From: a virus
IMG/VR virus record: IMGVR_UViG_3300047557_002442
Coordinates: 1 to 64,000 of that record
Length of the DNA stretch: 64,000 nucleotides
Strand: one strand, 5' to 3'
Each line of letters begins with the position of its first letter. Within the stretch, counting starts at the first letter, position 1. The notes beneath the pieces are model-generated. The model was given only the letters and a program-made list of their open reading frames with translations. It did not search any database and had not been told where the DNA came from. Below are positions 1 to 64,000 of the stretch, in pieces. Made by a program: the position numbers and the translations under genes.

Positions 1-2053
1 CAATCTTTAGTGCAAAATTGTTGTATCCTGTAAACAATGCTCCGCTCGCATTATAATATGACAATATACCATCCTCAAGATAATTTTTGAATGCAGCTGT
101 TGCAACACTTACAACTTCAACTTTCAATGGACTACCAATCAATCCAGAGAATTTCACATCTAGGGGATCAAAAGTTACATTGACTTGTATAACATTATCA
201 TTAACCCCAAGTACTCTTGCAACAATTGAATTTTCTGGGAATATGGCGTCATATATTCTTACCAGACTTCCTTCCCTAACGAAAGAACTAATTTGTTCTG
301 TGGTATCACCATATAATCTGTTCTCAGCCAATCCAGCAGCAAAGTTTGTATTCAGTAATGTTCCGCTTGTTGTGTTATCTTGCAGTGATAGTGGAAATGT
401 TGCTAATGAATACTCAAGCTCAACCAAATCAGTCTCGTTATCAACCGAACTTATTAAATCAGCTGGCGATGTTTTAAGCAATCTTGTCCAGGACGTGTTT
501 TCAAAAGTATTGGAGTCTTCGGCATTATAAAATTTAACAAAGACCTCAATATCTGTTCCAGTAGGTCTATACGCTGTTAAGTATACTTTAATGTCTTCGG
601 ATATTTGATTGTTTGCAAGATTGATCTTTTTGGTTATAATTTTTGATGCTGCTTGACCATTTGATTTATCTTCCCCTGCAAGCGTTCCATTCAAGTAAAC
701 AGATGTTGTGTGAAATATAAGATCTTCTTCATCTATTAATGGACTCACAAATTCATTATCTGACGATAAAGCAATATCAAAATTCATTGACTTACCATTT
801 GTAAATGATGCAGTATTGCTTGTTACCTCTATTGATCTTGAGTAACAATATGCTTTGAACTGTCTAAACGTATTTTGATCAAACATTTTAACAGTTGTTG
901 GAGTTGATATGGTTACTTGTGATGAGTTAGCCAATTTGACTGATACGTTTGAACTTGTACTTGTAGGTGTCAGTATCTTGAACTCAGGTGTGAAATAATT
1001 GACTGGGAAGTCTGAAAGACTTAGAACCTTTGCATATGCCCCTGTCGTTTCTCCAACAATTGTATCAAATGTTGCATTGGCTAGAAAGTTATGAGTAGTA
1101 TTTGCTGTCGATCCTGTTAATATACAAAAACTTTTCATGTAGTTGAAGTCATATACTGTAGCCACCGGTGCAACAAGATAGTTACTAGTTGCATTGGTTA
1201 TTGCAGGTGGTGTGGATAGAGTCATCACGGTATTATTTGTAATAGCTGTAATTCTTCTTATACTATTTGTATTTCCAGAATTAAATACTATTGAATCCCC
1301 AACAGTGAACGTATTTGTAAACTGGGTGTTAGTTCCGGTCACTCTTGTTGATGTTGATGTTATACTAACAGTCTGGGCTGATACATACCCTGTATTTCCA
1401 AACACCGCTTCCCCACCATAAAATACACCATCCGAACTTGATTTGTCGATTACCACAAATTCCAAGTTTCTATTCACAGCATTATATGTTCTTTCTTGAC
1501 TTACATCAAACTTTTGACCCTTTAGAACAAATTTCAAATCCGTATCTACCAATGGAGTAGGAACCGTTCCATTTGTTATTAAAAAGAACTGGCCGTCTAA
1601 AGCCCCTTTTGTTATTGTAGGGTTCTGTATACCATTATATGTTTCACCAGCTTTGTTACGCCAGAGTGAGTATTGTGAGTCGTTCCCATCACATCGTATA
1701 ACGATCGCATATGACTTATTGGTTTCGATTGGTACCGGACATGGAAACTCAAATGTTGTTGCGGTCATCCCATTTGTGGATGTTAGAACATTGTTATAGC
1801 CAACACGTGCGCGTCCATATTTGACGTAAGATGTCAGATCTGGAGTTGGGACCCCATTCACAACTGTTGTTTCACACAAATAAACAACAACGCCTGGATC
1901 AGGAAGTAATATCCCACTGGCTGTCAATAACCCTGCACGTGTTGGTTTATTTCTAAAAAATAATTGCACACTGTTTACAAATGCATAACTAGCACCCTTG
2001 ACAGCTTCGCCATCAATATAAAAGGTTTGTGCAAAATCTGCTGATATACTCAT
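1..2053 (-). CDS. Large virion structural protein, 3' end outside window
   Basis: About 684 codons are visible from the ATG at 2053; the frame runs off the left edge, so the C-terminus is missing. The start MSISADFAQTFYIDGEAV is followed by beta-rich, Ser/Thr/Asn-rich sequence typical of myovirus tail-fibre and baseplate-periphery proteins. Near residues 230-275 it has a module (VTGTNTQFTNTFTVGDSIVF, then RRITAITNNTVMTL) that recurs in the gp8-like and 2280-aa proteins downstream. It directly follows the 169-aa gene (TAA then ATG). No enzymatic motif is seen. Structural role is inferred from composition and from its place at the end of the baseplate operon. Confidence 0.6.
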   Translation of the reverse strand, partial: MSISADFAQTFYIDGEAVKGASYAFVNSVQLFFRNKPTRAGLLTASGILLPDPGVVVYLCETTVVNGVPTPDLTSYVKYGRARVGYNNVLTSTNGMTATTFEFPCPVPIETNKSYAIVIRCDGNDSQYSLWRNKAGETYNGIQNPTITKGALDGQFFLITNGTVPTPLVDTDLKFVLKGQKFDVSQERTYNAVNRNLEFVVIDKSSSDGVFYGGEAVFGNTGYVSAQTVSITSTSTRVTGTNTQFTNTFTVGDSIVFNSGNTNSIRRITAITNNTVMTLSTPPAITNATSNYLVAPVATVYDFNYMKSFCILTGSTANTTHNFLANATFDTIVGETTGAYAKVLSLSDFPVNYFTPEFKILTPTSTSSNVSVKLANSSQVTISTPTTVKMFDQNTFRQFKAYCYSRSIEVTSNTASFTNGKSMNFDIALSSDNEFVSPLIDEEDLIFHTTSVYLNGTLAGEDKSNGQAASKIITKKINLANNQISEDIKVYLTAYRPTGTDIEVFVKFYNAEDSNTFENTSWTRLLKTSPADLISSVDNETDLVELEYSLATFPLSLQDNTTSGTLLNTNFAAGLAENRLYGDTTEQISSFVREGSLVRIYDAIFPENSIVARVLGVNDNVIQVNVTFDPLDVKFSGLIGSPLKVEVVSVATAAFKNYLEDGILSYYNASGALFTGYNNFALKI

Positions 2054-2563
2054 TTATCTCGCCCTATTGGTAGTACTTGTTTGTGGAATTTCATTAATAA
2101 TAATATCATGTACAGCATCTAGTGTAGGAGCATATGATCTTTGAACATATGTTTCAGCATAACATCGAGCTATATCTTTATAGTTAGCTGGAAGTTCGGC
2201 ACTATCAATACTGGCCTTATCTACAACAACCAGTAAAACATTACCTGTGTTTTTTGCCAAAAATTCGTTATACTTAGCCTCTGGTACGTTATTAAGCTGA
2301 GTAAAATCTTCTTGATAATAAAAAACAAAAGACGCACTACCATTAGCATTTGTACTAAATGTTTGTCCTGGTCTATCTAGTAACTGAATAACTGACGTAT
2401 TAGCCTTTTTCATGTCAACATATAGGTTAAGATGGGTATTAATATTCAACCCATATAATTCAATGGATATAGACTGATTGCCAACAGCTTCAAGTTTACG
2501 TACAATCTTTGTCGATGTTTGGTTTACTATTCGTGATGGATCAAGTATATTTGTTATTGACAT
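2054..2563 (-). CDS. Conserved-looking virion-operon protein, 169 aa, unknown role
   Basis: A compact 169-residue protein packed between two giant structural genes, with 2 bases to the upstream gene and none to the downstream one. It has no signal peptide, membrane segment or recognisable catalytic motif. The N-terminal half is beta-rich and the C-terminal half more helical (KYNEFLAKNT, YKDIARCYAETYVQ). Operon position suggests a tail or baseplate-periphery component or a chaperone for the adjacent large proteins. I do not recognise the family. Confidence 0.55.
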   Translation of the reverse strand: MSITNILDPSRIVNQTSTKIVRKLEAVGNQSISIELYGLNINTHLNLYVDMKKANTSVIQLLDRPGQTFSTNANGSASFVFYYQEDFTQLNNVPEAKYNEFLAKNTGNVLLVVVDKASIDSAELPANYKDIARCYAETYVQRSYAPTLDAVHDIIINEIPQTSTTNRAR

Positions 2564-2565
2564 TA

Positions 2566-5500
2566 TTAATATCCTATTTTTACGTCAGGTGTTGTTACAA
2601 AGTTTGCAGGAACAACTGTGTTTGATTGTGCTACGATTGCTGTACCATTTCTTACTGTGAGATGAAATACATCTCCAGGTTGTACTCCAAATATTTCACT
2701 TTGTATTGTTGTAGTAAATACTCCTGCTGTAGTAGTAGTGTTCGAATTATATGATCTTGGAGCTGAGGTGAATGAATTAGCTGTTATTGTAGCTTTTTGG
2801 GATGCAGCACTATCAATCTTCTTTGTTCCCCTGAACACATCTACTGTATATGTAAGTACTGTTTTGTTTGGGACATTTACAGTATTTATATCTACGGTAT
2901 AAAGTCTAGTTGTTACAACTTTAGGAACAATACCAAGTATTGTTCCTGTGCCTACCCCCTGCGTACTAGTTTCCTGTGATAATGAAATTCGTCCAGCATA
3001 TGTTGGCATAGTTATAGCTGAAGGAGAAATCATCATTTCAGCCACTGCCGTATTAGGCGTCAATGCACCTGGTACCGCTGATCCAATATTTACAACAATA
3101 TTTTTTGCTGATGATAGACTTGAATTGACGGTAAATGTTTGACTCGATCCAGTACCATCTGAAGCTGTTGTATTACCGGTTACAGTAAATGTATCAATAA
3201 CACCAGTTAAACTAGCACCATTCAAATCATCGCTTGTTACACCAGTAATATTGTAGTTGAATTGAGCTCCACTAAATGATTTATATGTATTAATAGTTAT
3301 TGCAAAAGTGTTACCTGCACCCACGAACGTTGGTACATCAACTTTCCATGTTCCAAGACTTGCGTTTTGTGCAAAAATTACACGTTTTGAATCAGTCCAT
3401 CTTTGACCAGATGCTAGTGCATAACCTGCAGGAAGCATTATACGCATTCTATAGTTTTCTAAATTGTTGTAGTTGTCTCCAACAAATACAATTGTTTTTG
3501 TAGCTACTCCACCTGTAAACGTCAGTGTACCTTCCCTATCAGCATTGGAAACGTTCTTAGCATCCCCCATATTACTTCCTGTCTTACCAATCCCAGTCGA
3601 CTGAACTTCAGCAGATGGAGTGTATCCAGTAGATGTACCTGCCACAGCATCTTTACCATTCAACATAACATAATTAGCCGTTCCGGTGTATCCCGGTATC
3701 AATATTGTAAACGTCACAGTTCGCTGATCAGCAGCTAGTTTCAAGTTGATTAACGTCTTATCCATTTCGATAGTTGGATCTGGTGCTGCTGATGGATTAA
3801 TTGTTACTGTTCTGCTTCTGTTGAACCCATCACCAACTGCAAAGGTAAACTGTTCTGCTGCAAAATCATCAACATTCTTAGCTAATGTTACTGAGACATT
3901 AGCGACAGCCAATGTCGTATTCCCTACAAGTGAAACTCTTCCGCTTCTTGGAGTAGTAAAATCAGATGCTGTAATATTAGTACCACTAATATCGTATTGA
4001 TATGATGCGTTACCAATTCCAGTTGTTTGAAGTGTAAATATTACAGTATTGCCTTCATCTACAAAATCTCGATCAGAGCTAAGTGAGAAGGAATTAACAA
4101 TTGTGTTACCAGTTATAACTACGGCACGTGACAGCGTTCTCGTGTTTGATGCATCTCTAACCGTTAACAACATTGTTTCGTTGTTTTCTGGTGACCCATC
4201 ATTATTAGCCGTAACAACCAAATTGGCGCTGTTAGACACGATAGTTAGGTTTCCTGTCAATGGTGTTGGATCAATATCTCCTGATGAAATCCCAGTAATA
4301 GTGTATGAGAATACATTACCATTCCATCCATTTGCTTCAAGTGTGAACTTAACTGATTGTCCCTCAGCAATTGAGTCAGTATTAGCAGTTAATAATAATT
4401 TTGTTGGCGTTTGATCGATGATAGCAACAGACTGTGTTAAGTTAGCTACATCTTGAGATGTTAAATCAACTTCAAATCTCATTGTTGGACTACCAGCCGT
4501 AACCATCGTACTATTTGTTGTGACGACAAGGTTGGCTGAATTATTGGCATATGTTAACGTTCCACGTAACGGTACATCAATGTCCCCGGATGAGTTTACA
4601 CCAGTAATAACATATGGGAACGTAGTGTTTGCAACATTTGACAATGATGAAAGAGTAAACCTAACAGACTGACCTTCATTAATAATATTTGTGTTTGCCA
4701 CAAGACTGAAGATTGGTTTTGGTAAATCAGTCACGAATATTGTTTTAGTGAGATTCAATGGGTGATGGACTGTAAGACTTAACGTTTCAACCCCATTGGA
4801 TCCCTCTGAAACGAAATCAACATTTGGTGTTACACTCAATGTAGCAAAACCAGTACTGTTAATTGTCAGATTACCTGTTAATGGCACATTCAAATCACTC
4901 GCTGTTATACCAACCCCGCTCAATGTATATGGTATAACTACGCCGGTATTCACATTATCTGTATCAAGTGTGAATAAGGCAGTTTGACCTTCAAGCACAT
5001 TTTCTGTATTACATGTCAGAACCCCTCTCGGATTCAATCCATCATCCAGAATACGTAAGGAAATTGAGTTTACTCCCCCAACATTAACAGAGAATGATAG
5101 TGTTTCTGTACCTTCTGGCGAAGCATCTGAATTAGCTGCAATTGATAGTGTTGCCACAGTTCTTTCTGTATTACCGATAAGCGTCATCGTTCCAGTACTT
5201 GAAACGTTTATGTCACCAGATGATATACCAGTGATAGTATATCCTACTACGGTACCATTTGCAACATTAATTGCTTGCAAAGTGATGTTGGCTGACTGTC
5301 CTTCTACAATTTCAATTTTGTCTGATGAGAGAACATACGCTGGGGATGTGTTTGTTAGAATATTAGCCCATACGTCGCTATTAGCTGATGTTGCATAATC
5401 ATACGTATCAGTTATCTTCAATTCGCCCTTGAACGTTACCTTAAAGGATGATGGTCGAGTAATCATTTCACCAATAAACTTAACATCTCCACCAACACCA

Positions 5501-8500
5501 CTAATTGCTGATGTGAATCTACCTTGATTGACAAGATCATATGTTCCATTTGTTGGCAATGTCAATACAGCCTCACCCCACTTACCAAACCCTGGTTCTA
5601 TAAAGTCTTCCTCAGAATGTAGACTGCTCAATGTAGCTGCATTTGCGTAGTTGAAGCGGGATTGAAGATTCAACGATCTTGATAAAGGTTGCAAGAATGA
5701 ACGAGACTGATCTATCACCGCTGTTGAGTCAGGTGCTGATATCTCAATCTGTAAATAATCTTCAAATTTTTCTACAAAGAATCCATGCTTGAATCTATTC
5801 AATAAAGGGTTCAACGAACTTGGAATCACGAGCTCTGAGGTTTGTTTTTCTAATAAGTTTAACGACGTATAGTACTCAAGATTGTTGATTCGACGTTCTA
5901 ATCTACCAATATCTGCCATAGTGTATCGTCTTGGTAATTCACGGTATTGTGTAGATGTAATAGTATCTGTGACTTGGTAGTCCAACTGCTTGCTTGGGGC
6001 ATTGGTTCCAGTTGCTAGTCTCGTTGTTAAGAAATCGATTTGATTCTTATCCATCACTTGTGGTAATGATGGATACATCGGAACATTAATGATACCAAGT
6101 GTTATTTGATCCACAGTCTCTGGAGGTGGGACTGGTTGTGCTGCAGGTGTACCTCGGATAACTGATATGTTACCCTCCATATCTAAAACAACTCTATCTT
6201 TTCTAGGCAGGTAGTATGTGTAGTCATATTCAAATGCATAATCTGGATATGGGAAATTTTTGGAGTGTGATCCAAACGTCAATGTACTAGAAGGATTGAC
6301 AGTTGCGCCAGCCAATGTTGATGTGATATTAGCAGTTGCTACAGCTCTTGGTCTAAAGTCAATTGAGTTCTCTAATGATAAAACATTCCCATTTGCAGAC
6401 TTGAATACTGGAATCTCAAGAATATTAATGAAGTTATTAGATAAAGAGGTTCTTGGGGTATTGTTTTGTGTTAACTTATATGAGTTAACTGTAAAATACC
6501 CTGTTGCTGTTGGGGATGCCAGAGTAAAACAATCAACATCCACTAGTAGATACTCATCAGGTCCCAACGGTCTACCTGTCTGATGTCTATACAATTGTGC
6601 AAGACCATAATAGTCGTCAGTCTGACCACTATCCACATAGAATGAAGACGTTGCGACAAGGCTTGATGTATTAACGCTTGAATTACCAATATACACCTTA
6701 TTGAGTCTGAACACATCTGGTATACCAAGAGACCATGGACCTCTTATACCTCCTGGATTATCAGCTATACTAATTTTAACAAGTGCATTTCGTTGAACTG
6801 TTTTTTCAATTGCTGTATCGCTCTTCTTTGCATCATATATTATTGTTACTGGTACTAAACTTGATAATGTAACTGTATTTGACGCATTCCCAAAATCAAT
6901 TGTTAGTGTCTGGCCAAGCGAATCAGTATTTGCTCTAACACGATCATCATCCAATGGAATAGGATAGAATGCGCGCAGATGTCTTGCAATTGTTGTATTG
7001 CTTGTTGTTGTAAATGGCCATGGCTTATCAAGAGTCATGTAAGTTGAGTTTGCAACAGATTGTACCTTTGCAAACGTATTTGATGATGCACTTGATCCAT
7101 CCTGTAAATATACAAAATCACCAGCTCTAAAATATGTACTTAAACCTGTACCAGTAATATATGACTGATTGCGTGTTGCTACTGCAGCTGTTACGGTATT
7201 TGTTGATGTTGCGTTAGCTAATGGCGTAACAATCAAGGTACTCTTTTGTGGTGTAGATAAAACAACGCTGTTGCCAAATGGTAAAGTGTCACTTATCGTT
7301 AACGTTAATATACCTAATGTGGAAATGTTAGCTGTTGAATTAGATGTTCTATAAACATATGATCCACCTGCTACGTTACTTACTCCCTTGACTCCAATAT
7401 CGTATACAAGTGTACTTTGACTTGTATCTTTTAAGATAGCAATTTCTTTATCTGTTGTTGGATCAAGTTCTAATATTACATCCGCAATACCATTGTCTGA
7501 TGAGGATGGTCCATCGTAGTATAGTGTTCTCACATCACTAAATGAGGATCCAGCATTCATGTTAATATCAAACAAATATACTCTATATGATGCTGTTGGA
7601 GTCCCTGGTGTGCCTGATTCATGTATAACAGATCTTATTCTTGCTGTACCAATCTTTCTACCAGTTGTCGTGATAGATGTTTGATTTGATGTATAGAATT
7701 TTCTTGCAGTGTTATACAAATCAATGGTATCTGCTGTTTGCGTATTGAAGAATCCAGCATATTCTTGCACTTCTACATATGACCCATAGGACAGTGTTTT
7801 AAATTGCCCTAAATTTGCTTTTGTAGTTCTTGCTCTAGCAATTGGTACAAACGTGTTTTTTTCTGTCTGAAGGCGTTTACCTTTAATATATGCAATACCA
7901 GGATCTACCACAACATTGAAGTTTGTATTGCTCCATGTGGTTTGATCTTTTGTTGCAATATCAAATGGATCTACAACAAAGCTACCATTCGTATCATCTG
8001 TACGACGCTCAAATTCTTTTAATAGAACATTATATGATGTATTTCTATTTTGTTTATATGGTTGACCATCTCTAAAGTCAACTAACGTGAAGAATGAGTT
8101 ATTGGAAACTACGTTAGATTGACTGATTACAGCAAGTGTTGGTGTTAGTTTTAATCTATGAGCACCAGGAGCTGCAAAGTTATAAGACCCAGTTGCATTA
8201 TCAAGCAATGTAGAATCTACATTGGTATTAACAATAGTTTCTGTGGTTGTAAATCCAACAGACACACTGTCAACGTTACTAGAGTATGCATTTACAATTA
8301 TCGTTTGTGGGTCTACCTTTAAGAAATAACCTTTTTGATAGATTGTACCTTCTGTTACACCAAACGCATATGCATTACCAACAGGATTCGCTCCACCACC
8401 TGTATAAGAACTATCTGCAACAGTAACCTGTGCCTTGAATGTTTGTGGTGTTATATCTAGATTTGTTAGTGCTCCACTAGATGTTCTAACTGTTACATAA

Positions 8501-9408
8501 GGAGCAAAATGATATCCAAATCCCCCAGTCACCAATGAAACATCAGCAACAACCCCTGACGAGTCCGTAGTTAATACAGCGGTTGCACCAGCACCAATAA
8601 CGGCTGTAACGTAAGCATTATTGGCACCTTGTGTTACAAATGCCCCAGGTTGTATTGACCATCTGCTTGATGTCAGTGTAGTGTTGGCTAGATCAGCGTT
8701 GTGTGGTTTAATTTTTAATAACGTGTATCCATCAGATCCTGAGTAATCTACACCATCAATAGTTACACTGAATGTAGTATTTGCTTCAATAACCTCAACG
8801 TTTGCCGTATTGGCACCATTAACTTGTACAATATTACCTGTAGATATTACTTGGTTATTAACAAGTAGAGTACTTACAATTTCTACACTGTCACTATTTG
8901 AGAAACCAGTACCACCATTAACAACAACAAAATCAAACAGCTCAAACGTTTTATTGTATATCGTTAACACATCTGCGTTTGAAAAAGCTTTGTCAGTACC
9001 TGACGTACCTGCATTAATGTATTTCAGGTACAAATAATTCATGTTTGGGTCCGTTGCTTGGAACCCTGTTTTATAATTGACAATCTTTGCTTCTAAATTG
9101 TTTGAGTTTTTTGCATACAGGTTTTGATATGCTGCTGGAACAACAGGCTGACCATCAACTTGAGTATCAATGATTTTAACATAGTTATATGCTGGGTAAA
9201 ACTGAAAATTAACCCCGCTTACAATTGTTCCACTTTTGAATACGTGATCGCCAAAGCTCTCTACTTGATTTTGCAGAATATCCTGGATCTGTGTAAGTTC
9301 GCGAGCTTGGACGGAGACACCAGGTCTAAATAAAATCTTGTAGTATTGTTTGTCTTTATCGTAGTCGTTGAAAAACGGCGTCACGTTTAAATTAGTCTCT
9401 ATCGACAT
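2566..9408 (-). CDS. Giant tail/baseplate-periphery protein with DUF4815-like N-terminus and Calx-beta-like repeats
   Basis: 2280 residues, the largest gene in the window, preceded by AAGAGGA. The N-terminus (YYKILFRPGVSVQARELTQ, then QDILQNQVESFGDHVFKSGT) is the hallmark of DUF4815-type structural proteins of marine T4-like phages. Residues about 1355-1870 carry five tandem units of roughly 100 aa, each with an EGQSVxFTL-type strand, a YxITGISSGDI-type strand and an SPEGTETLSF-type strand; this resembles Calx-beta adhesion repeats. The C-terminal 400 residues are again beta-rich. Probably part of the fibre network that contacts the host surface; virion location is inferred from family and operon. 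Confidence 0.7.
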   Translation of the reverse strand: MSIETNLNVTPFFNDYDKDKQYYKILFRPGVSVQARELTQIQDILQNQVESFGDHVFKSGTIVSGVNFQFYPAYNYVKIIDTQVDGQPVVPAAYQNLYAKNSNNLEAKIVNYKTGFQATDPNMNYLYLKYINAGTSGTDKAFSNADVLTIYNKTFELFDFVVVNGGTGFSNSDSVEIVSTLLVNNQVISTGNIVQVNGANTANVEVIEANTTFSVTIDGVDYSGSDGYTLLKIKPHNADLANTTLTSSRWSIQPGAFVTQGANNAYVTAVIGAGATAVLTTDSSGVVADVSLVTGGFGYHFAPYVTVRTSSGALTNLDITPQTFKAQVTVADSSYTGGGANPVGNAYAFGVTEGTIYQKGYFLKVDPQTIIVNAYSSNVDSVSVGFTTTETIVNTNVDSTLLDNATGSYNFAAPGAHRLKLTPTLAVISQSNVVSNNSFFTLVDFRDGQPYKQNRNTSYNVLLKEFERRTDDTNGSFVVDPFDIATKDQTTWSNTNFNVVVDPGIAYIKGKRLQTEKNTFVPIARARTTKANLGQFKTLSYGSYVEVQEYAGFFNTQTADTIDLYNTARKFYTSNQTSITTTGRKIGTARIRSVIHESGTPGTPTASYRVYLFDINMNAGSSFSDVRTLYYDGPSSSDNGIADVILELDPTTDKEIAILKDTSQSTLVYDIGVKGVSNVAGGSYVYRTSNSTANISTLGILTLTISDTLPFGNSVVLSTPQKSTLIVTPLANATSTNTVTAAVATRNQSYITGTGLSTYFRAGDFVYLQDGSSASSNTFAKVQSVANSTYMTLDKPWPFTTTSNTTIARHLRAFYPIPLDDDRVRANTDSLGQTLTIDFGNASNTVTLSSLVPVTIIYDAKKSDTAIEKTVQRNALVKISIADNPGGIRGPWSLGIPDVFRLNKVYIGNSSVNTSSLVATSSFYVDSGQTDDYYGLAQLYRHQTGRPLGPDEYLLVDVDCFTLASPTATGYFTVNSYKLTQNNTPRTSLSNNFINILEIPVFKSANGNVLSLENSIDFRPRAVATANITSTLAGATVNPSSTLTFGSHSKNFPYPDYAFEYDYTYYLPRKDRVVLDMEGNISVIRGTPAAQPVPPPETVDQITLGIINVPMYPSLPQVMDKNQIDFLTTRLATGTNAPSKQLDYQVTDTITSTQYRELPRRYTMADIGRLERRINNLEYYTSLNLLEKQTSELVIPSSLNPLLNRFKHGFFVEKFEDYLQIEISAPDSTAVIDQSRSFLQPLSRSLNLQSRFNYANAATLSSLHSEEDFIEPGFGKWGEAVLTLPTNGTYDLVNQGRFTSAISGVGGDVKFIGEMITRPSSFKVTFKGELKITDTYDYATSANSDVWANILTNTSPAYVLSSDKIEIVEGQSANITLQAINVANGTVVGYTITGISSGDINVSSTGTMTLIGNTERTVATLSIAANSDASPEGTETLSFSVNVGGVNSISLRILDDGLNPRGVLTCNTENVLEGQTALFTLDTDNVNTGVVIPYTLSGVGITASDLNVPLTGNLTINSTGFATLSVTPNVDFVSEGSNGVETLSLTVHHPLNLTKTIFVTDLPKPIFSLVANTNIINEGQSVRFTLSSLSNVANTTFPYVITGVNSSGDIDVPLRGTLTYANNSANLVVTTNSTMVTAGSPTMRFEVDLTSQDVANLTQSVAIIDQTPTKLLLTANTDSIAEGQSVKFTLEANGWNGNVFSYTITGISSGDIDPTPLTGNLTIVSNSANLVVTANNDGSPENNETMLLTVRDASNTRTLSRAVVITGNTIVNSFSLSSDRDFVDEGNTVIFTLQTTGIGNASYQYDISGTNITASDFTTPRSGRVSLVGNTTLAVANVSVTLAKNVDDFAAEQFTFAVGDGFNRSRTVTINPSAAPDPTIEMDKTLINLKLAADQRTVTFTILIPGYTGTANYVMLNGKDAVAGTSTGYTPSAEVQSTGIGKTGSNMGDAKNVSNADREGTLTFTGGVATKTIVFVGDNYNNLENYRMRIMLPAGYALASGQRWTDSKRVIFAQNASLGTWKVDVPTFVGAGNTFAITINTYKSFSGAQFNYNITGVTSDDLNGASLTGVIDTFTVTGNTTASDGTGSSQTFTVNSSLSSAKNIVVNIGSAVPGALTPNTAVAEMMISPSAITMPTYAGRISLSQETSTQGVGTGTILGIVPKVVTTRLYTVDINTVNVPNKTVLTYTVDVFRGTKKIDSAASQKATITANSFTSAPRSYNSNTTTTAGVFTTTIQSEIFGVQPGDVFHLTVRNGTAIVAQSNTVVPANFVTTPDVKIGY

Positions 9409-9417
9409 GGTGTCCTC

Positions 9418-11433
9418 TTAAAAACTCAAAATATGTCTTATTGTTTCGGATTGGCTATTACTTCTTGAGATTGGATCTAAGTGTTCTATATACATTACAT
9501 CACCAGATCCTTTGACTAAATCTGGGGTATATTTTACTGAACCAAGATCAACTGTATCTCCAGTATTTAGTACGACTAATGGATCGGTTGGATCAGCATT
9601 TATTATACCTTTAACACCGGTTAAGAAAAGATATGTGGCGTTGGATGAATGATAGTAGGCGTTCGACAATGACATACTTCCTTGATATACAACTGTATCT
9701 TCTGTCATAGTGTGGGCAGCACTATATGCAATACGCAATCTATTATCAAATGTTGTCCAATTATTGTAAGATTTTTCATTTACGGCTACGTTAGCAATTT
9801 TACCCCAAGCTCCTGTTGTTGCTCCTATCACATACTTACCAACTTCAAACTTTGGCTCTGTATTTGACATTGTTATATATGGAAGGGTATTACCTTTTCT
9901 GATACCTGTTGCACTGATACTTGCTTTTTGAACCTTACCTATTGTACTTGTAAATGACGGTACACTATTTACTACAAATGCTGTTGAGTTTGTTACTGCT
10001 GTTACTCTTCTTAATGCACGTTGATTATTAACACTGTCAAACAATACAATAATATCATTTGCAGCCAGGGAATTGTTGAATTCTGTTGACGTGCCCGTAA
10101 CTGTTGTACACGAAGAAGATATACTTGCGTTCCCTGTTAATGTTACGAAGTACTGTAATTGGTGAATTTTTTCAGTTCCAATGAATGTCCCACTTACCTC
10201 ATTCACCCCAAGTGTTACGTTGTCTAATAATGGATCCTTAATAACACTTATTGTTCTATAATCGTTTTCAGTAGTAACAAAACCGCCCTCACTTGTATTA
10301 TACGTTACACTGATTCCATAATTGATTGCACCAAGCTCTTGCTCACTATCTGAACCATGTCCTCCAATTGGTGGAATGATTGGATTCAATACAGCTGCAT
10401 TTGCAACACCACCAGTGTTACCAGATATAGTTGCCGTTGCATATGTAAAATTTTCACCACGGGTAATTACATTTACTTTGCTTATGAAGTTGTTAACAGT
10501 AGCGTTTGATGAAACTGTTGCATATCCTCTTGCATTAGTTGTTCCATCTCCACTTACTTCAATGTATGGTGCGATCAAGTATTCTGATCCTGACTCCGGT
10601 GGTGACGCAAATGCTGTATCCACTTCGATAATTTTGTTACCGCTCGATATATAATAGTTTGTAATTTTCTTGAGTTCCCCACTTCCGGCGCCGCTTGTTA
10701 TATACAACGCACTTCCTACGTAGAACCCAGTGTTTGATGATGCACTATTTGATAATCTATATGTCAAACTATTTCCAACGATTCCAGGAATATTTTGACG
10801 TAAATCGTCTGGAATAAACTCCCCAGTAATATTTGCAACATAATTTGAACCGCGTGTAACTATATCCACAACATCTATTGCCCCAGCGACAGTATTGCCT
10901 GCGACATTAGCACTTGTTACAACCGGCATAAAATCAGTAGTAGCAAACTTCTCAAAGTCTGTATCTGACATCTTATACATCAACTTCCAAATATAACCAT
11001 CCGCCGTAACAAAGTTACATGCACTTTCAACCGTATCAGATGGTTCAACTGTTGAACGAGCACCGCCGGCATTGGATAAGCATTTGTATACAAAGTAATT
11101 GGACGCATCGCTAGTAACCACATAATATTGTTTACCAGTCAAATCAACGCCATCATCATACATTGTGTACGCTGTATTTGTTGTCCAATCGTATCTGGGT
11201 GCCATTGGCATGATGTCGTTAGATGTAATTTTCTTGGCAAAAATTCCTTTTTCATATGGATCTACATCAACACTATTTGTCGTATCGATAGGAGCTGGAA
11301 CAGCATCATCTCCTTCATCATACTCCATTGATCTACCGGCCATCACGTAATAGGTATGGTCACCACTTACCACATCATTTTTCAGTGTGGTTACAACGCT
11401 ATGTTTGAATTTTTTTGTTGATATGCTTGACAT
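9418..11433 (-). CDS. gp8: Baseplate wedge subunit, gp8-like
   Basis: 671 aa. The N-terminal region has the layout of marine T4-like gp8 proteins: HTYYVMAGRSMEY, then FAKKITSNDIMPMAPRYDW, a VYKCLSNAGGARSTVEPSDT segment, and DGYIWKLMYKMSDTDFEKF. It is longer than T4 gp8 (334 aa) because of beta modules in its second half, including VTGTSTEFNNSLAANDIIVL shared with neighbouring tail proteins. It lies immediately downstream of the gp7-position gene, matching T4 order 6-7-8. It would form part of the wedge that joins the hub to the fibres. The assignment rests on motif memory and synteny. Confidence 0.65.
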   Translation of the reverse strand: MSSISTKKFKHSVVTTLKNDVVSGDHTYYVMAGRSMEYDEGDDAVPAPIDTTNSVDVDPYEKGIFAKKITSNDIMPMAPRYDWTTNTAYTMYDDGVDLTGKQYYVVTSDASNYFVYKCLSNAGGARSTVEPSDTVESACNFVTADGYIWKLMYKMSDTDFEKFATTDFMPVVTSANVAGNTVAGAIDVVDIVTRGSNYVANITGEFIPDDLRQNIPGIVGNSLTYRLSNSASSNTGFYVGSALYITSGAGSGELKKITNYYISSGNKIIEVDTAFASPPESGSEYLIAPYIEVSGDGTTNARGYATVSSNATVNNFISKVNVITRGENFTYATATISGNTGGVANAAVLNPIIPPIGGHGSDSEQELGAINYGISVTYNTSEGGFVTTENDYRTISVIKDPLLDNVTLGVNEVSGTFIGTEKIHQLQYFVTLTGNASISSSCTTVTGTSTEFNNSLAANDIIVLFDSVNNQRALRRVTAVTNSTAFVVNSVPSFTSTIGKVQKASISATGIRKGNTLPYITMSNTEPKFEVGKYVIGATTGAWGKIANVAVNEKSYNNWTTFDNRLRIAYSAAHTMTEDTVVYQGSMSLSNAYYHSSNATYLFLTGVKGIINADPTDPLVVLNTGDTVDLGSVKYTPDLVKGSGDVMYIEHLDPISRSNSQSETIRHILSF

Positions 11434-11444
11434 ATTTTATTCTA

Positions 11445-14400
11445 CTAAGAAATTTCAACATCGGAGCTTACTACTGCGATGCTATTATTAACGGCAGTTG
11501 ATGTCACAACTTTACCAAAGAACACGGTTCCTGCAACATGCAACACTTCTTTAAGCATTACATTGTATTTATCGAGTGGAATAGGGCTGTCTACCTGATA
11601 TGAATACTCTTGGTAGTAATATCCATCTTGAATTTTTTTAGCATCACTCAAGAATCCATCACGTGTAGCATAGTATCCTGTACCGGTACCATTGGTATCA
11701 ATGTTTGCTTTTGCGGTTGCTGATTTGGCAAAGTCTTCTGAATAAATTGTAATTGTTTCATCATTTTCATACCCAAACCCTGAATCAAGAATTTGTACTT
11801 GAGATATCGCACCTTCGTTGAAGGACACATTGGCATCGATAATAGCATTGATGCCAGAAGCATTGGATGATGCATCCTCCGTTACAGATACTATAGATGC
11901 ATTTGACCCGGAGAATGCTCCAATCAAATTATTAGCAACTGTTGGTGTAAATTCAGCAAAAAGAGATGTTCTCTTCACCTTTACTTGAGTAGTGTTTGCT
12001 GTTCTTACATATCCCTTAGCAACTGCGGATGATGTATCTGCTGCCGTATTAGCAACTATAAATCTTGTGTTACTGAAATCCCCAACCACAAAATATGATT
12101 TAAAGTTATTGTTTGCTGATGTGATGGATGTCGTTCCGCCACCATTACTTGAGGCATTTGTTGAATTGGCAGCAAATGTTCCATTAACACTCTTCAATAC
12201 CATATGAGTTGTATTTGTATTGAGTACTATACCATTAGCAGTGCCTTGTGTAACAGCATCGCCGATATTGAAATCATTGGTATTATTAACAACTAATATG
12301 GATGTGTTGATAGTGTTGCTGAATGTGCCAGACTGATTCTTAATCACTATCTGGTAATTGTTGCTCGCAATAAGATTATACGAGTAAACTTCCCCAAAGG
12401 CAACAGTTTCAATACCATCAGTACTAAAAACAAATTCATCCACCTTCAAAGCTGTGTTACCTGAATATAAATTGGCAAACAGTTTCACGGCAACTGAGTT
12501 TGTAGTCTGTGTAACAGTCTCACCAATAGTAAACGTTGGGCCATTCATGTTTGTTATATCAAGAATGATATCACGTCTATCCAATTCAGCCACAGCTGGC
12601 TCGTAGGCAGTGATAAATGGTTTCACATTATAGTTTTCACCCGGATTAATTTTCCACAAGGAGCTGATTGTTCCTATTGTTTTGGTACTAAACCTTAATA
12701 AATCTAATATTGGTGTTAATATAGTACCACCAGCTAGTTTAGGGAAGCCTAGAGAAAATACTGGCACAACACTACCACCCGTGCCAATCCCTGATGAGCC
12801 ACCTGTTGAGTTTGCTATCGTTGTTGTGGGATTAGTTGAATACCCGTTTCCAGTATTTGCTGTTAAAATAATGTTCGTTATCGTACCAGACGCGTTAGTT
12901 ATGATTGAAGCATTTGCTGATCCAAAGGAGCCTGCTCCTGTATTACCACCAGAAAAGGTAACAATATTAGTGTTGTCATATCCAGTTCCTCCACTGATAA
13001 TTGCTACATCAGCAATTTTTCCATATGATGAATTAGCACCTGTGAGTAACATGTTGAGGAATGGAACGTTATTACTATTATTATCTTTTAAGAAGTCAAG
13101 TGTTAATCTAACTGTCTCTGTATCTGTCAGCTGACTAATTTCTGCATTTGCACCCTGTCCTAAGGAAGTTGTCAGTACTGTTGCTGTGGTGTTGGACACT
13201 CGTCCAACAATACGACTTCCAGGTACTCCATAGAACACATTTGTTATGTCAATGACCCCAACACTATTTGTGTTTGATCCGCAAACATTACCAATAGCAG
13301 TAACATTGCTCGAGGATTGGATTACGCCCCCAATATCTGCGACCACGATTGGGGAGTTGATTTCACCACTTATAGAACCATATATTGTGTTACCTTCATA
13401 CCACCTATCTCCAGAAACATTTGATAGTTTTAGTAGCTCCCCATTTGCTGCATTTAGTGGTGTAGCGCTAGTTATTACTGTAGCATTTGATGATGACAAA
13501 CGGAATTGAATTGTGTGAGTATTGCTAAATGTTCCGTCAACGTTACCAAGAACAACAAAAGGAACAGATGAGTAATTTGTATAAGATGTCCATGGTAATG
13601 CAAGAACTGTTGCAGATGCTGCTGTGTGCGGTTGATATGCATACATTCCAACGTGAATACCATTTGCAGATATTGATGTTGAGTTAATAGTAGCTATGGT
13701 GATATTTGCTATACTATCAACTGTTCCAACTGTAACATTGCTAGATCCATTTGACTGATAAACAAGCTCACCGACAACAAAAGTATTTGATGAGGTGTTA
13801 TTTGATTGCACACCAAGCCATTGCTGGTTACTAATTCTGTAAACTAAGTTTGATGTTAAATTACCTGATAATCCATTGACCTTGATAGTGGCTACATTGG
13901 AACCAGCCGTTTGCGTCACGGTAACAATTACACCAGATGCCCCATCAGGATTTGTAACATAATTGCCAACTTGTAGCGCACCTGTTACGTTATTTGAAAC
14001 TAATTGAGTTATTGGTTGCTCAACTATCTCAAAAAGGTTAAATTGAGTTATTAATGTGTTAGAATTTGTGACATTACTTACGCCGAGAACCTTATCAGAT
14101 ACAATAATCTCAGATGTATTTGCATATCCCCAGCCACCATCAACTATCAATCTAAATCTAACAAGCCCAGTTTCTGTTACGATTTCGGTTACCAGCGCTC
14201 GAGCTCCAATGCCTCTTTCGGAATATAATAATACTTCCTCACCAACTTCAAACAACTCTCCACTGGACGTTATATCTATTGATGAGAGTGACCCTACAAC
14301 CTTGGGTGCATCAGCAACTAATCCAGTATCATCAACTATCAAATCACCAGTTTCAAAAACACCCTGTACATTAGATAGATAAAGAACATCAATTATTTTA

Positions 14401-15125
14401 CCTTTGATATTACGTTTAATGAGCTTTTCACAAAATGCAGTTGCCCCTGATATGGATCCAGTGACTTGCTTACCAATCAATAACACACCTTTTGGTGTAA
14501 CTGTGACTTCAAGATATTTTGGAATGACCCATTGACCATGGGATGGTTTTAATATATCATCGCCAGGATAATAAACACTAGCGCCCTCACCAAAAACAAG
14601 CCTGAATAATAGGTCAATTGATCTCTCACTACCTTTTGAACTATATAAATCTTGAGATGCTTTGATTAGCGTTCGCTTTGCTGAGAAGGTGTCAAATTGT
14701 ACACCTTTGAGATATTTTTCTTTGAAGTATACAAGAAAATTATCCGTAGTAAAGTCTAAATCTTTTATTTTAGTTAAGTTGCGTGAGAAATACAGAGCGT
14801 TTGTTGATTCACTTGACTCAATCAGCGACGTTGCCCCACCTGATGTTGTTACAGGTGTGTTATCAACAACAAAATACCCAGTGACTATTTTAACAAGTAA
14901 TGCATTTCCATTCTTGTATTCAACAACCCCTCTTGAGGTTCCCTGTGTCACCACATCATTCACAGCAAAGTTTGTTGCATTAGCAAGAGTAAGTTGTGTG
15001 TAGTTCTCTTCCAACCACTTATAGTATTCTTTGACAAAAAGAATGAATAAAGGTCCCTCTTCCTTATAAAATTCAGGAAACTGAGACTCAACAAGCGTAG
15101 ATATTGACTTTTCAATGTCGATCAT
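11445..15125 (-). CDS. Large baseplate wedge protein in the gp7 position
   Basis: 1226 aa. A conserved helical N-terminus (ISTLVESQFPEFYKEEGPLF, then FVKEYYKWLEE) leads into a long series of small beta modules of two types: FxVGDxVTQGTxxGxV...VxGTF, and GGTGYDNTNIVTFSGGNTGAG. It lies between gp6 and gp8, where T4 encodes gp7 (1032 aa), so a wedge-organising role is likely by synteny. Sequence similarity to T4 gp7 itself is not evident by eye, so the symbol is left blank. Its start codon follows the gp6 stop region closely. Confidence 0.6.
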   Translation of the reverse strand: MIDIEKSISTLVESQFPEFYKEEGPLFILFVKEYYKWLEENYTQLTLANATNFAVNDVVTQGTSRGVVEYKNGNALLVKIVTGYFVVDNTPVTTSGGATSLIESSESTNALYFSRNLTKIKDLDFTTDNFLVYFKEKYLKGVQFDTFSAKRTLIKASQDLYSSKGSERSIDLLFRLVFGEGASVYYPGDDILKPSHGQWVIPKYLEVTVTPKGVLLIGKQVTGSISGATAFCEKLIKRNIKGKIIDVLYLSNVQGVFETGDLIVDDTGLVADAPKVVGSLSSIDITSSGELFEVGEEVLLYSERGIGARALVTEIVTETGLVRFRLIVDGGWGYANTSEIIVSDKVLGVSNVTNSNTLITQFNLFEIVEQPITQLVSNNVTGALQVGNYVTNPDGASGVIVTVTQTAGSNVATIKVNGLSGNLTSNLVYRISNQQWLGVQSNNTSSNTFVVGELVYQSNGSSNVTVGTVDSIANITIATINSTSISANGIHVGMYAYQPHTAASATVLALPWTSYTNYSSVPFVVLGNVDGTFSNTHTIQFRLSSSNATVITSATPLNAANGELLKLSNVSGDRWYEGNTIYGSISGEINSPIVVADIGGVIQSSSNVTAIGNVCGSNTNSVGVIDITNVFYGVPGSRIVGRVSNTTATVLTTSLGQGANAEISQLTDTETVRLTLDFLKDNNSNNVPFLNMLLTGANSSYGKIADVAIISGGTGYDNTNIVTFSGGNTGAGSFGSANASIITNASGTITNIILTANTGNGYSTNPTTTIANSTGGSSGIGTGGSVVPVFSLGFPKLAGGTILTPILDLLRFSTKTIGTISSLWKINPGENYNVKPFITAYEPAVAELDRRDIILDITNMNGPTFTIGETVTQTTNSVAVKLFANLYSGNTALKVDEFVFSTDGIETVAFGEVYSYNLIASNNYQIVIKNQSGTFSNTINTSILVVNNTNDFNIGDAVTQGTANGIVLNTNTTHMVLKSVNGTFAANSTNASSNGGGTTSITSANNNFKSYFVVGDFSNTRFIVANTAADTSSAVAKGYVRTANTTQVKVKRTSLFAEFTPTVANNLIGAFSGSNASIVSVTEDASSNASGINAIIDANVSFNEGAISQVQILDSGFGYENDETITIYSEDFAKSATAKANIDTNGTGTGYYATRDGFLSDAKKIQDGYYYQEYSYQVDSPIPLDKYNVMLKEVLHVAGTVFFGKVVTSTAVNNSIAVVSSDVEIS

Positions 15126-15126
15126 A

Positions 15127-16929
15127 TTATTCTCTTATTTGAGTCGTTACAACGATTATGTCACTATCACGAATTGAAAGAATCACATTCTTTTCTGATG
15201 TGATATCAAAGGAAACCGGACGAGCATACAATTTAATTTGAGAACCTTCGAAGCTACTAACTACCAAGTTACTAATAGAGACAAGCCCCGATTGATAATC
15301 AACAGTGCCAATTTTAGACAATCTAGTATGAACACCTTGGTTTGTTGATATGAGCCACAGATTACCAATTCCATCATCCTCGATATATGCAGTGACTCCA
15401 TCATACATGAAGGATGATGTATTTACATTATGAACGACGTCAGCTGTTGGTGTAGTACTCTCTTGTTCTGGAATTGCGTTTTGAATTATCTCGTATCCAA
15501 AATCAAAAGATGCTGTATAGGATTCACCAAATATAGGAACTAAACTCTTATATGGAGTTAGAACAGTTTGATTACTCAATATACTTGGGTGTGTATCATC
15601 AATTGCTTTTACAAACTTACTGTATCTCAAAGTGCTCTTGAAGTCTGATAGTGACTGTATATTAAAGGTGCTAATTGTGTTGAGTACAAGAGATTTAATA
15701 TCGTTTTCTTTGAGTGTAGTGGTGTTTATATTATATTTAATGTTGGTGTCTACTTCAACAAATAAGAACTCTGGATCCACAATAACAGGATCAATTGAAA
15801 GTGGTGATCTTGGTTTGATGAAATTGTAGAACTTACGTTTTGTCAACTCAGGAATACCATCAGCATTCTTTACGTCAACAGCTATAAAAACTTTACCGTA
15901 TTGTGGAGGGTTTGCTTCTTCTCCACCATAAGCAGAGATAGCCTGTATTTCTGGAAAATTTTGTGAGAGTAAGTTTTCATAATCAGATGCTGTAACTGCA
16001 CGTTCTTGATTCTGATATGATCGGGGAGCATTATACTTTATAGATTCATTTGTTTCGGCAACAGCACCACCAACAGCTACACTATCGGTTAATATAGCAC
16101 TTATATTGGCTTGACCCTGAATTGGCCCATCAATATCAAATGTTGATGCACCGTTTGGTAACTCGCCATTACATACTCTATACTCAGCTATAATTACAGA
16201 CCCACTCTTTGGTTTTCTTCCAATAACATTATCACCAAACAATATTTCATACTGAGAATTTTCTGCAGCTTGTAGGAAGTATACCTGTGAGTTAGCATTG
16301 ACACCCAAGAACGATAATGCTCTTGTATATGGTAATGATGATGCGCCATTATCTTCAACAACCACTACTGATAAACTTCTTGTATCAATTGTTGGATTTG
16401 ATATAACAAAGCGTTGTTGGGTATTCGATGAATCAAAAACAAACGAATCAACAATATATGAGCCTTCATATATTCCAAGATTTTCTACAACAATAGTACC
16501 ATTTGAACTAGCGTTAAATATTAAATTGTCTTCTGTAGAAAAGGTGTAGTTATTACTACCAATTTTTGTAGTGAATGTTGTTCCTTTTGGAATTAATAAA
16601 CTATCAATGGCTGTAGATGGGGTAACATTGAATGAAATTTCTGCAAATGCAGAGTTGAAGGATCTTGGAACATAATTTAACTCTTTCGCGTGGGATACGA
16701 TAGTGTCTCTTAATTGAGCCGTATCAAGAAACATTTCACTACCAACCATGTTGAGATAGAAGCTATTCAAATAGGTGTTATATGAAAGTAGATCAATTAA
16801 TTGTGATATGTTCGAACCCTCAAAGTTAATATCTTTGAATGGGGAATCTGATCTTCTTAAATACTGAACGAGGTTAGTCTTGATGTTATCAAAATCTAAC
16901 CCAACTAAATTTATACTTGTGTTGGCCAT
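15127..16929 (-). CDS. gp6: Baseplate wedge subunit gp6 (gpJ-like)
   Basis: 600 aa, close to T4 gp6 (660 aa). The N-terminal segment FDNIKTNLVQYLRRSDSPFK, then DLLSYNTYLNSFYLNMVGSE and AKELNYVPRSFNSA, is diagnostic of the gp6/gpJ wedge family. The middle contains the family's YRVCNGELPNGAS and RAVTASDYENLLSQNFPEI motifs. gp6 forms the inner ring that ties the wedges together around the hub. The ATG overlaps the gp25 stop by one base (TAATG), implying coupled translation. Confidence 0.9.
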   Translation of the reverse strand: MANTSINLVGLDFDNIKTNLVQYLRRSDSPFKDINFEGSNISQLIDLLSYNTYLNSFYLNMVGSEMFLDTAQLRDTIVSHAKELNYVPRSFNSAFAEISFNVTPSTAIDSLLIPKGTTFTTKIGSNNYTFSTEDNLIFNASSNGTIVVENLGIYEGSYIVDSFVFDSSNTQQRFVISNPTIDTRSLSVVVVEDNGASSLPYTRALSFLGVNANSQVYFLQAAENSQYEILFGDNVIGRKPKSGSVIIAEYRVCNGELPNGASTFDIDGPIQGQANISAILTDSVAVGGAVAETNESIKYNAPRSYQNQERAVTASDYENLLSQNFPEIQAISAYGGEEANPPQYGKVFIAVDVKNADGIPELTKRKFYNFIKPRSPLSIDPVIVDPEFLFVEVDTNIKYNINTTTLKENDIKSLVLNTISTFNIQSLSDFKSTLRYSKFVKAIDDTHPSILSNQTVLTPYKSLVPIFGESYTASFDFGYEIIQNAIPEQESTTPTADVVHNVNTSSFMYDGVTAYIEDDGIGNLWLISTNQGVHTRLSKIGTVDYQSGLVSISNLVVSSFEGSQIKLYARPVSFDITSEKNVILSIRDSDIIVVTTQIRE

Positions 16930-17354
16930 TATCGTATCCTACTGATAAGCATTTCCATTGTTATAGGTTCTCTCGTATTTATTGTGCTGAAAACAATAGT
17001 AACTCCGTACGCATTCAAGTCGTATGATGGAGAGATAATAACGTTCTCTAATCTCGCTCTTGGCTCATAATTTTTTATAGCATCAATAATATACTGCTTT
17101 AGTGCTTCTTCTGTTGCAGGTGCCATGTTTTCGAATAAAATAGCATTGATATCACTACCAAATAACGGATTCATTACACGCTCACCACGATTGGTCAAGA
17201 TAATATTTCTTACCGATCTCTTTATTGCATCCTCATTAACAGTAGCCACAACATCTTTTTTGTTTGGATGAATGTTGAAATTTGTTAAGAAGTCTGAATA
17301 ATAAATTTCTTGTTTTTCTGTTTCTTTCAATACTCTTTGTTTGATTGAAGCCAT
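16929..17354 (-). CDS. gp25: Baseplate wedge subunit gp25 (lysozyme-like fold)
   Basis: 141 aa from the ATG at 17354, which has a strong AGGAGG upstream; an earlier in-frame ATG at 17420 would overlap the PAAR gene and lacks this site. Motifs SDFLTNFNIHPNKKDV, IKRSVRNIILTNRGERVMNP and LFGSDINAILFENM are typical of gp25/gpW family proteins. gp25 with gp6 and gp53 forms the wedge core that triggers sheath contraction. Genes PAAR-25-6 follow one another with 0-1 base between them. Confidence 0.9.
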   Translation of the reverse strand: MASIKQRVLKETEKQEIYYSDFLTNFNIHPNKKDVVATVNEDAIKRSVRNIILTNRGERVMNPLFGSDINAILFENMAPATEEALKQYIIDAIKNYEPRARLENVIISPSYDLNAYGVTIVFSTINTREPITMEMLISRIR

Positions 17355-17355
17355 C

Positions 17356-17646
17356 TTAACCTCCTGCAAACACATTTGGAGAGCCTTCTGCAACTCTTGT
17401 ACAACCGGATATTGCATCATTCACTCGCCCACACCCTCTACTGTTCACAAACACAGTTGTACTTCCAGTGGTTATTGGAGCTTGGTGAGAGGGACATGGT
17501 GCACCTGGCAGCAAGTGAGATGTGTTGAGGTCTCCCTGTCTCGAAACATATCTGTCATTACATAGTACGTTAGGTGAGTGCTCAAGCCTGAATGGTGTAC
17601 TGCAATGTGTTATATCTGCATCGTCTTTTCTAGTTACTGCTGGCAT
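17356..17646 (-). CDS. gp5.4: PAAR-motif tail spike tip protein (gp5.4-like)
   Basis: 96 aa. MPAVTRKDDADITHC at the N-terminus, SPNVLCNDRYVSRQGD and HLLPGAPCPSHQAPITTGS are characteristic of PAAR proteins, which cap the central spike with a metal-stabilised cone. The His and Cys residues expected for metal binding are present (HC at 14-15, H..C in HLLPGAPC). It starts inside the end of the 70-aa gene upstream and lies between gp5 and gp25, as expected for a central-spike component. Confidence 0.85.
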   Translation of the reverse strand: MPAVTRKDDADITHCSTPFRLEHSPNVLCNDRYVSRQGDLNTSHLLPGAPCPSHQAPITTGSTTVFVNSRGCGRVNDAISGCTRVAEGSPNVFAGG

Positions 17647-17842
17647 TTGTTTCTCTTTTCATCAACTCGTCTAATAGTTGGGTGTAAATACTCATTCCAT
17701 GATGTTCTTCTTCAGTATGTGGTCCATCGGGAAACTCTGGACGAAATGATATAAGATTATCAAAAAATAATGGTATGTCCTCATAGTTGTTATATGTAAC
17801 AACCTCATTGCCAATTCTTACAACAAACTTACCAGTAATCAC
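17630..17842 (-). CDS. Small baseplate-operon protein, GTG start
   Basis: 70 aa from a GTG at 17842 placed one base after the gp5 stop, with GAGAGGGAG just upstream inside the gp5 end. A TTG at 17869 would add nine residues but lies within gp5 and lacks a better site. The product is acidic (YNNYEDIPLFFDNLISFRPE, then LLDELMKRE) with no membrane segment. It may assist spike assembly, given its place between gp5 and PAAR; the function is unknown. Confidence 0.5.
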   Translation of the reverse strand: MITGKFVVRIGNEVVTYNNYEDIPLFFDNLISFRPEFPDGPHTEEEHHGMSIYTQLLDELMKRETNASSN

Positions 17843-17843
17843 A

Positions 17844-18590
17844 TTACTCCCTCTCAGGATTAAGATCAATACGTGGTGCTTTGAATGTCATTCTTCCTTT
17901 GGATTCGACTCTGTATGTCCCCTCCACCATCATATCAACATTGCCTAAAACATGTACCTTCACATTACCACCAATCCATACATTTTCATTTTTCACTATA
18001 ATCTCAAAGTGATCATCTACAACCTTATCTACTTTGCGACCTACATTATTTGTTTCAGAATAAGTTCCTGATTTATGGTAGATATGGATTCTTTCCTTAT
18101 CAGGAGTATCATCCACTTCAATTACATGGCCACGTTCTGTTCTAATAACTTTGTTATAAGGATATTTAGCGCCATATGCAGAATCAGGTTCCATGACTCG
18201 ACCCGATCCACGTTTTGTTTTTTCAACTGCGTTTGTACCACGTGCTTCCAATGCAACATCGTGTAGAGTTTGATTGTTTTGTGGTATACCAACTAGTGTA
18301 CCCATCACGATAGGATTGTTACCATCATTACCATCCATGAAAAACCCAACAACCGTCGACCCCACTTGTATGCCTGTAGGGGACAATCCTATCTTGTTGA
18401 GACTTGAACTATTAATTACATTCAGTACGTTTGCCCATGGTAACTCTTCTGTCTTTACAAGAGACTTCTTCTCTGAGTGAACATTGTAAATACGTACTCT
18501 GATACGGCCAAGCTTCAATGGATCTTCACGATCCTCGACCACACCCAGAAACCAACGGAACCCTTCATTACCTATCACACCTGTTGTCAT
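17844..18590 (-). CDS. gp5: Baseplate hub spike protein gp5-like, without lysozyme domain
   Basis: 248 aa against 575 in T4. Residues 1-110 form the gp5/VgrG OB-fold domain (RWFLGVVEDREDPLKLGRIR, PTGIQVGSTVVGFFMDG, NPIVMGTLVGIP). A linker with VIRTERGHVIEVDDTPDKER follows, then a short C-terminal beta-helix (VGRKVDKVVDDHFEIIVKNE, NVWIGGNVKVHVLGNVDM). The T4 lysozyme insertion is absent. A muralytic domain occurs instead in the hub protein at 26339-28297, suggesting that activity moved to another subunit. Confidence 0.8.
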   Translation of the reverse strand: MTTGVIGNEGFRWFLGVVEDREDPLKLGRIRVRIYNVHSEKKSLVKTEELPWANVLNVINSSSLNKIGLSPTGIQVGSTVVGFFMDGNDGNNPIVMGTLVGIPQNNQTLHDVALEARGTNAVEKTKRGSGRVMEPDSAYGAKYPYNKVIRTERGHVIEVDDTPDKERIHIYHKSGTYSETNNVGRKVDKVVDDHFEIIVKNENVWIGGNVKVHVLGNVDMMVEGTYRVESKGRMTFKAPRIDLNPERE

Positions 18591-19834
18591 GCTAAAAATC
18601 CTATCTTATTACAATCAAACGACACTCTATGCTTGAACCTACCCTGTTCAAGATAAATCATATGTCTCAATTTTGTTATCATATAATTACCACTCGTTAC
18701 TGGACTTTGCTTCTCTGTTGTCTTGATACCTGATGTCTCTGGCAACTGTAGTGTTATCATATCCCCTATCATCAGATAATTATCACCATGAACAAATCCT
18801 CTGACAATATTCTGGTTGAATAGTGTTGCAAATGCTTGTTTATAGCCCAAATAATCTGATATAAAATCAGTTCCCTTACTTGTATCTTTCGGTACAAAAA
18901 ACTTATATTGGTCAAGTTTGGAAAACTGATCAACAAACTGCCCACTGTTTGGCAGCGATGCCTTTTTCTGACCAGTTGGTATGTTGTGAAATTGTTCACC
19001 CAACTTAAACGTTGTTTGTCCAAAATCCTTTGTTAGCATATCATATGACTTAGTTATATTGTTAAACATTCCACCTGATAATTTTGCAACAGTATCCGTC
19101 TTCTTCATATACTCATAATTTAACATGTTCCTAAAATTATGAGTCTGTCTTATAGGATCTTCTTTTGTTGCTGGTTGGAACTTGAACACTCTACTGTCAA
19201 TTGTTTTCATTCCTTCTGTAATCAACGATTCAATTGATTTAAAATGAAACCCAAGTTGATCTTCGTAGAAAACAAACACCCCACCGGTTGGCATCATACC
19301 TATTGCTCTCTGACGTAAAAGGTCGATTGCTTCAAATGGATTCATTCTTGGTATAGCGTACGGGATCAGTCCTTTTGTTTTTTCTATATTAAGAGGCTTT
19401 TGGGTTTTAATATTATTAACAAGAATATCGGTAACGATATTACTCACTATATCTTTATAAGCCTTTTCCAAATTCAATACACTGGCTGGAAAATGTTCTT
19501 CAGATACACATTGCAGTTTATAAAAACTACCCTTGTTACCCTGTTGAACTACTTCTGAGCTAACATTATAGACTCGTAAATTATATGTTGTAATAGTTTC
19601 ACGGAAAGGTGATTTGAAAGATATGGCAATCTTTTCCTCACCAACTATTGGTAGCTTTTTAACTAAATCAATTTGATCTTCAATAAGAACTTCTGCATAT
19701 ATTGTAGGAGCTTCTATATCTTCGTAGACAGATAGAGTCATCAACTGTCCTCTGATATCTTTTGTATCAGACTGGTTAGCATTAGTTATTTTAATGTCAT
19801 AAATTTTGACATCACTATTTTCTATAAATTGCAT
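18587..19834 (-). CDS. gp27: Baseplate hub subunit, gp27-like
   Basis: 415 aa, near the 391 of T4 gp27. It starts with a beta-rich region (VKIYDIKITNANQ, LMTLSVYEDIEAPTIYAEVL) and contains MPTGGVFVFYEDQLGFHFKS and GNYMITKLRHMIYLEQGRFK, the hub-domain pattern of gp27/gpD-type proteins. It overlaps the gp5 start by four bases, and gp27 is the ring onto which the gp5 trimer docks. Assignment combines fold pattern and synteny; it is not a strong sequence match by eye. Confidence 0.65.
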   Translation of the reverse strand: MQFIENSDVKIYDIKITNANQSDTKDIRGQLMTLSVYEDIEAPTIYAEVLIEDQIDLVKKLPIVGEEKIAISFKSPFRETITTYNLRVYNVSSEVVQQGNKGSFYKLQCVSEEHFPASVLNLEKAYKDIVSNIVTDILVNNIKTQKPLNIEKTKGLIPYAIPRMNPFEAIDLLRQRAIGMMPTGGVFVFYEDQLGFHFKSIESLITEGMKTIDSRVFKFQPATKEDPIRQTHNFRNMLNYEYMKKTDTVAKLSGGMFNNITKSYDMLTKDFGQTTFKLGEQFHNIPTGQKKASLPNSGQFVDQFSKLDQYKFFVPKDTSKGTDFISDYLGYKQAFATLFNQNIVRGFVHGDNYLMIGDMITLQLPETSGIKTTEKQSPVTSGNYMITKLRHMIYLEQGRFKHRVSFDCNKIGFLA

Positions 19835-20697
19835 TACAATAGATCCTGTATTTCTTTTTCTATCGTATCTACGTATCCAGAATCAATGAGTTTGATAAAT
19901 GTTCTACTCGTATTCAATTCCGTTTCATATGTGTAGTAACTTACTGGTTCCCAATAAATAAATTCTGATGCATCAAGTGCTGTGTATAATGTAGTTACAT
20001 TGGATGCAGCTGCATTTACTGAAGACTCCGATCCCACAACATTACCAATTACACCGGTCGTGTTAGCAAATGTTCCTTCAACATGTTTAACTATAAGTCT
20101 ATCAGACTCAACATTTTTGATAATCGCTTTACCCAATAATCCACCACTTGTATTGCTCTGTTTCACAATCTCACCAACAGTAAATGACGTAGCATTGTTA
20201 ACATAAAATTGAACAATTTTATTAGTGTCGACTACTAACTCTTGTTGCTTTCTAGTATAATATAATGTAGTGTTGTTATTGTCGGTTACTGGGTTCCAGT
20301 ATTTTTTCAGTCTGGCTGGCAATGCTTGATATAACGACTGATCTAGGATTCTATCATCATTATCATATGTAACTCTATAAAATGCCGTTTTCTCAACAGC
20401 ATTCTCAAAGCTTCCATACTTGTTAATTATGTGTTGATCAAACGAGGTTGGATCAAGTGGCCATTCATAGTATGGATCGACAAGTTTGTTACATAAAAAA
20501 ACTACCCATACATAACGAGCGTCCCCATAATAGTTCAGTGCAACGTGTTCTGGCCTCTCGCCATCCTTTATGGTATAAGGATAATATAATGACGAGTTCT
20601 TTAGTACAGTATCAGATAGTTTTACCTTAGCAAAGAGGTTGATGGCAACACTGTCACCATATGTTATGACTGGAAATTTTTCAAATAAATTATTCAT
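19834..20697 (-). CDS. gp53: Baseplate wedge subunit gp53, with inserted beta domain
   Basis: 287 aa. The gp53 core is clear in residues 1-130: YYPYTIKDGERPEHVALNYY, then GDARYVWVVFLCNKLVDPYY and EWPLDPTSFDQHIINKYGSF. T4 gp53 has 196 residues. The extra length is an insertion at about 165-240 (FTVGEIVKQSNTSGG, IVKHVEGTFANTTGV) that looks like the repeated module of the gp7-position protein. The C-terminus resumes with the family's VSYYTYETELN. gp53 clamps neighbouring wedges in the baseplate. Confidence 0.85.
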   Translation of the reverse strand: MNNLFEKFPVITYGDSVAINLFAKVKLSDTVLKNSSLYYPYTIKDGERPEHVALNYYGDARYVWVVFLCNKLVDPYYEWPLDPTSFDQHIINKYGSFENAVEKTAFYRVTYDNDDRILDQSLYQALPARLKKYWNPVTDNNNTTLYYTRKQQELVVDTNKIVQFYVNNATSFTVGEIVKQSNTSGGLLGKAIIKNVESDRLIVKHVEGTFANTTGVIGNVVGSESSVNAAASNVTTLYTALDASEFIYWEPVSYYTYETELNTSRTFIKLIDSGYVDTIEKEIQDLL

Positions 20698-20709
20698 AAA
20701 TTGTTACTC

Positions 20710-21801
20710 TTAAACACCTTCGAAGAAGTCGCGTGTTATTGGTTTTACCTCGCCAAATGTTAGGTCTAGTCTGATTTCCGTCGGATGTAGACCTCCTTTT
20801 GTAAATGCAGGAGCGCCAGATGGAGCATAATTAACGACCATTGATTTTAGATAACAATCCTGAAATGTGTAATATGCTTTGTCGTTGAGACCTTGCGATA
20901 CTGTTATACTACATCTATCTGGAAAGTTCATTAATAAACCATTGAGAGATGGATGCATTCTAACCTTCATTTCTCTTATGATTCGTTTCAGTGTCTCTGC
21001 TTCTTCCAATGAGTTTGGTGAAAATGTATAGCTGAAAGTATGATCTCTCAAACTTACACCCTCAAATTGAAGTTCTTGATATGGGTTCAAAATTGTACCT
21101 GTAACACGATCAAAAGCGTTACCAATATCTTCCATGCCTAGGTTTTTAACCATATACCTACCCATTGTATACAATCCTTGTCCACTCGTGGCTTGCTTGA
21201 GAGCCTCCCCAGCCTTTCTACCCAATCCCTCTGCAGCAGCTGTTGCCGATTTTGTATCTCCACCTAGTTTACTCAATGTATCATCCTTCGTAAGCATATC
21301 TGTTAATGCCCCAGTTGCCAATCCTAACTCCTTTGGATTGTAATTCATGCTGAAAGTTTCTTGAAGATTTTCTGGTATTGGCAAGTTCACGGTGAATGTG
21401 GGTCTCGATTGACGTTGCACAATTGGATTAGCTTGGTATTCGTCCTTGAATGTAATCTGTATAAAATACTTACCCAGGTCTAATGGATATGTTTCAACTG
21501 GCGGTGGTGAGGTTTTACTCGCCATGGCCTGCGGAAGCTTGCCTCCAATGGGTGGTGCCACTCCCAGGTTGTCTTTTAATTCACCAACAATATTTGTGGA
21601 TCCAAGAGTATTGAAGGCTCCTGAAATAGAGCCACCTCCTGATAGTCCAGATATCCCAAGTTTTGAACTTAAAGTGTTTAACGCTCCACTTACCCCACTC
21701 GATACTGAGGACGCTAAATTCTTAACAGTGGAAGAAAACGATTGCGCAGTTTGTCCGGACACTGTATTATTGTTTTGAAATGAGTTGAAGTCGATTGTCA
21801 T
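20710..21801 (-). CDS. gp48: Baseplate tail-tube cap, gp48-like
   Basis: 363 aa from the ATG at 21801 (MTIDFNSFQ); a GTG nine bases earlier is less likely. A Ser/Gly-rich N-terminus is followed by YPLDLGKYFIQITFKDEYQ, LRDHTFSYTFSPNSLEEAET and LKRIIREMKVRMHPSLNG, typical of gp48, which sits on the hub and starts tail-tube polymerisation with gp54. It is the first gene of the leftward baseplate operon; the divergent gp4 gene starts only 10 bases away. Confidence 0.8.
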   Translation of the reverse strand: MTIDFNSFQNNNTVSGQTAQSFSSTVKNLASSVSSGVSGALNTLSSKLGISGLSGGGSISGAFNTLGSTNIVGELKDNLGVAPPIGGKLPQAMASKTSPPPVETYPLDLGKYFIQITFKDEYQANPIVQRQSRPTFTVNLPIPENLQETFSMNYNPKELGLATGALTDMLTKDDTLSKLGGDTKSATAAAEGLGRKAGEALKQATSGQGLYTMGRYMVKNLGMEDIGNAFDRVTGTILNPYQELQFEGVSLRDHTFSYTFSPNSLEEAETLKRIIREMKVRMHPSLNGLLMNFPDRCSITVSQGLNDKAYYTFQDCYLKSMVVNYAPSGAPAFTKGGLHPTEIRLDLTFGEVKPITRDFFEGV

Positions 21802-21811
21802 AAATACCACT

Positions 21812-22246
21812 ATGAGTTATAAAGGGTTTTTTAAGCCTAGAAATCCTAATAAGTATTTAGGCGATCCCACTAACATAGTTTATAGAAGTTTGTGGGAATT
21901 AAAGTTAATGAATCATCTGGATTCTCACCCGGAAATTATAAAATGGGGGAGTGAGGAGCTTATTATCTATTATCGCTCACCAGTAGATAACAAATTGCAC
22001 AGATATTTTCCTGACTTTATAGTTAAAAAGAAAGTTAATGATGTGATTGAAACTTTAGTTATCGAAGTGAAGCCATCGAGTCAAATGGTTGAGCCAAAAA
22101 GACAAAGTAAACCTACACGAAGATATATCAAAGAAGTTATGACATATGGTATCAACCAAGCAAAGTGGAAAGCTGCCCAACGATTCTGTGAAGATCGTCA
22201 GTGGAAGTTTGTTGTTATGAATGAAAAGCACCTGGGAATAGAATAA
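21812..22246 (+). CDS. gp4: Head completion protein gp4 (TnsA-like nuclease fold)
   Basis: 144 aa, matching T4 gp4 (150). I chose ATG 21812 (MSYKGFFKPRNPNKYLGD) because the earlier ATG at 21785 would overlap the divergent gp48 start. The sequence VYRSLWELKLMNHLDSHPEI, then FPDFIVK and LVIEVKPSSQ, shows the E...D...E-x-K pattern of a TnsA/restriction-like nuclease fold, known in the gp4 head-completion family. It is needed to finish filled heads before tail attachment. It begins the rightward cluster and overlaps the next ATG (TAATG). Confidence 0.85.
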   Translation: MSYKGFFKPRNPNKYLGDPTNIVYRSLWELKLMNHLDSHPEIIKWGSEELIIYYRSPVDNKLHRYFPDFIVKKKVNDVIETLVIEVKPSSQMVEPKRQSKPTRRYIKEVMTYGINQAKWKAAQRFCEDRQWKFVVMNEKHLGIE

Positions 22247-22857
22247 TGGCACAAATGATTGATGAAAATATATTTTCGAAGTTGCTCCAGCAAGCAGCAG
22301 ATAAAGGTATAGCCACTAAGAATGTGGTTGATGCTAGAAATTGGTTACAGACAAAAGCGTCCTCCAACATCAATACAAAAACCGAATTAGCAAAATTAAA
22401 CGATCGCTACAGAAATCAAATCTTGATTGGTAGAATGTATCTGTTTCACTATGATGCTAAGACTAAAGACAAGCTACCATATTATGATATGTTTCCCCTG
22501 GTCTTTCCATTCCAAAAAGCACCTGGTGGGTTTTATGGAATAAATCTTCACTACCTTCCATATAATTATAGAGCTTTATTGATGGATGGTTTATATACTC
22601 TGATTGTTGATCAGAAAAAAAATGATGAGATGACAAGGCTAAGGTTGTCATATGAAATACTCAACTCAGTAGCTAAGTTGAGATACTATAAACCTTGTGT
22701 CAAACGCTATCTAAATAGTCACGTTAGATCCAAGTTTGTATACATTACACCACAGGAATGGAACATAGCTTTGTTCTTACCATTACAGAAATTCAATAAA
22801 GGAACGGTCCAACAAGTCTATAAAGATAGTGTGGATCAAATTAAAGGTAAAAAATAA
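22246..22857 (+). CDS. Conserved T4-like morphogenesis protein, 203 aa
   Basis: 203 aa, between gp4 and gp54 and overlapping both by one base. Distinctive stretch: NQILIGRMYLFHYDAK, LPYYDMFPLVFPFQKAPGGF and YGINLHYLPYNYRALLMDGL. It lacks membrane segments and catalytic signatures. I recall similar sequences in marine T4-like phages at this position without a firm function. A head or tail completion role is plausible from position; T4 gp2 or gp3 equivalence cannot be judged by eye. Confidence 0.6.
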   Translation: MAQMIDENIFSKLLQQAADKGIATKNVVDARNWLQTKASSNINTKTELAKLNDRYRNQILIGRMYLFHYDAKTKDKLPYYDMFPLVFPFQKAPGGFYGINLHYLPYNYRALLMDGLYTLIVDQKKNDEMTRLRLSYEILNSVAKLRYYKPCVKRYLNSHVRSKFVYITPQEWNIALFLPLQKFNKGTVQQVYKDSVDQIKGKK

Positions 22858-23780
22858 TGGCCATATCAGATCAAATTAACGGTATTATATCCAAAGGTAG
22901 AGATACCCTTGGTGCTGTTAATGTTGTTAAAGACTTTTTACCAGAGCCTTTACAAAAGGCATTGGGCGAGTTTATCAATGGCAGAGGAAGTACTGGTCAG
23001 TCAAATCGTAATATAAACGATTTCAAAGCGTTACTCAATAAGTTTCATGGTGTTGCACGTACTAATATGTTTGATGTGCAAATACCAGTTCCACCAATGA
23101 TGCGTGGACAAACCAATATAAACAATAATGAGGTTACGGCTACACAAATCTCATTATTATGTGAGCAGGCAACATTACCTGGCGTATCATTAAATACTGT
23201 GGATATACGTAGATACGGAACTGGTGCTACAGAGAAGAAACCATATTTACCAACATTTGCCGATCAGACATTTATGTTTATAGGTGATAATGTTGGAGCG
23301 GTTCATGGATTCTTTTATAAGTGGATGAATGGTATTATCAAGTATGATGTGAATCCTGGAAACTTGACGCGTACTGGATACAATGGTTCAAGTGCATTCG
23401 AGGTGGAATACAAAAACTCATATGCTGTAGATATTGTTATCACTTGTTATGATGAAGCTGATAATAGTATCATTGTATGTAGGCTGTATAATGCTTTTCC
23501 CATATTCTTAGGTGACGTACAACTTAGTTGGGCTGATAATGACCAGTATATGAGAATACCAGTTACATTCACATACTACAACTGGGATCTAGAGATAGTA
23601 AATATTAATTCTGTACTAGCTAATCCAACAAGTAATTTATCCGCTTTACAGAAGATTATTAAAGCTGGTACAGCAATACAGACAATAGCATCATTGAGAA
23701 GACCAACAGGCGTTGCTGATATGATTAATGTAGTGAACAATGCAAAGATTGCAATAGGTGGTCTTGGCGGTATTTTATAA
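22857..23780 (+). CDS. gp54: Baseplate tail-tube initiator gp54
   Basis: 307 aa, close to T4 gp54 (320). It contains the tail-tube-like fold pattern: ARTNMFDVQIPVPPMMRGQ, LLCEQATLPGVSLNTVDIRR, TFADQTFMFIGDNVG and VRITFTYYNW-like VPVTFTYYNWDLE near 235-245. gp54 binds gp48 and seeds the gp19 tube. It follows the 203-aa gene with a one-base overlap and ends 16 bases before gp26, which has its own AAGGAG site. Confidence 0.8.
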   Translation: MAISDQINGIISKGRDTLGAVNVVKDFLPEPLQKALGEFINGRGSTGQSNRNINDFKALLNKFHGVARTNMFDVQIPVPPMMRGQTNINNNEVTATQISLLCEQATLPGVSLNTVDIRRYGTGATEKKPYLPTFADQTFMFIGDNVGAVHGFFYKWMNGIIKYDVNPGNLTRTGYNGSSAFEVEYKNSYAVDIVITCYDEADNSIIVCRLYNAFPIFLGDVQLSWADNDQYMRIPVTFTYYNWDLEIVNINSVLANPTSNLSALQKIIKAGTAIQTIASLRRPTGVADMINVVNNAKIAIGGLGGIL

Positions 23781-23796
23781 TTAAGGAGTTTAAATA

Positions 23797-24507
23797 ATGG
23801 CTTTACCAAAGTTATCCCATCCAATTTATGAATTGACTCTTCCATCAACAAAAAAGGTTATTAAGTACAGACCTTTTCTTGTTAAAGAAGAAAAATTGTT
23901 ATTGATGGCACAATCGGGAAACGATTCAAATGAGGTGATCAATTCAATCAAGCAGGTTATCAACAATTGTATTATAAGTGAAGATGTTTCTGTAGATGAT
24001 ATGACATCATTTGATATTGAATATTTCTTTATTAAATTAAGATCTAAGTCGGTTGGTAATGAGATTGAATTAGTATACAGAGATCTTGAGGATGACAAAA
24101 AATATAACGTTGTTGTTGACCTTGATGATGTTGAGATCAAATATAATGAAGCACACAATCCAAAAATTGAAATAACAAAAACAATGGGTATGATAATGAA
24201 ATATCCTTCAGTTGATGCATCAGCATCATTAATTAATGCTGAGTCTGATAATGAGGTTATCTTTGATATTATAGCCGAAAGTATACAAGAAATCTATGAT
24301 GAGAATGGTGTATATGATCCAAAAGATTCAACAAAAGAGGAACTAGGTGAATTTGTTTCCAATCTGAGTATTGAAGTATTTCAAAAAGTACAAGAATTCT
24401 TCACTACGATGCCTAAGTTACACTATGAAGTAAAATATACGAATAGCTTAGATAAAGAAAAGACAGTTACATTAACTACCTTAAATGATTTTTTTACGTT
24501 GGGCTGA
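23797..24507 (+). CDS. gp26: Baseplate hub assembly protein gp26-like (tail-chaperone type)
   Basis: 236 aa, SD AAGGAG at 23783. MALPKLSHPIYELTLPSTKK, YRPFLVKEEKLLLMAQ and DIEYFFIKLRSKSVGNEIEL are typical of the T4-type baseplate hub protein gp26. It acts in hub assembly with gp51 and the tape-measure protein that follows. The 3' end carries seven T residues (24489-24495) just before the stop, where a -1 shift would fuse it to a gp51-like tail (next entry). Confidence 0.8.
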   Translation: MALPKLSHPIYELTLPSTKKVIKYRPFLVKEEKLLLMAQSGNDSNEVINSIKQVINNCIISEDVSVDDMTSFDIEYFFIKLRSKSVGNEIELVYRDLEDDKKYNVVVDLDDVEIKYNEAHNPKIEITKTMGMIMKYPSVDASASLINAESDNEVIFDIIAESIQEIYDENGVYDPKDSTKEELGEFVSNLSIEVFQKVQEFFTTMPKLHYEVKYTNSLDKEKTVTLTTLNDFFTLG

Positions 24508-24674
24508 GTCACTCATCTATAGTTAATTACTATACGATTAACTTCAGCCTGGCTCAGCATCACAAGTGGTCAATAACAGAGATAGAAGATATGTTGCCGT
24601 TTGAGAGAGATCTTTATGTTGATATGCTAAGAGATTACCTCGAAAAAGAACAAGAAAGATTAAGAAATGGCTAA
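24489..24674 (+). CDS. gp51: gp51-like tail read by probable -1 frameshift from gp26
   Basis: The -1 frame relative to gp26 opens exactly inside the T7 run; its previous stop is the TGA at 24486-24488. It encodes YVGLSHSSIVNYYTINF, then SLAQHHKWSITEIEDMLPFE and RDLYVDMLRDYLEKEQERL, ending at 24674. The QHHKWSITEIE...PFERDLYV motif is characteristic of T4-like hub-assembly/tail-chaperone tails. There is no start codon before the motif, so it is probably made only as a C-terminal extension of gp26 (about 292 aa in total). It overlaps the next ATG (24667). Confidence 0.75.
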   Translation, partial: FFYVGLSHSSIVNYYTINFSLAQHHKWSITEIEDMLPFERDLYVDMLRDYLEKEQERLRNG

Positions 24675-26337
24675 TTTACCTTTCCTACCTGAACAAGGGG
24701 AAAGTTTAGATCTAAAGTCTGGAAGATTTAGATCCCAAAAAACTGGACGATATACTCGACGTGTAGACCTCGAGGTTATCGTTGCGGCTATCAAAGACAC
24801 ACTCAAGAGTGTTGTGTCTATTGACCAAAAGATGACTGAGCTTGTTAAGTCAGCTGAACTCATCAACACCAATATTGTATCACTCGGTGATTTAGTTAAT
24901 CCTCGGTCAAAAAGACAAAAGCCTCCTGTTGACGCTGCTCAAGAAAAGCGCGAAGCCATTTCATCAGTAAAAGAAAAAACCAAAAAAGCTGGTTTTTCTA
25001 TTATGGGATTGGTTGCGTTAATAGCTCTCTTGAAAAATGATAAACTGATGGCAATCGTAAAGGGTTTCTTTACTGGTTTTTTAGAGGGATTGGGGTTTGG
25101 TAAAGAGGCAATAGAAAAAATTAAATTTTGGGTAGGCTTTGCTGTTAATGCCTTCAAGGTTTATCTGGGATTCAAAGTATTCAAGCAGGTCTATGACGCC
25201 TTCATGGCTATGAAGCGTCTTGGGGAGCTGATGGGTATCCTTGGACAAAAGACCCAAACCGAAAGTGGATTAGTTGCTCAGCGAGAGGTAGTTGCAAGAA
25301 CAAAAGAAACTCTTGCACAAAGAGCCACAAAAATGAAGGACGCTTTCAAAGCTGCTGCAGAAAAGGCACAGGCTAGAGTAAAATCGATTACGAAAGTACT
25401 AACAAACAAGAACGAGTTAATTAAACTTAAAAACAAAGCTATAGCTTCAACAAAAGCCACTCTTACAAAGTCTATTAACACAATTAAACAAAAGTTTTCC
25501 AATTTTAAAAAGTTGATAATGAATGGTATTAAGCTGATTAGGAGTGCTGTAAAAATAACTACTCTTGCTGCATCATTACCATCATTTGGTCTCTCCCTGT
25601 TGATTGGTGCTGCTGTAGATGCTGTATTAATGACGGCACTCGATTATTTCATGGCAGATGAGGGAGCAAAGCCGGATGGTGCAGGGATGCTTGGAAACCT
25701 TGCCAAGAATTTCGTGGAGTCAATAACGTTTGGATTTGTAAAGGGCGATAAACTTAAGGAGATGGTTATTGCTGGAGCTAAGAAGTTATTCAGTTGGTTC
25801 CAGAAAGCATGGGATTGGTTTGGTAGTAGTGACAAAAAAACAGAATCAACAAAATCTATGGGTGCAAAGGTAGAAGCCAAAACTTCTCCAGCAGTCGGAC
25901 AAGCTACACTATCTTCAAAAGAAGTTGGGGTTTCTGGTTTACCAGGAGTACAGCAAGCTGGAAAACCAAATGCTGTTCCTGGTGCTGCTAGTTCGTCTAG
26001 TATGTCTTCAGCCACTTCTACAGGATCGTCTGCTGGTGCTGCTGCTGGCTCATCTGGTATGTCTTCAGCTACTTCTACAGGATCATCTAGTAGATCTTCT
26101 TCGTCTGGGAATGTGTCAAGTGCGCAGCTAGAACCATCAACATCTCTTTCAGAAGTCGGTATTAGCTCATTATCTGAGCGCGTAACAATGGATAAGAAAC
26201 TAGCTATGCAATCAGCAGCTATGAATAATCAAGTTATTGTGAATAACAGTAATGTTACGAATGTTATGGGGAATGCCCAGACACCAAATGCTAAAACACC
26301 TTCAATGGTTATCTATTCAGATACAGTAGGATTCTAA
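24667..26337 (+). CDS. gp29: Tape-measure/hub protein, gp29-like
   Basis: 556 aa, near T4 gp29 (590). It directly follows the gp26/gp51 chaperone pair, the usual place for a tape-measure gene. Hydrophobic segments at about 110-160 (MGLVALIALLKND, IVKGFFTGFLEGLGFG) and 300-330 are separated by a long charged helical stretch (210-290). Residues 440-485 are Ser/Ala-rich with an internal repeat. The tail ends VIVNNSNVTNVMG. It probably sets tail length and lies inside the tube; assigned by architecture and synteny. Confidence 0.6.
   Translation: MANLPFLPEQGESLDLKSGRFRSQKTGRYTRRVDLEVIVAAIKDTLKSVVSIDQKMTELVKSAELINTNIVSLGDLVNPRSKRQKPPVDAAQEKREAISSVKEKTKKAGFSIMGLVALIALLKNDKLMAIVKGFFTGFLEGLGFGKEAIEKIKFWVGFAVNAFKVYLGFKVFKQVYDAFMAMKRLGELMGILGQKTQTESGLVAQREVVARTKETLAQRATKMKDAFKAAAEKAQARVKSITKVLTNKNELIKLKNKAIASTKATLTKSINTIKQKFSNFKKLIMNGIKLIRSAVKITTLAASLPSFGLSLLIGAAVDAVLMTALDYFMADEGAKPDGAGMLGNLAKNFVESITFGFVKGDKLKEMVIAGAKKLFSWFQKAWDWFGSSDKKTESTKSMGAKVEAKTSPAVGQATLSSKEVGVSGLPGVQQAGKPNAVPGAASSSSMSSATSTGSSAGAAAGSSGMSSATSTGSSSRSSSSGNVSSAQLEPSTSLSEVGISSLSERVTMDKKLAMQSAAMNNQVIVNNSNVTNVMGNAQTPNAKTPSMVIYSDTVGF
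25996..26088 (+). repeat. Two 36-bp direct repeats in the tape-measure-like gene
   Basis: Copies at 25996-26031 and 26053-26088 differ at only a few positions and encode S-(S/G)-MSSATSTGSS twice, separated by an Ala/Gly-rich spacer. This Ser-rich linker is a likely site of slippage and length variation. Confidence 0.7.
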
Positions 26338-26338
26338 T

Positions 26339-28297
26339 ATGGATGAAAAGAAATCAATTTTTGACTCGATAAAAAGTATGTTTACATCAAGAAAAACTCT
26401 TGGTATGTCTGACGAGTCCTCTCAAGAACCTGCTCAACAAGAAGCTGCAGCAGAATCTAAGGATAACATCCAAAACATTGACTTTGATGTAGTGAAACAA
26501 TCCTTTACAAATATCGAAACTTCTCTTGATAAACTCTCGGAAATTTTTGAAGGCATCAATAAAACTTTAGAATCTTTAGTGGTTCAACAAGACAGGGAAA
26601 AGTATACCGAAGAAGAGGCTGCTTTGGAGAATAGAGAAATGGCTCCTCCAGGTGAGGAACCTGTAGCTGAAAGAGAAGAAGCGCCATCCTTTTTTGATAG
26701 TCTCAAGAGTCTGTTTATGAACCCAGCAGTTATTGCCGCACTTGCTGGGATTGTTTATACTGTTTTACCTAAAGAAGTACAGGAAAAAATTAAAGGAGTG
26801 TTGGGTGGCTTTGCTAATGGTCTTAATGAGTCGACTGATGGGTTTTCGGAATTGTCAGCAACAACGAAATTGGTTGGTGTTGGTCTTCTAACTTATTTTG
26901 GAGCCAAGTTTTTAAGTAGTATAGCTAATGCTGCATCTACAGTTCTGAGTATGATTCGTGGCTTTGGCCGCATGGGTAAATTTGGTAAATTAGCTGTTGT
27001 TGGTACTGCTGCCGTTGTTGGTGGTAAGATGTTGTTTGGTGATGATTCTTCAAAAGAGGAACAACCAGAGATAGAAAAGGAAGAAGAGACTAAGGACCTT
27101 GAAAGTAAGACGGTTGAAAAGACAGAGACCGAAAAGGAAACCACAGAATCCACCTCAACAGCACAAGCTTCCACCACAGCCACTACTTCTTCTACTACCT
27201 CATCCACAACAAGCGAGACTGCTACTGAAACTACTAAAGTAGAAGAAAAACCAGCACCTACGTCAACCGATATGAAACAGGCTGAACCAGCTAAGCCGCC
27301 ATCCCGTCAAGAACGTATTCAAATGGCTACAGCAGCTCCATCAGCTACACCGGCAGCAAGTTCTGGAACATCTACACCATCAGCTCCACCAGCTACCGAA
27401 TCAAAACCTACCGTAGCCGCAGCTCCTGCATCTGCACAGTTACCTGGTAAATCTGCTACAGGTGATAAAAAAGCTGCCCCTGTAAAGGCAGAGTCGCCGA
27501 AGAGAGGTCCCGGTTTCCAAGCCGGTGTTTCTGCAATGAAGCAGGCTATCCAAAAAGAAGGTATAACGAATCCAGAAGCTGTTGCCCAGATTCTTGCTCA
27601 GACAGCTCATGAGTCAGGTGGGTTTAAGTACACAGAAGAACTAGCTAGTGGTCAGAACTATGAAGGTAGAAAAGATCTTGGCAACAATGAGCCAGGGGAT
27701 GGTGTGAGATATAAGGGTAGGGGGTTTCTGCAGGTTACAGGTAAATCTAACTATGCTGCGATATCCAAGGATCTTGGTGTTGATTTTGTCAAGAATCCTT
27801 CTATGCTTGCCGATCCAAAATATGCTGCTGAATCTGCACTTTGGTTCTTCAAGAGACCTTACAATGCCCGAAGAATTAAGGATTGGGGTGACACAAAGGC
27901 CGTCACAAAGGTAGTTAATGGAGGTTACAATGGTCTGGCTGAACGTGAGCAATACTTTGCTCAGTTTTCGTCCGATCCATCCATTACACAAGCCTCAGCA
28001 GCCGAGCTAACACCTCAGCAACAAGCACAAAAAGTACTTGCACCAAGTCAAACTCCAATGCCCGAATCTACCCCAAGAGCCAGTGCAGGGGCTCAAGTTG
28101 CTTCATTGAGCACAAAAAATGAGGCGCTAGCAACGCCAGCGCCTCAGGCTCCACAGGTATTCAATAACAGCAAAGTTAATAATACCTCAGGTAAGATGCA
28201 ACCTACAGAAAGTAATGATGCACCACAGATTCCAATCCCAATCGCCTCAAGAGGCTCATTGACAGCGGATGTACATCACGCTACTCACTATGCTTAA
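26339..28297 (+). CDS. Hub/tape-measure-like protein with GH19-type muralytic domain
   Basis: 652 aa, one base after the preceding gene. N-terminus: short coiled region and hydrophobic helices (about 125-150 and 175-235), like its neighbour. Residues 240-390 are Thr/Glu/Ala/Pro-rich low complexity. Residues about 390-545 form a GH19 chitinase/lysozyme-like domain: AQTAHESGGFKYTEE with the catalytic Glu near 424, YKGRGFLQVTGKSNYAAI, SALWFFKR and VVNGGYNGLAERE. The C-tail (VFNNSKVNNTSGK) resembles the neighbour's tail. It likely digests peptidoglycan during ejection, replacing the lysozyme missing from gp5. Confidence 0.7.
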   Translation: MDEKKSIFDSIKSMFTSRKTLGMSDESSQEPAQQEAAAESKDNIQNIDFDVVKQSFTNIETSLDKLSEIFEGINKTLESLVVQQDREKYTEEEAALENREMAPPGEEPVAEREEAPSFFDSLKSLFMNPAVIAALAGIVYTVLPKEVQEKIKGVLGGFANGLNESTDGFSELSATTKLVGVGLLTYFGAKFLSSIANAASTVLSMIRGFGRMGKFGKLAVVGTAAVVGGKMLFGDDSSKEEQPEIEKEEETKDLESKTVEKTETEKETTESTSTAQASTTATTSSTTSSTTSETATETTKVEEKPAPTSTDMKQAEPAKPPSRQERIQMATAAPSATPAASSGTSTPSAPPATESKPTVAAAPASAQLPGKSATGDKKAAPVKAESPKRGPGFQAGVSAMKQAIQKEGITNPEAVAQILAQTAHESGGFKYTEELASGQNYEGRKDLGNNEPGDGVRYKGRGFLQVTGKSNYAAISKDLGVDFVKNPSMLADPKYAAESALWFFKRPYNARRIKDWGDTKAVTKVVNGGYNGLAEREQYFAQFSSDPSITQASAAELTPQQQAQKVLAPSQTPMPESTPRASAGAQVASLSTKNEALATPAPQAPQVFNNSKVNNTSGKMQPTESNDAPQIPIPIASRGSLTADVHHATHYA

Positions 28298-29220
28298 TCT
28301 TCCTCAGCTAATCGCTTAAAGAAGTCAGCATCATCATCGTCCTCAGTCACAGCTGGAATTGATGGTGCTGGTTTAGTCTTAGCTACTGGTGGAGGTGTAA
28401 ACTCTTCAGCATCATCCCATGGTGGGGAACTTTCAGCTGTTGTAACAGGTCTTGACACTACTGCTCCATCTAAACCTAACACACGGTACAACTTAGCTTT
28501 CAATTCATCATATGACTTAAAGTTCTTTGGATCAACAAACTCTTGTAAAGAGTGTTCTTGCTTCCAGATTGATTCCAACTGACCATCATCATCAGACAGT
28601 GGTGCTGGTGCATCAAATGAGGATTGATCATAGTTACGATATCCTTCTACATTACGAATCTTCAACTTGAAGTTAGCACCTTCCCATAGATCAAATGGGT
28701 TGATTGGTGCTTCATCAGGAAACTGAGGATTCATTGCATCGTTAAGTTTATCAAAGATCTTCTTACCATACTTGAACAAGAATACTTTACCCTCATTCTG
28801 TGGGTTAGCAGTATCTTTAACAACATAGATGTTAGAGATGAATGTTAAACGACGTTTCTGATCCCGTACTTGTTTGCGCTGAGGGGAATTGTCATCTGTT
28901 GTGGAATTCCATAACTGAGTATTGTACTCAGAAACTGGATCTTGCTGACCTAGCGTTGTCAAAGACTTCTCGATATACCATTGTCCATTTAGACCCTTGA
29001 AGCCATGGTCCCAAACACGAACAAACGGAACATCTTCGTTGGTTGGTGCTGGTAAGAAACGGATAACAGCAAAGCCATTGCCTGCTTTATCTACTTCTGG
29101 TTTCCAAAATTTATCGTCGTCTCGGGAATCTGGTGCTACGGAACTTAGCTTTGATACTTCGCTAGTTAGTTTGGTTAGTTGTTCACTACGGTTACGTTTT
29201 AACTGATTAAAATCAGACAT
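28294..29220 (-). CDS. gp32: Single-stranded DNA-binding protein gp32
   Basis: 308 aa, like T4 gp32 (301). N-terminal basic segment QLKRNRSEQLTKLTSEVSK, core FWKPEVDKAGNGFAVIRFLP, FVRVWDHGFKGLNGQWYIEK and FLFKYGKKIFDKLNDAMNP, and an acidic C-terminal tail (EDDDDADFFKRLAEED) used for protein contacts. No Cys occurs in the protein, so the T4 zinc site is missing. SD AAGGAG. It is convergent with the preceding gene, overlapping its stop. A sigma70-type promoter lies upstream at 29299-29327. Confidence 0.92.
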   Translation of the reverse strand: MSDFNQLKRNRSEQLTKLTSEVSKLSSVAPDSRDDDKFWKPEVDKAGNGFAVIRFLPAPTNEDVPFVRVWDHGFKGLNGQWYIEKSLTTLGQQDPVSEYNTQLWNSTTDDNSPQRKQVRDQKRRLTFISNIYVVKDTANPQNEGKVFLFKYGKKIFDKLNDAMNPQFPDEAPINPFDLWEGANFKLKIRNVEGYRNYDQSSFDAPAPLSDDDGQLESIWKQEHSLQEFVDPKNFKSYDELKAKLYRVLGLDGAVVSRPVTTAESSPPWDDAEEFTPPPVAKTKPAPSIPAVTEDDDDADFFKRLAEED

Positions 29221-29298
29221 TGTATGCTCCTTATATGCGTTGTATAGTTTGTATATGCTTTGTATTAATCACGTACTACTCATGATATAATAGTATTT

Positions 29299-29327
29299 AT
29301 CATACACTCAATCTGAGAATTTGTCAA
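29299..29327 (-). promoter_or_regulatory. sigma70-like promoter for gp32
   Basis: On the minus strand TTGACA (29327-29322) and TATGAT (29304-29299) are 17 bases apart, about 80 bases before the gp32 ATG. The -35 lies in the last codons of gp59. A GATAAATA late-promoter-like string overlaps the -10 region, so expression may be both early and late. Confidence 0.7.
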
Positions 29328-29886
29328 CAACAATTTGTTTCAGTCTTGTCTTGTCAAACTCAATGAATGGCCGATATTTCTTACATTTCAGATAAAGTTC
29401 AGGCCAAACTACTTTATCCTCAATCTTTCTATTCCACATTGGCATAAACCCAATCAAATCATTGAGTATAATCATGGTCTCAATGTTAATTTGACCTCTC
29501 ATATACTTCTTCAACAACTCAGGGTGCTGTCCATCCACTACCTTAAAGTTATCGTTAAATGATGAGTTGAGTTTATCCAAATCCTCGGAAAATTGGTAGG
29601 TTATTGACTCTTTATATTTCAGATACTTACGGTAATGTGCTTCACACGTTTCATTCTGAATAATGTCTCCTACCCAGACATCACTATTGGAAACAAAGTT
29701 CGCTACTAGGTATCCAAGGACATCTTTACGTTTTGACAGCTTGTGAAAAAAGTATCTGTCATGTCTCTTTTCAAAAGACTCCTTGGATGCCTTAATGCTA
29801 CCATTGTATTTGAAAAAGTCATAAGTCTTGGTCGTGAAGTGATTCTTCAGACTTACATATAACTTGTATGCATCAAATGCGTCCAT
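29308..29886 (-). CDS. gp59: DNA helicase loader gp59
   Basis: 192 aa from ATG 29886; a GTG at 29910 would add eight residues. DAYKLYVSLKNHF, YDFFKYNG, FEKRHDRYFFHKLSKRKD and GYLVANFVSNSDVWVGDI match the T4 gp59 pattern (YKLYLMIKQHM, YDVIKYN, KRRDKYFFQKL, FISNLVANQDAWIGDI). It loads the gp41 helicase onto gp32-covered forks, consistent with lying next to gp32. The start overlaps the methyltransferase end. Confidence 0.85.
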   Translation of the reverse strand: MDAFDAYKLYVSLKNHFTTKTYDFFKYNGSIKASKESFEKRHDRYFFHKLSKRKDVLGYLVANFVSNSDVWVGDIIQNETCEAHYRKYLKYKESITYQFSEDLDKLNSSFNDNFKVVDGQHPELLKKYMRGQINIETMIILNDLIGFMPMWNRKIEDKVVWPELYLKCKKYRPFIEFDKTRLKQIVVDKFSD

Positions 29887-30430
29887 TTTTAAAGAAAAGG
29901 CTCTGCTCACGAATATAACGCTCTCTCATAGTTGAAACTGCTCTAACTTGATTCAATGTAAATGGCATGGGTGTAAACCCGTTCTTTTCCATAACATTCA
30001 ACCAATATGGAGCATGTTGACAATTCACATGATGATGTCCTGGCTGACCAGGTAATGCATGTGTCATAATAACATACTTACATTGTTTCATTACATCAAT
30101 AAAGTTCTGCATGTATTTTGCATCTACGTGCTCAACAAACTCTACTGTCCAAGCAAGATCATATATCTTACCTAAATCATATGGTCCTTTGGTAAAGTCA
30201 TGAATAACAATATGGTCCTTCAACGACTCCGGACGATCCACTTCAAAGTCCCCATCGATCCCTAATACGTCAAGACCTTTTTTCAACATAAGCTCAACCA
30301 TACCACCTGGACCACAGCCTATATCCACAACAGACTTGATACCAAGGTTATTAATCAGGTATGTTAAAGCACCATCATCTAAGTGGGTTTCATTTTCATG
30401 ACCACCCAAGTGTCCTGGTAAATCACTCAT
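29873..30430 (-). CDS. Class I SAM-dependent methyltransferase
   Basis: 185 aa with SAM motif I VVDIGCGPGGMVELMLKKG at about 34-52, an acidic residue at the end of the next strand (VLGIDGDF), and the motif IV-like region WTVEFVEHVDAKYMQ. The C-terminal part has a His cluster (GHHHVNCQHAPYW). The family often modifies sugars or small molecules; the substrate cannot be told here. It is inserted between gp59 and gp33, which are adjacent in T4, and overlaps both reading frames slightly. Confidence 0.75.
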   Translation of the reverse strand: MSDLPGHLGGHENETHLDDGALTYLINNLGIKSVVDIGCGPGGMVELMLKKGLDVLGIDGDFEVDRPESLKDHIVIHDFTKGPYDLGKIYDLAWTVEFVEHVDAKYMQNFIDVMKQCKYVIMTHALPGQPGHHHVNCQHAPYWLNVMEKNGFTPMPFTLNQVRAVSTMRERYIREQSLFFKNGRI

Positions 30431-30674
30431 ACATCAATTTCCTCGTCTTTGGTAAATAATTTAATTGTTCAGCATCTTGCTGAATCTTCGCCTTCAATTT
30501 GATACTAGACTTAATGATAGATGCAGCAGACTCAATCTCAAGACCAGTAGTCTCACAGAAATAAATTACTGCATCCATATAAGTAAGTTGTTTTGTTTCA
30601 ACCAACTTTTCAATTTCAATCATGAATTCACTTGCTGACATAACCGCCAGCTGTTCAATTAGTTGCTCGTTCAT
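30423..30674 (-). CDS. gp33: Late transcription coactivator gp33
   Basis: 83 aa from ATG 30674, which overlaps the upstream stop (ATGA). The core QLTYMDAVIYFCETTGLEIE, then SAASIIKSSIKLKAKIQ and EAEQLNYL-like DAEQLNYLPKTRKL, is typical of gp33 in marine T4-like phages. gp33 links the gp45 clamp and host RNA polymerase beta flap at late promoters, which fits the TATAAATA-type motifs seen at 58-63 kb. Confidence 0.75.
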   Translation of the reverse strand: MNEQLIEQLAVMSASEFMIEIEKLVETKQLTYMDAVIYFCETTGLEIESAASIIKSSIKLKAKIQQDAEQLNYLPKTRKLMYE

Positions 30675-31015
30675 TTGAACACTATCAATGTGAATAAGCA
30701 TACTTGCGCAAACAATCCTATAGAGTTAATCAAAACATTTATATAATCACGTTGTATGATTGAACGAATCATTAAGATCATCAATCCTACCCAAATGAAT
30801 AATACAACATCTGACGTAGGTACACGATCATTTATACCTGATACTACTGACATTAATGTTGGAATAGTAGATAGATGAAACGCTACTGTTGCAACCCAAC
30901 CCATTGTATCTGTTGATATTTTCTTAACATACTCTTTAATACCAACCCAACTATCTGTAAAAAATATGGTGCCCAATTTTTGTAATCCTTTCTCTTTTCC
31001 AGCCTGGTTTGACAT
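30671..31015 (-). CDS. Conserved phage membrane protein, 3 TM
   Basis: 114 aa from ATG 31015. Three hydrophobic segments: WVATVAFHLSTIPTLMSVV (about 39-57), VVLFIWVGLMILMIRSII (70-87) and VINSIGLFAQVCLFTLIVF-like residues to the end. It starts inside the end of the hydrolase gene. An upstream in-frame ATG (31123) lies deeper in that gene. Similar small membrane proteins occur in marine T4-like phages; the function is unknown, possibly lysis-related given the neighbour. Confidence 0.55.
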   Translation of the reverse strand: MSNQAGKEKGLQKLGTIFFTDSWVGIKEYVKKISTDTMGWVATVAFHLSTIPTLMSVVSGINDRVPTSDVVLFIWVGLMILMIRSIIQRDYINVLINSIGLFAQVCLFTLIVFK

Positions 31016-31508
31016 AGTCTGCGTGATAGTAAATTGCTTGCTCCAGGCTTCTGATTCTGTAGTTTTCGAATAATACTTTTTTAGCAACATCTTCAGACTC
31101 ATTGTATAGATTCCTATTAACATGTTTCAGTCTCGATGGACTCTCACAATACCACGAAAATTGACAAACAATCTTTTCATAAAACTTATTCTTCTGGTAA
31201 ACTACTCCACAAATAGAACTTGGGAAGTGACCAGATTTTACCCTATTAAGCGTCACCTGGGCAACAGCAACCTTACCTTCAAAAGGTTCATTACCAGCCT
31301 CATAGTATATGTTTTTGGTTAGACACTCTAATTCACTTAGTCTTCCTCTCATCGTATACTTGTATGGTACAGTAGAGTAGAAGTCACTTCTTTCAAGATA
31401 CTTGTTATAAGCATTATCAGCTATCTTGAAGAAGAGGAAGCCAAATGCAATAACGACACTTAACACGCTTGCCAAGAGCAAGCTCTTTAAAATGTTTTCT
31501 TGTTTCAT
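30951..31508 (-). CDS. Cell wall hydrolase, SleB/CwlJ type, membrane-anchored
   Basis: 185 aa. A signal-anchor helix at about 9-27 (LLLASVLSVVIAFGFLFFKI) precedes a Hydrolase_2 domain: CLTKNIYYEAGNEPFEGKVA with the catalytic-type Glu, VAQVTLNRVKSGHFPSSICG, CQFSWYCES and AIYYHADYVKPGW. It cleaves peptidoglycan and the anchor suggests a signal-arrest-release-like endolysin. It has its own consensus sigma70-type promoter at 31519-31547. Confidence 0.8.
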   Translation of the reverse strand: MKQENILKSLLLASVLSVVIAFGFLFFKIADNAYNKYLERSDFYSTVPYKYTMRGRLSELECLTKNIYYEAGNEPFEGKVAVAQVTLNRVKSGHFPSSICGVVYQKNKFYEKIVCQFSWYCESPSRLKHVNRNLYNESEDVAKKVLFENYRIRSLEQAIYYHADYVKPGWKRERITKIGHHIFYR

Positions 31509-31518
31509 ATTAGTCTCT

Positions 31519-31547
31519 ATTATAGATTAAAATAGAAAAAAGGTCAA
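31519..31547 (-). promoter_or_regulatory. sigma70-like promoter for the SleB hydrolase
   Basis: Minus strand TTGACC (31547-31542), 17-base spacer, TATAAT (31524-31519), 11 bases before the ATG at 31508. A start point at about +7 from the -10 would give a very short leader and there is no clear Shine-Dalgarno sequence. Confidence 0.7.
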
Positions 31548-31567
31548 GAAGTTTTTTCTTGATATGA

Positions 31568-31589
31568 AAAAGGGACCGAAGTCCCTTTT
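31568..31589 (-). terminator. Intrinsic terminator after the M15 peptidase
   Basis: Perfect 9-bp stem AAAAGGGAC/GTCCCTTTT with a CGAA loop, six bases after the M15 stop; it could work in either direction. Confidence 0.8.
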
Positions 31590-31594
31590 ATTGA

Positions 31595-32059
31595 TTAGGC
31601 AACTAGCCCTGGTTTGTAAACAGTTTTACCGCCTTCTTTCATAGCAGTCAATACTTGTTTACGTTGTGGACCATTGCGTTTCAAAGAAACGTGTACCCAT
31701 CCAGAATCTGGTACACCAGGTGTGTAAAATTCTAGGATAAGTTGATCGAATTCAAGATTGTCCTTGATCCATGCTGCTAATGTAGCATTTGGAACTCCAG
31801 GAACTTCGATATCGCAAGCTTCTCCGAAGCAATGCTGTGATGTTCTTGAGCCTCTAACAGCTTCATTTAGATCCGGACTGCGATAACCCGAGTTTATTTT
31901 TGTTACACCAAACTTATCGCGTACTGGTTGAACAATCTTCTCAACAACATTTTTTAAATTGTCCAGATGTTCACCTTTTGGTGTGTTGTCTATTTTCAAT
32001 TTCGTTGCTGTATCACTTTTTGTAAATTCAACAAGATTGAAGTTTTTAGATAATTGCAT
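31595..32059 (-). CDS. Peptidase M15-type endolysin
   Basis: 154 aa. Motifs: INSGYRSPDLNEAVRG, SQHCFGEACDIEVPG (S-x-H-x-x-G-x-A-x-D zinc ligands) and GWVHVSLKRNG with the third ligand His, characteristic of Peptidase_M15_3 D-Ala-D-Ala/L-Ala-D-Glu peptidases. It likely cuts peptide bridges in peptidoglycan at lysis. No signal peptide, so a holin would be needed. SD AAGGAG. A hairpin lies in its leader and a terminator follows it. Confidence 0.85.
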   Translation of the reverse strand: MQLSKNFNLVEFTKSDTATKLKIDNTPKGEHLDNLKNVVEKIVQPVRDKFGVTKINSGYRSPDLNEAVRGSRTSQHCFGEACDIEVPGVPNATLAAWIKDNLEFDQLILEFYTPGVPDSGWVHVSLKRNGPQRKQVLTAMKEGGKTVYKPGLVA

Positions 32060-32073
32060 TTACTTTCTCCTTA

Positions 32074-32111
32074 TGCAGGGGTGGGTTATTAGGAAACCCA
32101 CTAAAACCTTA
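32074..32111 (-). other. Leader hairpin of the M15 gene resembling the tmRNA 3' hairpin
   Basis: Minus strand: TAAGGTTTTAGTGGGTTTCC then TAATAACCCACCCC; stem GTGGGTT/AACCCAC. A near-copy with the same GTGGGTTTCCT core lies at about 32261-32296 at the end of the tmRNA coding piece. It may be a duplicated processing hairpin or attenuator. Confidence 0.5.
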
Positions 32112-32231
32112 GCCCCATAGACCTTTAACTTTACCTACTACAGCATCTACGACGCCTTTAACCTTACCAACACCTGGTACATACCAAGCTACTACTACAC
32201 CTACTGCTACCCAAAAAAGAACTGATAACAT
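32109..32231 (-). CDS. 40-aa single-span membrane peptide
   Basis: MLSVLFWVAVGVVVAWYVPG, then a Lys/Gly/Val repeat (GKVKGVVDAVVGKVKGLWG). One hydrophobic helix at about 3-18 and a basic amphipathic tail with a doubled (V)GKVKG motif. A strong SD (AAGGAG) is six bases before ATG 32231. It lies between the tmRNA and the M15 endolysin. A holin-like or toxin-like peptide is possible; there is no direct evidence. Confidence 0.65.
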   Translation of the reverse strand: MLSVLFWVAVGVVVAWYVPGVGKVKGVVDAVVGKVKGLWG

Positions 32232-32303
32232 GGTTGTCTCCTTAAAAAGAAAATTAGCGGGTTATTCTGTTACGAGGAAACCCACCGAAACCCTAAGCGG
32301 CAA

Positions 32304-32336
32304 TTAAGCTGCTAATGCGTATTCGCTATCATTTGC
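32304..32336 (-). other. tmRNA proteolysis-tag reading frame
   Basis: GCA AAT GAT AGC GAA TAC GCA TTA GCA GCT TAA encodes ANDSEYALAA then stop. If the resume codon is the GTA two codons earlier, VN would be added. The C-terminal ALAA is the ClpXP/ClpAP-type degron. Upstream bases ATAAAGTAAAC resemble the unpaired stretch before resume codons. Confidence 0.85.
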
Positions 32337-32419
32337 GTTTACTTTATTTATGCGATTTGCGGTCGTCATCTACCGGACGCTCTTATTCTATCTACCCCAA
32401 TCGAAACCTAGTCAGGCCC

Positions 32420-32515
32420 ATCAGAGATACACTGCTGTTACCAACACTTCTCACTGTGTGCTTTCGGGCTGCAGTCCCTAGATAACCCCGTGGTGTTAAT
32501 GGTGCAATGCATCTT
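32420..32515 (-). other. Intervening segment between tmRNA acceptor and coding pieces
   Basis: 96 bases between the encoded CCA and the 5' G of the coding piece. It contains small inverted repeats such as GGGACTGCAGCCC. In permuted tmRNAs this segment is removed by tRNA-type processing (RNase P at the coding 5' end, 3' trimming at CCA). I see no gene in it. Confidence 0.6.
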
Positions 32516-32627
32516 TGGTGGACCTGGGCGGAATCGAACCGCCGTCTTGAAGTCCTTACCTTAGAGTTTACGTCGTTATTTTATATACCAAGGTCTATAT
32601 CCAATATAATCCTTGGTTTTAAATATC

Positions 32628-32873
32628 TTAGTCAGTATTCTTTTCAACATATGGACGACGTCCTAAATTGTGTAGTTGAATTGTTTTTTGTTTTTGTTCA
32701 AGAACTAACTCTTCTTTACTAACCACATCGCCCTCAATTGACTCAGCCTTTGGTGCTGGTGCTTGGGCATATGGTCGTCTTGATAGTTGCTGCTGATTGA
32801 TATGGTTTCTATCGTTATCTTCTGCATACACATTCAAAGCAAACAATATAGCAACTAAACTAACTGCTTTCAT
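32628..32873 (-). CDS. Secreted 81-aa peptide with two RRPY motifs
   Basis: The signal peptide MKAVSLVAILFALNVYA is followed by EDND and a charged, Gln-rich mature part of about 64 aa. LSRRPYAQ and LGRRPYVE form a repeated L-x-RRPY motif about 39 residues apart. SD AGGAGAAAG. It is probably exported to the periplasm. It sits between the peroxiredoxin gene and the tmRNA. I recognise no family. Confidence 0.6.
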   Translation of the reverse strand: MKAVSLVAILFALNVYAEDNDRNHINQQQLSRRPYAQAPAPKAESIEGDVVSKEELVLEQKQKTIQLHNLGRRPYVEKNTD

Positions 32874-32929
32874 TTCTTTCTCCTATACAAAAAAGCCAAA
32901 CGGCTATAATTATATATTGAGAAATATGT

Positions 32930-32957
32930 AAAAAAGCATATGCCGGAAAGCATATGT
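32930..32957 (-). terminator. Terminator after the peroxiredoxin gene
   Basis: Minus strand ACATATGC-TTTCCG-GCATATGC followed by TTTTTT. A further overlapping arm (CCGGAGGCATAT) could form an alternative hairpin. It lies 29 bases after the stop. Confidence 0.6.
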
Positions 32958-32985
32958 CAATATATGCCTCCGGTATTTATGCGGC

Positions 32986-33561
32986 TTAGATCTTACCAAT
33001 CAAATCTAAACTTGGTGTTAGTGTTTCAGCACCATCTGCCCATTTAGCTGGACATGCCTCATTGGGATGTTCTCTTGTATAGATTGCTGCCTTGATCTTA
33101 CGAACAAGCTCGGCTGCATTACGACCAACACCATCTGCTGTTTGTTCGCTAATAACAACCTTACCATCCGGATCGACAACAAATGTTGAACGGTGTGCTA
33201 ATCCAGTTTCACAATTCAACACATTGAATATTTGTGAAAGAATATGTGCTGGATCGCCAATCAGTGGATATTTGACTTTCTTAATTGTATCTGATGCGTC
33301 TGCCCATGCCTTATGGACAAAATGAGTATCAGTAGATACTCCATATACATTGACTCCTAATGTCTTCAATTCATCATAATGATCCTGTAGATCACCTAAC
33401 TCTGTCGGACAAACAAAAGTAAAATCAGCTGGATAGAAAAAGAATACATTCCAGCCAGTAGTTAAATCTTCGGATGATAGTTTATTAAACTTACCATCAC
33501 AGTATACATCAACATAATAATTAACAACATACTCATTTGCAGCTTGGCCTACATTTATCAT
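32986..33561 (-). CDS. ahpC: 2-Cys peroxiredoxin (AhpC type)
   Basis: 191 aa, normal for AhpC. The peroxidatic site is [20 protein letters not shown] with Cys near 51; the resolving Cys is in [10 protein letters not shown] near 168. [13 protein letters not shown] and [15 protein letters not shown] are family motifs. It reduces hydrogen peroxide and organic peroxides using a host reductant. Monocistronic-looking, followed by a terminator. An auxiliary metabolic gene probably acquired from a bacterium. Confidence 0.92.
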
Positions 33562-33581
33562 AACAATTCCTCATTTTATTA

Positions 33582-33725
33582 TTAAACACAATCAGCAATG
33601 GCAGCTAACCACCTTGCTTGACATTCTTTATCATTCACATCACACACGACTGGATCTTGTGGTTGGTATATTTCTTTATTGGTTTCTTTTGGGAGCTCTT
33701 TTTGTAGCTCTTCTGGCGTAGCCAT
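33582..33725 (-). CDS. 47-aa hypothetical protein
   Basis: MATPEELQKELPKETNKEIY, then QPQDPVVCDVNDKECQARWL and AAIADCV. SD AGGAGAGG before ATG 33725. Three Cys in the C-terminal half (about 29, 36 and 46) could bind metal or form disulfides. It lies between the pqqA terminator and the peroxiredoxin gene, perhaps co-transcribed with the latter. The function is unknown. Confidence 0.6.
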   Translation of the reverse strand: MATPEELQKELPKETNKEIYQPQDPVVCDVNDKECQARWLAAIADCV

Positions 33726-33755
33726 GTTACCTCTCCTTTTGGGATCATTAACTGG

Positions 33756-33783
33756 AAAAAAAGGGCTATACAGCCCTTTTTTT
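33756..33783 (-). terminator. Strong terminator after pqqA
   Basis: Perfect 12-bp stem AAAAAAAGGGCT/AGCCCTTTTTTT with an ATAC loop; bidirectional in form. It isolates pqqA from the downstream genes. Confidence 0.9.
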
Positions 33784-33805
33784 GTAGTGCCGTATAGTAT
33801 GAATA

Positions 33806-33877
33806 TTATTTATTCATTACGTACATTGTTACTTCGAAGCCGAAGCGCATTTCTTGTGCAGTTGGTTTTGTCCACAT
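33806..33877 (-). CDS. pqqA: PqqA, PQQ cofactor precursor peptide
   Basis: 23 aa: MWTKPTAQEMRFGFEVTMYV, then MNK. It has the PqqA pattern W-x-K-P, R-x-G-F-E-V-T-M-Y. Glu15 and Tyr19, in the required E-x-x-x-Y spacing, are the residues cross-linked to make pyrroloquinoline quinone. Strong SD AAGGAG and a dedicated terminator show it is a real short gene. No other pqq gene is visible in the window, so the host PqqB-E would have to process it. PQQ serves methanol and other alcohol dehydrogenases, pointing to a methylotrophic or alcohol-oxidising host. Confidence 0.88.
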   Translation of the reverse strand: MWTKPTAQEMRFGFEVTMYVMNK

Positions 33878-33911
33878 AATATTTCTCCTTAATTAAGTTT
33901 AAACACATTTG

Positions 33912-33923
33912 AGGCAATTGCCT
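33912..33923. promoter_or_regulatory. 12-bp palindrome upstream of pqqA
   Basis: AGGCAATTGCCT, a perfect palindrome 35 bases before the pqqA ATG in an AT-rich leader; a possible operator. No good -35/-10 pair is evident around it. Confidence 0.3.
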
Positions 33924-33955
33924 ACCTGTCTATTTAACCATATTTGAGGAAAAAA

Positions 33956-33987
33956 CACCATGCTCGAGTACGCAATTGAGCATGGTG
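33956..33987 (-). terminator. Terminator after the DUF932 gene
   Basis: 10-bp stem CACCATGCTC/GAGCATGGTG, 12-base loop, followed on the minus strand by TTTTTT; 14 bases after the stop. Confidence 0.85.
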
Positions 33988-34000
33988 AAATTCATTAACT

Positions 34001-34969
34001 TTATGCTGCCTCTGCAAACTCAATAGCAGTCTCTAACGCCTTGAGTTTTAAGTTCTTATTTGGACCAAACCATGCAGATGTAAGACGTGTATCTGCATCA
34101 CGACCAATAACATGATCTGTCATATAGGTCACAGTGTTGAATGCTTGCCACCAAGATCCTTCAGCATACTCTGCACCAGGTTGTTGCATCACTAATTCTA
34201 AGGCGCGTGATGCTGACTTAGATAGATCCTTACGCTGTGGACCTTTCTCTTTGTTGTATGCAATTACTGGGAATACACGATTGAAGTACTCTTTCAATGT
34301 TTCTTCTTTGTACTTACGAGAGCCCAAGAACTGTGCCATTTCTTTATACTTAGCTAGCTTGTCAGATGCAATACCTAACATAGTCTTAACATTATCACCA
34401 TCAAACTCACGACGGTGATTGACCTTCACTACACTACTAGCACTCTGATTCAAAGCTAATGTTAATGTATTATTACACACAACACGTATTGGTGTAAAAC
34501 GTACGTCAATAGACTGACCAAACTTGTGTGGGTTAGTGAATAGCAAGTAACTATCTACCTGATCGCCACCAAACACATCAAAAGACTCCTTAACTTTTGC
34601 TAATGCAAATACGATCTGACCACCCTTAAGCGAACCAGCTGTATGCATCTCCATATCACCAGCTAGTACAAAATCATTAAAGAATTCAAAGGCTTCCTGG
34701 TTCTGTACAGGGTTCCAATCAGCTGAGACAATATCTAAGATCTTGTTGTCTGTAGAACGAACAAGTGGCGATACATTAAGTGGTGTCTTCATACCACCAA
34801 TAATAGAATATGCTTCTACTTTTTGTACAGTCCAATCTAAGCCAGCAAGTTGCAGCATCTGTTCAGGACTAACATCTGCGGGTACTTCCGTACCAAGTCC
34901 GTGCCACGGTTTCTCACCAACATAAGCCATCTGTGCTACACCATTAATCATTTCAATTTCATGTGCCAT
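34001..34969 (-). CDS. DUF932 phage/plasmid-like protein
   Basis: 322 aa. GEKPWHGLGTEVPADVSPEQ, VSADWNPVQNQEAFEFFNDF, MEMHTAGSLKGGQIVFALAK and FTPIRVVCNNTLTLALNQ are signatures of the DUF932 (TIGR03299) family found in phages and plasmids. The molecular role is not established. It is monocistronic: a sigma70-like promoter lies upstream and a strong terminator downstream. SD AGGAGAAA. Confidence 0.85.
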   Translation of the reverse strand: MAHEIEMINGVAQMAYVGEKPWHGLGTEVPADVSPEQMLQLAGLDWTVQKVEAYSIIGGMKTPLNVSPLVRSTDNKILDIVSADWNPVQNQEAFEFFNDFVLAGDMEMHTAGSLKGGQIVFALAKVKESFDVFGGDQVDSYLLFTNPHKFGQSIDVRFTPIRVVCNNTLTLALNQSASSVVKVNHRREFDGDNVKTMLGIASDKLAKYKEMAQFLGSRKYKEETLKEYFNRVFPVIAYNKEKGPQRKDLSKSASRALELVMQQPGAEYAEGSWWQAFNTVTYMTDHVIGRDADTRLTSAWFGPNKNLKLKALETAIEFAEAA

Positions 34970-35009
34970 AATATATTTCTCCTAACGTGTTTATCAAAAT
35001 AACAATATC

Positions 35010-35038
35010 ATAATAACGTTTTTATGAAATTAAGTCAA
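35010..35038 (-). promoter_or_regulatory. sigma70-like promoter for the DUF932 gene
   Basis: Minus strand TTGACT (35038-35033), 17-base spacer, TATTAT (35015-35010), about 40 bases before the ATG at 34969. Confidence 0.7.
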
Positions 35039-35051
35039 CACTTTTTGAAAT

Positions 35052-35079
35052 AAAAAAAGCCGACTTTGTCGGCTTTTTT
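35052..35079 (-). terminator. Terminator after the outer-membrane protein gene
   Basis: Stem AAAAAAGCCGAC/GTCGGCTTTTTT with a TTT loop, 15 bases after the stop. Confidence 0.9.
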
Positions 35080-35093
35080 GTTAGGAGTATAGA

Positions 35094-35651
35094 TTAGAAT
35101 CTAACATTGTATCCAAAGTTATATGACCAAAAATCATCGTCTCCTGTTGCTCGGTCAACACCGGCTACAAGCGATGAATTTTTTGTGATCGCATAGTCTG
35201 CAGCTGCACGCCATGTACGTGTTGAGTCGTTGTCATCTTTATGAAATGCGTTACGGAAACGTAGTCCCCCTCTAACATTCAGCTTATCAGTAACAGCATA
35301 CTGCAACCCAGGCTCAGTACTCCAGTATTGGAAATTGTCAGTACCGTTCATTTTGGTACCATATGCACTACGATTATAAACGGTGAATCCTGCGCCAATA
35401 GGTAATCTACCAATCAATGCACCCTCTAAACGAGTATTATTACTGTCATTATCACTAGTCTTTAAACGTGTATTAATTTCAGCATCCAAATACTTGTTAA
35501 TGCTTTGACCAAGCGTTACTTGGTATACATTTGCGTCTTGATAACCTTCCAACCCGTTACGAAGTTGGAACTGGATACCACCGTAATTGCCTTCTGCAGC
35601 TGCAAAAGAACTTGCTAACATCATCGTCAGCATTAATACATACTTTTTCAT
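35094..35651 (-). CDS. Outer-membrane beta-barrel protein
   Basis: 185 aa from ATG 35651, chosen because GGGAG precedes it and a classic signal peptide follows (MKKYVLMLTMMLASSFAAAE). The mature part alternates polar and hydrophobic residues in strands (VYQVTLGQSINKYLDAEINT, LNVRGGLRFRNAF, SSLVAGVDRATG) and ends in YNFGYNVRF, a C-terminal Phe typical of BamA substrates. Probably an 8-strand barrel. Phage-encoded barrels can alter receptors or block superinfection; that role is inference. Confidence 0.75.
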   Translation of the reverse strand: MKKYVLMLTMMLASSFAAAEGNYGGIQFQLRNGLEGYQDANVYQVTLGQSINKYLDAEINTRLKTSDNDSNNTRLEGALIGRLPIGAGFTVYNRSAYGTKMNGTDNFQYWSTEPGLQYAVTDKLNVRGGLRFRNAFHKDDNDSTRTWRAAADYAITKNSSLVAGVDRATGDDDFWSYNFGYNVRF

Positions 35652-35676
35652 TACATCTCCCTTTTTGTTATACATG

Positions 35677-35835
35677 CTAATCATTCCAATGCCTTAAAAC
35701 GCCTGCAACAATCACCATGTTTGTTATAAGGTAACAGAGAACAATAATTGTTCTTATCAGTGCTACTCTATCAGCCTCTTTATCACAATTGCCAGACTTT
35801 TCGCCCAGTGCTTTAGCCCACAATCTCCACATCAT
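35677..35835 (-). CDS. 52-aa conserved phage membrane protein
   Basis: MMWRLWAKALGEKSGNCDKE, then ADRVALIRTIIVLCYLITNM and VIVAGVLRHWND. One long hydrophobic helix in the C-terminal half, cytoplasmic WRLWAKALGE head. The pattern is, as I recall, recurrent in marine T4-like phages. It lies between the GroES-like gene and the barrel gene. The function is unknown. Confidence 0.65.
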   Translation of the reverse strand: MMWRLWAKALGEKSGNCDKEADRVALIRTIIVLCYLITNMVIVAGVLRHWND

Positions 35836-35851
35836 AATTCCAAAAAATTAT

Positions 35852-36097
35852 TTATTCAAATACAAATACGATCTCTTTTACTGATATTAAATAAGAATCC
35901 TCTAGTGCCTTTATCGATTTGTTCCAGTTTGCAAGCACAACATCACCAACGTTTACCTCTGTGACTTGAGGTCCAATCGCAAGTACCTTTGCCTTATCAG
36001 CATCATCGTTTCTTGTTAGTATGATGCCTGTAGATGTCTCCATATTCTTCTCTAATCGAGTAATAAGAACGTTATCTCTCAATGGTTTAGCGCTCAT
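35852..36097 (-). CDS. groES: GroES-like co-chaperonin (gp31 analogue)
   Basis: 81 aa, shorter than GroES (97) and gp31 (111). PLRDNVLITRLEKNMETSTG, IILTRNDDADKAKVLAIGP and VNVGDVVLANWNKSIKALED follow the GroES core, with a short mobile loop (METSTGIILT). It would cap the host GroEL to fold the major capsid protein, as gp31 does. The start overlaps the stop of the upstream basic-protein gene. Confidence 0.85.
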   Translation of the reverse strand: MSAKPLRDNVLITRLEKNMETSTGIILTRNDDADKAKVLAIGPQVTEVNVGDVVLANWNKSIKALEDSYLISVKEIVFVFE

Positions 36098-36240
36098 CGA
36101 CCTTGTCCTCTATATGCCTTGAAGTTTCTTTTTTGACATTTATTCATACCACTGCGTCTCAAATGTCTACCACCCTGTGACGTGGTTTTGACTGTTGATT
36201 CGTGTCTTACTTTTGATCCCATTCCTTGCTTAACTGCCAT
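36094..36240 (-). CDS. 48-aa basic protein
   Basis: MAVKQGMGSKVRHESTVKTT, then SQGGRHLRRSGMNKCQKRNF and KAYRGQGR. Highly basic, no membrane segment. SD AGGAGATAT. Its TGA overlaps the GroES ATG (coupled). It may bind nucleic acid; the function is unknown. Confidence 0.6.
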   Translation of the reverse strand: MAVKQGMGSKVRHESTVKTTSQGGRHLRRSGMNKCQKRNFKAYRGQGR

Positions 36241-36248
36241 AATATCTC

Positions 36249-36806
36249 CTATACAACCATTGTTTTTCTAGCAGAGTGCAGTAACGAATATGCTGACTGC
36301 TTCTCTACACCAACTTTCTCAACTATCAATTTAATTAACTCTGCTGTTGGTTTATCTTTATTTTTCACATAGATATCCACAACTTTATCCTTTTTAGACT
36401 TAGGCTTTGGAGTCTCGTTATCTTGTACAATAGTCTCAGCATCCCTACCCATCATCTGTTGAATCTTACTCAGTCGCTTTTCTGCTATCGGTGATACTGT
36501 TGAAGGATCAAATCCTTCACCATTCTTTATTGATTCCTCAATTGCAGTAAATGCATATACCCTTGCTCGACGTGGCTCATCTGTAAATTGTTTGTGTACA
36601 CCTAACTTGAATAAAATAGCATTGCATGCTCTTATTGGATTGGTTTGTTTTTCAAGATACTCGCGAGCCTTCATAATGATCCTGGAAGGGGACATATCAG
36701 CAGTTATGTGTAACTTCTTCATCAAGTCAGCCATTTCAGGCTTGAATGTTTCTGCATGCCCATACCCAGCCCATTCACTCTCATACACAGTTTTCTTACG
36801 TGCCAT
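36249..36806 (-). CDS. Hypothetical 185-aa protein
   Basis: Starts at ATG 36806 (MARKKTVYESEWAGYGHAET) with GAGG upstream; an ATG at 36821 is less likely. Predicted mainly helical, with a basic/acidic linker (PKPKSKKDKVVDIYVKNKDK) and a C-terminal helix bundle (AELIKLIVEKVGVEKQSAYS) that could be a small DNA-binding domain. The gene precedes the GroES-like operon. Not recognised. Confidence 0.6.
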   Translation of the reverse strand: MARKKTVYESEWAGYGHAETFKPEMADLMKKLHITADMSPSRIIMKAREYLEKQTNPIRACNAILFKLGVHKQFTDEPRRARVYAFTAIEESIKNGEGFDPSTVSPIAEKRLSKIQQMMGRDAETIVQDNETPKPKSKKDKVVDIYVKNKDKPTAELIKLIVEKVGVEKQSAYSLLHSARKTMVV

Positions 36807-36843
36807 ATTAGTTATCCTCAATCAAAACTATATTGTACATTGT

Positions 36844-37506
36844 TTAGGATATATTTTCAACATGGTAAGTATCAAATACTTCAAATACTTTTTTGGTGTA
36901 TTCATTAGGACTTTTGATAAACACTTGTAATTGCTGATGTTCTACCGCAATGAGGGTAATGATATGATCAATTTGTATATTATACATTTCTTCCATCATA
37001 ATTGAATATGCAGTTTCCTGATAGAAGTAGTTTGTGATCCAGTGCTCTTCTTTTGGCTTACCTGACGTCTTATAGTCTATAATACATGTACCATATCCTT
37101 TAACCTTTGCAATTAAATCGCATCTACCTGCGGATCTTAACCTCTTGGAATATAAGGGAATTTCTATGTTATAGACAGACTCAATGTTTTCGTCCAGCCA
37201 AGGTTGAATTTGTCTAAAGAGTGGTATTGTGTCAGGCATTCTACCCTTGAGAATATCGGGTTTATTAGCTACATAATCTTCACACATTAAGTGTACTTTA
37301 GTACCTCTTGATGCTGCTTGATTTTTAACCTTATTGGCTTCTTCTGTACCAACTCTCTTAACCCATTCATCGATACCCTCTTTACTGAGTGAAGACAAAA
37401 CGGATGTGACAGAGGGATATAGATCGTTGTCTACTTTGTAGAAACGTTTGCCATCTATCATCTGAGCATCCAACTCAGTGACTTCTAGCGGATGATGTAT
37501 AAACAT
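36844..37506 (-). CDS. PD-(D/E)XK (Cas4/RecB-like) exonuclease
   Basis: 220 aa. N-terminal YPSVTSVLSSLSKEGIDEW, RGTKVHLMCEDYV (His of motif I) and the core GRCDLIAKVKGYGTCIIDYK, TSGKPKEEHW give the H...D...D-x-K signature of the RecB/Cas4-type nuclease fold. Such proteins recur beside replication genes in marine T4-like phages. Likely DNA end processing in recombination or host DNA turnover. Confidence 0.8.
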   Translation of the reverse strand: MFIHHPLEVTELDAQMIDGKRFYKVDNDLYPSVTSVLSSLSKEGIDEWVKRVGTEEANKVKNQAASRGTKVHLMCEDYVANKPDILKGRMPDTIPLFRQIQPWLDENIESVYNIEIPLYSKRLRSAGRCDLIAKVKGYGTCIIDYKTSGKPKEEHWITNYFYQETAYSIMMEEMYNIQIDHIITLIAVEHQQLQVFIKSPNEYTKKVFEVFDTYHVENIS

Positions 37507-37509
37507 AAT

Positions 37510-37749
37510 TTAGTAATCTTTGATGGTATTGTTACCGCCAACCTTTTTCTTCATGTGCTTAAGTAGATCTTTGAATCCGGATGATGGTGTTCTTACACCT
37601 GCTGTAATTGGATCTACGCATCCTGGTACAGTTAGCATAACACGTTCAAGGTGGGGATTGTCGAGTTTGAATTGATCAAGCTCAGCAATCTTCATTATGT
37701 GTTCCTCTATCTCGCCAGTGCTTGTATTACGAAATTCATATGTAGGCAT
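37510..37749 (-). CDS. FmdB-like small protein lacking its zinc ribbon
   Basis: 79 aa: MPTYEFRNTSTGEIEEHIMK, then IAELDQFKLDNPHLERVML and PSSGFKDLLKHMKKKVGGN. The MPTYEF start and SSGFKDLL tail match FmdB-like phage proteins, but only one Cys (PGCVDP) remains, so no zinc ribbon can form. It is coupled to the upstream 43-aa gene by TAATG. The role is unknown. Confidence 0.65.
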   Translation of the reverse strand: MPTYEFRNTSTGEIEEHIMKIAELDQFKLDNPHLERVMLTVPGCVDPITAGVRTPSSGFKDLLKHMKKKVGGNNTIKDY

Positions 37750-37880
37750 TATCTATTCTTCTTTATTTTGTCAACAACCTGTCGCTCATAATGCCTACGT
37801 CTGCTCCAAACAAAGTTAGTCATATTGACCAAGCCTGTCTCAATTAAATCCATAATAATGTTATGCCAAAAGTAGTACAT
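37749..37880 (-). CDS. 43-aa hypothetical protein
   Basis: MYYFWHNIIMDLIETGLVNM, then TNFVWSRRRHYERQVVDKIK and KNR. Starts on the TGATG overlap with the upstream gene and ends on TAATG with the downstream one. Hydrophobic N-terminus and basic C-terminus. The function is unknown. Confidence 0.5.
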   Translation of the reverse strand: MYYFWHNIIMDLIETGLVNMTNFVWSRRRHYERQVVDKIKKNR

Positions 37881-38053
37881 CAAATAAGGTCCTCGTAGGT
37901 TAGTAGTTTCGTTGGGTTTTTAGATCTTAAAATGTTAATTAGCGGTTTTATTTTTTTGTTCTCATAAAGCATCTTGGTTTTTCTTGATACATGTGTTGAA
38001 TATTCTACTTCTTGGTATTTTGGATCAGAATGCTTTTTAAGTGATTTGCTCAT
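37880..38053 (-). CDS. 57-aa basic hypothetical protein
   Basis: MSKSLKKHSDPKYQEVEYST, then HVSRKTKMLYENKKIKPLIN and ILRSKNPTKLLTYEDLI. ATG 38053 is one base past the upstream stop; the frame is open further up but overlaps the DUF6433-like gene. Rich in Lys. Unknown. Confidence 0.5.
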   Translation of the reverse strand: MSKSLKKHSDPKYQEVEYSTHVSRKTKMLYENKKIKPLINILRSKNPTKLLTYEDLI

Positions 38054-38054
38054 T

Positions 38055-38480
38055 TCAAGTCTCTTGCTCCTCTGGGTAGTCATCGGGAAAGGCCTTTTTA
38101 GCAATTTTGGCCGATATCTTCTTAAAGGGTAGCTTTTTATCTTTGATATGACATAAGAGTACAGCATCGTTCTTATCAATAGACTCAAGCAATTGTATAA
38201 ACAACATCTCACGTTTTACTTTGCTAAGGTTAGGATTACCACCTTCAACAAAAAGATACAACTTCCTCATTTCGGATAACAATCTTCCTTCAAGATCGAG
38301 GAATTCACATGGTTTGTATGGAGGGGTACCACTAGGTAGCATGAATTTAATGCCTGGGTGGAAAGCATATTGTAATAGTTGTCGAACAACAGGATTGCTC
38401 TTACGTAGTCCGTCAATTATTGCGTCTTCAGTTTCAAGTTCAGATATTTGTTTCAGTATTGTGTACAGCGTTATTTTCAT
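38055..38480 (-). CDS. DUF6433-like conserved phage protein
   Basis: 141 aa. NPVVRQLLQYAFHPGIKFML, PSGTPPYKPCEFLDLEGRLL, MRKLYLFVEGGNPNLSKVKR and KNDAVLLCHIKDKKLPFKKI match a conserved T4-like family that I recall as DUF6433. The gene abuts RNase H and overlaps its stop. Probably linked to replication by context; no activity is known to me. Confidence 0.7.
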   Translation of the reverse strand: MKITLYTILKQISELETEDAIIDGLRKSNPVVRQLLQYAFHPGIKFMLPSGTPPYKPCEFLDLEGRLLSEMRKLYLFVEGGNPNLSKVKREMLFIQLLESIDKNDAVLLCHIKDKKLPFKKISAKIAKKAFPDDYPEEQET

Positions 38481-39331
38481 TAAAATTCACCAATATGTTC
38501 CATAAGCATTTTAAGTTTGTGTTTTACAAAGAAATTGAACAATTTGTCTCTTGTCTTACCTTGCTGGGATTCGTACTGTTCAAGTACTTTGTCTTGGATA
38601 TCTTCAGGTATGAAGGTTAGATCAATCAACTGCTCATTTCTGTTCCAGTTCCGTAATAACTCACCTGTAAAGAATTCTTTTGGTTTTTGTATGTTAGCAT
38701 ACTTCTCAGGCTTAACCGGTCGTTGGCGTTCACCACTAACAAACACATCATCCTTTGATAGAATATTTGGAATTCCATCACCACGATCGCCCTTCAATAT
38801 CAACTCTCTTGTAAATTTGATAGGGTCTTCGTGTTTGATAAACTTCTTTCTAACAGGATCAAACTGCTGTACATTACCAAACACATGGAGCTGTACAAAG
38901 TCTTTATCACCTGATAGAATAACTATCTTCTCACCAGTATTTAGCATTTGCCCATACTTTATTGTCAATGTACCAATCACGTCATCTGCTTCGGCACCCT
39001 CAACTTGAATTACTCTATATGGAAAGTTATCTCTAAGATCATCGCGAATAGTATTCAAACAATTGAATATTTCAACCCAGTTTAATTCTGATTGTTCCCT
39101 GGATTTTTTACGGTTTGCTTTGTAGTATGGGAAAACTTGTTTGCGCCAGACATGTTTATCATCACAGCATATTACAAGTTCACCATAATCTTTGAATTTG
39201 GTTTTGAGGGATCGAATGGTATTGAGTACCATGTGACGAAGAATATCTTCGTTTATGTCGACATCAGTGTGGTTGCCAAGTTGTGCCATCAAGTTTGATA
39301 TGCACACCTGGTTAAAGTCAAGGAGTATCAT
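38480..39331 (-). CDS. rnh: RNase H / 5'-3' flap nuclease (T4 Rnh type)
   Basis: 283 aa, T4 Rnh is 305. FEN-1 fold metal ligands are visible: MILLDFNQVC, ELVICCDDKHVWRKQVFPYY, VEGAEADDVIGTL, ILSGDKDFVQL and LKGDRGDGIPNI. It removes RNA primers of Okazaki fragments and adjacent DNA. It is grouped with the DUF6433-like gene as in other T4-like phages. Confidence 0.9.
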   Translation of the reverse strand: MILLDFNQVCISNLMAQLGNHTDVDINEDILRHMVLNTIRSLKTKFKDYGELVICCDDKHVWRKQVFPYYKANRKKSREQSELNWVEIFNCLNTIRDDLRDNFPYRVIQVEGAEADDVIGTLTIKYGQMLNTGEKIVILSGDKDFVQLHVFGNVQQFDPVRKKFIKHEDPIKFTRELILKGDRGDGIPNILSKDDVFVSGERQRPVKPEKYANIQKPKEFFTGELLRNWNRNEQLIDLTFIPEDIQDKVLEQYESQQGKTRDKLFNFFVKHKLKMLMEHIGEF

Positions 39332-39340
39332 TTTAAAGTA

Positions 39341-39943
39341 TTATAAAGTAATCTTATCTTTATTTAGTTGTGTTATTCGAACGTGTTGTGCAAGTATATG
39401 CATCAGAGCTTGATGACAATCTTCAACAACCCCATAATTATTCACGTCTACATGTAATGTAACATCAGCAAGACTTGAAGCTTTACCGCCATCAAACCCA
39501 ACAAATGCAATACTACGCATACTACTAATCTTTGCATACTCTAATGCTTTGATAATGTTTGCTGAATTGCCACTTGATGATATAACAATTAATACGTCAT
39601 TAGGATCAGCAAACATTTCTAATTGGTAAGAGAATATACTGTCGTAATTAATGTCATTAGCAATTGCTGTTATTGTTGCGGTACTTGATGGTAATGACAC
39701 AATCTTAGGACGTTTGTCTGTATCACAGTATATACATTTGGAATGGTCACAAAGGAAGTGATCACTTATAGCAGCTGATCCTCCATTACCACAAACATAT
39801 ATGGTATCTCTATATTTCAAAGCATCTTGTATTAATTCAACTGCCTTCTCTAGTTGTAGTCTATCAACAGATTCTAAACCACGAGCAATTGCAGTACTAT
39901 ACCAATCAATGTACTCTCCAATATCTTTTTTATCTGTTGTCAT
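39341..39943 (-). CDS. gmhA: Phosphoheptose isomerase-like SIS-domain protein
   Basis: 200 aa, typical GmhA length. The SIS domain is evident: DTIYVCGNGGSAAISDHFLC, IVSLPSSTATITAIANDINY, NDVLIVISSSGNSANIIKAL and VEDCHQALMHILAQHV. GmhA converts sedoheptulose 7-phosphate to D-glycero-D-manno-heptose 7-phosphate. It overlaps the kinase gene and starts the sugar cluster's downstream end. Confidence 0.85.
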   Translation of the reverse strand: MTTDKKDIGEYIDWYSTAIARGLESVDRLQLEKAVELIQDALKYRDTIYVCGNGGSAAISDHFLCDHSKCIYCDTDKRPKIVSLPSSTATITAIANDINYDSIFSYQLEMFADPNDVLIVISSSGNSANIIKALEYAKISSMRSIAFVGFDGGKASSLADVTLHVDVNNYGVVEDCHQALMHILAQHVRITQLNKDKITL

Positions 39944-40916
39944 ATACTACTTCACTTCCGCTATCGGTAAAATTAAATTTGAAGTGCTTGAGACCCATTT
40001 GCTCCATTCTCTGTATAACCTTATACTGTTTAGACAAAGGTACATAAAGAAGTAGAAAGCCTCCACCACCTGCTCCAGCTATTTTACCACCCAACGCTCC
40101 ATAAGTCAACGCCTCCCAATACCATTCGTCAATGCTACTATTAGTAATATTTGATGAGAGCCCTTTCTTCAATGCCCATGCCTGACCAAGCAAATATCCA
40201 AAGTCGTCTACCTTTCCTGCATAAAGGGATTTTAGAGCTTGTCGACCATAGGAGATCATTCTTTGTACTTTATCCACCATATAGGAATCTGACTTCATAT
40301 TATCGCTCTGCTCAGATAAAATATCAGATGCATTACGTTTTACACCAGTATAGAATAAAAGTAGGTTGTTATTCAGCTGATGTAATACATCACCCGAAAT
40401 CGTAACTGGACTTACGTCAACATGCTCGGGAGTGAATGTATAAGAGTTGAATCCTCCAAACGCTGCTGCATATTGATCTTGTTTACCAATTGGCTCATTA
40501 CATTTGCTTATTTCAATATCACATGCCGCCTCAGCCAAATCATATTTTGTTATTGGTACATCTTTTAATCTAGCCAATGCATTCAATAAACCGACAGTGT
40601 ATGTTGAAGAGGATCCTAGACCTGTTCCTTTTGTTGGAATCTGTGCATACGACGAAATCTCTATATTGGACTTTACACCCATCATCTTCAATGCTTCACG
40701 TACACGGTCATGCTTCAAGTCCCCAACCTTATCAACATGTTCAATTTCACTGTATACAAGTCTTATTCCAGGATATGATGTTTCACATACAGCTGTATGC
40801 ATATATTGATCAATTGTTGTGGATAGGCAAAAACCTGGCTGCTGGTTATAGTATGCAGCCAGGTCACTACCACCTCCAAAGAAGCTTAATCTTAGTGGTG
40901 TCTTAACAAGAATCAT
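39930..40916 (-). CDS. hddA: GHMP kinase, heptose 7-phosphate kinase type
   Basis: 328 aa. Substrate-binding N-terminus VKTPLRLSFFGGGSDLAAYY, GHMP ATP loop PTKGTGLGSSSTYTVGLLNA, IGKQDQYAAAFGG and the C-terminal KIAGAGGGGFLLLYVP match HddA, which phosphorylates D-glycero-D-manno-heptose 7-phosphate at C1. It pairs with the GmhA gene to supply heptose 1,7-bisphosphate, a precursor of GDP- or ADP-heptose. Confidence 0.85.
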   Translation of the reverse strand: MILVKTPLRLSFFGGGSDLAAYYNQQPGFCLSTTIDQYMHTAVCETSYPGIRLVYSEIEHVDKVGDLKHDRVREALKMMGVKSNIEISSYAQIPTKGTGLGSSSTYTVGLLNALARLKDVPITKYDLAEAACDIEISKCNEPIGKQDQYAAAFGGFNSYTFTPEHVDVSPVTISGDVLHQLNNNLLLFYTGVKRNASDILSEQSDNMKSDSYMVDKVQRMISYGRQALKSLYAGKVDDFGYLLGQAWALKKGLSSNITNSSIDEWYWEALTYGALGGKIAGAGGGGFLLLYVPLSKQYKVIQRMEQMGLKHFKFNFTDSGSEVVYDNR

Positions 40917-41911
40917 TATATTGTCTTATATGTGAATACTGGACCACTAACTATCTTGCGAGACTTTTCATCCGGATACTGAACTTTCAATGTACTTAAC
41001 AAGTCAGTCCATTGTTGAGTAATCTTAGTCCAGTTATATCTTGAATCAGCATATGCTTTAACAAACTTCAAATAATCTTGAACCGGCTCTTGATGTACAA
41101 CACTTATAGCATTATCAAGTGCTTGGTAGAATATATTAGCATGTTCTTGAGGATTATCAGATCCTTGATACTGGAATGTTAATCCACCGGATGTATCAGA
41201 CAATCCTGCACGATTCGGGTGAACACATAACAATCCTGCTGACATAGCTTCAATCAGGCTACGACTATTACATTCTTGCCATATAGATGGGTATGCAAAG
41301 ATGTGTGCATCTTGTAAAGCTTCTCGTACCTTATCATTTGTAGCAAAGCCATGATAGTTAATCTTAGGATGATTACGGCAACGTTCATATAATTCTTCAA
41401 ACTGTGCATCAGCATCGTCCCAACCATAAATCTTATAGCTTGAGAATACATCTAAAACTATATTGTCATATTTCTCACACAATTTTTCAAACACAGGAAT
41501 AAGCAATGCTAGTCCTCGTTGAGGTGTTGATGTGTATATGAGACGGATTTCATCTTTTGATTTCTCTTTGGCAGGGATTGGGTCAATAGCTGTTTCAATA
41601 ACCGCTACATTTGGATCATATGGTACTCCTAAGAAGTTCTGGTATTGCTGATACTGCCATTGACCACAGAATACAATCTTCTGGAATCTACTACGACTAT
41701 TAGGATCTTTTAGATGATTGGTTTCAGGATCGTGTGGTAAGTCATGGACCCAATAAACACGAATCTTCTCAGGATCTAAATCACGTACACGTGAGCAAAT
41801 GATTTGAAATTCATCAGCCACTCCTTCAGGCAGTCTTTCAGCAAGACCACGTTTCATCAACTCAGTACCACCTTGCGAGTTTTTAGATATTTCATTTTCT
41901 TCGAATGCCAT
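40916..41911 (-). CDS. GT-B family glycosyltransferase
   Basis: 331 aa. IRLIYTSTPQRGLALLIPVF opens the C-terminal Rossmann domain; HAFAYPSIWQECNSRSLIEA-like AYPSIWQECNSRSLIEAMSA is the nucleotide-sugar motif with E-x7-E. The acceptor and donor are unknown; it may transfer the sugar made by the neighbouring genes to a surface glycan or phage component. It overlaps both neighbours by one base. Confidence 0.8.
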   Translation of the reverse strand: MAFEENEISKNSQGGTELMKRGLAERLPEGVADEFQIICSRVRDLDPEKIRVYWVHDLPHDPETNHLKDPNSRSRFQKIVFCGQWQYQQYQNFLGVPYDPNVAVIETAIDPIPAKEKSKDEIRLIYTSTPQRGLALLIPVFEKLCEKYDNIVLDVFSSYKIYGWDDADAQFEELYERCRNHPKINYHGFATNDKVREALQDAHIFAYPSIWQECNSRSLIEAMSAGLLCVHPNRAGLSDTSGGLTFQYQGSDNPQEHANIFYQALDNAISVVHQEPVQDYLKFVKAYADSRYNWTKITQQWTDLLSTLKVQYPDEKSRKIVSGPVFTYKTI

Positions 41912-42888
41912 TATTTTGTTTCCTCTTTTTTATAAACATACCAATCCCATGCAGCTTTAATCATATCCTCTAAGATTTCATCATACTCGAATCCTGTTTC
42001 TTCAATAAACTTAGATGGATTACATAATAAAATAGCTGGATCGCCTGGTCTTGGATTACCAATATCATATGGGACGTCAATCCCAATCACGTCTTCAAAA
42101 GTCTTTATTAACTCTAATACCGATGTACCTCTCATTGTTCCCATGTTGAATGTATGATGACCTTTATTTGTCTTCATATAATCAACTGCGTGGAAGTGAG
42201 CTTTACAAATATCATTTACACTAATATAGTCACGGACTGCTGTACCGTCTGGGGTATCCCATTCCATACCATACACGGTAAGTGGGTTGCCCGTATAAGC
42301 AGCTTCCATGATTCGTGGAATAATATGTGGGTAGTTCAATGGTTGGCCAACATCACCATAAGATCCAGCTACACAGAAATATCTGAATACCGTTGATGTG
42401 ATACCTTTCTCATACAGCTCACCAAGAACAATTTCTGCCAAGAATTTACTACGGCCATATGGATTTGGTGAAGCCTTTGGTGATGATTCAGTAAGATAGC
42501 TTGTCGATGGATCATATACAGCTGCTGTGCTTGAGAATACAATATGACCATCACGTTCAGCCCAGCCATGCTTCAATAAGTTACGTAACATGGCAGATGT
42601 GTTACCAACATTATTTTGATAAAACTCAAAGGGATCTTCTACGCTAAGGGGAACAGATGCTGACCCACCTAGATGAAACACAGTCCTAATATTATATCGT
42701 TCACATATAACAGCAAAATGTGGATCCTCATATCCACATGCAAGCGGTAAATCAACATATTGCTGTTTATCACCTGGCTTATACGCTCTATCACAACCTA
42801 ATACGTTATATCCACGATCCTTACAGTGCTTAGCTAACACCGATCCGATGTATCCTGCTGACCCTGTTATAGCTATCCAATCAGCCAT
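41911..42888 (-). CDS. galE: NAD-dependent sugar epimerase, GalE-like
   Basis: 325 aa from ATG 42888 (SD AGAAGG); a farther ATG at 42915 lies in the upstream gene. NAD motif ITGSAGYIGSVLAKHC, VFHLGGSASVPLSVEDPFEF, catalytic S-S-T and Y-x-x-x-K in NPYGRSKFLAEIVL, and the UDP-sugar motif PHIIPRIMEAA, TAVRDYISVNDICKAH. It likely interconverts UDP-glucose/UDP-galactose or a related sugar. Part of the five-gene sugar operon. Confidence 0.88.
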   Translation of the reverse strand: MADWIAITGSAGYIGSVLAKHCKDRGYNVLGCDRAYKPGDKQQYVDLPLACGYEDPHFAVICERYNIRTVFHLGGSASVPLSVEDPFEFYQNNVGNTSAMLRNLLKHGWAERDGHIVFSSTAAVYDPSTSYLTESSPKASPNPYGRSKFLAEIVLGELYEKGITSTVFRYFCVAGSYGDVGQPLNYPHIIPRIMEAAYTGNPLTVYGMEWDTPDGTAVRDYISVNDICKAHFHAVDYMKTNKGHHTFNMGTMRGTSVLELIKTFEDVIGIDVPYDIGNPRPGDPAILLCNPSKFIEETGFEYDEILEDMIKAAWDWYVYKKEETK

Positions 42889-43327
42889 TATTTGCCTTCT
42901 CCAACTCTGCATCAAAAATACGTTTTCTCAACTCCGTTGAACTAAAGCTATGATCTCGTTTGTTATACCAAACTTTGATACCACGATCCTCACAAATGTT
43001 CTTACCGGTGAACGGTTGATCCCGGTACTCCTCACCTATAACTCTAACATCAATGGGTAATAGCTTCAACAAATCTTCAAGATCAGCCTCTGTCTCATAA
43101 ATATAAATCTCATCTATCAATGAACATGCTTTGAGTTGAAGTTGTCTTTCAACAATGGTTTGAATTGGTTTATTTTTAAATGAACGATCCCTGGACGGAT
43201 CAACTTGTAGACCTACAATAAGATAGTCACACACTTGCTTCGCTTGTGTAAGCATGTCAATGTGACCTGCATGGAACAAATCAAATGTTGAGCAAGTGAA
43301 CCCTACTCGTTTTTCATTATCAATCAT
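42881..43327 (-). CDS. Cytidylyltransferase-like protein (TagD/HldE-C type)
   Basis: 148 aa. GFTCSTFDLFHAGHIDMLTQ holds the H-x-G-H nucleotide-binding motif, VGLQVDPSRDRSFKNKPIQT and the C-terminal FSSTELRKRIF is the S-S-T-x-x-R motif. It transfers a nucleotide to a sugar or polyol phosphate. In this cluster it may activate the heptose 1-phosphate. It is the first gene of the sugar run and follows the DUF2693-like gene. Confidence 0.8.
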   Translation of the reverse strand: MIDNEKRVGFTCSTFDLFHAGHIDMLTQAKQVCDYLIVGLQVDPSRDRSFKNKPIQTIVERQLQLKACSLIDEIYIYETEADLEDLLKLLPIDVRVIGEEYRDQPFTGKNICEDRGIKVWYNKRDHSFSSTELRKRIFDAELEKANNG

Positions 43328-43596
43328 ACCAACAATCCCTCAATTCTTTTGATACTATCCCAACGGAACGATCTCCACTGTTGCTTCTCAAGATCGAAAA
43401 CCGGAAGAATGTTTTCATTGACAGTACGTTGTTTATCAGTCTTTCTTTCGTACTGCTCAATCAAATCGCTCTTCAGTGAGCACTTCATCACTCGCTCTGT
43501 TCCATCTGTTTTAGTGAAGGTAATATTGAATGGTCCTGTTTGCAAAAGACCAATCAACCATGCACGCGATTCTTTATCATTAAATTCTACTGCCAT
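43324..43596 (-). CDS. DUF2693-like protein
   Basis: 90 aa from ATG 43596. FNITFTKTDGTERVMKCSLK and NILPVFDLEKQQWRSFRWDS, IKRIEGL match a small phage family I recall as DUF2693, a beta-rich fold seen in many T4-like phages. The N-terminal MAVEFNDKESRAWLIGLLQT is helical. Its role is not known. SD AGGAG. Confidence 0.7.
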   Translation of the reverse strand: MAVEFNDKESRAWLIGLLQTGPFNITFTKTDGTERVMKCSLKSDLIEQYERKTDKQRTVNENILPVFDLEKQQWRSFRWDSIKRIEGLLV

Positions 43597-43614
43597 AATA
43601 TATATACTCCTCAA

Positions 43615-43818
43615 TTATCGTTTAACGATTGTGTAAAATTCCTTAGCTAGTTTAAGTGTACGGTTGTTCACCTTGACGATATAGAATCGTTTACCTTCGA
43701 TATCTTCCTCATTAACTAAATCTCCAGTATAGGAGTTATCATTTACTTTGTTTTTAAAGTAAAGATTTCTTCTCACCTCATATGAGGGTCTTCTGCTATT
43801 TCTTGTTAGTACTTTCAT
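43615..43818 (-). CDS. 67-aa hypothetical protein
   Basis: MKVLTRNSRRPSYEVRRNLY, then FKNKVNDNSYTGDLVNEEDI and EGKRFYIVKVNNRTLKLAKE. Basic, probably a small beta-barrel. Overlaps the upstream gene by four bases. Not recognised. Confidence 0.55.
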   Translation of the reverse strand: MKVLTRNSRRPSYEVRRNLYFKNKVNDNSYTGDLVNEEDIEGKRFYIVKVNNRTLKLAKEFYTIVKR

Positions 43819-44108
43819 GTGAACTCTTTTTCCGACTTAATAACTATTTTGTCATCTGGTATTTTCCATCTTTTACAGATATCAGTCAACAGGTTATCGA
43901 AATTATTTGACTGTCCTAAGAATACTTCATCTATATCCCAAGCATAGTATGTTTTCTTATCAGATGTGTATTCAATATGTATTGGGAATACCCAATCCTG
44001 ATCCATTTTCTGCATTTTTCTTATGTTAATGTATGCTTCAGTAAAGTTAAATACAAATGTGACGACCCACCAAACCACAAAAGCAACTATAGCCCATACA
44101 AATATCAT
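43815..44108 (-). CDS. 97-aa membrane-anchored hypothetical protein
   Basis: An N-terminal transmembrane helix (MIFVWAIVAFVVWWVVTFVF) is followed by a soluble domain with WVFPIHIEYTSDKKTYYAWD. It overlaps both neighbours by four bases, in the operon with the RuvC-like nuclease. The function is unknown. Confidence 0.6.
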   Translation of the reverse strand: MIFVWAIVAFVVWWVVTFVFNFTEAYINIRKMQKMDQDWVFPIHIEYTSDKKTYYAWDIDEVFLGQSNNFDNLLTDICKRWKIPDDKIVIKSEKEFT

Positions 44109-44665
44109 GGTTGTTCCTTTTCGTATCCTAATGCACCATACTTACAGACATAATAACTATCTATAATGTCAGATGATGGGTTCCACTGCTTTTCACTCAA
44201 AGAAAACAAACTTTTTATATCCAGGTTATTTTCTTGGATGAATGCAGTCTGCATTAACTCCTTGTTTGCATTACCCTTTCCAGTTGCAATCTTCTTAATT
44301 ACAGTTGGTGGTATTGTTTCGTACTGATAGTGATACTTGAATAAAAGATATTTTAAGATACCAGTATTTTCCGCTATATGAAAAACCCGGCCCGTTGAAC
44401 CATAACTATAATCCTCAATGAATACCTTTTCGATACGATATTCCATTAAGCATTTTATAAGCCACATCGAGATATTTTCATAACGCTCAACTTGGCTATT
44501 ATAAGTGGGGTACATAACTCCACGAAACTGATCATTGTTGATCAATCTCTTAGCATTATCTGCCATATAGTGAAAAGTACAATGTTGTATACTGTATTCT
44601 TCACTACCATTAAAAACGCACAGTGCTGGAGACGTTAATGATAAGTCAATTCCAGCAATAGCCAT
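44105..44665 (-). CDS. RuvC-like Holliday-junction/RNase H-fold nuclease
   Basis: 186 aa. MAIAGIDLSLTSPALCVFNG carries the first catalytic Asp; VFIEDYSYGSTGRVFHIAEN the Glu; and PSSDIIDSYYVCKYG the C-terminal Asp pair. TIPPTVIKKIATGKGNANKE is the RuvC substrate-binding region. Probably resolves branched DNA before packaging, as an alternative to T4 gp49, which is not seen here. Confidence 0.75.
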   Translation of the reverse strand: MAIAGIDLSLTSPALCVFNGSEEYSIQHCTFHYMADNAKRLINNDQFRGVMYPTYNSQVERYENISMWLIKCLMEYRIEKVFIEDYSYGSTGRVFHIAENTGILKYLLFKYHYQYETIPPTVIKKIATGKGNANKELMQTAFIQENNLDIKSLFSLSEKQWNPSSDIIDSYYVCKYGALGYEKEQP

Positions 44666-44667
44666 TC

Positions 44668-44865
44668 TTAATCTTCATCCTCATCATCTTCATCAATGAT
44701 ATCATCATAATCTTCCTCAGCGAATCCTTCATCTATATTGTAGCCACAAAACGGACAAAATACAATTTCTTGTTCAGGATAGTCCGTTGATGTTACTACA
44801 AATTCAGTATCACACCCTTCACAATATATTGGATCACCAGACAAATATTCTTCTAGTTGCACCAT
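44668..44865 (-). CDS. Small zinc-ribbon protein with acidic tail
   Basis: 65 aa. Two Cys pairs, CEGC near 19-22 and CPFC near 37-40, form a zinc ribbon; the last 20 residues are almost all Asp/Glu. It overlaps the secreted nuclease gene end. The role is unknown; such proteins may mimic or bind nucleic-acid machinery. Confidence 0.65.
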   Translation of the reverse strand: MVQLEEYLSGDPIYCEGCDTEFVVTSTDYPEQEIVFCPFCGYNIDEGFAEEDYDDIIDEDDEDED

Positions 44866-45272
44866 GACTGCTTTGCCTCCCCGTGATATGGACGTGCCAA
44901 GTTATTTTGAATAAGAAGTGCTGATAGTTTTTGACCATCAATAATTACGTCACCAAGTACTCTACCACCAAATTTGTCCCACTCCTTCAATTCGACTTGA
45001 ACCCTTTTAGCATTGGCTATTGCTTTCTTTGTAAAGTCTGTAGCCGCTTGACCTTTTTGAGCTTCCTTCTCACATTTAGCTCTTGGAGCTTTTTCTGGTG
45101 TATCTACACCTAACACTCTAATTTTCAGGGTCTTTCCAAGTTCTGGTGGTAAGAAACTAGCTTCGAATTCAACCGTGTCTCCATCAACTGCTCTTGTAAT
45201 TTTCCAATCATGAGATTGTGCTTGTGTATTGATGCTCGTGACTAGCAAGAGCGTTGCTAAAAAATATTTCAT
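44853..45272 (-). CDS. Secreted thermonuclease (SNase family)
   Basis: 139 aa from ATG 45272 (SD AAAGG), giving the signal peptide MKYFLATLLLVTSINTQA. The SNase core is WKITRAVDGDTVEFEASF, LKIRVLGVDTPEKAPRAKCE with catalytic Arg/Glu/Asp, and WDKFGGRVLGDVIIDGQK. It cuts DNA or RNA, after export to the periplasm. It could degrade competing phage DNA or release nucleotides; this is inference. Confidence 0.85.
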   Translation of the reverse strand: MKYFLATLLLVTSINTQAQSHDWKITRAVDGDTVEFEASFLPPELGKTLKIRVLGVDTPEKAPRAKCEKEAQKGQAATDFTKKAIANAKRVQVELKEWDKFGGRVLGDVIIDGQKLSALLIQNNLARPYHGEAKQSWCN

Positions 45273-45289
45273 GGTTACCTTTCTTATTG

Positions 45290-46282
45290 TTATGCCGCTT
45301 GACCCCAAACATCTGACCAATCTCCAGATAGTGCACCTTTTGCATAATCAGTAGCACGGTTCTCAAAGAAGTTGGTATGTGTCGGAGCGTTAATCATCTC
45401 TTCGACCCAAGGCAATGGATTCTTTTTGACTTTGAATATTCCCTTAAGACCTAGTGAGATCAATCTTCTATCTGCAATATATCGAATGTATTGTTTTACT
45501 TGTTCTGGTGTCAAATCTATCATACTACTCATACCAAACGATAGATCAATAAACTTATCTTCAAGTTCAACCATTCTTTCTGCAATGGTATATATTTGTG
45601 ATTTTAAATCGTCATTCCATAGTTCGCGATTTTCTTCAATGTATGTTCTAAACAGCTTGATCATATTCTCAGCATGCATCGTTTCATCAACAATAGACCA
45701 AGTAACGATTTGACCCATACCCTTCATCATTCCGTTACGTGGGAAGTTTAATAACATAATGAATGAGCTGAATAGTTGCATACCCTCAGTAAATGCAGAG
45801 AAGGCTGCAATGTTAGTGGCTACTGATTGTGGGGTACCATTCTTACTTGACAAATCCATGAAGTATTCATGCTTTGCCTTCATTGACTCATAATCTAGGA
45901 ACTCACTATATGTTGTTTCAGGCATACCTAAGGTTTCAATAAGATGTGAGTATGCAGCAATGTGTAATGCTTCTCTCGCTGCAAATCCTAACAACATCAT
46001 ACGGACTTCAGGTTGTTGGAAGTATGGTAGATAGTTCGTAACATATCCACCGGCAACGTCAATATCGCCTTGTGTAAAGAACCTAAAGATATGTGTTAGA
46101 AATTGTTTCTGGGATGGTGTAATCTTATTTTTCCAATCTTTAACATCTTCCAGCATTGGTACTTCTGTATGCAACCAATGTGCTTGCTCATGTTGTAGCC
46201 AAGCTTCATATGCCCATGGATAATTAAATGGCTTGAAAAAACTTCTATCTTCTGTTAACTTATACTTTACTTTCTTTATCAT
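45290..46282 (-). CDS. nrdB: Ribonucleotide reductase class I small subunit
   Basis: 330 aa from ATG 46282. Metal ligands are in place: TEVPMLEDVKDW, AAREALHIAAYSHLIETLGM (Glu, His and the radical Tyr at His+4), FTEGMQLFSSF and WSIVDETMHAENM. It generates the radical for reduction of ribonucleotides. It is followed by the nuclease gene and preceded by FmdB and nrdA in one operon. Confidence 0.92.
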   Translation of the reverse strand: MIKKVKYKLTEDRSFFKPFNYPWAYEAWLQHEQAHWLHTEVPMLEDVKDWKNKITPSQKQFLTHIFRFFTQGDIDVAGGYVTNYLPYFQQPEVRMMLLGFAAREALHIAAYSHLIETLGMPETTYSEFLDYESMKAKHEYFMDLSSKNGTPQSVATNIAAFSAFTEGMQLFSSFIMLLNFPRNGMMKGMGQIVTWSIVDETMHAENMIKLFRTYIEENRELWNDDLKSQIYTIAERMVELEDKFIDLSFGMSSMIDLTPEQVKQYIRYIADRRLISLGLKGIFKVKKNPLPWVEEMINAPTHTNFFENRATDYAKGALSGDWSDVWGQAA

Positions 46283-46284
46283 TC

Positions 46285-46467
46285 TTAATATTTCCCGTCT
46301 GTTTTCATCCAACCTTTACCTTTGTACTCAACACTTGGTGCAGCTAGAAATGTTCTTTCTAAACCATGTTTCTTACAAGTAGGACATTCAGTTGGATGAG
46401 GATCTTTGATAGATTTGTTTATTTCACAAAACTCACCACACATATTACATTTATAATCATATAGCAT
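46285..46467 (-). CDS. FmdB-family zinc ribbon protein
   Basis: 60 aa. MLYDYKCNMCGEFCEINKSI, then CPTCKKHGLERTFLAAPSV. Two C-x-x-C knuckles make a typical FmdB ribbon. It is wedged between nrdA and nrdB with two-base gaps, suggesting a role with RNR, for instance metal handling, but no evidence proves it. Confidence 0.8.
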   Translation of the reverse strand: MLYDYKCNMCGEFCEINKSIKDPHPTECPTCKKHGLERTFLAAPSVEYKGKGWMKTDGKY

Positions 46468-46469
46468 TA

Positions 46470-48272
46470 CTAACCCTCACAGGCAATACAGGTATCCCCT
46501 TCAGCAATTTGCTTAAGATCGATCTCTTCAATAACTTGACGCTCTATCTTCTTAGCAACTTTGTCGGCTTTACCAATTTTTTCTGAACGGCAATAGTACA
46601 ACGTTTTCAGACCCATCTTCCACGCCATAAAGTGTATAGCATGTAGATACTTAATATTGACGTTTGGTCTGAAGAAAAGATTTAGCGATTGTGCTTGATC
46701 AATGAACGCTTGACGATCGGCAGCATGCTGAATGATCCATCGTTGGTCGATCTCCATGGAAGTCTTGAAAACATCTTTTGTCCAGTCATCCATCCAATCC
46801 AGGTGTTGAACCGATCCATCGTTTGCAATAATGGAACTCCATGTCTCATCATACCAACCTTCTTTCTCGTTCTCTGCTTGTTTACGAACAATCCTATCTA
46901 ACCACTTGTTTTTGTTGAGGTATGAGCCAGATAATGTATCTTGTCTATAGGCATTTGCTCTATATGGTTCTATTGAAGGTGATGTATTACCCATAATAAT
47001 AGAGCTAGAGGCATTAGGGGCAATAGCCATAAGATGAGAAAAACGATTACCAGTACCAACGGCATCTGGTGCTTCACCTCGCTCTGCACCAAGTTGTTTG
47101 TTTGCTTCATCCAGCTTCTCTCTCATATGTTTAAATATTTTAATATTTGTACTAGCTGCTAATGATGTTTCCCATGGAATGTTGTGCTTTTGTAAGTATG
47201 CATGATATCCTAAAGCACCAACACCAATTGACCTCTCTCTATTAGCACTGTGTATTGCACGACTTATTTCATTCGGTGCATTACTAATAAAGTGTGAAAG
47301 TACATTATCTAACATCTCAGCAACATCACGTAAGAACAATGGATCATCTTTCCATTCATCAAAGTATTCTAAGTTCACTGAAGACAAACAACATACTGCC
47401 GTACGATCTTTATCTGTTGGTAGAATAATTTCAGAACATAAGTTTGATTGTCTGATCTTCAACCCAAAACGCTTTTGCCATTCTGGCATCAATCTATTAG
47501 ATGTATCAATATAATGGATATATGGTTCACCAGTCTGCATTCTCATTTCCAGAATACGCTGCCACAACTCTCTTGCAGGTACTTTATCGCGAACTTCACC
47601 ATTGTGTGGATCTTTTAGTTCCCATGTATCATCAGCATCCTTATCAATCATACAACGCTCAATCAACTCCATGAAGTCGTCTGTAATATTGATACCATGA
47701 TGAAGATTCAAACATCGCATGTTTTGATCCCCAGTCGGTTTTCTCATCTCTAAGAAAATAAGGATGTCTGGGTGACTAATGTCCAAATAAGCAGCATAAC
47801 TGCCGCGACGAGTCCTACCTTGACGATAAGCCAAACTACTTGCATCATAAGTTCTAAGATGAGGCATAACACCCACAGACTTATCATCAGCACTACGAAT
47901 CCCAACGCCAATTCCAACACCGCCTCCTAACATCGACAACCAATTGACTTCCGACAAACAATCAACCAACCCTTGTGCACTATCATGTAAGTAAGGCAGA
48001 AAACAAGAGATAGGAAGAGACCTAGCACTACGCCCTGTAGACAAAATAGGAGTACTGTAAGATAACCAATGCTTGCTAGAATACTCATAAAGACGCTGAG
48101 CATGTTCTGGGTTAGATCCAAACTTCTTTGATACATATGCAAATCTTTCTTGTGGTGACTGTTCATTATCAAGCATGTACGATTCGCGTAATCTTTTGAG
48201 ACCTAGTTCATCAAACAAACTATCTCTGGTGGGATCTATCTTCACATCCCATTGAACATTTTCAATATCCAT
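46470..48272 (-). CDS. nrdA: Ribonucleotide reductase class I large subunit, no ATP-cone
   Basis: 600 aa, against about 760 in E. coli and T4. The first residues go straight into the catalytic domain, so the N-terminal allosteric ATP-cone is missing. Active-site parts are present: SLPISCFLPYLHDS, NLCSEIILPTDKDRTAVCCL (N-x-C-x-E), and the C-terminal redox pair CIACEG. It reduces ribonucleotides for phage DNA synthesis, likely without dATP inhibition through a cone. Confidence 0.92.
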   Translation of the reverse strand: MDIENVQWDVKIDPTRDSLFDELGLKRLRESYMLDNEQSPQERFAYVSKKFGSNPEHAQRLYEYSSKHWLSYSTPILSTGRSARSLPISCFLPYLHDSAQGLVDCLSEVNWLSMLGGGVGIGVGIRSADDKSVGVMPHLRTYDASSLAYRQGRTRRGSYAAYLDISHPDILIFLEMRKPTGDQNMRCLNLHHGINITDDFMELIERCMIDKDADDTWELKDPHNGEVRDKVPARELWQRILEMRMQTGEPYIHYIDTSNRLMPEWQKRFGLKIRQSNLCSEIILPTDKDRTAVCCLSSVNLEYFDEWKDDPLFLRDVAEMLDNVLSHFISNAPNEISRAIHSANRERSIGVGALGYHAYLQKHNIPWETSLAASTNIKIFKHMREKLDEANKQLGAERGEAPDAVGTGNRFSHLMAIAPNASSSIIMGNTSPSIEPYRANAYRQDTLSGSYLNKNKWLDRIVRKQAENEKEGWYDETWSSIIANDGSVQHLDWMDDWTKDVFKTSMEIDQRWIIQHAADRQAFIDQAQSLNLFFRPNVNIKYLHAIHFMAWKMGLKTLYYCRSEKIGKADKVAKKIERQVIEEIDLKQIAEGDTCIACEG

Positions 48273-48282
48273 AAAACCTCAG

Positions 48283-48867
48283 TTAATCTTTTTCGTTGTT
48301 GTAAATTTTGTCAAATAATTTCTTTTGTTCCGTATACCACTCTTGCCAAGCCTTTGTCTGTTCTACTACTTCGTGGTAGATTCCGTAGTTTTCTGTGACG
48401 GTTCTTCCGACATCAGAGATTTTAACTTCGGAGGTTCCTTCATAAGATTCGCTGGGGCTGTCGGGAACGACGGCTTTGGCGGCACTGTCATGAAGCAAGA
48501 CGAAAGCATTAGGGACACGGCAATCATTGTCATACTTTGTAACGTATTGATCAACATACTTGACGATCTCATTTGTTTTCTCCTTAATCTGTATTATCTT
48601 TTTGTCATGCTTATCAGCTAACATTTTATTAAGATCTGTTGACTCTTGTTGGTATTGTTGAGCCTTTGCCTCCAATATAGCTATTTGTTCTCTCATATCC
48701 TTTTGACCAAATATGAGGCCTTCCAAGAATACTGAAGCACAAAATATTAAAGCTGCTATTGGATATAATAGTATACTTCTCAATATCGATGCTACTATTA
48801 TACCACCAATTCCTACAAAAAGCAATAGATGAACTACCCAATCTGGGATTAAATTTATCACCCACAT
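48283..48867 (-). CDS. Rz: Rz-like inner-membrane spanin
   Basis: 194 aa. Two hydrophobic segments (WVVHLLLFVGIGGIIVASIL and LLYPIAALIFCASVFLEGL) are followed by a coiled coil (about 60-110) and a C-terminal motif CRVPNAFVLLHDSAAKAV, then VTENYGIYHEVVEQTKAWQE, typical of Rz-like proteins in marine phages. A second frame inside it encodes a lipoprotein, the usual Rz/Rz1 arrangement. Together they fuse the inner and outer membranes at the end of lysis. Confidence 0.7.
   Translation of the reverse strand: MWVINLIPDWVVHLLLFVGIGGIIVASILRSILLYPIAALIFCASVFLEGLIFGQKDMREQIAILEAKAQQYQQESTDLNKMLADKHDKKIIQIKEKTNEIVKYVDQYVTKYDNDCRVPNAFVLLHDSAAKAVVPDSPSESYEGTSEVKISDVGRTVTENYGIYHEVVEQTKAWQEWYTEQKKLFDKIYNNEKD
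48366..48572 (-). CDS. Rz1: Rz1-like outer-membrane spanin nested in Rz
   Basis: 68 aa in a different frame inside the Rz gene. A lipobox signal (MTMIAVSLMLSSC, Cys near 26) is followed by a Pro-rich mature part (PPKPSFPTAPANLMKEPPK). The ATG at 48572 or the internal one at 48557 could start it. Size, lipobox, proline content and nesting match Rz1 outer-membrane spanins. Confidence 0.75.
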   Translation of the reverse strand: MRSSSMLINTLQSMTMIAVSLMLSSCFMTVPPKPSFPTAPANLMKEPPKLKSLMSEEPSQKTTESTTK

Positions 48868-48875
48868 ACTAACTC

Positions 48876-49544
48876 CTATTGATTTGTGAACTCGTCTATC
48901 ATTGGAAACACTTCACTGATTACCTTTGCACAAGCAATAGCTATATCAGCATGTTCCTTCTGTGTTCCGTTGGCAGAACGGAGTTCTATGTAATGTACCC
49001 ATGAACGAAGTGTTCCGTTCATATATAAGCGAGAAACGGTGTTTCCTTCTGGTAATACTGCACGTGCTTGCTCTTTTGCAATCCCATTACTGATTGCCCA
49101 TTGGTAGGCACGCTTTGCTTCCATAATAACAGAAAGCTGTCTATTTTCCCACTCTTCCTTCAAATATTCATCATCTGTTTCTACTGAGTTTTGACGATTC
49201 ACTGGATCTTGAAGTCTTGCTTCTCTTACCTCAAAATCAAGGTCTGATGTCGGATCTGCATAGCGCTGACTAAATTCTTGGAATGAAAATGATCTATGAC
49301 GAAGCATTTGTCTAGCTATATCACGGGTTGTAGTAATCTCGAGACATAGAGAGACCATCTCAAGAGGTGACCAATGTTTATGCTTTGTAAGATAGCGAAT
49401 CAGTTTCTCACTTGTTTCTGTATTGTATTGATTTGCTGGATTTGATACTCGTGCACAGAATGCTACTAAATCTTGAGCATCTTCGAGTCCTTGCTGTTTT
49501 ACTTCATCATGTGGTTGGGAGTAACTGATCAGTTTTATTTTCAT
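48876..49544 (-). CDS. thyX: Flavin-dependent thymidylate synthase
   Basis: 222 aa. ThyX motif RHRSFSFQEFSQRY (R-H-R-x7-S) near 82-95, FCARVSNPANQYNTE at the start, and ARAVLPEGNTVSRLYMNGTL, RSWVHYIELR in the active site. It makes dTMP from dUMP using FAD and methylenetetrahydrofolate. Adjacent to primase and RNR genes, it completes a nucleotide supply module. Confidence 0.93.
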   Translation of the reverse strand: MKIKLISYSQPHDEVKQQGLEDAQDLVAFCARVSNPANQYNTETSEKLIRYLTKHKHWSPLEMVSLCLEITTTRDIARQMLRHRSFSFQEFSQRYADPTSDLDFEVREARLQDPVNRQNSVETDDEYLKEEWENRQLSVIMEAKRAYQWAISNGIAKEQARAVLPEGNTVSRLYMNGTLRSWVHYIELRSANGTQKEHADIAIACAKVISEVFPMIDEFTNQ

Positions 49545-49545
49545 T

Positions 49546-50541
49546 TCATACCTTTTTCCATGTTGCCATTCTTGCTTTTGCTGCTAAGCCTTGAAAGACG
49601 TTTTCATCTATAATCTTTTTGTAAGTACTAAGACCACTCATAACCATTTCATTTATATCTTTGTAAGGTATATATTCGGGCCATATGGCAACTTTATAAC
49701 CTTGATCGATATATTTTTCTATCCTTCTAACAATCTCTTTATTACGAGGCTCATTATCAAACACAATAACTGCGTTGTCCTTATTGAGATCGGTAGGTAG
49801 ATCTGCCCCTGCCATTGCGATTGCATTAGGCAGAAACATAGAGTCAATTGGACCTTCCGTTACGTAGAAAGTCTTGTTCATATCTACAGAATCAAGACCA
49901 AATAGCTTTGGTTTTGAATCGTCAATAACTATAGTTATATATCTAATTCCATCTTTAGAAAAACTTCTTCCTTGCAGGGCGAATAAAGTCCCTTCTTTAT
50001 CGATAAACGGAATAACCATGCGGGGTTCATCGATGCTGGCATCAAATTTATCTGGAATGAAAGTATTGACCCATGCTTTAAATTTTGGTACATAAAATAA
50101 TTTTGCATGGAATGGAGTTGGAATTAATCTTGAGTCAACATACTGTTTTGCAGGATGATCCGGTCTTAACTGTGATACCTTCTTTAACATCTTGAGAGGA
50201 GACTCTTTGATAAACTTTGGCTTCTCGAAAGATGTTATATCAATAGGCTTTTGCTCTTGTGGAGTATGCTTAGCTACAAATCTTTCTTGAGCATATTCTT
50301 TATAGAGAGTTGGATCTAATGTCTTAATAAAGTTACCGAGTGACATTGATGCGCCACAGTTATGACAATAGAATACTGTTTTATCAGCTTTACTAAGGAT
50401 ATAACCACGGGTTTTTGATTTTTTAGTATGAGAATCCCCACATAGAGGACATCTGAAGTTATAGACGTTGTTTGTCTGTTTTTTGAAGCGTTCTAGTCTA
50501 GGGGAGAGTAAGTTTGCGTATTTGTAATCAATAAAGTCCAA
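49546..50541 (-). CDS. gp61: DNA primase gp61
   Basis: 331 aa, T4 gp61 is 342. N-terminal zinc finger CPLCGDS...CHNCG (about 31-62), a TOPRIM-like region FYVTEGPIDSMFLPNAIAMA and NAVIVFDNEPRNKEIVRRIE with acidic residues. It synthesises RNA primers with the gp41 helicase. The start is TTG at 50541 with AAAGGAT upstream; no ATG precedes the zinc finger. A sigma70-like promoter with flanking inverted repeats is just upstream. Confidence 0.88.
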   Translation of the reverse strand: MDFIDYKYANLLSPRLERFKKQTNNVYNFRCPLCGDSHTKKSKTRGYILSKADKTVFYCHNCGASMSLGNFIKTLDPTLYKEYAQERFVAKHTPQEQKPIDITSFEKPKFIKESPLKMLKKVSQLRPDHPAKQYVDSRLIPTPFHAKLFYVPKFKAWVNTFIPDKFDASIDEPRMVIPFIDKEGTLFALQGRSFSKDGIRYITIVIDDSKPKLFGLDSVDMNKTFYVTEGPIDSMFLPNAIAMAGADLPTDLNKDNAVIVFDNEPRNKEIVRRIEKYIDQGYKVAIWPEYIPYKDINEMVMSGLSTYKKIIDENVFQGLAAKARMATWKKV

Positions 50542-50547
50542 TATATA

Positions 50548-50591
50548 ATCCTTTCGCTTAACAGCGTTATTATACTGCTAAACGAAAGGAT
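50548..50591. promoter_or_regulatory. Inverted repeat around the gp61 promoter -10
   Basis: ATCCTTTCG (50548-50556) and CGAAAGGAT (50583-50591) are perfect 9-bp inverted arms flanking the TATAAT at 50569-50574; a candidate operator or mRNA hairpin covering the ribosome site. Confidence 0.55.
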
Positions 50592-50598
50592 AAGTCAA
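50569..50598 (-). promoter_or_regulatory. sigma70-like promoter for the gp61 primase
   Basis: Minus strand TTGACT (50598-50593), 18-base spacer, consensus TATAAT (50574-50569), 28 bases before the TTG start. Confidence 0.7.
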
Positions 50599-50600
50599 CT

Positions 50601-50828
50601 TTATTTTATTAAATGTGATATGATGTATCCAATAACGATTCCACCACCGATAACCATCCATCTCCATTTTTCGAGATTGGTTAGTCTTTCCTCGATGTTA
50701 ATGAAATGCCTCATCAAAGCATCATGCTGCTCTTTTTGTTCTGCTCTGAGCTCTTTGATGTCTGTTGCTATATTTTTTACTTCATTTTCCAAGACGGCAA
50801 TCCTCGCTACTGAATCATACATTTCCAT
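50601..50828 (-). CDS. XhlA-like coiled-coil membrane protein
   Basis: 75 aa. A heptad-rich coiled coil (VLENEVKNIATDIKELRAEQ, then HFINIEERLTNLEKWRW) ends in one transmembrane helix (MVIGGGIVIGYIISHLI). This matches the XhlA/haemolysin family that works with holins in lysis. It lies next to the putative holin gene, supporting that role. Confidence 0.75.
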   Translation of the reverse strand: MEMYDSVARIAVLENEVKNIATDIKELRAEQKEQHDALMRHFINIEERLTNLEKWRWMVIGGGIVIGYIISHLIK

Positions 50829-50833
50829 GACAA

Positions 50834-51118
50834 CTATTCTCCAGCTTGATCAGATCCGGACTTGATAGCTTCAACTTTTTCTTGTCCACGTGTCCATGCA
50901 CTGATACCTAAAATAGCACCAAATGCAATATGTATCAATCCACCACCTTGCAATGTTAATGATTGCCACATAGCAATATGTTGACCTGGATTCCAGAATT
51001 GTAACAGGTTAAAAAGTACTGGACCAAGAATAAAATCAAAAATATTGATAGCCATATATGTTACTGCCATCATAGGACGCCATTTCGTGGTCATCCAATC
51101 TTCTTTTTTAGCTGCCAT
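50834..51118 (-). CDS. Putative holin, multi-TM
   Basis: 94 aa from ATG 51118. WRPMMAVTYMAINIFDFILG, PVLFNLLQFW and SLTLQGGGLIHIAFGAILGI give two to three membrane helices and a charged C-terminus, resembling the 3-TM (GTA-type) holin family. Next to the XhlA-like gene. An extended -10 promoter (TGGTATAAT) is upstream. Confidence 0.7.
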   Translation of the reverse strand: MAAKKEDWMTTKWRPMMAVTYMAINIFDFILGPVLFNLLQFWNPGQHIAMWQSLTLQGGGLIHIAFGAILGISAWTRGQEKVEAIKSGSDQAGE

Positions 51119-51136
51119 GTTTTTTCCTTTGTTATT

Positions 51137-51145
51137 ATTATACCA
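51137..51145 (-). promoter_or_regulatory. Extended -10 promoter candidate for the holin gene
   Basis: Minus strand TGGTATAAT (51145-51137), about 19 bases before ATG 51118; no good -35, so confidence is low. Confidence 0.35.
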
Positions 51146-51383
51146 CACTTGCTGCTGTTATTAGCCCATTTAAGACTTCATTGAGCAATTGTTTTTCCGC
51201 TGCAGCTGCAGCATTATCTGCAATTACTTCTTGGGATTTCAAGTCTTTCAATAGTTCTACATATTCGGGCTGGGACATTAAACCAGCCTCATATAATGTT
51301 TTATACTTATCTGCCTTGTCGGCCAGTCCTTTTACGTATTCACTACTTACATCTGAGAATTCTGATAGAAATTGTTTACTCAT
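51138..51383 (-). CDS. 81-aa helical hypothetical protein
   Basis: MSKQFLSEFSDVSSEYVKGL, then Ala-rich NAAAAAEKQLLNEVLNGLIT. Entirely helical, no signal or membrane segment, one Tyr-rich patch. Overlaps the lipoprotein gene by four bases. May be a structural or regulatory partner; not recognised. Confidence 0.55.
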   Translation of the reverse strand: MSKQFLSEFSDVSSEYVKGLADKADKYKTLYEAGLMSQPEYVELLKDLKSQEVIADNAAAAAEKQLLNEVLNGLITAASVV

Positions 51384-51763
51384 TTTGGTTTCCTTACTAC
51401 ACTATATTGAATAGCTTTGGCGGAATCATGAATGGTTCTGAGCTTAATCTTGCAATACTCCTCACTCACGGGTTCACCACTAGCATATCTACTTTTGAGA
51501 CCTTTTGTTATCTCAACCAAAGACTTTGCCATGTTGACAGTTTCATCATTATATGGTGTTACTGAGTCATAATTATAAAATTCAACAGATTGAATATACA
51601 ATTCACTGGATATAACAATCATTGAGTCTTTTTGTTCACAGTCAGCCAACTCAGCAGTTGTTCTAATTTTATTCACAAGCATGTGCTCAGTATCATTATA
51701 TCTTGCCATGTTTAGTATTGAGCAGCCTGTTAATAACAATGCCATTAAGGTTATTCTAATCAC
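51380..51763 (-). CDS. Small lipoprotein
   Basis: 127 aa with lipoprotein signal MIRITLMALLLTGC (lipobox LLTGC, Cys 14). The mature part is helical with two further Cys (ADCEQKD, EEYCKIKL). Anchored in the inner or outer membrane. It may act in superinfection exclusion or lysis; no family is recognised. Confidence 0.65.
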   Translation of the reverse strand: MIRITLMALLLTGCSILNMARYNDTEHMLVNKIRTTAELADCEQKDSMIVISSELYIQSVEFYNYDSVTPYNDETVNMAKSLVEITKGLKSRYASGEPVSEEYCKIKLRTIHDSAKAIQYSVVRKPK

Positions 51764-52287
51764 TTTGGTGGACTCCTTCTCTCAATAGTCTTCATTAAAT
51801 TAAATTTGTTTTTACGTCGCTTGATAATACCAGGAGGTTCACCCTGAGCTCCAACACCAACCCCTGCTATCTTGCCACCACTTACGACGTTAGCAGGACC
51901 CGCAGCTTCACCTTCCTCATTTAGTTGCCTTTGCACCAAATGAATATAGTTTGGTAACATGTTTTCAACAACCAAAAACATCTCATCATCATCAAGATCC
52001 CTTAGGTAGGACTCTTCACGTAGCAACAAAAGAGCAGCAGCATAAGATGCTATTCTTGTCTTACCACCAGGTACTGTTCCTAGTAGTTTCTTTAGATTTG
52101 CAACAAGCCTGTCAAAGTATCTCCACGAATTCTTTTCTTCCATGGTTTTTAATGTTGAAGACTTTCTTAAAACCTTACCATTCTTATCAATGATACCATA
52201 TTTGTAGGCATCCCATTTTTCAAATGGAGTTGCAAGTCTCTTGATAAACTGATACGTAACAAACGTGTCAACTACTGGACCCGACAT
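51760..52287 (-). CDS. Conserved T4-like virion-cluster protein, 175 aa
   Basis: FVTYQFIKRLATPFEKWDAY, KYGIIDKNGKVLRKSSTLKT and WRYFDRLVANLKKLLGTVPG form a distinctive conserved core that I recall from many marine T4-like phages. The C-terminus is Gly-rich then basic (IIKRRKNKFNLMKTIERR). Overlaps neighbours by four bases and one base. The function is unknown. Confidence 0.6.
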   Translation of the reverse strand: MSGPVVDTFVTYQFIKRLATPFEKWDAYKYGIIDKNGKVLRKSSTLKTMEEKNSWRYFDRLVANLKKLLGTVPGGKTRIASYAAALLLLREESYLRDLDDDEMFLVVENMLPNYIHLVQRQLNEEGEAAGPANVVSGGKIAGVGVGAQGEPPGIIKRRKNKFNLMKTIERRSPPK

Positions 52288-52682
52288 TATATTTTCCTTA
52301 GTGCCTGTACAATTCCTTCATCCAACGGGATGTCTGATACACTTATGTTCTTACCATCTATTCCAATGTTATATACAAAATCTGGACAATAGTTTAGTAA
52401 AACAAGAAATGGAATTAAGTACGAGTAATATTTGTTTAATTTAAAAAATAACATCCGTGTTGTTGCTGGAACACCAAATGTATTATATAAAATTATTATA
52501 TGGTTAAGGATGAGTCTCTCTTTGAGATCACCCTCTTCCTCATATCTACTAAACAACCTTTTTATATACTTGAACCTATTAAGGTCCTCATAAAATTCTA
52601 GCGTACTAAAACATGATGGGTTGTCATAATTCTTAGCCGCATATAATAAAAAGTTTGTTTCATCAAGTTTATCGCTGTGCAT
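52287..52682 (-). CDS. Conserved T4-like virion-cluster protein, 131 aa
   Basis: ETNFLLYAAKNYDNPSCFST, LEFYEDLNRFKYIKRLFSRY, EEEGDLKERLILNHIIILYN and FKLNKYYSYLIPFLVLLNYC. Helical, conserved, as I recall, next to the 175-aa gene in T4-like phages; function unknown. Confidence 0.6.
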   Translation of the reverse strand: MHSDKLDETNFLLYAAKNYDNPSCFSTLEFYEDLNRFKYIKRLFSRYEEEGDLKERLILNHIIILYNTFGVPATTRMLFFKLNKYYSYLIPFLVLLNYCPDFVYNIGIDGKNISVSDIPLDEGIVQALRKI

Positions 52683-52688
52683 TATATA

Positions 52689-53048
52689 CTACCAAGTTTC
52701 GAGCAGAGCCCTCTTCCATGTATTTGTCGACACACAAACATACACATACGTGTTACCAAATCTAACTTCACCTGTTGTACCATTTGCACTGGCACTTGCT
52801 GGTATATTGTTTAGATTAGCAACAGATACTTTTGTTGATATGGTCAACGTGTCAATCGTAGCTGTATTGGATACTGTTACTGCATGTTTCAATCCAACTG
52901 GCGTTGATACATTAGCGAAAAAATTTGATACAGTTACTTTTTTGTTACTCGGGCTAGTGTTGGGGCTATCTACTACCATGAGTAGATCGTCCCCAGACAC
53001 ACTCGTGAGCCCTTGTAAATCAGTAATTTTTTTAGCTTGCGTAGCCAT
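52689..53048 (-). CDS. 119-aa fibre-like structural protein
   Basis: MATQAKKITDLQGLTSVSGD, then LLMVVDSPNTSPSNKKVTVS. An ITDL...DLLMVVD start followed by low-complexity beta sequence (VTVSNTATIDTLTISTKVSV) and a C-terminal GEVRFGNTYVYVCVSTNTWK is typical of short fibre or decoration proteins. Likely on the virion; role inferred from composition. Confidence 0.55.
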   Translation of the reverse strand: MATQAKKITDLQGLTSVSGDDLLMVVDSPNTSPSNKKVTVSNFFANVSTPVGLKHAVTVSNTATIDTLTISTKVSVANLNNIPASASANGTTGEVRFGNTYVYVCVSTNTWKRALLETW

Positions 53049-53050
53049 TA

Positions 53051-53887
53051 TTATGCGTCAGGTAATACATCGTCATCGGAGCCATCTGTACTAATAGAAC
53101 CCATAGCAACCAGAGTTTCGTATTGTACACGACCAGCACGGCCACCAGAACCAACAGTACGCAACACCCAACCAGCGTGTGCTACACCTTTGTTCTGAGC
53201 ACCACCTACTACAGCAACACCAGTAGCTGTTTCACCAGTTAATGTATGACCAGTTTCACTGACACTTGCTGTTAAATCTATTACGTCACCAGAAGGTGTA
53301 GCAGCTAGTTTGATAGTTGTTGAGTTGGCAGCAACTACATAATATTTAACACCTGATGTTAGACCTCCAACAACAGTATTACCAGCAGCAACAGTATATG
53401 TTAGTGCATCCCCTACCTGAAACTTAGTATTTGCAGTTGTCAGAGCAATAGTATCATTTGTATTTGAAACGGCACTCAAAGCATTAAATGTGATGCCTGT
53501 TGGTGCTGCAATTGCTACCGTTGGATTTGTTTCATAGCTAGATCCAGCAGCAGTAATATTCAGAAGTGTAATTTTACCTGTAGATAGATTAGCAAACGCA
53601 TTAGCTGTTGCTGATGCACCACCGCCACCACTGATTGTTACAGTAGCATTGCCTGTATATCCAGAGCCAGCTGATGTAATAATCAACTGCGCTACGTTAC
53701 CAGAACCAACGGCATCTTCTGTTGGGTCTACAGCAAACATACCTGTTGTGACATTGGTAATAAATGCATCTGGTGTTGTGTTATCGTATAGGTTATCTCT
53801 ATTTGTTGTATTTGGTGCCAACTTTACACTTGTTGGAGCCCAAAGCACGCTGTTAGAAGCAGCGTCTGATTTTCCCCATTGAGACAT
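53051..53887 (-). CDS. Virion structural protein, 278 aa
   Basis: MSQWGKSDAASNSVLWAPTS, VKLAPNTTNRDNLY is a conserved start in marine T4-like structural proteins. The middle has the GSGYTGNATVTISGGGGAS module also seen in the gp7-position protein; the C-terminus is HAGWVLRTVGSGGRAGRVQY, ETLVAMGSISTDGSDDDVLP. SD AAGGAG. Probably a capsid-associated or fibre protein. Confidence 0.65.
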   Translation of the reverse strand: MSQWGKSDAASNSVLWAPTSVKLAPNTTNRDNLYDNTTPDAFITNVTTGMFAVDPTEDAVGSGNVAQLIITSAGSGYTGNATVTISGGGGASATANAFANLSTGKITLLNITAAGSSYETNPTVAIAAPTGITFNALSAVSNTNDTIALTTANTKFQVGDALTYTVAAGNTVVGGLTSGVKYYVVAANSTTIKLAATPSGDVIDLTASVSETGHTLTGETATGVAVVGGAQNKGVAHAGWVLRTVGSGGRAGRVQYETLVAMGSISTDGSDDDVLPDA

Positions 53888-53925
53888 TTGTCTTTCTCCT
53901 TAATTTGTACTTTTATATTTAGTTG

Positions 53926-54636
53926 TTATAAAACTTTGTGAACAGACATTAAATGCTCGTGAGACTGCGCAATATGATCATGAACCTTAGCACGATCAGC
54001 TGGTTTCAATTTGTCTGTTGCTGTCATTACTTTATGTGCAACATCATGTGGCACAAAGTGTGTTTTACCATTAGCAAACTTGACATCAGCACCACCTTTT
54101 TCATGTTTCATATCAGTTGCGACTTTTAACTGTACCGCAATGTGCTTGTCAGGTTCTGACTGAAGGTGCGGACTTTCTGGTCTATCTGGACCTTTGTCAT
54201 CCTCTTCTTCGTCATCATCTTCAGACTTCTTAGCTGCTGGAGCTGGAGTCTTTCTTGGACGGCCACGAGCTTCATCAAGAATTCTTTTCAGTAACTCATT
54301 GCCTTCTTTAATGTGTTTAATTTTGCTACCCATTTCAGCAGCGTCATCAAGTTCTGTATCTGTAAGGTGTTCACCAACCTTGATACCATGAGCAAGATTT
54401 TTGCCAACTTGATGTACCTTGTACATTGGCTTACCATCTTTTTTAACTTGGCTAACATGTAATGCATCTGGATGCAATGCTTCATTCATACTCTTCTCTT
54501 TTTTCAAACGATCCACGACTGACTTGAGACCCTGCTTAGCTAGGTGTTTTGCAGAAGAATATCCCTGACCATACTTACCAGCCTTAGCAATTGGGTCTCT
54601 TGGTTTATCTGGTGTAAAAGGTGGTTTCTTATCCAT
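53926..54636 (-). CDS. Head-cluster protein with AT-hook
   Basis: 236 aa. A Lys/Pro start (MDKKPPFTPDKPRDPIAKAG) leads to a helical His-rich part, then ARGRPRKTPAPAAKK, an AT-hook (GRPRK) likely to bind AT-rich DNA, followed by an acidic linker (DDDEEEDDK) and a His-rich C-terminal helical domain. It lies in the block of putative packaged proteins. It may be a prohead core or internal DNA-binding protein; inference. Confidence 0.55.
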   Translation of the reverse strand: MDKKPPFTPDKPRDPIAKAGKYGQGYSSAKHLAKQGLKSVVDRLKKEKSMNEALHPDALHVSQVKKDGKPMYKVHQVGKNLAHGIKVGEHLTDTELDDAAEMGSKIKHIKEGNELLKRILDEARGRPRKTPAPAAKKSEDDDEEEDDKGPDRPESPHLQSEPDKHIAVQLKVATDMKHEKGGADVKFANGKTHFVPHDVAHKVMTATDKLKPADRAKVHDHIAQSHEHLMSVHKVL

Positions 54637-54637
54637 A

Positions 54638-55132
54638 TTACATGCCTTTCTTTTTCTTATGATTCATGTGCATTTCAGATACTAAAACTTCAAGTTCTGT
54701 TATTGGAACACGCTTCTCAATACCATGCTCAAACATAACATCATACCATTCAATCAAACCATCTGCATTTGGTGTAGCGTGTTGGCTATGTAAGGTTTTA
54801 CCTTCACCAAGTCTTGAGTGTTTAACGTGAACAGCACAACAATGTTGCCCTGGGGTGTCACGTTCTTCGGCTTTTTTCATATGCATAGCTTCTTTAACAT
54901 CTGACTCTTCTTTTGATACTTTCTTGCCAGCTCGAAGTTTTGCAAAGTCCTCTGCATCAATTTTGTTTGGATCACCTGCCATAGCAGCGATTTTCTTTTG
55001 TTTTGCGGAAAGAACTTTTTCAGCAACCATACGGTCAACTTTTTTCTGTTCTTCTACATAGTCTTGAATGCTGTTACCTACTACACCCTTCACAGCGTCC
55101 ATCAGACCTTTACTTACATTAAATAATGCCAT
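54638..55132 (-). CDS. Head-cluster protein with CC...H motif
   Basis: 164 aa from ATG 55132 (MALFNVSKGLMDAVKGVVGN). Helical N-terminal half rich in Lys/Glu (scaffold-like), then a conserved module HCCAVHVKHSRLGEGKTLHS, QHATPNADGLIEWYDVMFEH and a His/Lys tail (MHMNHKKKKGM). The module recurs, as I recall, in marine T4-like phages without a known role. SD AGGAG. Confidence 0.55.
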   Translation of the reverse strand: MALFNVSKGLMDAVKGVVGNSIQDYVEEQKKVDRMVAEKVLSAKQKKIAAMAGDPNKIDAEDFAKLRAGKKVSKEESDVKEAMHMKKAEERDTPGQHCCAVHVKHSRLGEGKTLHSQHATPNADGLIEWYDVMFEHGIEKRVPITELEVLVSEMHMNHKKKKGM

Positions 55133-55142
55133 TTTACTTCTC

Positions 55143-55757
55143 CTAGTCGTTGTCAATTATCTTTAATTTTCTTTGTGCTTTTAAATTTCTCGACAACGCG
55201 TAACGGCTGTTGTCTATATCTTTATCATGCTCTGTTGTTTTTGTATATGATGGTACTAAGAATCTCTTCATTGCTTTCTGGAGGTCAAACTTCTGTGCAT
55301 CAAAAATATTTCCTTCAGTATCAAGATGCTTAGTAATTCTACCCAACACCCCATCCAAGAAATCAAACTTCTCTAACATCTTTGCATTAGCAGCATGTAG
55401 TTTGATTCGTTTGATATAATTTTGTGCATCAGTAATGTCAAGAGGCTCAGCTCTTTCTTTTGAATCAACCTTCTCAACAAGAGCAAACAGTTGATCTAAA
55501 ACAATAGCAGCTTTTTCCATCTCATTAACATTTATGTCTTTTGGTAGATCAACAAATAACTTTTGTGCTTGTGGACTTACCTCAAAATGTTTCGTACGGT
55601 ATGTACCAACAGATATTTGATCATTCTCATCTGTCTCAACATCAATACGTTGTTCAATCATTGTCTTAATGATTGCTGTCTTTAGTGATTCGTACTGGCT
55701 TTGAGGTTTCACTCGACCAGTCATTAAGTCTTTAATTATATTTTCTACTGATCTCAT
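55143..55757 (-). CDS. Head-cluster protein, 204 aa, helical
   Basis: Starts at ATG 55757 (MRSVENIIKDLMTGRVKPQS), overlapping the Dps-like stop (TAATG type). Long amphipathic helices (MEKAAIVLDQLFALVEKVDS, NYIKRIKLHAANAKMLEKFD) and a basic C-terminus (LSRNLKAQRKLKIIDND). Not recognised. Probably a capsid core or connector-associated protein from context. Confidence 0.5.
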   Translation of the reverse strand: MRSVENIIKDLMTGRVKPQSQYESLKTAIIKTMIEQRIDVETDENDQISVGTYRTKHFEVSPQAQKLFVDLPKDINVNEMEKAAIVLDQLFALVEKVDSKERAEPLDITDAQNYIKRIKLHAANAKMLEKFDFLDGVLGRITKHLDTEGNIFDAQKFDLQKAMKRFLVPSYTKTTEHDKDIDNSRYALSRNLKAQRKLKIIDND

Positions 55758-56200
55758 TATTGACCTTTCAGAACAGATTTGAGCATCCACTCATGTTTCT
55801 TGTGAGCTTCAATTCTGGCTTGCAAGAAATTTGACAGTCCAATTTGACTATATCTTTCGGCCATATTATAAAGCTCTAACAACTTTGTTTGATAGATGTT
55901 GTTGTTAGCTAACAAATCTCTATACATTGTAATAGGATCAGCTGGCATTGCTGGTGTTTCTGATAAATCAGACAACTCATCAAATCTCTTCAATGTAGAT
56001 GAAGTGTAGGCACCGAGTTGACGCACATGTTCAGCTAATGGATCAACAGAACCATAAACATCTGCATAAAACTCCCCAAAGAATTCATGGTCCTGTGGAA
56101 AATTTCTACCTTCCACATTCCAGTGGTAAACATTCGCCTTAAAATATAATTCAAATGTGGTTGCAAGTAACTTTTGCGTTTGATTAATTAGTTCTTCCAT
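55757..56200 (-). CDS. dps: Dps-like ferritin-fold protein
   Basis: 147 aa, slightly shorter than Dps (167). KANVYHWNVEGRNFPQDHEF, FGEFYADVYGSVDPLAEHVR and QLGAY hold the Dps ferroxidase residues: His in YHWN, His in DHEFF, Asp in VDPLAEH and Glu in AEHVRQLG. Dps dodecamers bind DNA and oxidise Fe(II) with peroxide, protecting DNA. The gene lies within the head cluster, so virion packaging or protection of phage DNA is possible. It overlaps neighbours by one base. Confidence 0.8.
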   Translation of the reverse strand: MEELINQTQKLLATTFELYFKANVYHWNVEGRNFPQDHEFFGEFYADVYGSVDPLAEHVRQLGAYTSSTLKRFDELSDLSETPAMPADPITMYRDLLANNNIYQTKLLELYNMAERYSQIGLSNFLQARIEAHKKHEWMLKSVLKGQ

Positions 56201-56619
56201 TATACATCCTTGTTATCTAACGGCCCATTTGTAAGCCATGCATCACAGGTTCTTGAACCTGCACATTTAAAATGAAAGAGTGTGCAGTAACCTAAATTTG
56301 CTAGTTTGACCGTTTCTTCGGCACCACCATCTTCTTTCTCACCCTGCTTTATACCATCTGACATACATTTAATCATTTCATCAGAAACATTAAAGGCAGC
56401 ACAGTTATGACATCTTGCTGTCTTTGCATACTCAACTGGTACATTCCACATCTTCGCTTTTGCCTTCCAAAACTCATTTGATGGTTCCATTGGATTGAGT
56501 GGTCCATATCCATATTCATCTATTGCATGTTGTCTATTTTTAAGATTCACGTGTATATCATATGTTGCTATTGGGCAACTTGTTTTTTTCTCGAAAATGT
56601 ATTGCTTGAATGTCTTCAT
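56200..56619 (-). CDS. Cys-rich protein with capsid-targeting-like N-terminus
   Basis: 139 aa from ATG 56619. The start MKTFKQYIFE matches the T4 internal-protein targeting pattern MKTYQEFIAE, with I-F-E as a possible gp21 cleavage site. The rest has about seven Cys (SCPIATYD, RCHNCAAFN, KCMSDG, GYCTLFHFKCAGSRTCDAW), suggesting an Fe-S or metal site. Conserved core EYGYGPLNPMEPSNEFWKAK. Probably packaged in the head; function unknown. Confidence 0.6.
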   Translation of the reverse strand: MKTFKQYIFEKKTSCPIATYDIHVNLKNRQHAIDEYGYGPLNPMEPSNEFWKAKAKMWNVPVEYAKTARCHNCAAFNVSDEMIKCMSDGIKQGEKEDGGAEETVKLANLGYCTLFHFKCAGSRTCDAWLTNGPLDNKDV

Positions 56620-58769
56620 TAGCAATTCCACTTTCTTAAGGCTTTATTGATTCTTGAATCTGGATCTTTGGCTGTCTTAGCTGACGTCAATCTTTTCTTC
56701 ATTCCACTCATACGAGCACAGAATGATTTACGGCGCTTAGCTGCTTTACTATCAGGATCTAATTTAGATGGCTTTGTTGTTACAGCCATTGATAGTTTTG
56801 AACCAGGATTCTCTTTACGGTATGAAGCAATTCCTTTACGGTTTAGACCACCTTCTGGATTCTTACCAGCTTTACGCTGCCATGCTGGTGTCTTACCCTC
56901 GTCAAGATCAGCTTCCTCTTTCAAAGCATTGTCGACATAGTCATTAACATGCTTTTGTGCAGCTTCATGACTAATGTTGTGTTGTTTTGCAAGCTTCTTA
57001 GCTACCTGTACTGTTTTATTACCTAGATGTTCGCTACCACCTATCTTTTTATAAGAAGCTACGTGTTTACCTAGATGTTGTTCAATGTCGGCATGCAACT
57101 CTGCCATCTTACCTTCATCTAATAGAAGGTCCTGAATTTGTTCATGCAAGTCAGAATCCATTTCAAAAGCCTTGCCACCAGATACAAACGAATTGACTCT
57201 AGCAAAAGCCCATTGCTGAGCTGTTTGTGTTGTATAATCTATTTTGTTCCAGTCAGCAATGCCTCTTTGGTAGACCTCTGCTAGCACATCATAAGGAACA
57301 CCTGTCTTAAATGACTTGAACTTTAAGGAAGTTTCTGCCGACTCTGAAATAGTTGCATTTTCTACCATTTCAACTATTGCATTGAATTGTTCAAAAGAAA
57401 GGTTTTTATTTTCTTTCTTTTCATCCTTTTTCTTCTCAGGCTCAGGCTTCTTAACTTGTGGTTGGTCAAAGGATACATTCTTCCAGCGCTCAATATTACC
57501 TAACGCTGTTGCTAGGATCTTATGTGAGCGTGATTCCTCAACATCTACCTCTTCTGTCTTTGTACCCCAGTTTTTAGCACCTGCTTTTCTACATTTTACT
57601 AAAGCACCAGAGGCATATGCACTAGGCCAAATCTTGTAACGAGATTTAACTTTATGATAACATGCATCTTTTTCTTCTGTAGCTACGTTGATAGCAGAAC
57701 CGCTTCTTTCTGGATTGGGATCCTGTCTACGTTTACGTTGAGCTGCCGCTGCTCGATCTTCTTTATCCATTGCACGTGCTTTAGCTAAAGGTAAACATTT
57801 TGGTTTACCTTCACCTTCTTCTCTTGCACATTGACCCTTAATGTTACCTTTAGTATCCATTCTTACCCACTTGTCTTGAAACCATTGTCTTATGTTTTCG
57901 TTCAGATCATGGTCCAACTCTTCATGAGCTTTGTCATGTATACCTTTGTGAGTCTTATGAATACTCGTATTCATTTTCTTCAAGTAACTCAAGCGCTTAG
58001 AGCGCTCTGACTCTACCTTTTGTTTATCATATGTTAGCTGTTCTGCAAATACAGCAAACGGCTCATTAACATCTTCCTTGACGGACTTGATGTGGCCTAT
58101 GATCTCATTGGCATGTGGGTGTAATGCTTTTGGTAAACCAGCTTTAAAATGTTCGTGCTCACCAGCTCTTGCATGAGCTCGCATCTTTGTACCAGACATT
58201 CCAGAAACACCTTCAGCATCTGGATCTCTTTCACCTGAGGACACAACCTTGATAGATTTGAAGTTGTAATGGCCTTCTTTGCCGTTATATTGTTTGAGTT
58301 TATCTTCATAATCCTTAGCACGATCACTACCAGCAACCATTACCAAATGTTTGTGTCCAGCATCATGAAGTTTCTTAGCTGCATGTAAGAAGTTGGGCTC
58401 CTCTTTGGAAGATCCGTGAATATTGACCCCATGAGGTTCAGCTACTTTCTTTAAGTAGTTAAGTTTGTGTTTTTGTGGGAGTGGATTACTAGATGTACCT
58501 TCAGAGTGACTTGCAAAAACATGAGCACTACCGTTGTGTTGTTTTGCTGTCTGATGTACTGTATGAATTAGTTTTTCGTGGCCAGTCGTTGGTGGATTGA
58601 ATCTACCAAAAGCCATCACAGCTGTGGATTCTTTTTCTTCTCTAACAAATGCTTTATCTTGGTCATCTTTAGGATTGATAATAATCTCATCCTTATTACC
58701 TGCAGATAGCTTTCTGTTAAGTTTCTTGCCCGCTTGAGGCATCTTTTGTGTCAATTGATCTAATGGCAT
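56619..58769 (-). CDS. Multidomain protein: nucleotidyltransferase-like, DUF5872-like, DUF6321-like
   Basis: 716 aa. Residues about 48-210: MAFGRFNPPTTGHEKLIHTV with a G-R-F-N-P-P-x-x-G-H motif, MVAGSDRAKDYEDKL and SGMSGTKMRAHARAGEH, an adenylyl/cytidylyltransferase-type domain like NMN adenylyltransferase. About 290-405: IRQWFQDKWVRMDTKGNIKG, KPKCLPLAKARAM and YKIWPSAYASGALVKCRKAG, DUF5872-like. Last 95: GKTPAWQRKAGKNPEGGLNR, RRKSFCARMSGMKKRL and SRINKALRKWNC, DUF6321-like. Both DUF names are recalled. Possibly an ejected modifying enzyme; role not established. Confidence 0.6.
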   Translation of the reverse strand: MPLDQLTQKMPQAGKKLNRKLSAGNKDEIIINPKDDQDKAFVREEKESTAVMAFGRFNPPTTGHEKLIHTVHQTAKQHNGSAHVFASHSEGTSSNPLPQKHKLNYLKKVAEPHGVNIHGSSKEEPNFLHAAKKLHDAGHKHLVMVAGSDRAKDYEDKLKQYNGKEGHYNFKSIKVVSSGERDPDAEGVSGMSGTKMRAHARAGEHEHFKAGLPKALHPHANEIIGHIKSVKEDVNEPFAVFAEQLTYDKQKVESERSKRLSYLKKMNTSIHKTHKGIHDKAHEELDHDLNENIRQWFQDKWVRMDTKGNIKGQCAREEGEGKPKCLPLAKARAMDKEDRAAAAQRKRRQDPNPERSGSAINVATEEKDACYHKVKSRYKIWPSAYASGALVKCRKAGAKNWGTKTEEVDVEESRSHKILATALGNIERWKNVSFDQPQVKKPEPEKKKDEKKENKNLSFEQFNAIVEMVENATISESAETSLKFKSFKTGVPYDVLAEVYQRGIADWNKIDYTTQTAQQWAFARVNSFVSGGKAFEMDSDLHEQIQDLLLDEGKMAELHADIEQHLGKHVASYKKIGGSEHLGNKTVQVAKKLAKQHNISHEAAQKHVNDYVDNALKEEADLDEGKTPAWQRKAGKNPEGGLNRKGIASYRKENPGSKLSMAVTTKPSKLDPDSKAAKRRKSFCARMSGMKKRLTSAKTAKDPDSRINKALRKWNC

Positions 58770-58823
58770 AGATTTTCCTTTAATTATCAGGTTTGTCGTA
58801 ACCTAACTGATATTATATAAGGT

Positions 58824-58831
58824 TATTTATA
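58824..58831 (-). promoter_or_regulatory. T4-like late promoter
   Basis: TATAAATA on the minus strand (plus TATTTATA), 55 bases before ATG 58769, in the short gap after the HAD gene. Confidence 0.6.
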
Positions 58832-58838
58832 ATATTTA

Positions 58839-59465
58839 TTATTCAGGTTTGTATTTTTTGGTAGATCCGTCAGGCTGCACATGATAGGCATGGAAGTTGA
58901 CGTTTGGGTGTTGTTCTTTCATTTTCAAGAAGTGATGTAAGTTTGTTTTACTATCATCATACATATGAACGGAATGAACATTACCCTTTTTGACATAGTC
59001 TGATATGATTTTTGTTTTTTTGTGTGCAGGTTGTTCATTGCCTGGAATGTTGCCCGCTCTGTGAACATGAATGTTATCTACATCAACACCGTGTTTTTTG
59101 AATGTATCTAAGAATTTGTGTTTGTTGTCAAAGTCAGCACGTGCTGTATTCATGATTACTTTTGAACTCGATCCCACTTTTGATTTGATATTTTGATGAA
59201 TAGCTTTCATCTTGTTCAACATCTTTGGAATAGGTTTTGATTCTTTTGCAAATTTATCAGCTGATCTGAATTCGCTGTAGTCATAACTATGTCCAGATGG
59301 TAGCTTATGGTCATTATACTCTTGATTGGAAAGTTTTTGAACAGTTTGTCCATGTTTATTTTTTACATGGATTTGTGCATTAGTATGAAATAAAGTATCA
59401 TCCACATCAAATACATGTAGACTACCTTTACTTTCTTCTATTAAATAATCTTTGAATGATTTCAT
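58839..59465 (-). CDS. HAD-fold phosphatase-like protein with capsid-targeting-like N-terminus
   Basis: 208 aa from ATG 59465. MKSFKDYLIEESKGSLHVFD: the first ten residues match MK-x-F-x-x-(Y/F)-(I/L)-x-E, with L-I-E as a possible cleavage site. Then the HAD motif I FDVDDTLF (D-x-D-x-T), motif II-like KVIMNTARADFDNKHKF and acidic motif IV VHMYDDSKTNLHHF. Family members hydrolyse phosphate esters; T4 PseT uses such a fold for 3'-phosphatase. His/Lys-rich. Linked by TAATG overlap to the 435-aa gene. Confidence 0.65.
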   Translation of the reverse strand: MKSFKDYLIEESKGSLHVFDVDDTLFHTNAQIHVKNKHGQTVQKLSNQEYNDHKLPSGHSYDYSEFRSADKFAKESKPIPKMLNKMKAIHQNIKSKVGSSSKVIMNTARADFDNKHKFLDTFKKHGVDVDNIHVHRAGNIPGNEQPAHKKTKIISDYVKKGNVHSVHMYDDSKTNLHHFLKMKEQHPNVNFHAYHVQPDGSTKKYKPE

Positions 59466-60772
59466 TAGGTTATCTCTTCCCAAACCATTGCTCCAACAGC
59501 ATCATTACCGTTTGTTGCACCTGTACCTGCAAGGGTAATAATAATGCCATTGTTATTTGCTGCAAATGGATCTCTTTCAAGTTGATATGCAAATAATTGC
59601 TCTCTTGATAGATTAACAGCAGCTCCCCCTGCACCAGCTGATACGTTCACATATCCAACTGTTGCGTCGCGACCTCCTGAAACGGCAGAAGCAGTTATAT
59701 CATATTCAATCGGAGAATCGGTGTCTGCTGAAACCCATGATGCCCCTGTCAATGTTCCGCCTATAATAATTTTGTACCTATAGCTTGTATTATTAGTTAC
59801 ACCAAAGAATTCAACATCTTTTAATATAGCCAATGCATCTTTGAATGAGTCTTTTAATCTAATTGATACTACTGGCGTAAACGTTCCTGCTGTCGGCAAG
59901 TCTTTTGGCGATGTGATTGGTATGCTTATACTTCTTGCTTTACCTTCAAGTTGATATCCACCTTCGGAAACAACTGTGGAACAAATTTGTTTTATCTTAG
60001 AAGTAGATACTGTAGTACCTGTATTTTCTATTTCGTATCGGATAGGAAGGATAGCCGTGGTCATGTAGGTTGTTGTGTTTAAATTATCGTTGTGGAATAT
60101 ATGTGCTGGTATCATCAAACCATCAACAACAAACCCACATCGTACATCTCCTACACCAAGCCACTCAACATCAATCCAAAAAATATTAGATTTGGTAATA
60201 TCTAAATCACCACGATCAGGGTGTGCTGATTGTGAAGCACCGCCTGTACCATCAAACTTATCTACGTTCCAGTCAGCCTGGGCAACTCGTGTCTCTACTA
60301 CCGTTCCTGACGTATATGTTCTAAGTACAAGATAATTTCCTGTACCATCGTTCTCAAAAAATATCCCATTTTGTGTATTAAAATATCCAACACGTTGTCT
60401 CAGGTTAGCTTTTTGAGCAGTCATTACAAATGTGTTCATAATGAGCAATGATTTACCAGGTTGATATGCAAAAACTCTTTTACTTTCACGATAACACCTA
60501 TCGCCAGATGTTGAGCCTACATTCATATCGATTGCAGATTCGTTCGTTTGGTATTGGGTGTTTGCTGTTCCACTCGTGCTTGTTATGAACTTACCATTAT
60601 CTTGGTATCGATGGAAAGAATCAAATAATGTCACTGGATTAGAAACTCTCAGACGACCAAATGCATCAGTGGCTGTGCCAGAAGCAGTAAATCTGCTACT
60701 AAGCATATTCACTTCGTAGATGGTTTTACCATCTGCTAGATATCTTGACTGGTCTGTTCTAAATTGTGCCAT
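59465..60772 (-). CDS. Virion structural protein, 435 aa
   Basis: MAQFRTDQSRYLADGKTIYE, FTASGTATDAFGRLRVSNPV, TLFDSFHRYQDNGKFITST. The start matches large beta-rich structural proteins of marine and giant phages. The middle is a lectin-like beta-sandwich (FWIDVEWLGVGDVRCGFVVD), the end LSREQLFAYQLERDPFAAN. Possibly a capsid decoration or fibre protein. It lies between two putative packaged enzymes. Confidence 0.55.
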   Translation of the reverse strand: MAQFRTDQSRYLADGKTIYEVNMLSSRFTASGTATDAFGRLRVSNPVTLFDSFHRYQDNGKFITSTSGTANTQYQTNESAIDMNVGSTSGDRCYRESKRVFAYQPGKSLLIMNTFVMTAQKANLRQRVGYFNTQNGIFFENDGTGNYLVLRTYTSGTVVETRVAQADWNVDKFDGTGGASQSAHPDRGDLDITKSNIFWIDVEWLGVGDVRCGFVVDGLMIPAHIFHNDNLNTTTYMTTAILPIRYEIENTGTTVSTSKIKQICSTVVSEGGYQLEGKARSISIPITSPKDLPTAGTFTPVVSIRLKDSFKDALAILKDVEFFGVTNNTSYRYKIIIGGTLTGASWVSADTDSPIEYDITASAVSGGRDATVGYVNVSAGAGGAAVNLSREQLFAYQLERDPFAANNNGIIITLAGTGATNGNDAVGAMVWEEIT

Positions 60773-61965
60773 TATTCACTTCTTGCTAAAAAGTTTGCTC
60801 TACTGAATTCTTTTCTATCAACTAGTTTAGTTGGTCTATTATTTCTTACAGCGACAAACCCTTCTGGTTTTGCCTTTTGTCCGTTGATATGGTGTTCAAA
60901 CTTCTGACTGTGGGACATTGCTTTGACCAAAACATCTTTTGCATCCGTCAAATGCTTATGCATTTGCAGAACATTATGAAAATGTTCTTTATTTTTATCA
61001 ACGTGTTGTGCATGCTGATCATGCTCACTCTTAACCTTACTTATGCTCTTTTCAGTTTTGAGCTTGCCCATCTGTTTTGTGAAATGATCCTTTAGATGAT
61101 CCTTATATCCTTCCACAGAAGGCTCCTTGCCCGTCTTAACCGTTGAATTAATATAGGTTTTTAGGTGTGTCGTATGTGGTTCAGCAGATTTGAATGTGTC
61201 CGGATGAGCTGTATTAAAGTGATGAACGGCCTTATTAAGGTGATGTTCAAACTTTTGTTGTGCTTCCTTCGGATAATGCGCCTTAGACATATCGTGTTCT
61301 GTCGAAATTACATGTACATCCGGGTGACTATTGAAGTGAGACGTGTTGGCATTGTATTTTGCCTTCATGTTTGACAGGTCATCACCATGATATGATGTGT
61401 GAACAGCGACTCCAATCTTAGAATTTGTGATTTTTTGACCTTCATCGCTATGGGCATGTGTTGAGTAGCTGATGACATTTGGCTTAAAATGGTATTTTCC
61501 ACCTTTATGCTCGACGTCTCCATGTGGATTTGCTTCACTCTTCACACCTGAGTGCATGATATCCCCTTGAAAAACACCAGTTTTTGGTGTTGACTTTGGT
61601 AAATGCTCGAGAGCCGTCTTCAATTTTTGTGCTAGACCAGGTGCATGACCGTGATTTTTGTCAATATCTTCATGTGTATAGTTGATTTTTGGTGTTTTAT
61701 TGAATACTGACTTAGACCCAACAAAGAATTTTCCTGTTTTTGGATGATGACCAAAGACAATTGATGGGGATCCATCATATTTTGTGCTAACAGACGTGCT
61801 ATTTTTCTTGCCTGTTAACTGATGGTGGACATCAGCAAGGTTATGATAGGCATGGCTGAAGCCTTTATCACCAGCATTCAGTACGTGATCTTCTGCATGT
61901 TCGAGATGAGTCAGCTTTGATTCGTCAGAAGTAGCCTCAGTTATAAATGTCGAAAAGGATTTCAT
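60772..61965 (-). CDS. Nucleotidyltransferase/ligase-like protein with capsid-targeting-like N-terminus
   Basis: 397 aa. MKSFSTFITE at the start fits the targeting pattern with I-T-E cleavage. Residues about 57-100 hold SVSTKYDGSPSIVFGHHPKT with the ligase motif I K-x-D-G (Lys near 62), then GVFQGDIMHSG (motif III-like); near the end PEGFVAVRNNRPTKLVDRKE gives motif IV-like EGFV and V-like K-L-V. Very His/Lys-rich. I recall the family as DUF6267 in T4-like phages. It may seal or adenylylate nucleic acid after ejection; inferred. Confidence 0.65.
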   Translation of the reverse strand: MKSFSTFITEATSDESKLTHLEHAEDHVLNAGDKGFSHAYHNLADVHHQLTGKKNSTSVSTKYDGSPSIVFGHHPKTGKFFVGSKSVFNKTPKINYTHEDIDKNHGHAPGLAQKLKTALEHLPKSTPKTGVFQGDIMHSGVKSEANPHGDVEHKGGKYHFKPNVISYSTHAHSDEGQKITNSKIGVAVHTSYHGDDLSNMKAKYNANTSHFNSHPDVHVISTEHDMSKAHYPKEAQQKFEHHLNKAVHHFNTAHPDTFKSAEPHTTHLKTYINSTVKTGKEPSVEGYKDHLKDHFTKQMGKLKTEKSISKVKSEHDQHAQHVDKNKEHFHNVLQMHKHLTDAKDVLVKAMSHSQKFEHHINGQKAKPEGFVAVRNNRPTKLVDRKEFSRANFLARSE

Positions 61966-61989
61966 AGGGGTTCTCTTAATTATTCTGCT

Positions 61990-61997
61990 TATTTATG
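61990..61997 (-). promoter_or_regulatory. T4-like late promoter
   Basis: CATAAATA on the minus strand, 25 bases before ATG 61965, the same spacing as the 63443 motif to its gene. Confidence 0.6.
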
Positions 61998-63419
61998 TTA
62001 ATACAACTTACCAAACGGACCAAACTTATCACCCTTCTTCATAGCCAAGAAAGTCATGTCGGTCATGAAGGACTCCATCTTCTCCTTAGGTAAAGATAAT
62101 ATAGAATTCAAGAACGTAAGTTGCATTAACTTTGCTGTTGCAACGTGACGATCTTTACCATTAAGTACGGCAATCATGTTCTTCACAAATTCATCCACTG
62201 TTGCAACGTTTGTCTTTGTCAAAGTGCTGACACTAATCTTACTAAACATCTGTTTATAGAGATTTTTCTTCTTCTCAAACTCTTCAGCTGTCTTTGGATA
62301 ATTCTTATGATTGTTATCAAATGTGAACCCGTATTCTCTACAAAGTGTCAGTACCATGTCAACAGGAGCTTTACCAATACGAGCTGCAGACGCTTCTTTC
62401 ATTGTTGGTTCGAATTTGAGGTTTGATGCAGCAACAGAATCGTTTCCCTTTATTTGGAAGTTGAATGTTCCTTGATCTCCACCAAACACAACAATCTTAG
62501 TTTCCTGGTTCTGGAATGATGTTGGACTTCTCAATGATAGGTCAATCCTCATTTCTGTTACAGAGAAGTTATAGTTTTTCGTATCGACAAAGTCTCCATC
62601 ATTGACATTGACTTCTTCATACTGTGCTTGTTGTCCTGATACTTTCTTCAAGGACACACCAATCACTCGTCGTTGTTTAAACATAGTACGTAGTGTACTA
62701 TTCAGTTCTGTAAGTGTTTGAGACTTGCCACCTGACGTTACTTTGTCAAGATCTCTCATTACGGATGCAACATCTTTGATCAACCAAATGTCTGCTGGAT
62801 CCCATGTGTCCTTTTGAGATATACCATACTTACTTTTAACAAGATCTGTTATATACTTCATAAACCCACCTTCACGATTGAAAACAGTGAATTGTGGATT
62901 TGAGTATTCTTGTAGCATTCTTTGTTGTTGAAGGAAGTAGATCTTCACCCACTCTTCAGTAATCTCAGGATATATCTCTTGAAGCTCAAAGTACTTTGGA
63001 TCTGTGATAATATCTTGGTACTGTGAGTACTTCATATTATCTTTCATGGCTCGTTTCATGATCCATGCAGATCCAAGTTCTTGTTTCCTTGTTGTAGTAG
63101 CATCAGCCCCAACCCCACCCGCTGTTTTCTTTCGGGATAGTTGGAACTTGATTTTGTAGCCATTCACGACAGCATAGAATGCTTCAGCTGTAGCCTGGCT
63201 GTTAGGAAGATCTTTGTTGATCTTTTTGATATGTTCTAAGTTTGTTTCACTACACTTAATGACCCATTGCTTGCTTTTTGTTCTATCCCAAAAGGCATCT
63301 CCCAAGAATCCTTCATTAGGACTTGGGAGTTTTGTTAGCATTGTTGTCAAAGGACTTCTTAGGTCCGATGGTGCATGACTTAGTGTTGCATCTTTATAAA
63401 GTGAGAAGTTTGTTGCCAT
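61998..63419 (-). CDS. 473-aa conserved-looking late protein, unknown
   Basis: ATG 63419 lies 24 bases after a consensus TATAAATA. Sequence includes KSKQWVIKCSETNLEHIKKI, NGYKIKFQLSRKK, ELGSAWIMKRAMKDNMKYSQ and KDTWDPADIWLIKDVASVMR. No classic catalytic motif stands out; the DPADIWL/K-x-K pattern recalls nuclease-like or structural proteins. C-terminal half helical. Late promoter and context suggest a virion or assembly protein. Not recognised. Confidence 0.55.
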   Translation of the reverse strand: MATNFSLYKDATLSHAPSDLRSPLTTMLTKLPSPNEGFLGDAFWDRTKSKQWVIKCSETNLEHIKKINKDLPNSQATAEAFYAVVNGYKIKFQLSRKKTAGGVGADATTTRKQELGSAWIMKRAMKDNMKYSQYQDIITDPKYFELQEIYPEITEEWVKIYFLQQQRMLQEYSNPQFTVFNREGGFMKYITDLVKSKYGISQKDTWDPADIWLIKDVASVMRDLDKVTSGGKSQTLTELNSTLRTMFKQRRVIGVSLKKVSGQQAQYEEVNVNDGDFVDTKNYNFSVTEMRIDLSLRSPTSFQNQETKIVVFGGDQGTFNFQIKGNDSVAASNLKFEPTMKEASAARIGKAPVDMVLTLCREYGFTFDNNHKNYPKTAEEFEKKKNLYKQMFSKISVSTLTKTNVATVDEFVKNMIAVLNGKDRHVATAKLMQLTFLNSILSLPKEKMESFMTDMTFLAMKKGDKFGPFGKLY

Positions 63420-63442
63420 GATAACCCCATACAGTAATGAGG

Positions 63443-63450
63443 TATTTATA
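63443..63450 (-). promoter_or_regulatory. T4-like late promoter
   Basis: Exact TATAAATA (plus TATTTATA), 24 bases before ATG 63419. Fits a gp33/gp55-type late system. Confidence 0.7.
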
Positions 63451-63452
63451 GG

Positions 63453-63599
63453 CTACATCTCTTCTATGATACCTAATATCTCAGCTGCCACAATCAAGAG
63501 GCCTCCAAGTGGTAAGTAACCATACATGATGCTTGCGCCAGCAATGATTCGAATGGCACTCTTCACCATACTAACATAAAAGTGGAAATCTCTTTTCAT
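63453..63599 (-). CDS. 48-aa membrane protein
   Basis: MKRDFHFYVSMVKSAIRIIA, then GASIMYGYLPLGGLLIVAAE and ILGIIEEM. Two hydrophobic segments with a short Gly turn. Similar small proteins occur, as I recall, in T4-like phages. Function unknown. Confidence 0.6.
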   Translation of the reverse strand: MKRDFHFYVSMVKSAIRIIAGASIMYGYLPLGGLLIVAAEILGIIEEM

Positions 63600-63616
63600 A
63601 ATCTATTTTCTTTCTA

Positions 63617-63904
63617 TTAAGCTACGTCGTGATCTTTATCGATCGTTATAGTTATATCACCAACATCAAAATTAATATCTGAGTCAGCATACCCACCACA
63701 TTCATCTACCCAGAGATTATCATAATCAATTCCCCCGATATGATCATCAGACGCAAAATGATCGCTAAGGTCTTCTCTCGTCAACTGGTACGAAGCGCCA
63801 AGAAGAGCGTCATGGAATCTATCCGCTATCTCTCTCCACGTCAATGCTTCACCTTCAATCGTCGTCTTCGACCCTTCTTCTTCAAACTCTATTTTAAACT
63901 TCAT
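63617..63904 (-). CDS. 95-aa acidic hypothetical protein
   Basis: MKFKIEFEEEGSKTTIEGEA, then LTWREIADRFHDALLGASYQ. Strongly acidic, with DDHIGGIDYDNLWVDECGG near the middle; alpha/beta. Overlaps the upstream gene stop by 11 bases. Not recognised. Confidence 0.55.
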   Translation of the reverse strand: MKFKIEFEEEGSKTTIEGEALTWREIADRFHDALLGASYQLTREDLSDHFASDDHIGGIDYDNLWVDECGGYADSDINFDVGDITITIDKDHDVA

Positions 63905-64000
63905 CTGGAAACACCCTTCCCGCTACATAAGCACACAGCCATCCCACAGTACCAAACCCCAAGGCCGCCATCACATTCCAGACAGGCTCAGGACCAACTT
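63894..64000 (-). CDS. Membrane protein C-terminus, partial
   Basis: The frame is open from the right edge to the TAA at 63894: VGPEPVWNVMAALGFGTVGW, then LCAYVAGRVFPDEV. A hydrophobic segment near the end. The 5' part is outside the window, so the identity is unknown. Confidence 0.45.
   Translation of the reverse strand, partial: VGPEPVWNVMAALGFGTVGWLCAYVAGRVFPDEV

Follow-up and report, generated by a model that had tools for sequence, protein, structure and literature searches.

A predicted pqqA gene of 23 codons in a T4-like phage and its recurrence in phages of methylotrophic Methylophilaceae

Cyanophages carry psbA and psbD, the first of which replaces the fast-turning D1 protein. Methylophilaceae (OM43, Methylopumilus, Methylotenera) are major methanol consumers of marine and lake waters and rely on PQQ enzymes; the XoxF/Mxa methanol dehydrogenases use PQQ as their cofactor. 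In the synthesis of this cofactor PqqB-E are reusable catalysts. It is established (Barr et al. 2016, as quoted by PMC7678222; PMC10906245) that PqqE and PqqD cross-link a glutamate and a tyrosine of PqqA and the remainder of the peptide is discarded, so that each PQQ costs one PqqA.

The closest described viral case is a methylophage population from Lake Baikal, VP_266, which is reported in one sentence to encode PqqA together with a methanol dehydrogenase (Coutinho et al. 2020, PMC7678222). The pqqA described here is not the first phage case, VP_266 having been reported earlier. VP_266 resembles our virus in being T4-like, in its predicted Methylophilaceae host and in its PqqA precursor peptide, which was read there as an auxiliary metabolic gene (AMG) for methanol oxidation; it differs in possessing a methanol dehydrogenase, whereas no PQQ-dependent methanol dehydrogenase was found in our 101-kb record, itself a fragment. 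Moreover, VP_266 is one population, whereas pqqA is found here to be widespread in unrelated lineages, named isolates included, and with evidence of selection. The likeness to cyanophage psbA/psbD is one of principle: phage pqqA, too, would supply only the fast-turnover component while host energy metabolism continues, and it recurs in unrelated phages of one host group. However, PqqA is a 23-residue consumed substrate whose role in the phage is read from sequence, whereas the psbA/psbD products are protein subunits. The available text of the papers on Melnitz (PMC9004378), MEP401/402 (PMC10580990) and Venkman (PMC8163748) does not mention PqqA in these phages, and no statement of pqqA as general in methylophages was found in the open-licence PMC papers searched. 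Thus, the kind of gene is already known, but its breadth appears to be undescribed so far.

The window, i.e., the whole stretch of 64,000 nucleotides that was analysed, is part of a 101,219-base IMG/VR record (IMGVR_UViG_3300047557_002442). The following features bear on the pqqA locus and on the identity of the virus:

33806..33877, minus strand: pqqA-like ORF, 23 aa, MWTKPTAQEMRFGFEVTMYVMNK (translation, PF08042 and TIGR02107 profile matches)
33885..33890, minus strand: Shine-Dalgarno motif AAGGAG, 7 nt ahead of the pqqA ATG (sequence)
33756..33783, minus strand: putative intrinsic terminator 3' of pqqA, 12-bp perfect stem AAAAAAAGGGCT/AGCCCTTTTTTT with a 4-nt loop (folded piece -15.9 kcal/mol)
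33950..33987, minus strand: hairpin with a 10-bp stem CACCATGCTC/GAGCATGGTG and a 12-nt loop, then TTTTTT (sequence and fold; folded piece -17.5 kcal/mol)
34001..34969, minus strand: gene of a DUF932 protein, 322 aa, preceding pqqA (PF06067, E=2e-41; context, outside PQQ function)
32986..33561, minus strand: peroxiredoxin (AhpC/TSA, 191 aa), downstream of pqqA (PF00578, E=2e-32)
28294..29220, minus strand: gp32 single-stranded DNA-binding protein (PF08804, E=1e-46)

The ORF runs from an ATG to a TAA stop over 72 bases (23 codons plus the stop), and the plus-strand reading of the same interval is unrelated to PqqA. In profile searches the peptide matched PF08042 (39.8 bits, E=4e-10; curated cut-off 21.1) and TIGR02107 (38.1 bits, E=9e-10; curated cut-off 20) and no families beyond these two. 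Its translation contains W2-x-K4-P5, R11-x-G-F-E-V-T-M-Y19 and the E15/Y19 pair (E-x-x-x-Y) that is cross-linked by PqqE. Members of the PqqA family have about 22-29 residues and their own start and ribosome site; here, 23 residues follow an ATG that is preceded by AAGGAG. The first-pass annotation of this stretch had claimed a 23-codon PqqA-like gene at these very coordinates, with the same motifs and a strong AAGGAG ribosome site, and had named the two profiles as a check. Each of these points was reproduced, the profile scores lie above the curated cut-offs, and the strand, not given earlier, is the minus strand. The ORF is, by prediction, a phage-borne PqqA. It shares with host Methylophilaceae PqqA its length, the subtype MWT[K/T]PAATEMRFGFEVTMYVMNK, E15/Y19, the kind of ribosome site and, often, a terminator, but two or three of its positions (T6, Q8, K/T4) depart from the most common host peptides. 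The phage peptide is thus of the Methylophilaceae subtype.

The perfect 12-bp terminator that had been claimed for the gene was found with its 4-nt loop at 33756-33783. On the other side, upstream of pqqA and past the end of the DUF932 gene, lies the second hairpin, with its stem-loop at 33956-33987 and its T-run down to 33950; it is a putative terminator of the preceding DUF932 gene, separating this gene from pqqA. The small transcription unit proposed by the first-pass annotation stands, with an additional upstream terminator that had gone unmentioned there. A promoter/terminator scan reported neither terminator under its stem/tail and loop-length rules, and both derive from direct inspection and folding. 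Because terminators flank pqqA on both sides, its own promoter, if any, would be confined to about 70 bases. No promoter was assignable to the gene by the scan and inspection, and the T4-type late promoter TATAAATA is absent near it. A perfect 12-bp palindrome (AGGCAATTGCCT, window 33912-33923), possibly an operator, is located between the upstream terminator and pqqA.

The DUF932 gene has 80 viral relatives in this comparison, none with pqqA in the stretches covered, indicating that pqqA does not travel with this gene, and the OMP-like gene neighbouring pqqA had no viral relatives. An AhpC-type peroxiredoxin directly adjoins pqqA in the phage contig L038 too (3885-4481, minus strand) and is 75% identical to the window protein. 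PqqC releases hydrogen peroxide; a functional link between peroxiredoxin and pqqA is conceivable, the pairing being limited to two loci. The lack of pqqB-E that had been noted for the window extends to the whole 101-kb record, in which tblastn with Acinetobacter queries detected none of PqqB, C, D and E. As no large terminase was found in these 101 kb, the record is a fragment and such absences are provisional. PqqB-E were also absent from the viral pqqA loci, whereas in the control PqqB was present in 35 of 119 host pqqA loci.

The record encodes T4-type gp8, gp6, gp53, gp32, RNase H and ribonucleotide reductase; in the part beyond the window, a UvsX-like recombinase and a helicase of DnaB-like type are encoded. 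By tblastn, gp32 shares about 55% identity with its counterparts in cyanophages and in Stenotrophomonas phage DLP6. Judged by this gene content the virus is a T4-like phage, and its pqqA is, by prediction, a metabolic gene of host type in a genuine phage genome. The host is most likely a member of the Methylophilaceae, as suggested by the pqqA itself.

All 120 Methylophilaceae genomes tested carry pqqA, in 1-12 copies, and pqqE scored above the cut-off in 117 of them. Multiple copies (3-12) in this family have already been published (PMC4109929). The copies are scattered singly over the genome, with 12 in Methylotenera mobilis 13 (G004) as an example; the window pqqA resides in a phage that lacks pqqB-E, and many of these dispersed host copies likewise come without pqqB-E. 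The 119 genome stretches with the motif M-R-F-G-F-E-V-T-M-Y belonged mostly to Methylophilaceae and Methylophaga. A pattern of the Pseudomonas/Acinetobacter type had no viral matches, although the same pattern does match Acinetobacter pqqA. There were two viral matches to the Methylophaga-type pattern and two to the alphaproteobacterial type, one of them real. Subject to the sampling of the collections, viral pqqA is concentrated in the predicted viruses of Methylophilaceae-type methylotrophs and is not found in those attributed to bacteria with optional PQQ. The sole alphaproteobacterial type found in viral contigs, in L412 (IMGVR_UViG_3300049988_000349), is a Methylobacterium-type PqqA, MKWSAPIVQEVCVGMEVTSYESAEIDTFN. 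Two further viral contigs, L033 and L087, have PqqA variants (MKWETP...) whose likeness to the Methylomonas (methanotroph) type hints at pqqA in phages of methanotrophs as well.

Among 50,697 phage records, tblastn with the peptide returned 12 matches, nine of which are Methylophilales/Methylophilaceae phages: Venkman, MEP301, MEP401, MEP402, P19250A and four Melnitz isolates. The gene is present in every such isolate of the collection (9/9). Other Methylophilaceae phages named in the taxonomy were without a match (MEP431-434, Venkman EXVC038S, phiMB624-A, HIM624-A, MG-MtP1 and RSA-MFP1); EXVC038S, at least, is apparently outside the collection. By annotated gene order the nine isolates fall into five unrelated lineages: Venkman is a P22-like podovirus, MEP301 forms a group of its own, P19250A is a siphovirus that has tape-measure and host-specificity genes, MEP401/402 belong to the Zobellviridae, and the Melnitz isolates are T4-like Kyanoviridae. 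Pelagibacter phage HTVC008M, a Melnitz relative with a non-methylotrophic host, is present in the collection but had no pqqA match by tblastn. The other three matches comprise an uncultured Manatee Spring podovirus of unknown host and two contigs labelled 'Acinetobacter phage MD-2021a'. The one of this pair that was examined, CAKLQF020000010.1 (L009), was rejected as a phage pqqA: it carries bacterial pqqABCDE and polyphosphate kinase and is chromosomal DNA. The second record is CAKLQH020000055.1. Isolate records never name pqqA, the ORF being either unannotated or hidden under an opposite-strand 'hypothetical protein' (Melnitz, Manatee Spring); the prediction that gene callers would easily miss the gene proved right for all nine isolates.

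Uncultured viruses were searched in IMG/VR with degenerate DNA patterns. A pattern for G-F-E-V-T-M-Y found at least 120 stretches, and all 120 matches listed are complete PqqA ORFs of 23 to 25 residues. A second pattern, in which E-V-T-M-Y was left free, also gave at least 120 matches, and both patterns combined yield at least 183 distinct contigs with pqqA. Flanking genes of the first-pattern loci form 26 clusters among the matches listed, and the neighbourhoods vary from recombination genes and major capsid genes to sites beside gp32 and others. One T4-like contig of 72 kb, L051 (IMGVR_UViG_3300025120_009955), has a methanol dehydrogenase (contig 34049-35731) in addition to pqqA, like the Baikal VP_266. 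A contig of jumbo-phage size, L343 (IMGVR_UViG_3300023174_000036, 356 kb), in which the terminase match is interrupted by stops, encodes the PqqA MWTKPTAQEMRFGFEITMYVMNR, which has a TAQEM stretch in common with the window peptide.

Viral pqqA is kept under strong purifying selection. Loss of the E-x-x-x-Y pair in related phages, for which the first-pass annotation had advised looking, was not observed: E15 and Y19 are kept, the start is intact and the stop is at the expected place in all 120 second-pattern matches listed, in which these residues had not been selected on. Across the 105 distinct sequences of this set, pN/pS was 0.066 over codons 14-23, which the pattern leaves unfixed, and 0.019 over E-V-T-M-Y, with pS of 0.64-0.73, i.e., third positions are free. 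The first-pattern set gave a pN/pS of 0.31 over the codons outside the pattern because positions 4 and 6-8 vary. A Shine-Dalgarno motif is at the right place in 128 of 128 viral copies examined compared with 151 of 1200 random ATGs (12.6%), so the ribosome site of viral pqqA is not due to chance. Terminator-like hairpins within 120 nt past the gene were found at 46 of 127 viral copies vs. 29 of 961 other long ORF ends. Judged by these signals, the viral copies look like working genes.

We read the window ORF as a functional phage pqqA that would supply substrate to the PQQ pathway of the host, and assign this reading a probability of about 80%. The phage peptide would be translated in the infected methylotroph, most likely one of the Methylophilaceae, and host PqqD/PqqE would cross-link its E15 and Y19. 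A host peptidase, PqqB and PqqC would then finish PQQ, which would serve the XoxF/Mxa methanol dehydrogenases feeding the cell. After takeover of host expression by the phage, the consumed PqqA would be the part that runs out; the phage copy would restore or raise its supply, PQQ would be higher or sustained, and continued methanol oxidation would feed the infection to the benefit of the phage. Since PqqA is consumed one for one and PqqB-E are reusable, the phage would need only this 72-base gene, and the lack of pqqB-E and the retention of a single gene in unrelated phages could be explained by only the consumed part having to be replaced. The first-pass annotation had proposed that a minimal AMG boosts the cofactor. 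The AMG idea stands, but a boost is only one version of the mechanism: replacement of the consumed peptide after host takeover would fit equally well, and would explain the absent pqqB-E.

The proposed role is supported by the recurrence of the gene in unrelated methylophage lineages and by a pathway in the host family that could receive the peptide, with pqqA and pqqE as its indicators. Cell-free conversion of the PqqA peptide to PQQ has been described (cited in PMC9851590). On the other hand, disruption of pqqA in M. extorquens AM1 did not abolish PQQ (cited in PMC6520949), which implies that PqqA supply need not be limiting; also, with several pqqA copies already in the host, it is not obvious what an additional copy would add. 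The lack of a methanol dehydrogenase in the 101 kb of this fragmentary record likewise speaks against the reading.

The same gene could conceivably act against the pathway. As a decoy, the phage copy would bind PqqD/PqqE unprocessed or otherwise regulate the host, slowing PQQ synthesis; short peptides can act as competitors for the PqqD/PqqE complex, phages are known to redirect the metabolism of their hosts, and viral pqqA occurs alone, without pathway enzymes. However, an unprocessed peptide should lose E15/Y19, and the constancy of both residues together with the low pN/pS over E-V-T-M-Y, as well as the identity of many phage peptides to host PqqA, make such a role very unlikely.

The constraint at the protein level also bears on whether the stretch is used as a gene at all. 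Host pqqA is short, conserved and present in multiple copies, and DNA similarity between unrelated phages spans the ORF and about 20 nt upstream, as might be expected if a stretch of host pqqA served recombination or integration, the part that tRNA fragments play in temperate phages. Yet what this similarity spans is the gene plus its ribosome site, and the free third positions are unlike those of a site that depends on DNA identity. Nucleotide identity between the window copy and its nearest host counterpart is only 87%, and no more than 38 viral copies are at 95% or above. The window virus is, moreover, T4-like, a group that is not known to integrate. An attachment site is, in sum, extremely unlikely.

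That viral pqqA represents mis-binned bacterial DNA, or a recent neutral pick-up of host DNA, is hardly credible. Contamination does exist in the collections, as exemplified by the chromosomal pqqABCDE in the examined 'Acinetobacter phage' match, but complete isolate genomes carry pqqA, the genes flanking it are those of phages, only six viral loci among the first-pattern matches listed having one or two ORFs like the neighbours of host pqqA, a terminase was found in 11 of 21 larger records, and the genes are under strong purifying selection. For the window, the position of pqqA inside a T4-like gene order refutes this explanation, which is largely refuted for the whole set. Scarcely credible, too, is a different use by the virus of PQQ derived from the phage peptide, e.g., filling a surface PQQ receptor and excluding other phages: PQQ does block infection of E. 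coli by a phage dependent on the PQQ importer PqqU (PMC12124388), but methylophages are not known to use such a receptor, and obligate methanol metabolism offers the simpler link.

With supply of a consumed substrate as the preferred reading, the window pqqA is ordinary as a gene and unusual as an AMG for its size and recurrence. We think it rather probable that pqqA is near-universal in Methylophilaceae phages, that at least five unrelated lineages of tailed phages acquired or exchanged it, that it ranks among the smallest AMGs, that it is kept because PqqA is the sole consumed part of the pathway, and that it was overlooked because pipelines skip ORFs of 24 codons. A functional-looking 72-bp gene has been left unannotated or mis-annotated in every such isolate record, and its 24 codons provide a sequence marker by which phages of methylotrophs can be recognised in metagenomes. 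Cultured, named phage-host pairs with the gene (Venkman, Melnitz, MEP301, MEP401/402 and P19250A) make the claim directly testable. If Methylophilaceae phages routinely provide the precursor of PQQ, infected cells would oxidise methanol under viral control, much as photosynthesis is virally controlled in infected cyanobacteria.
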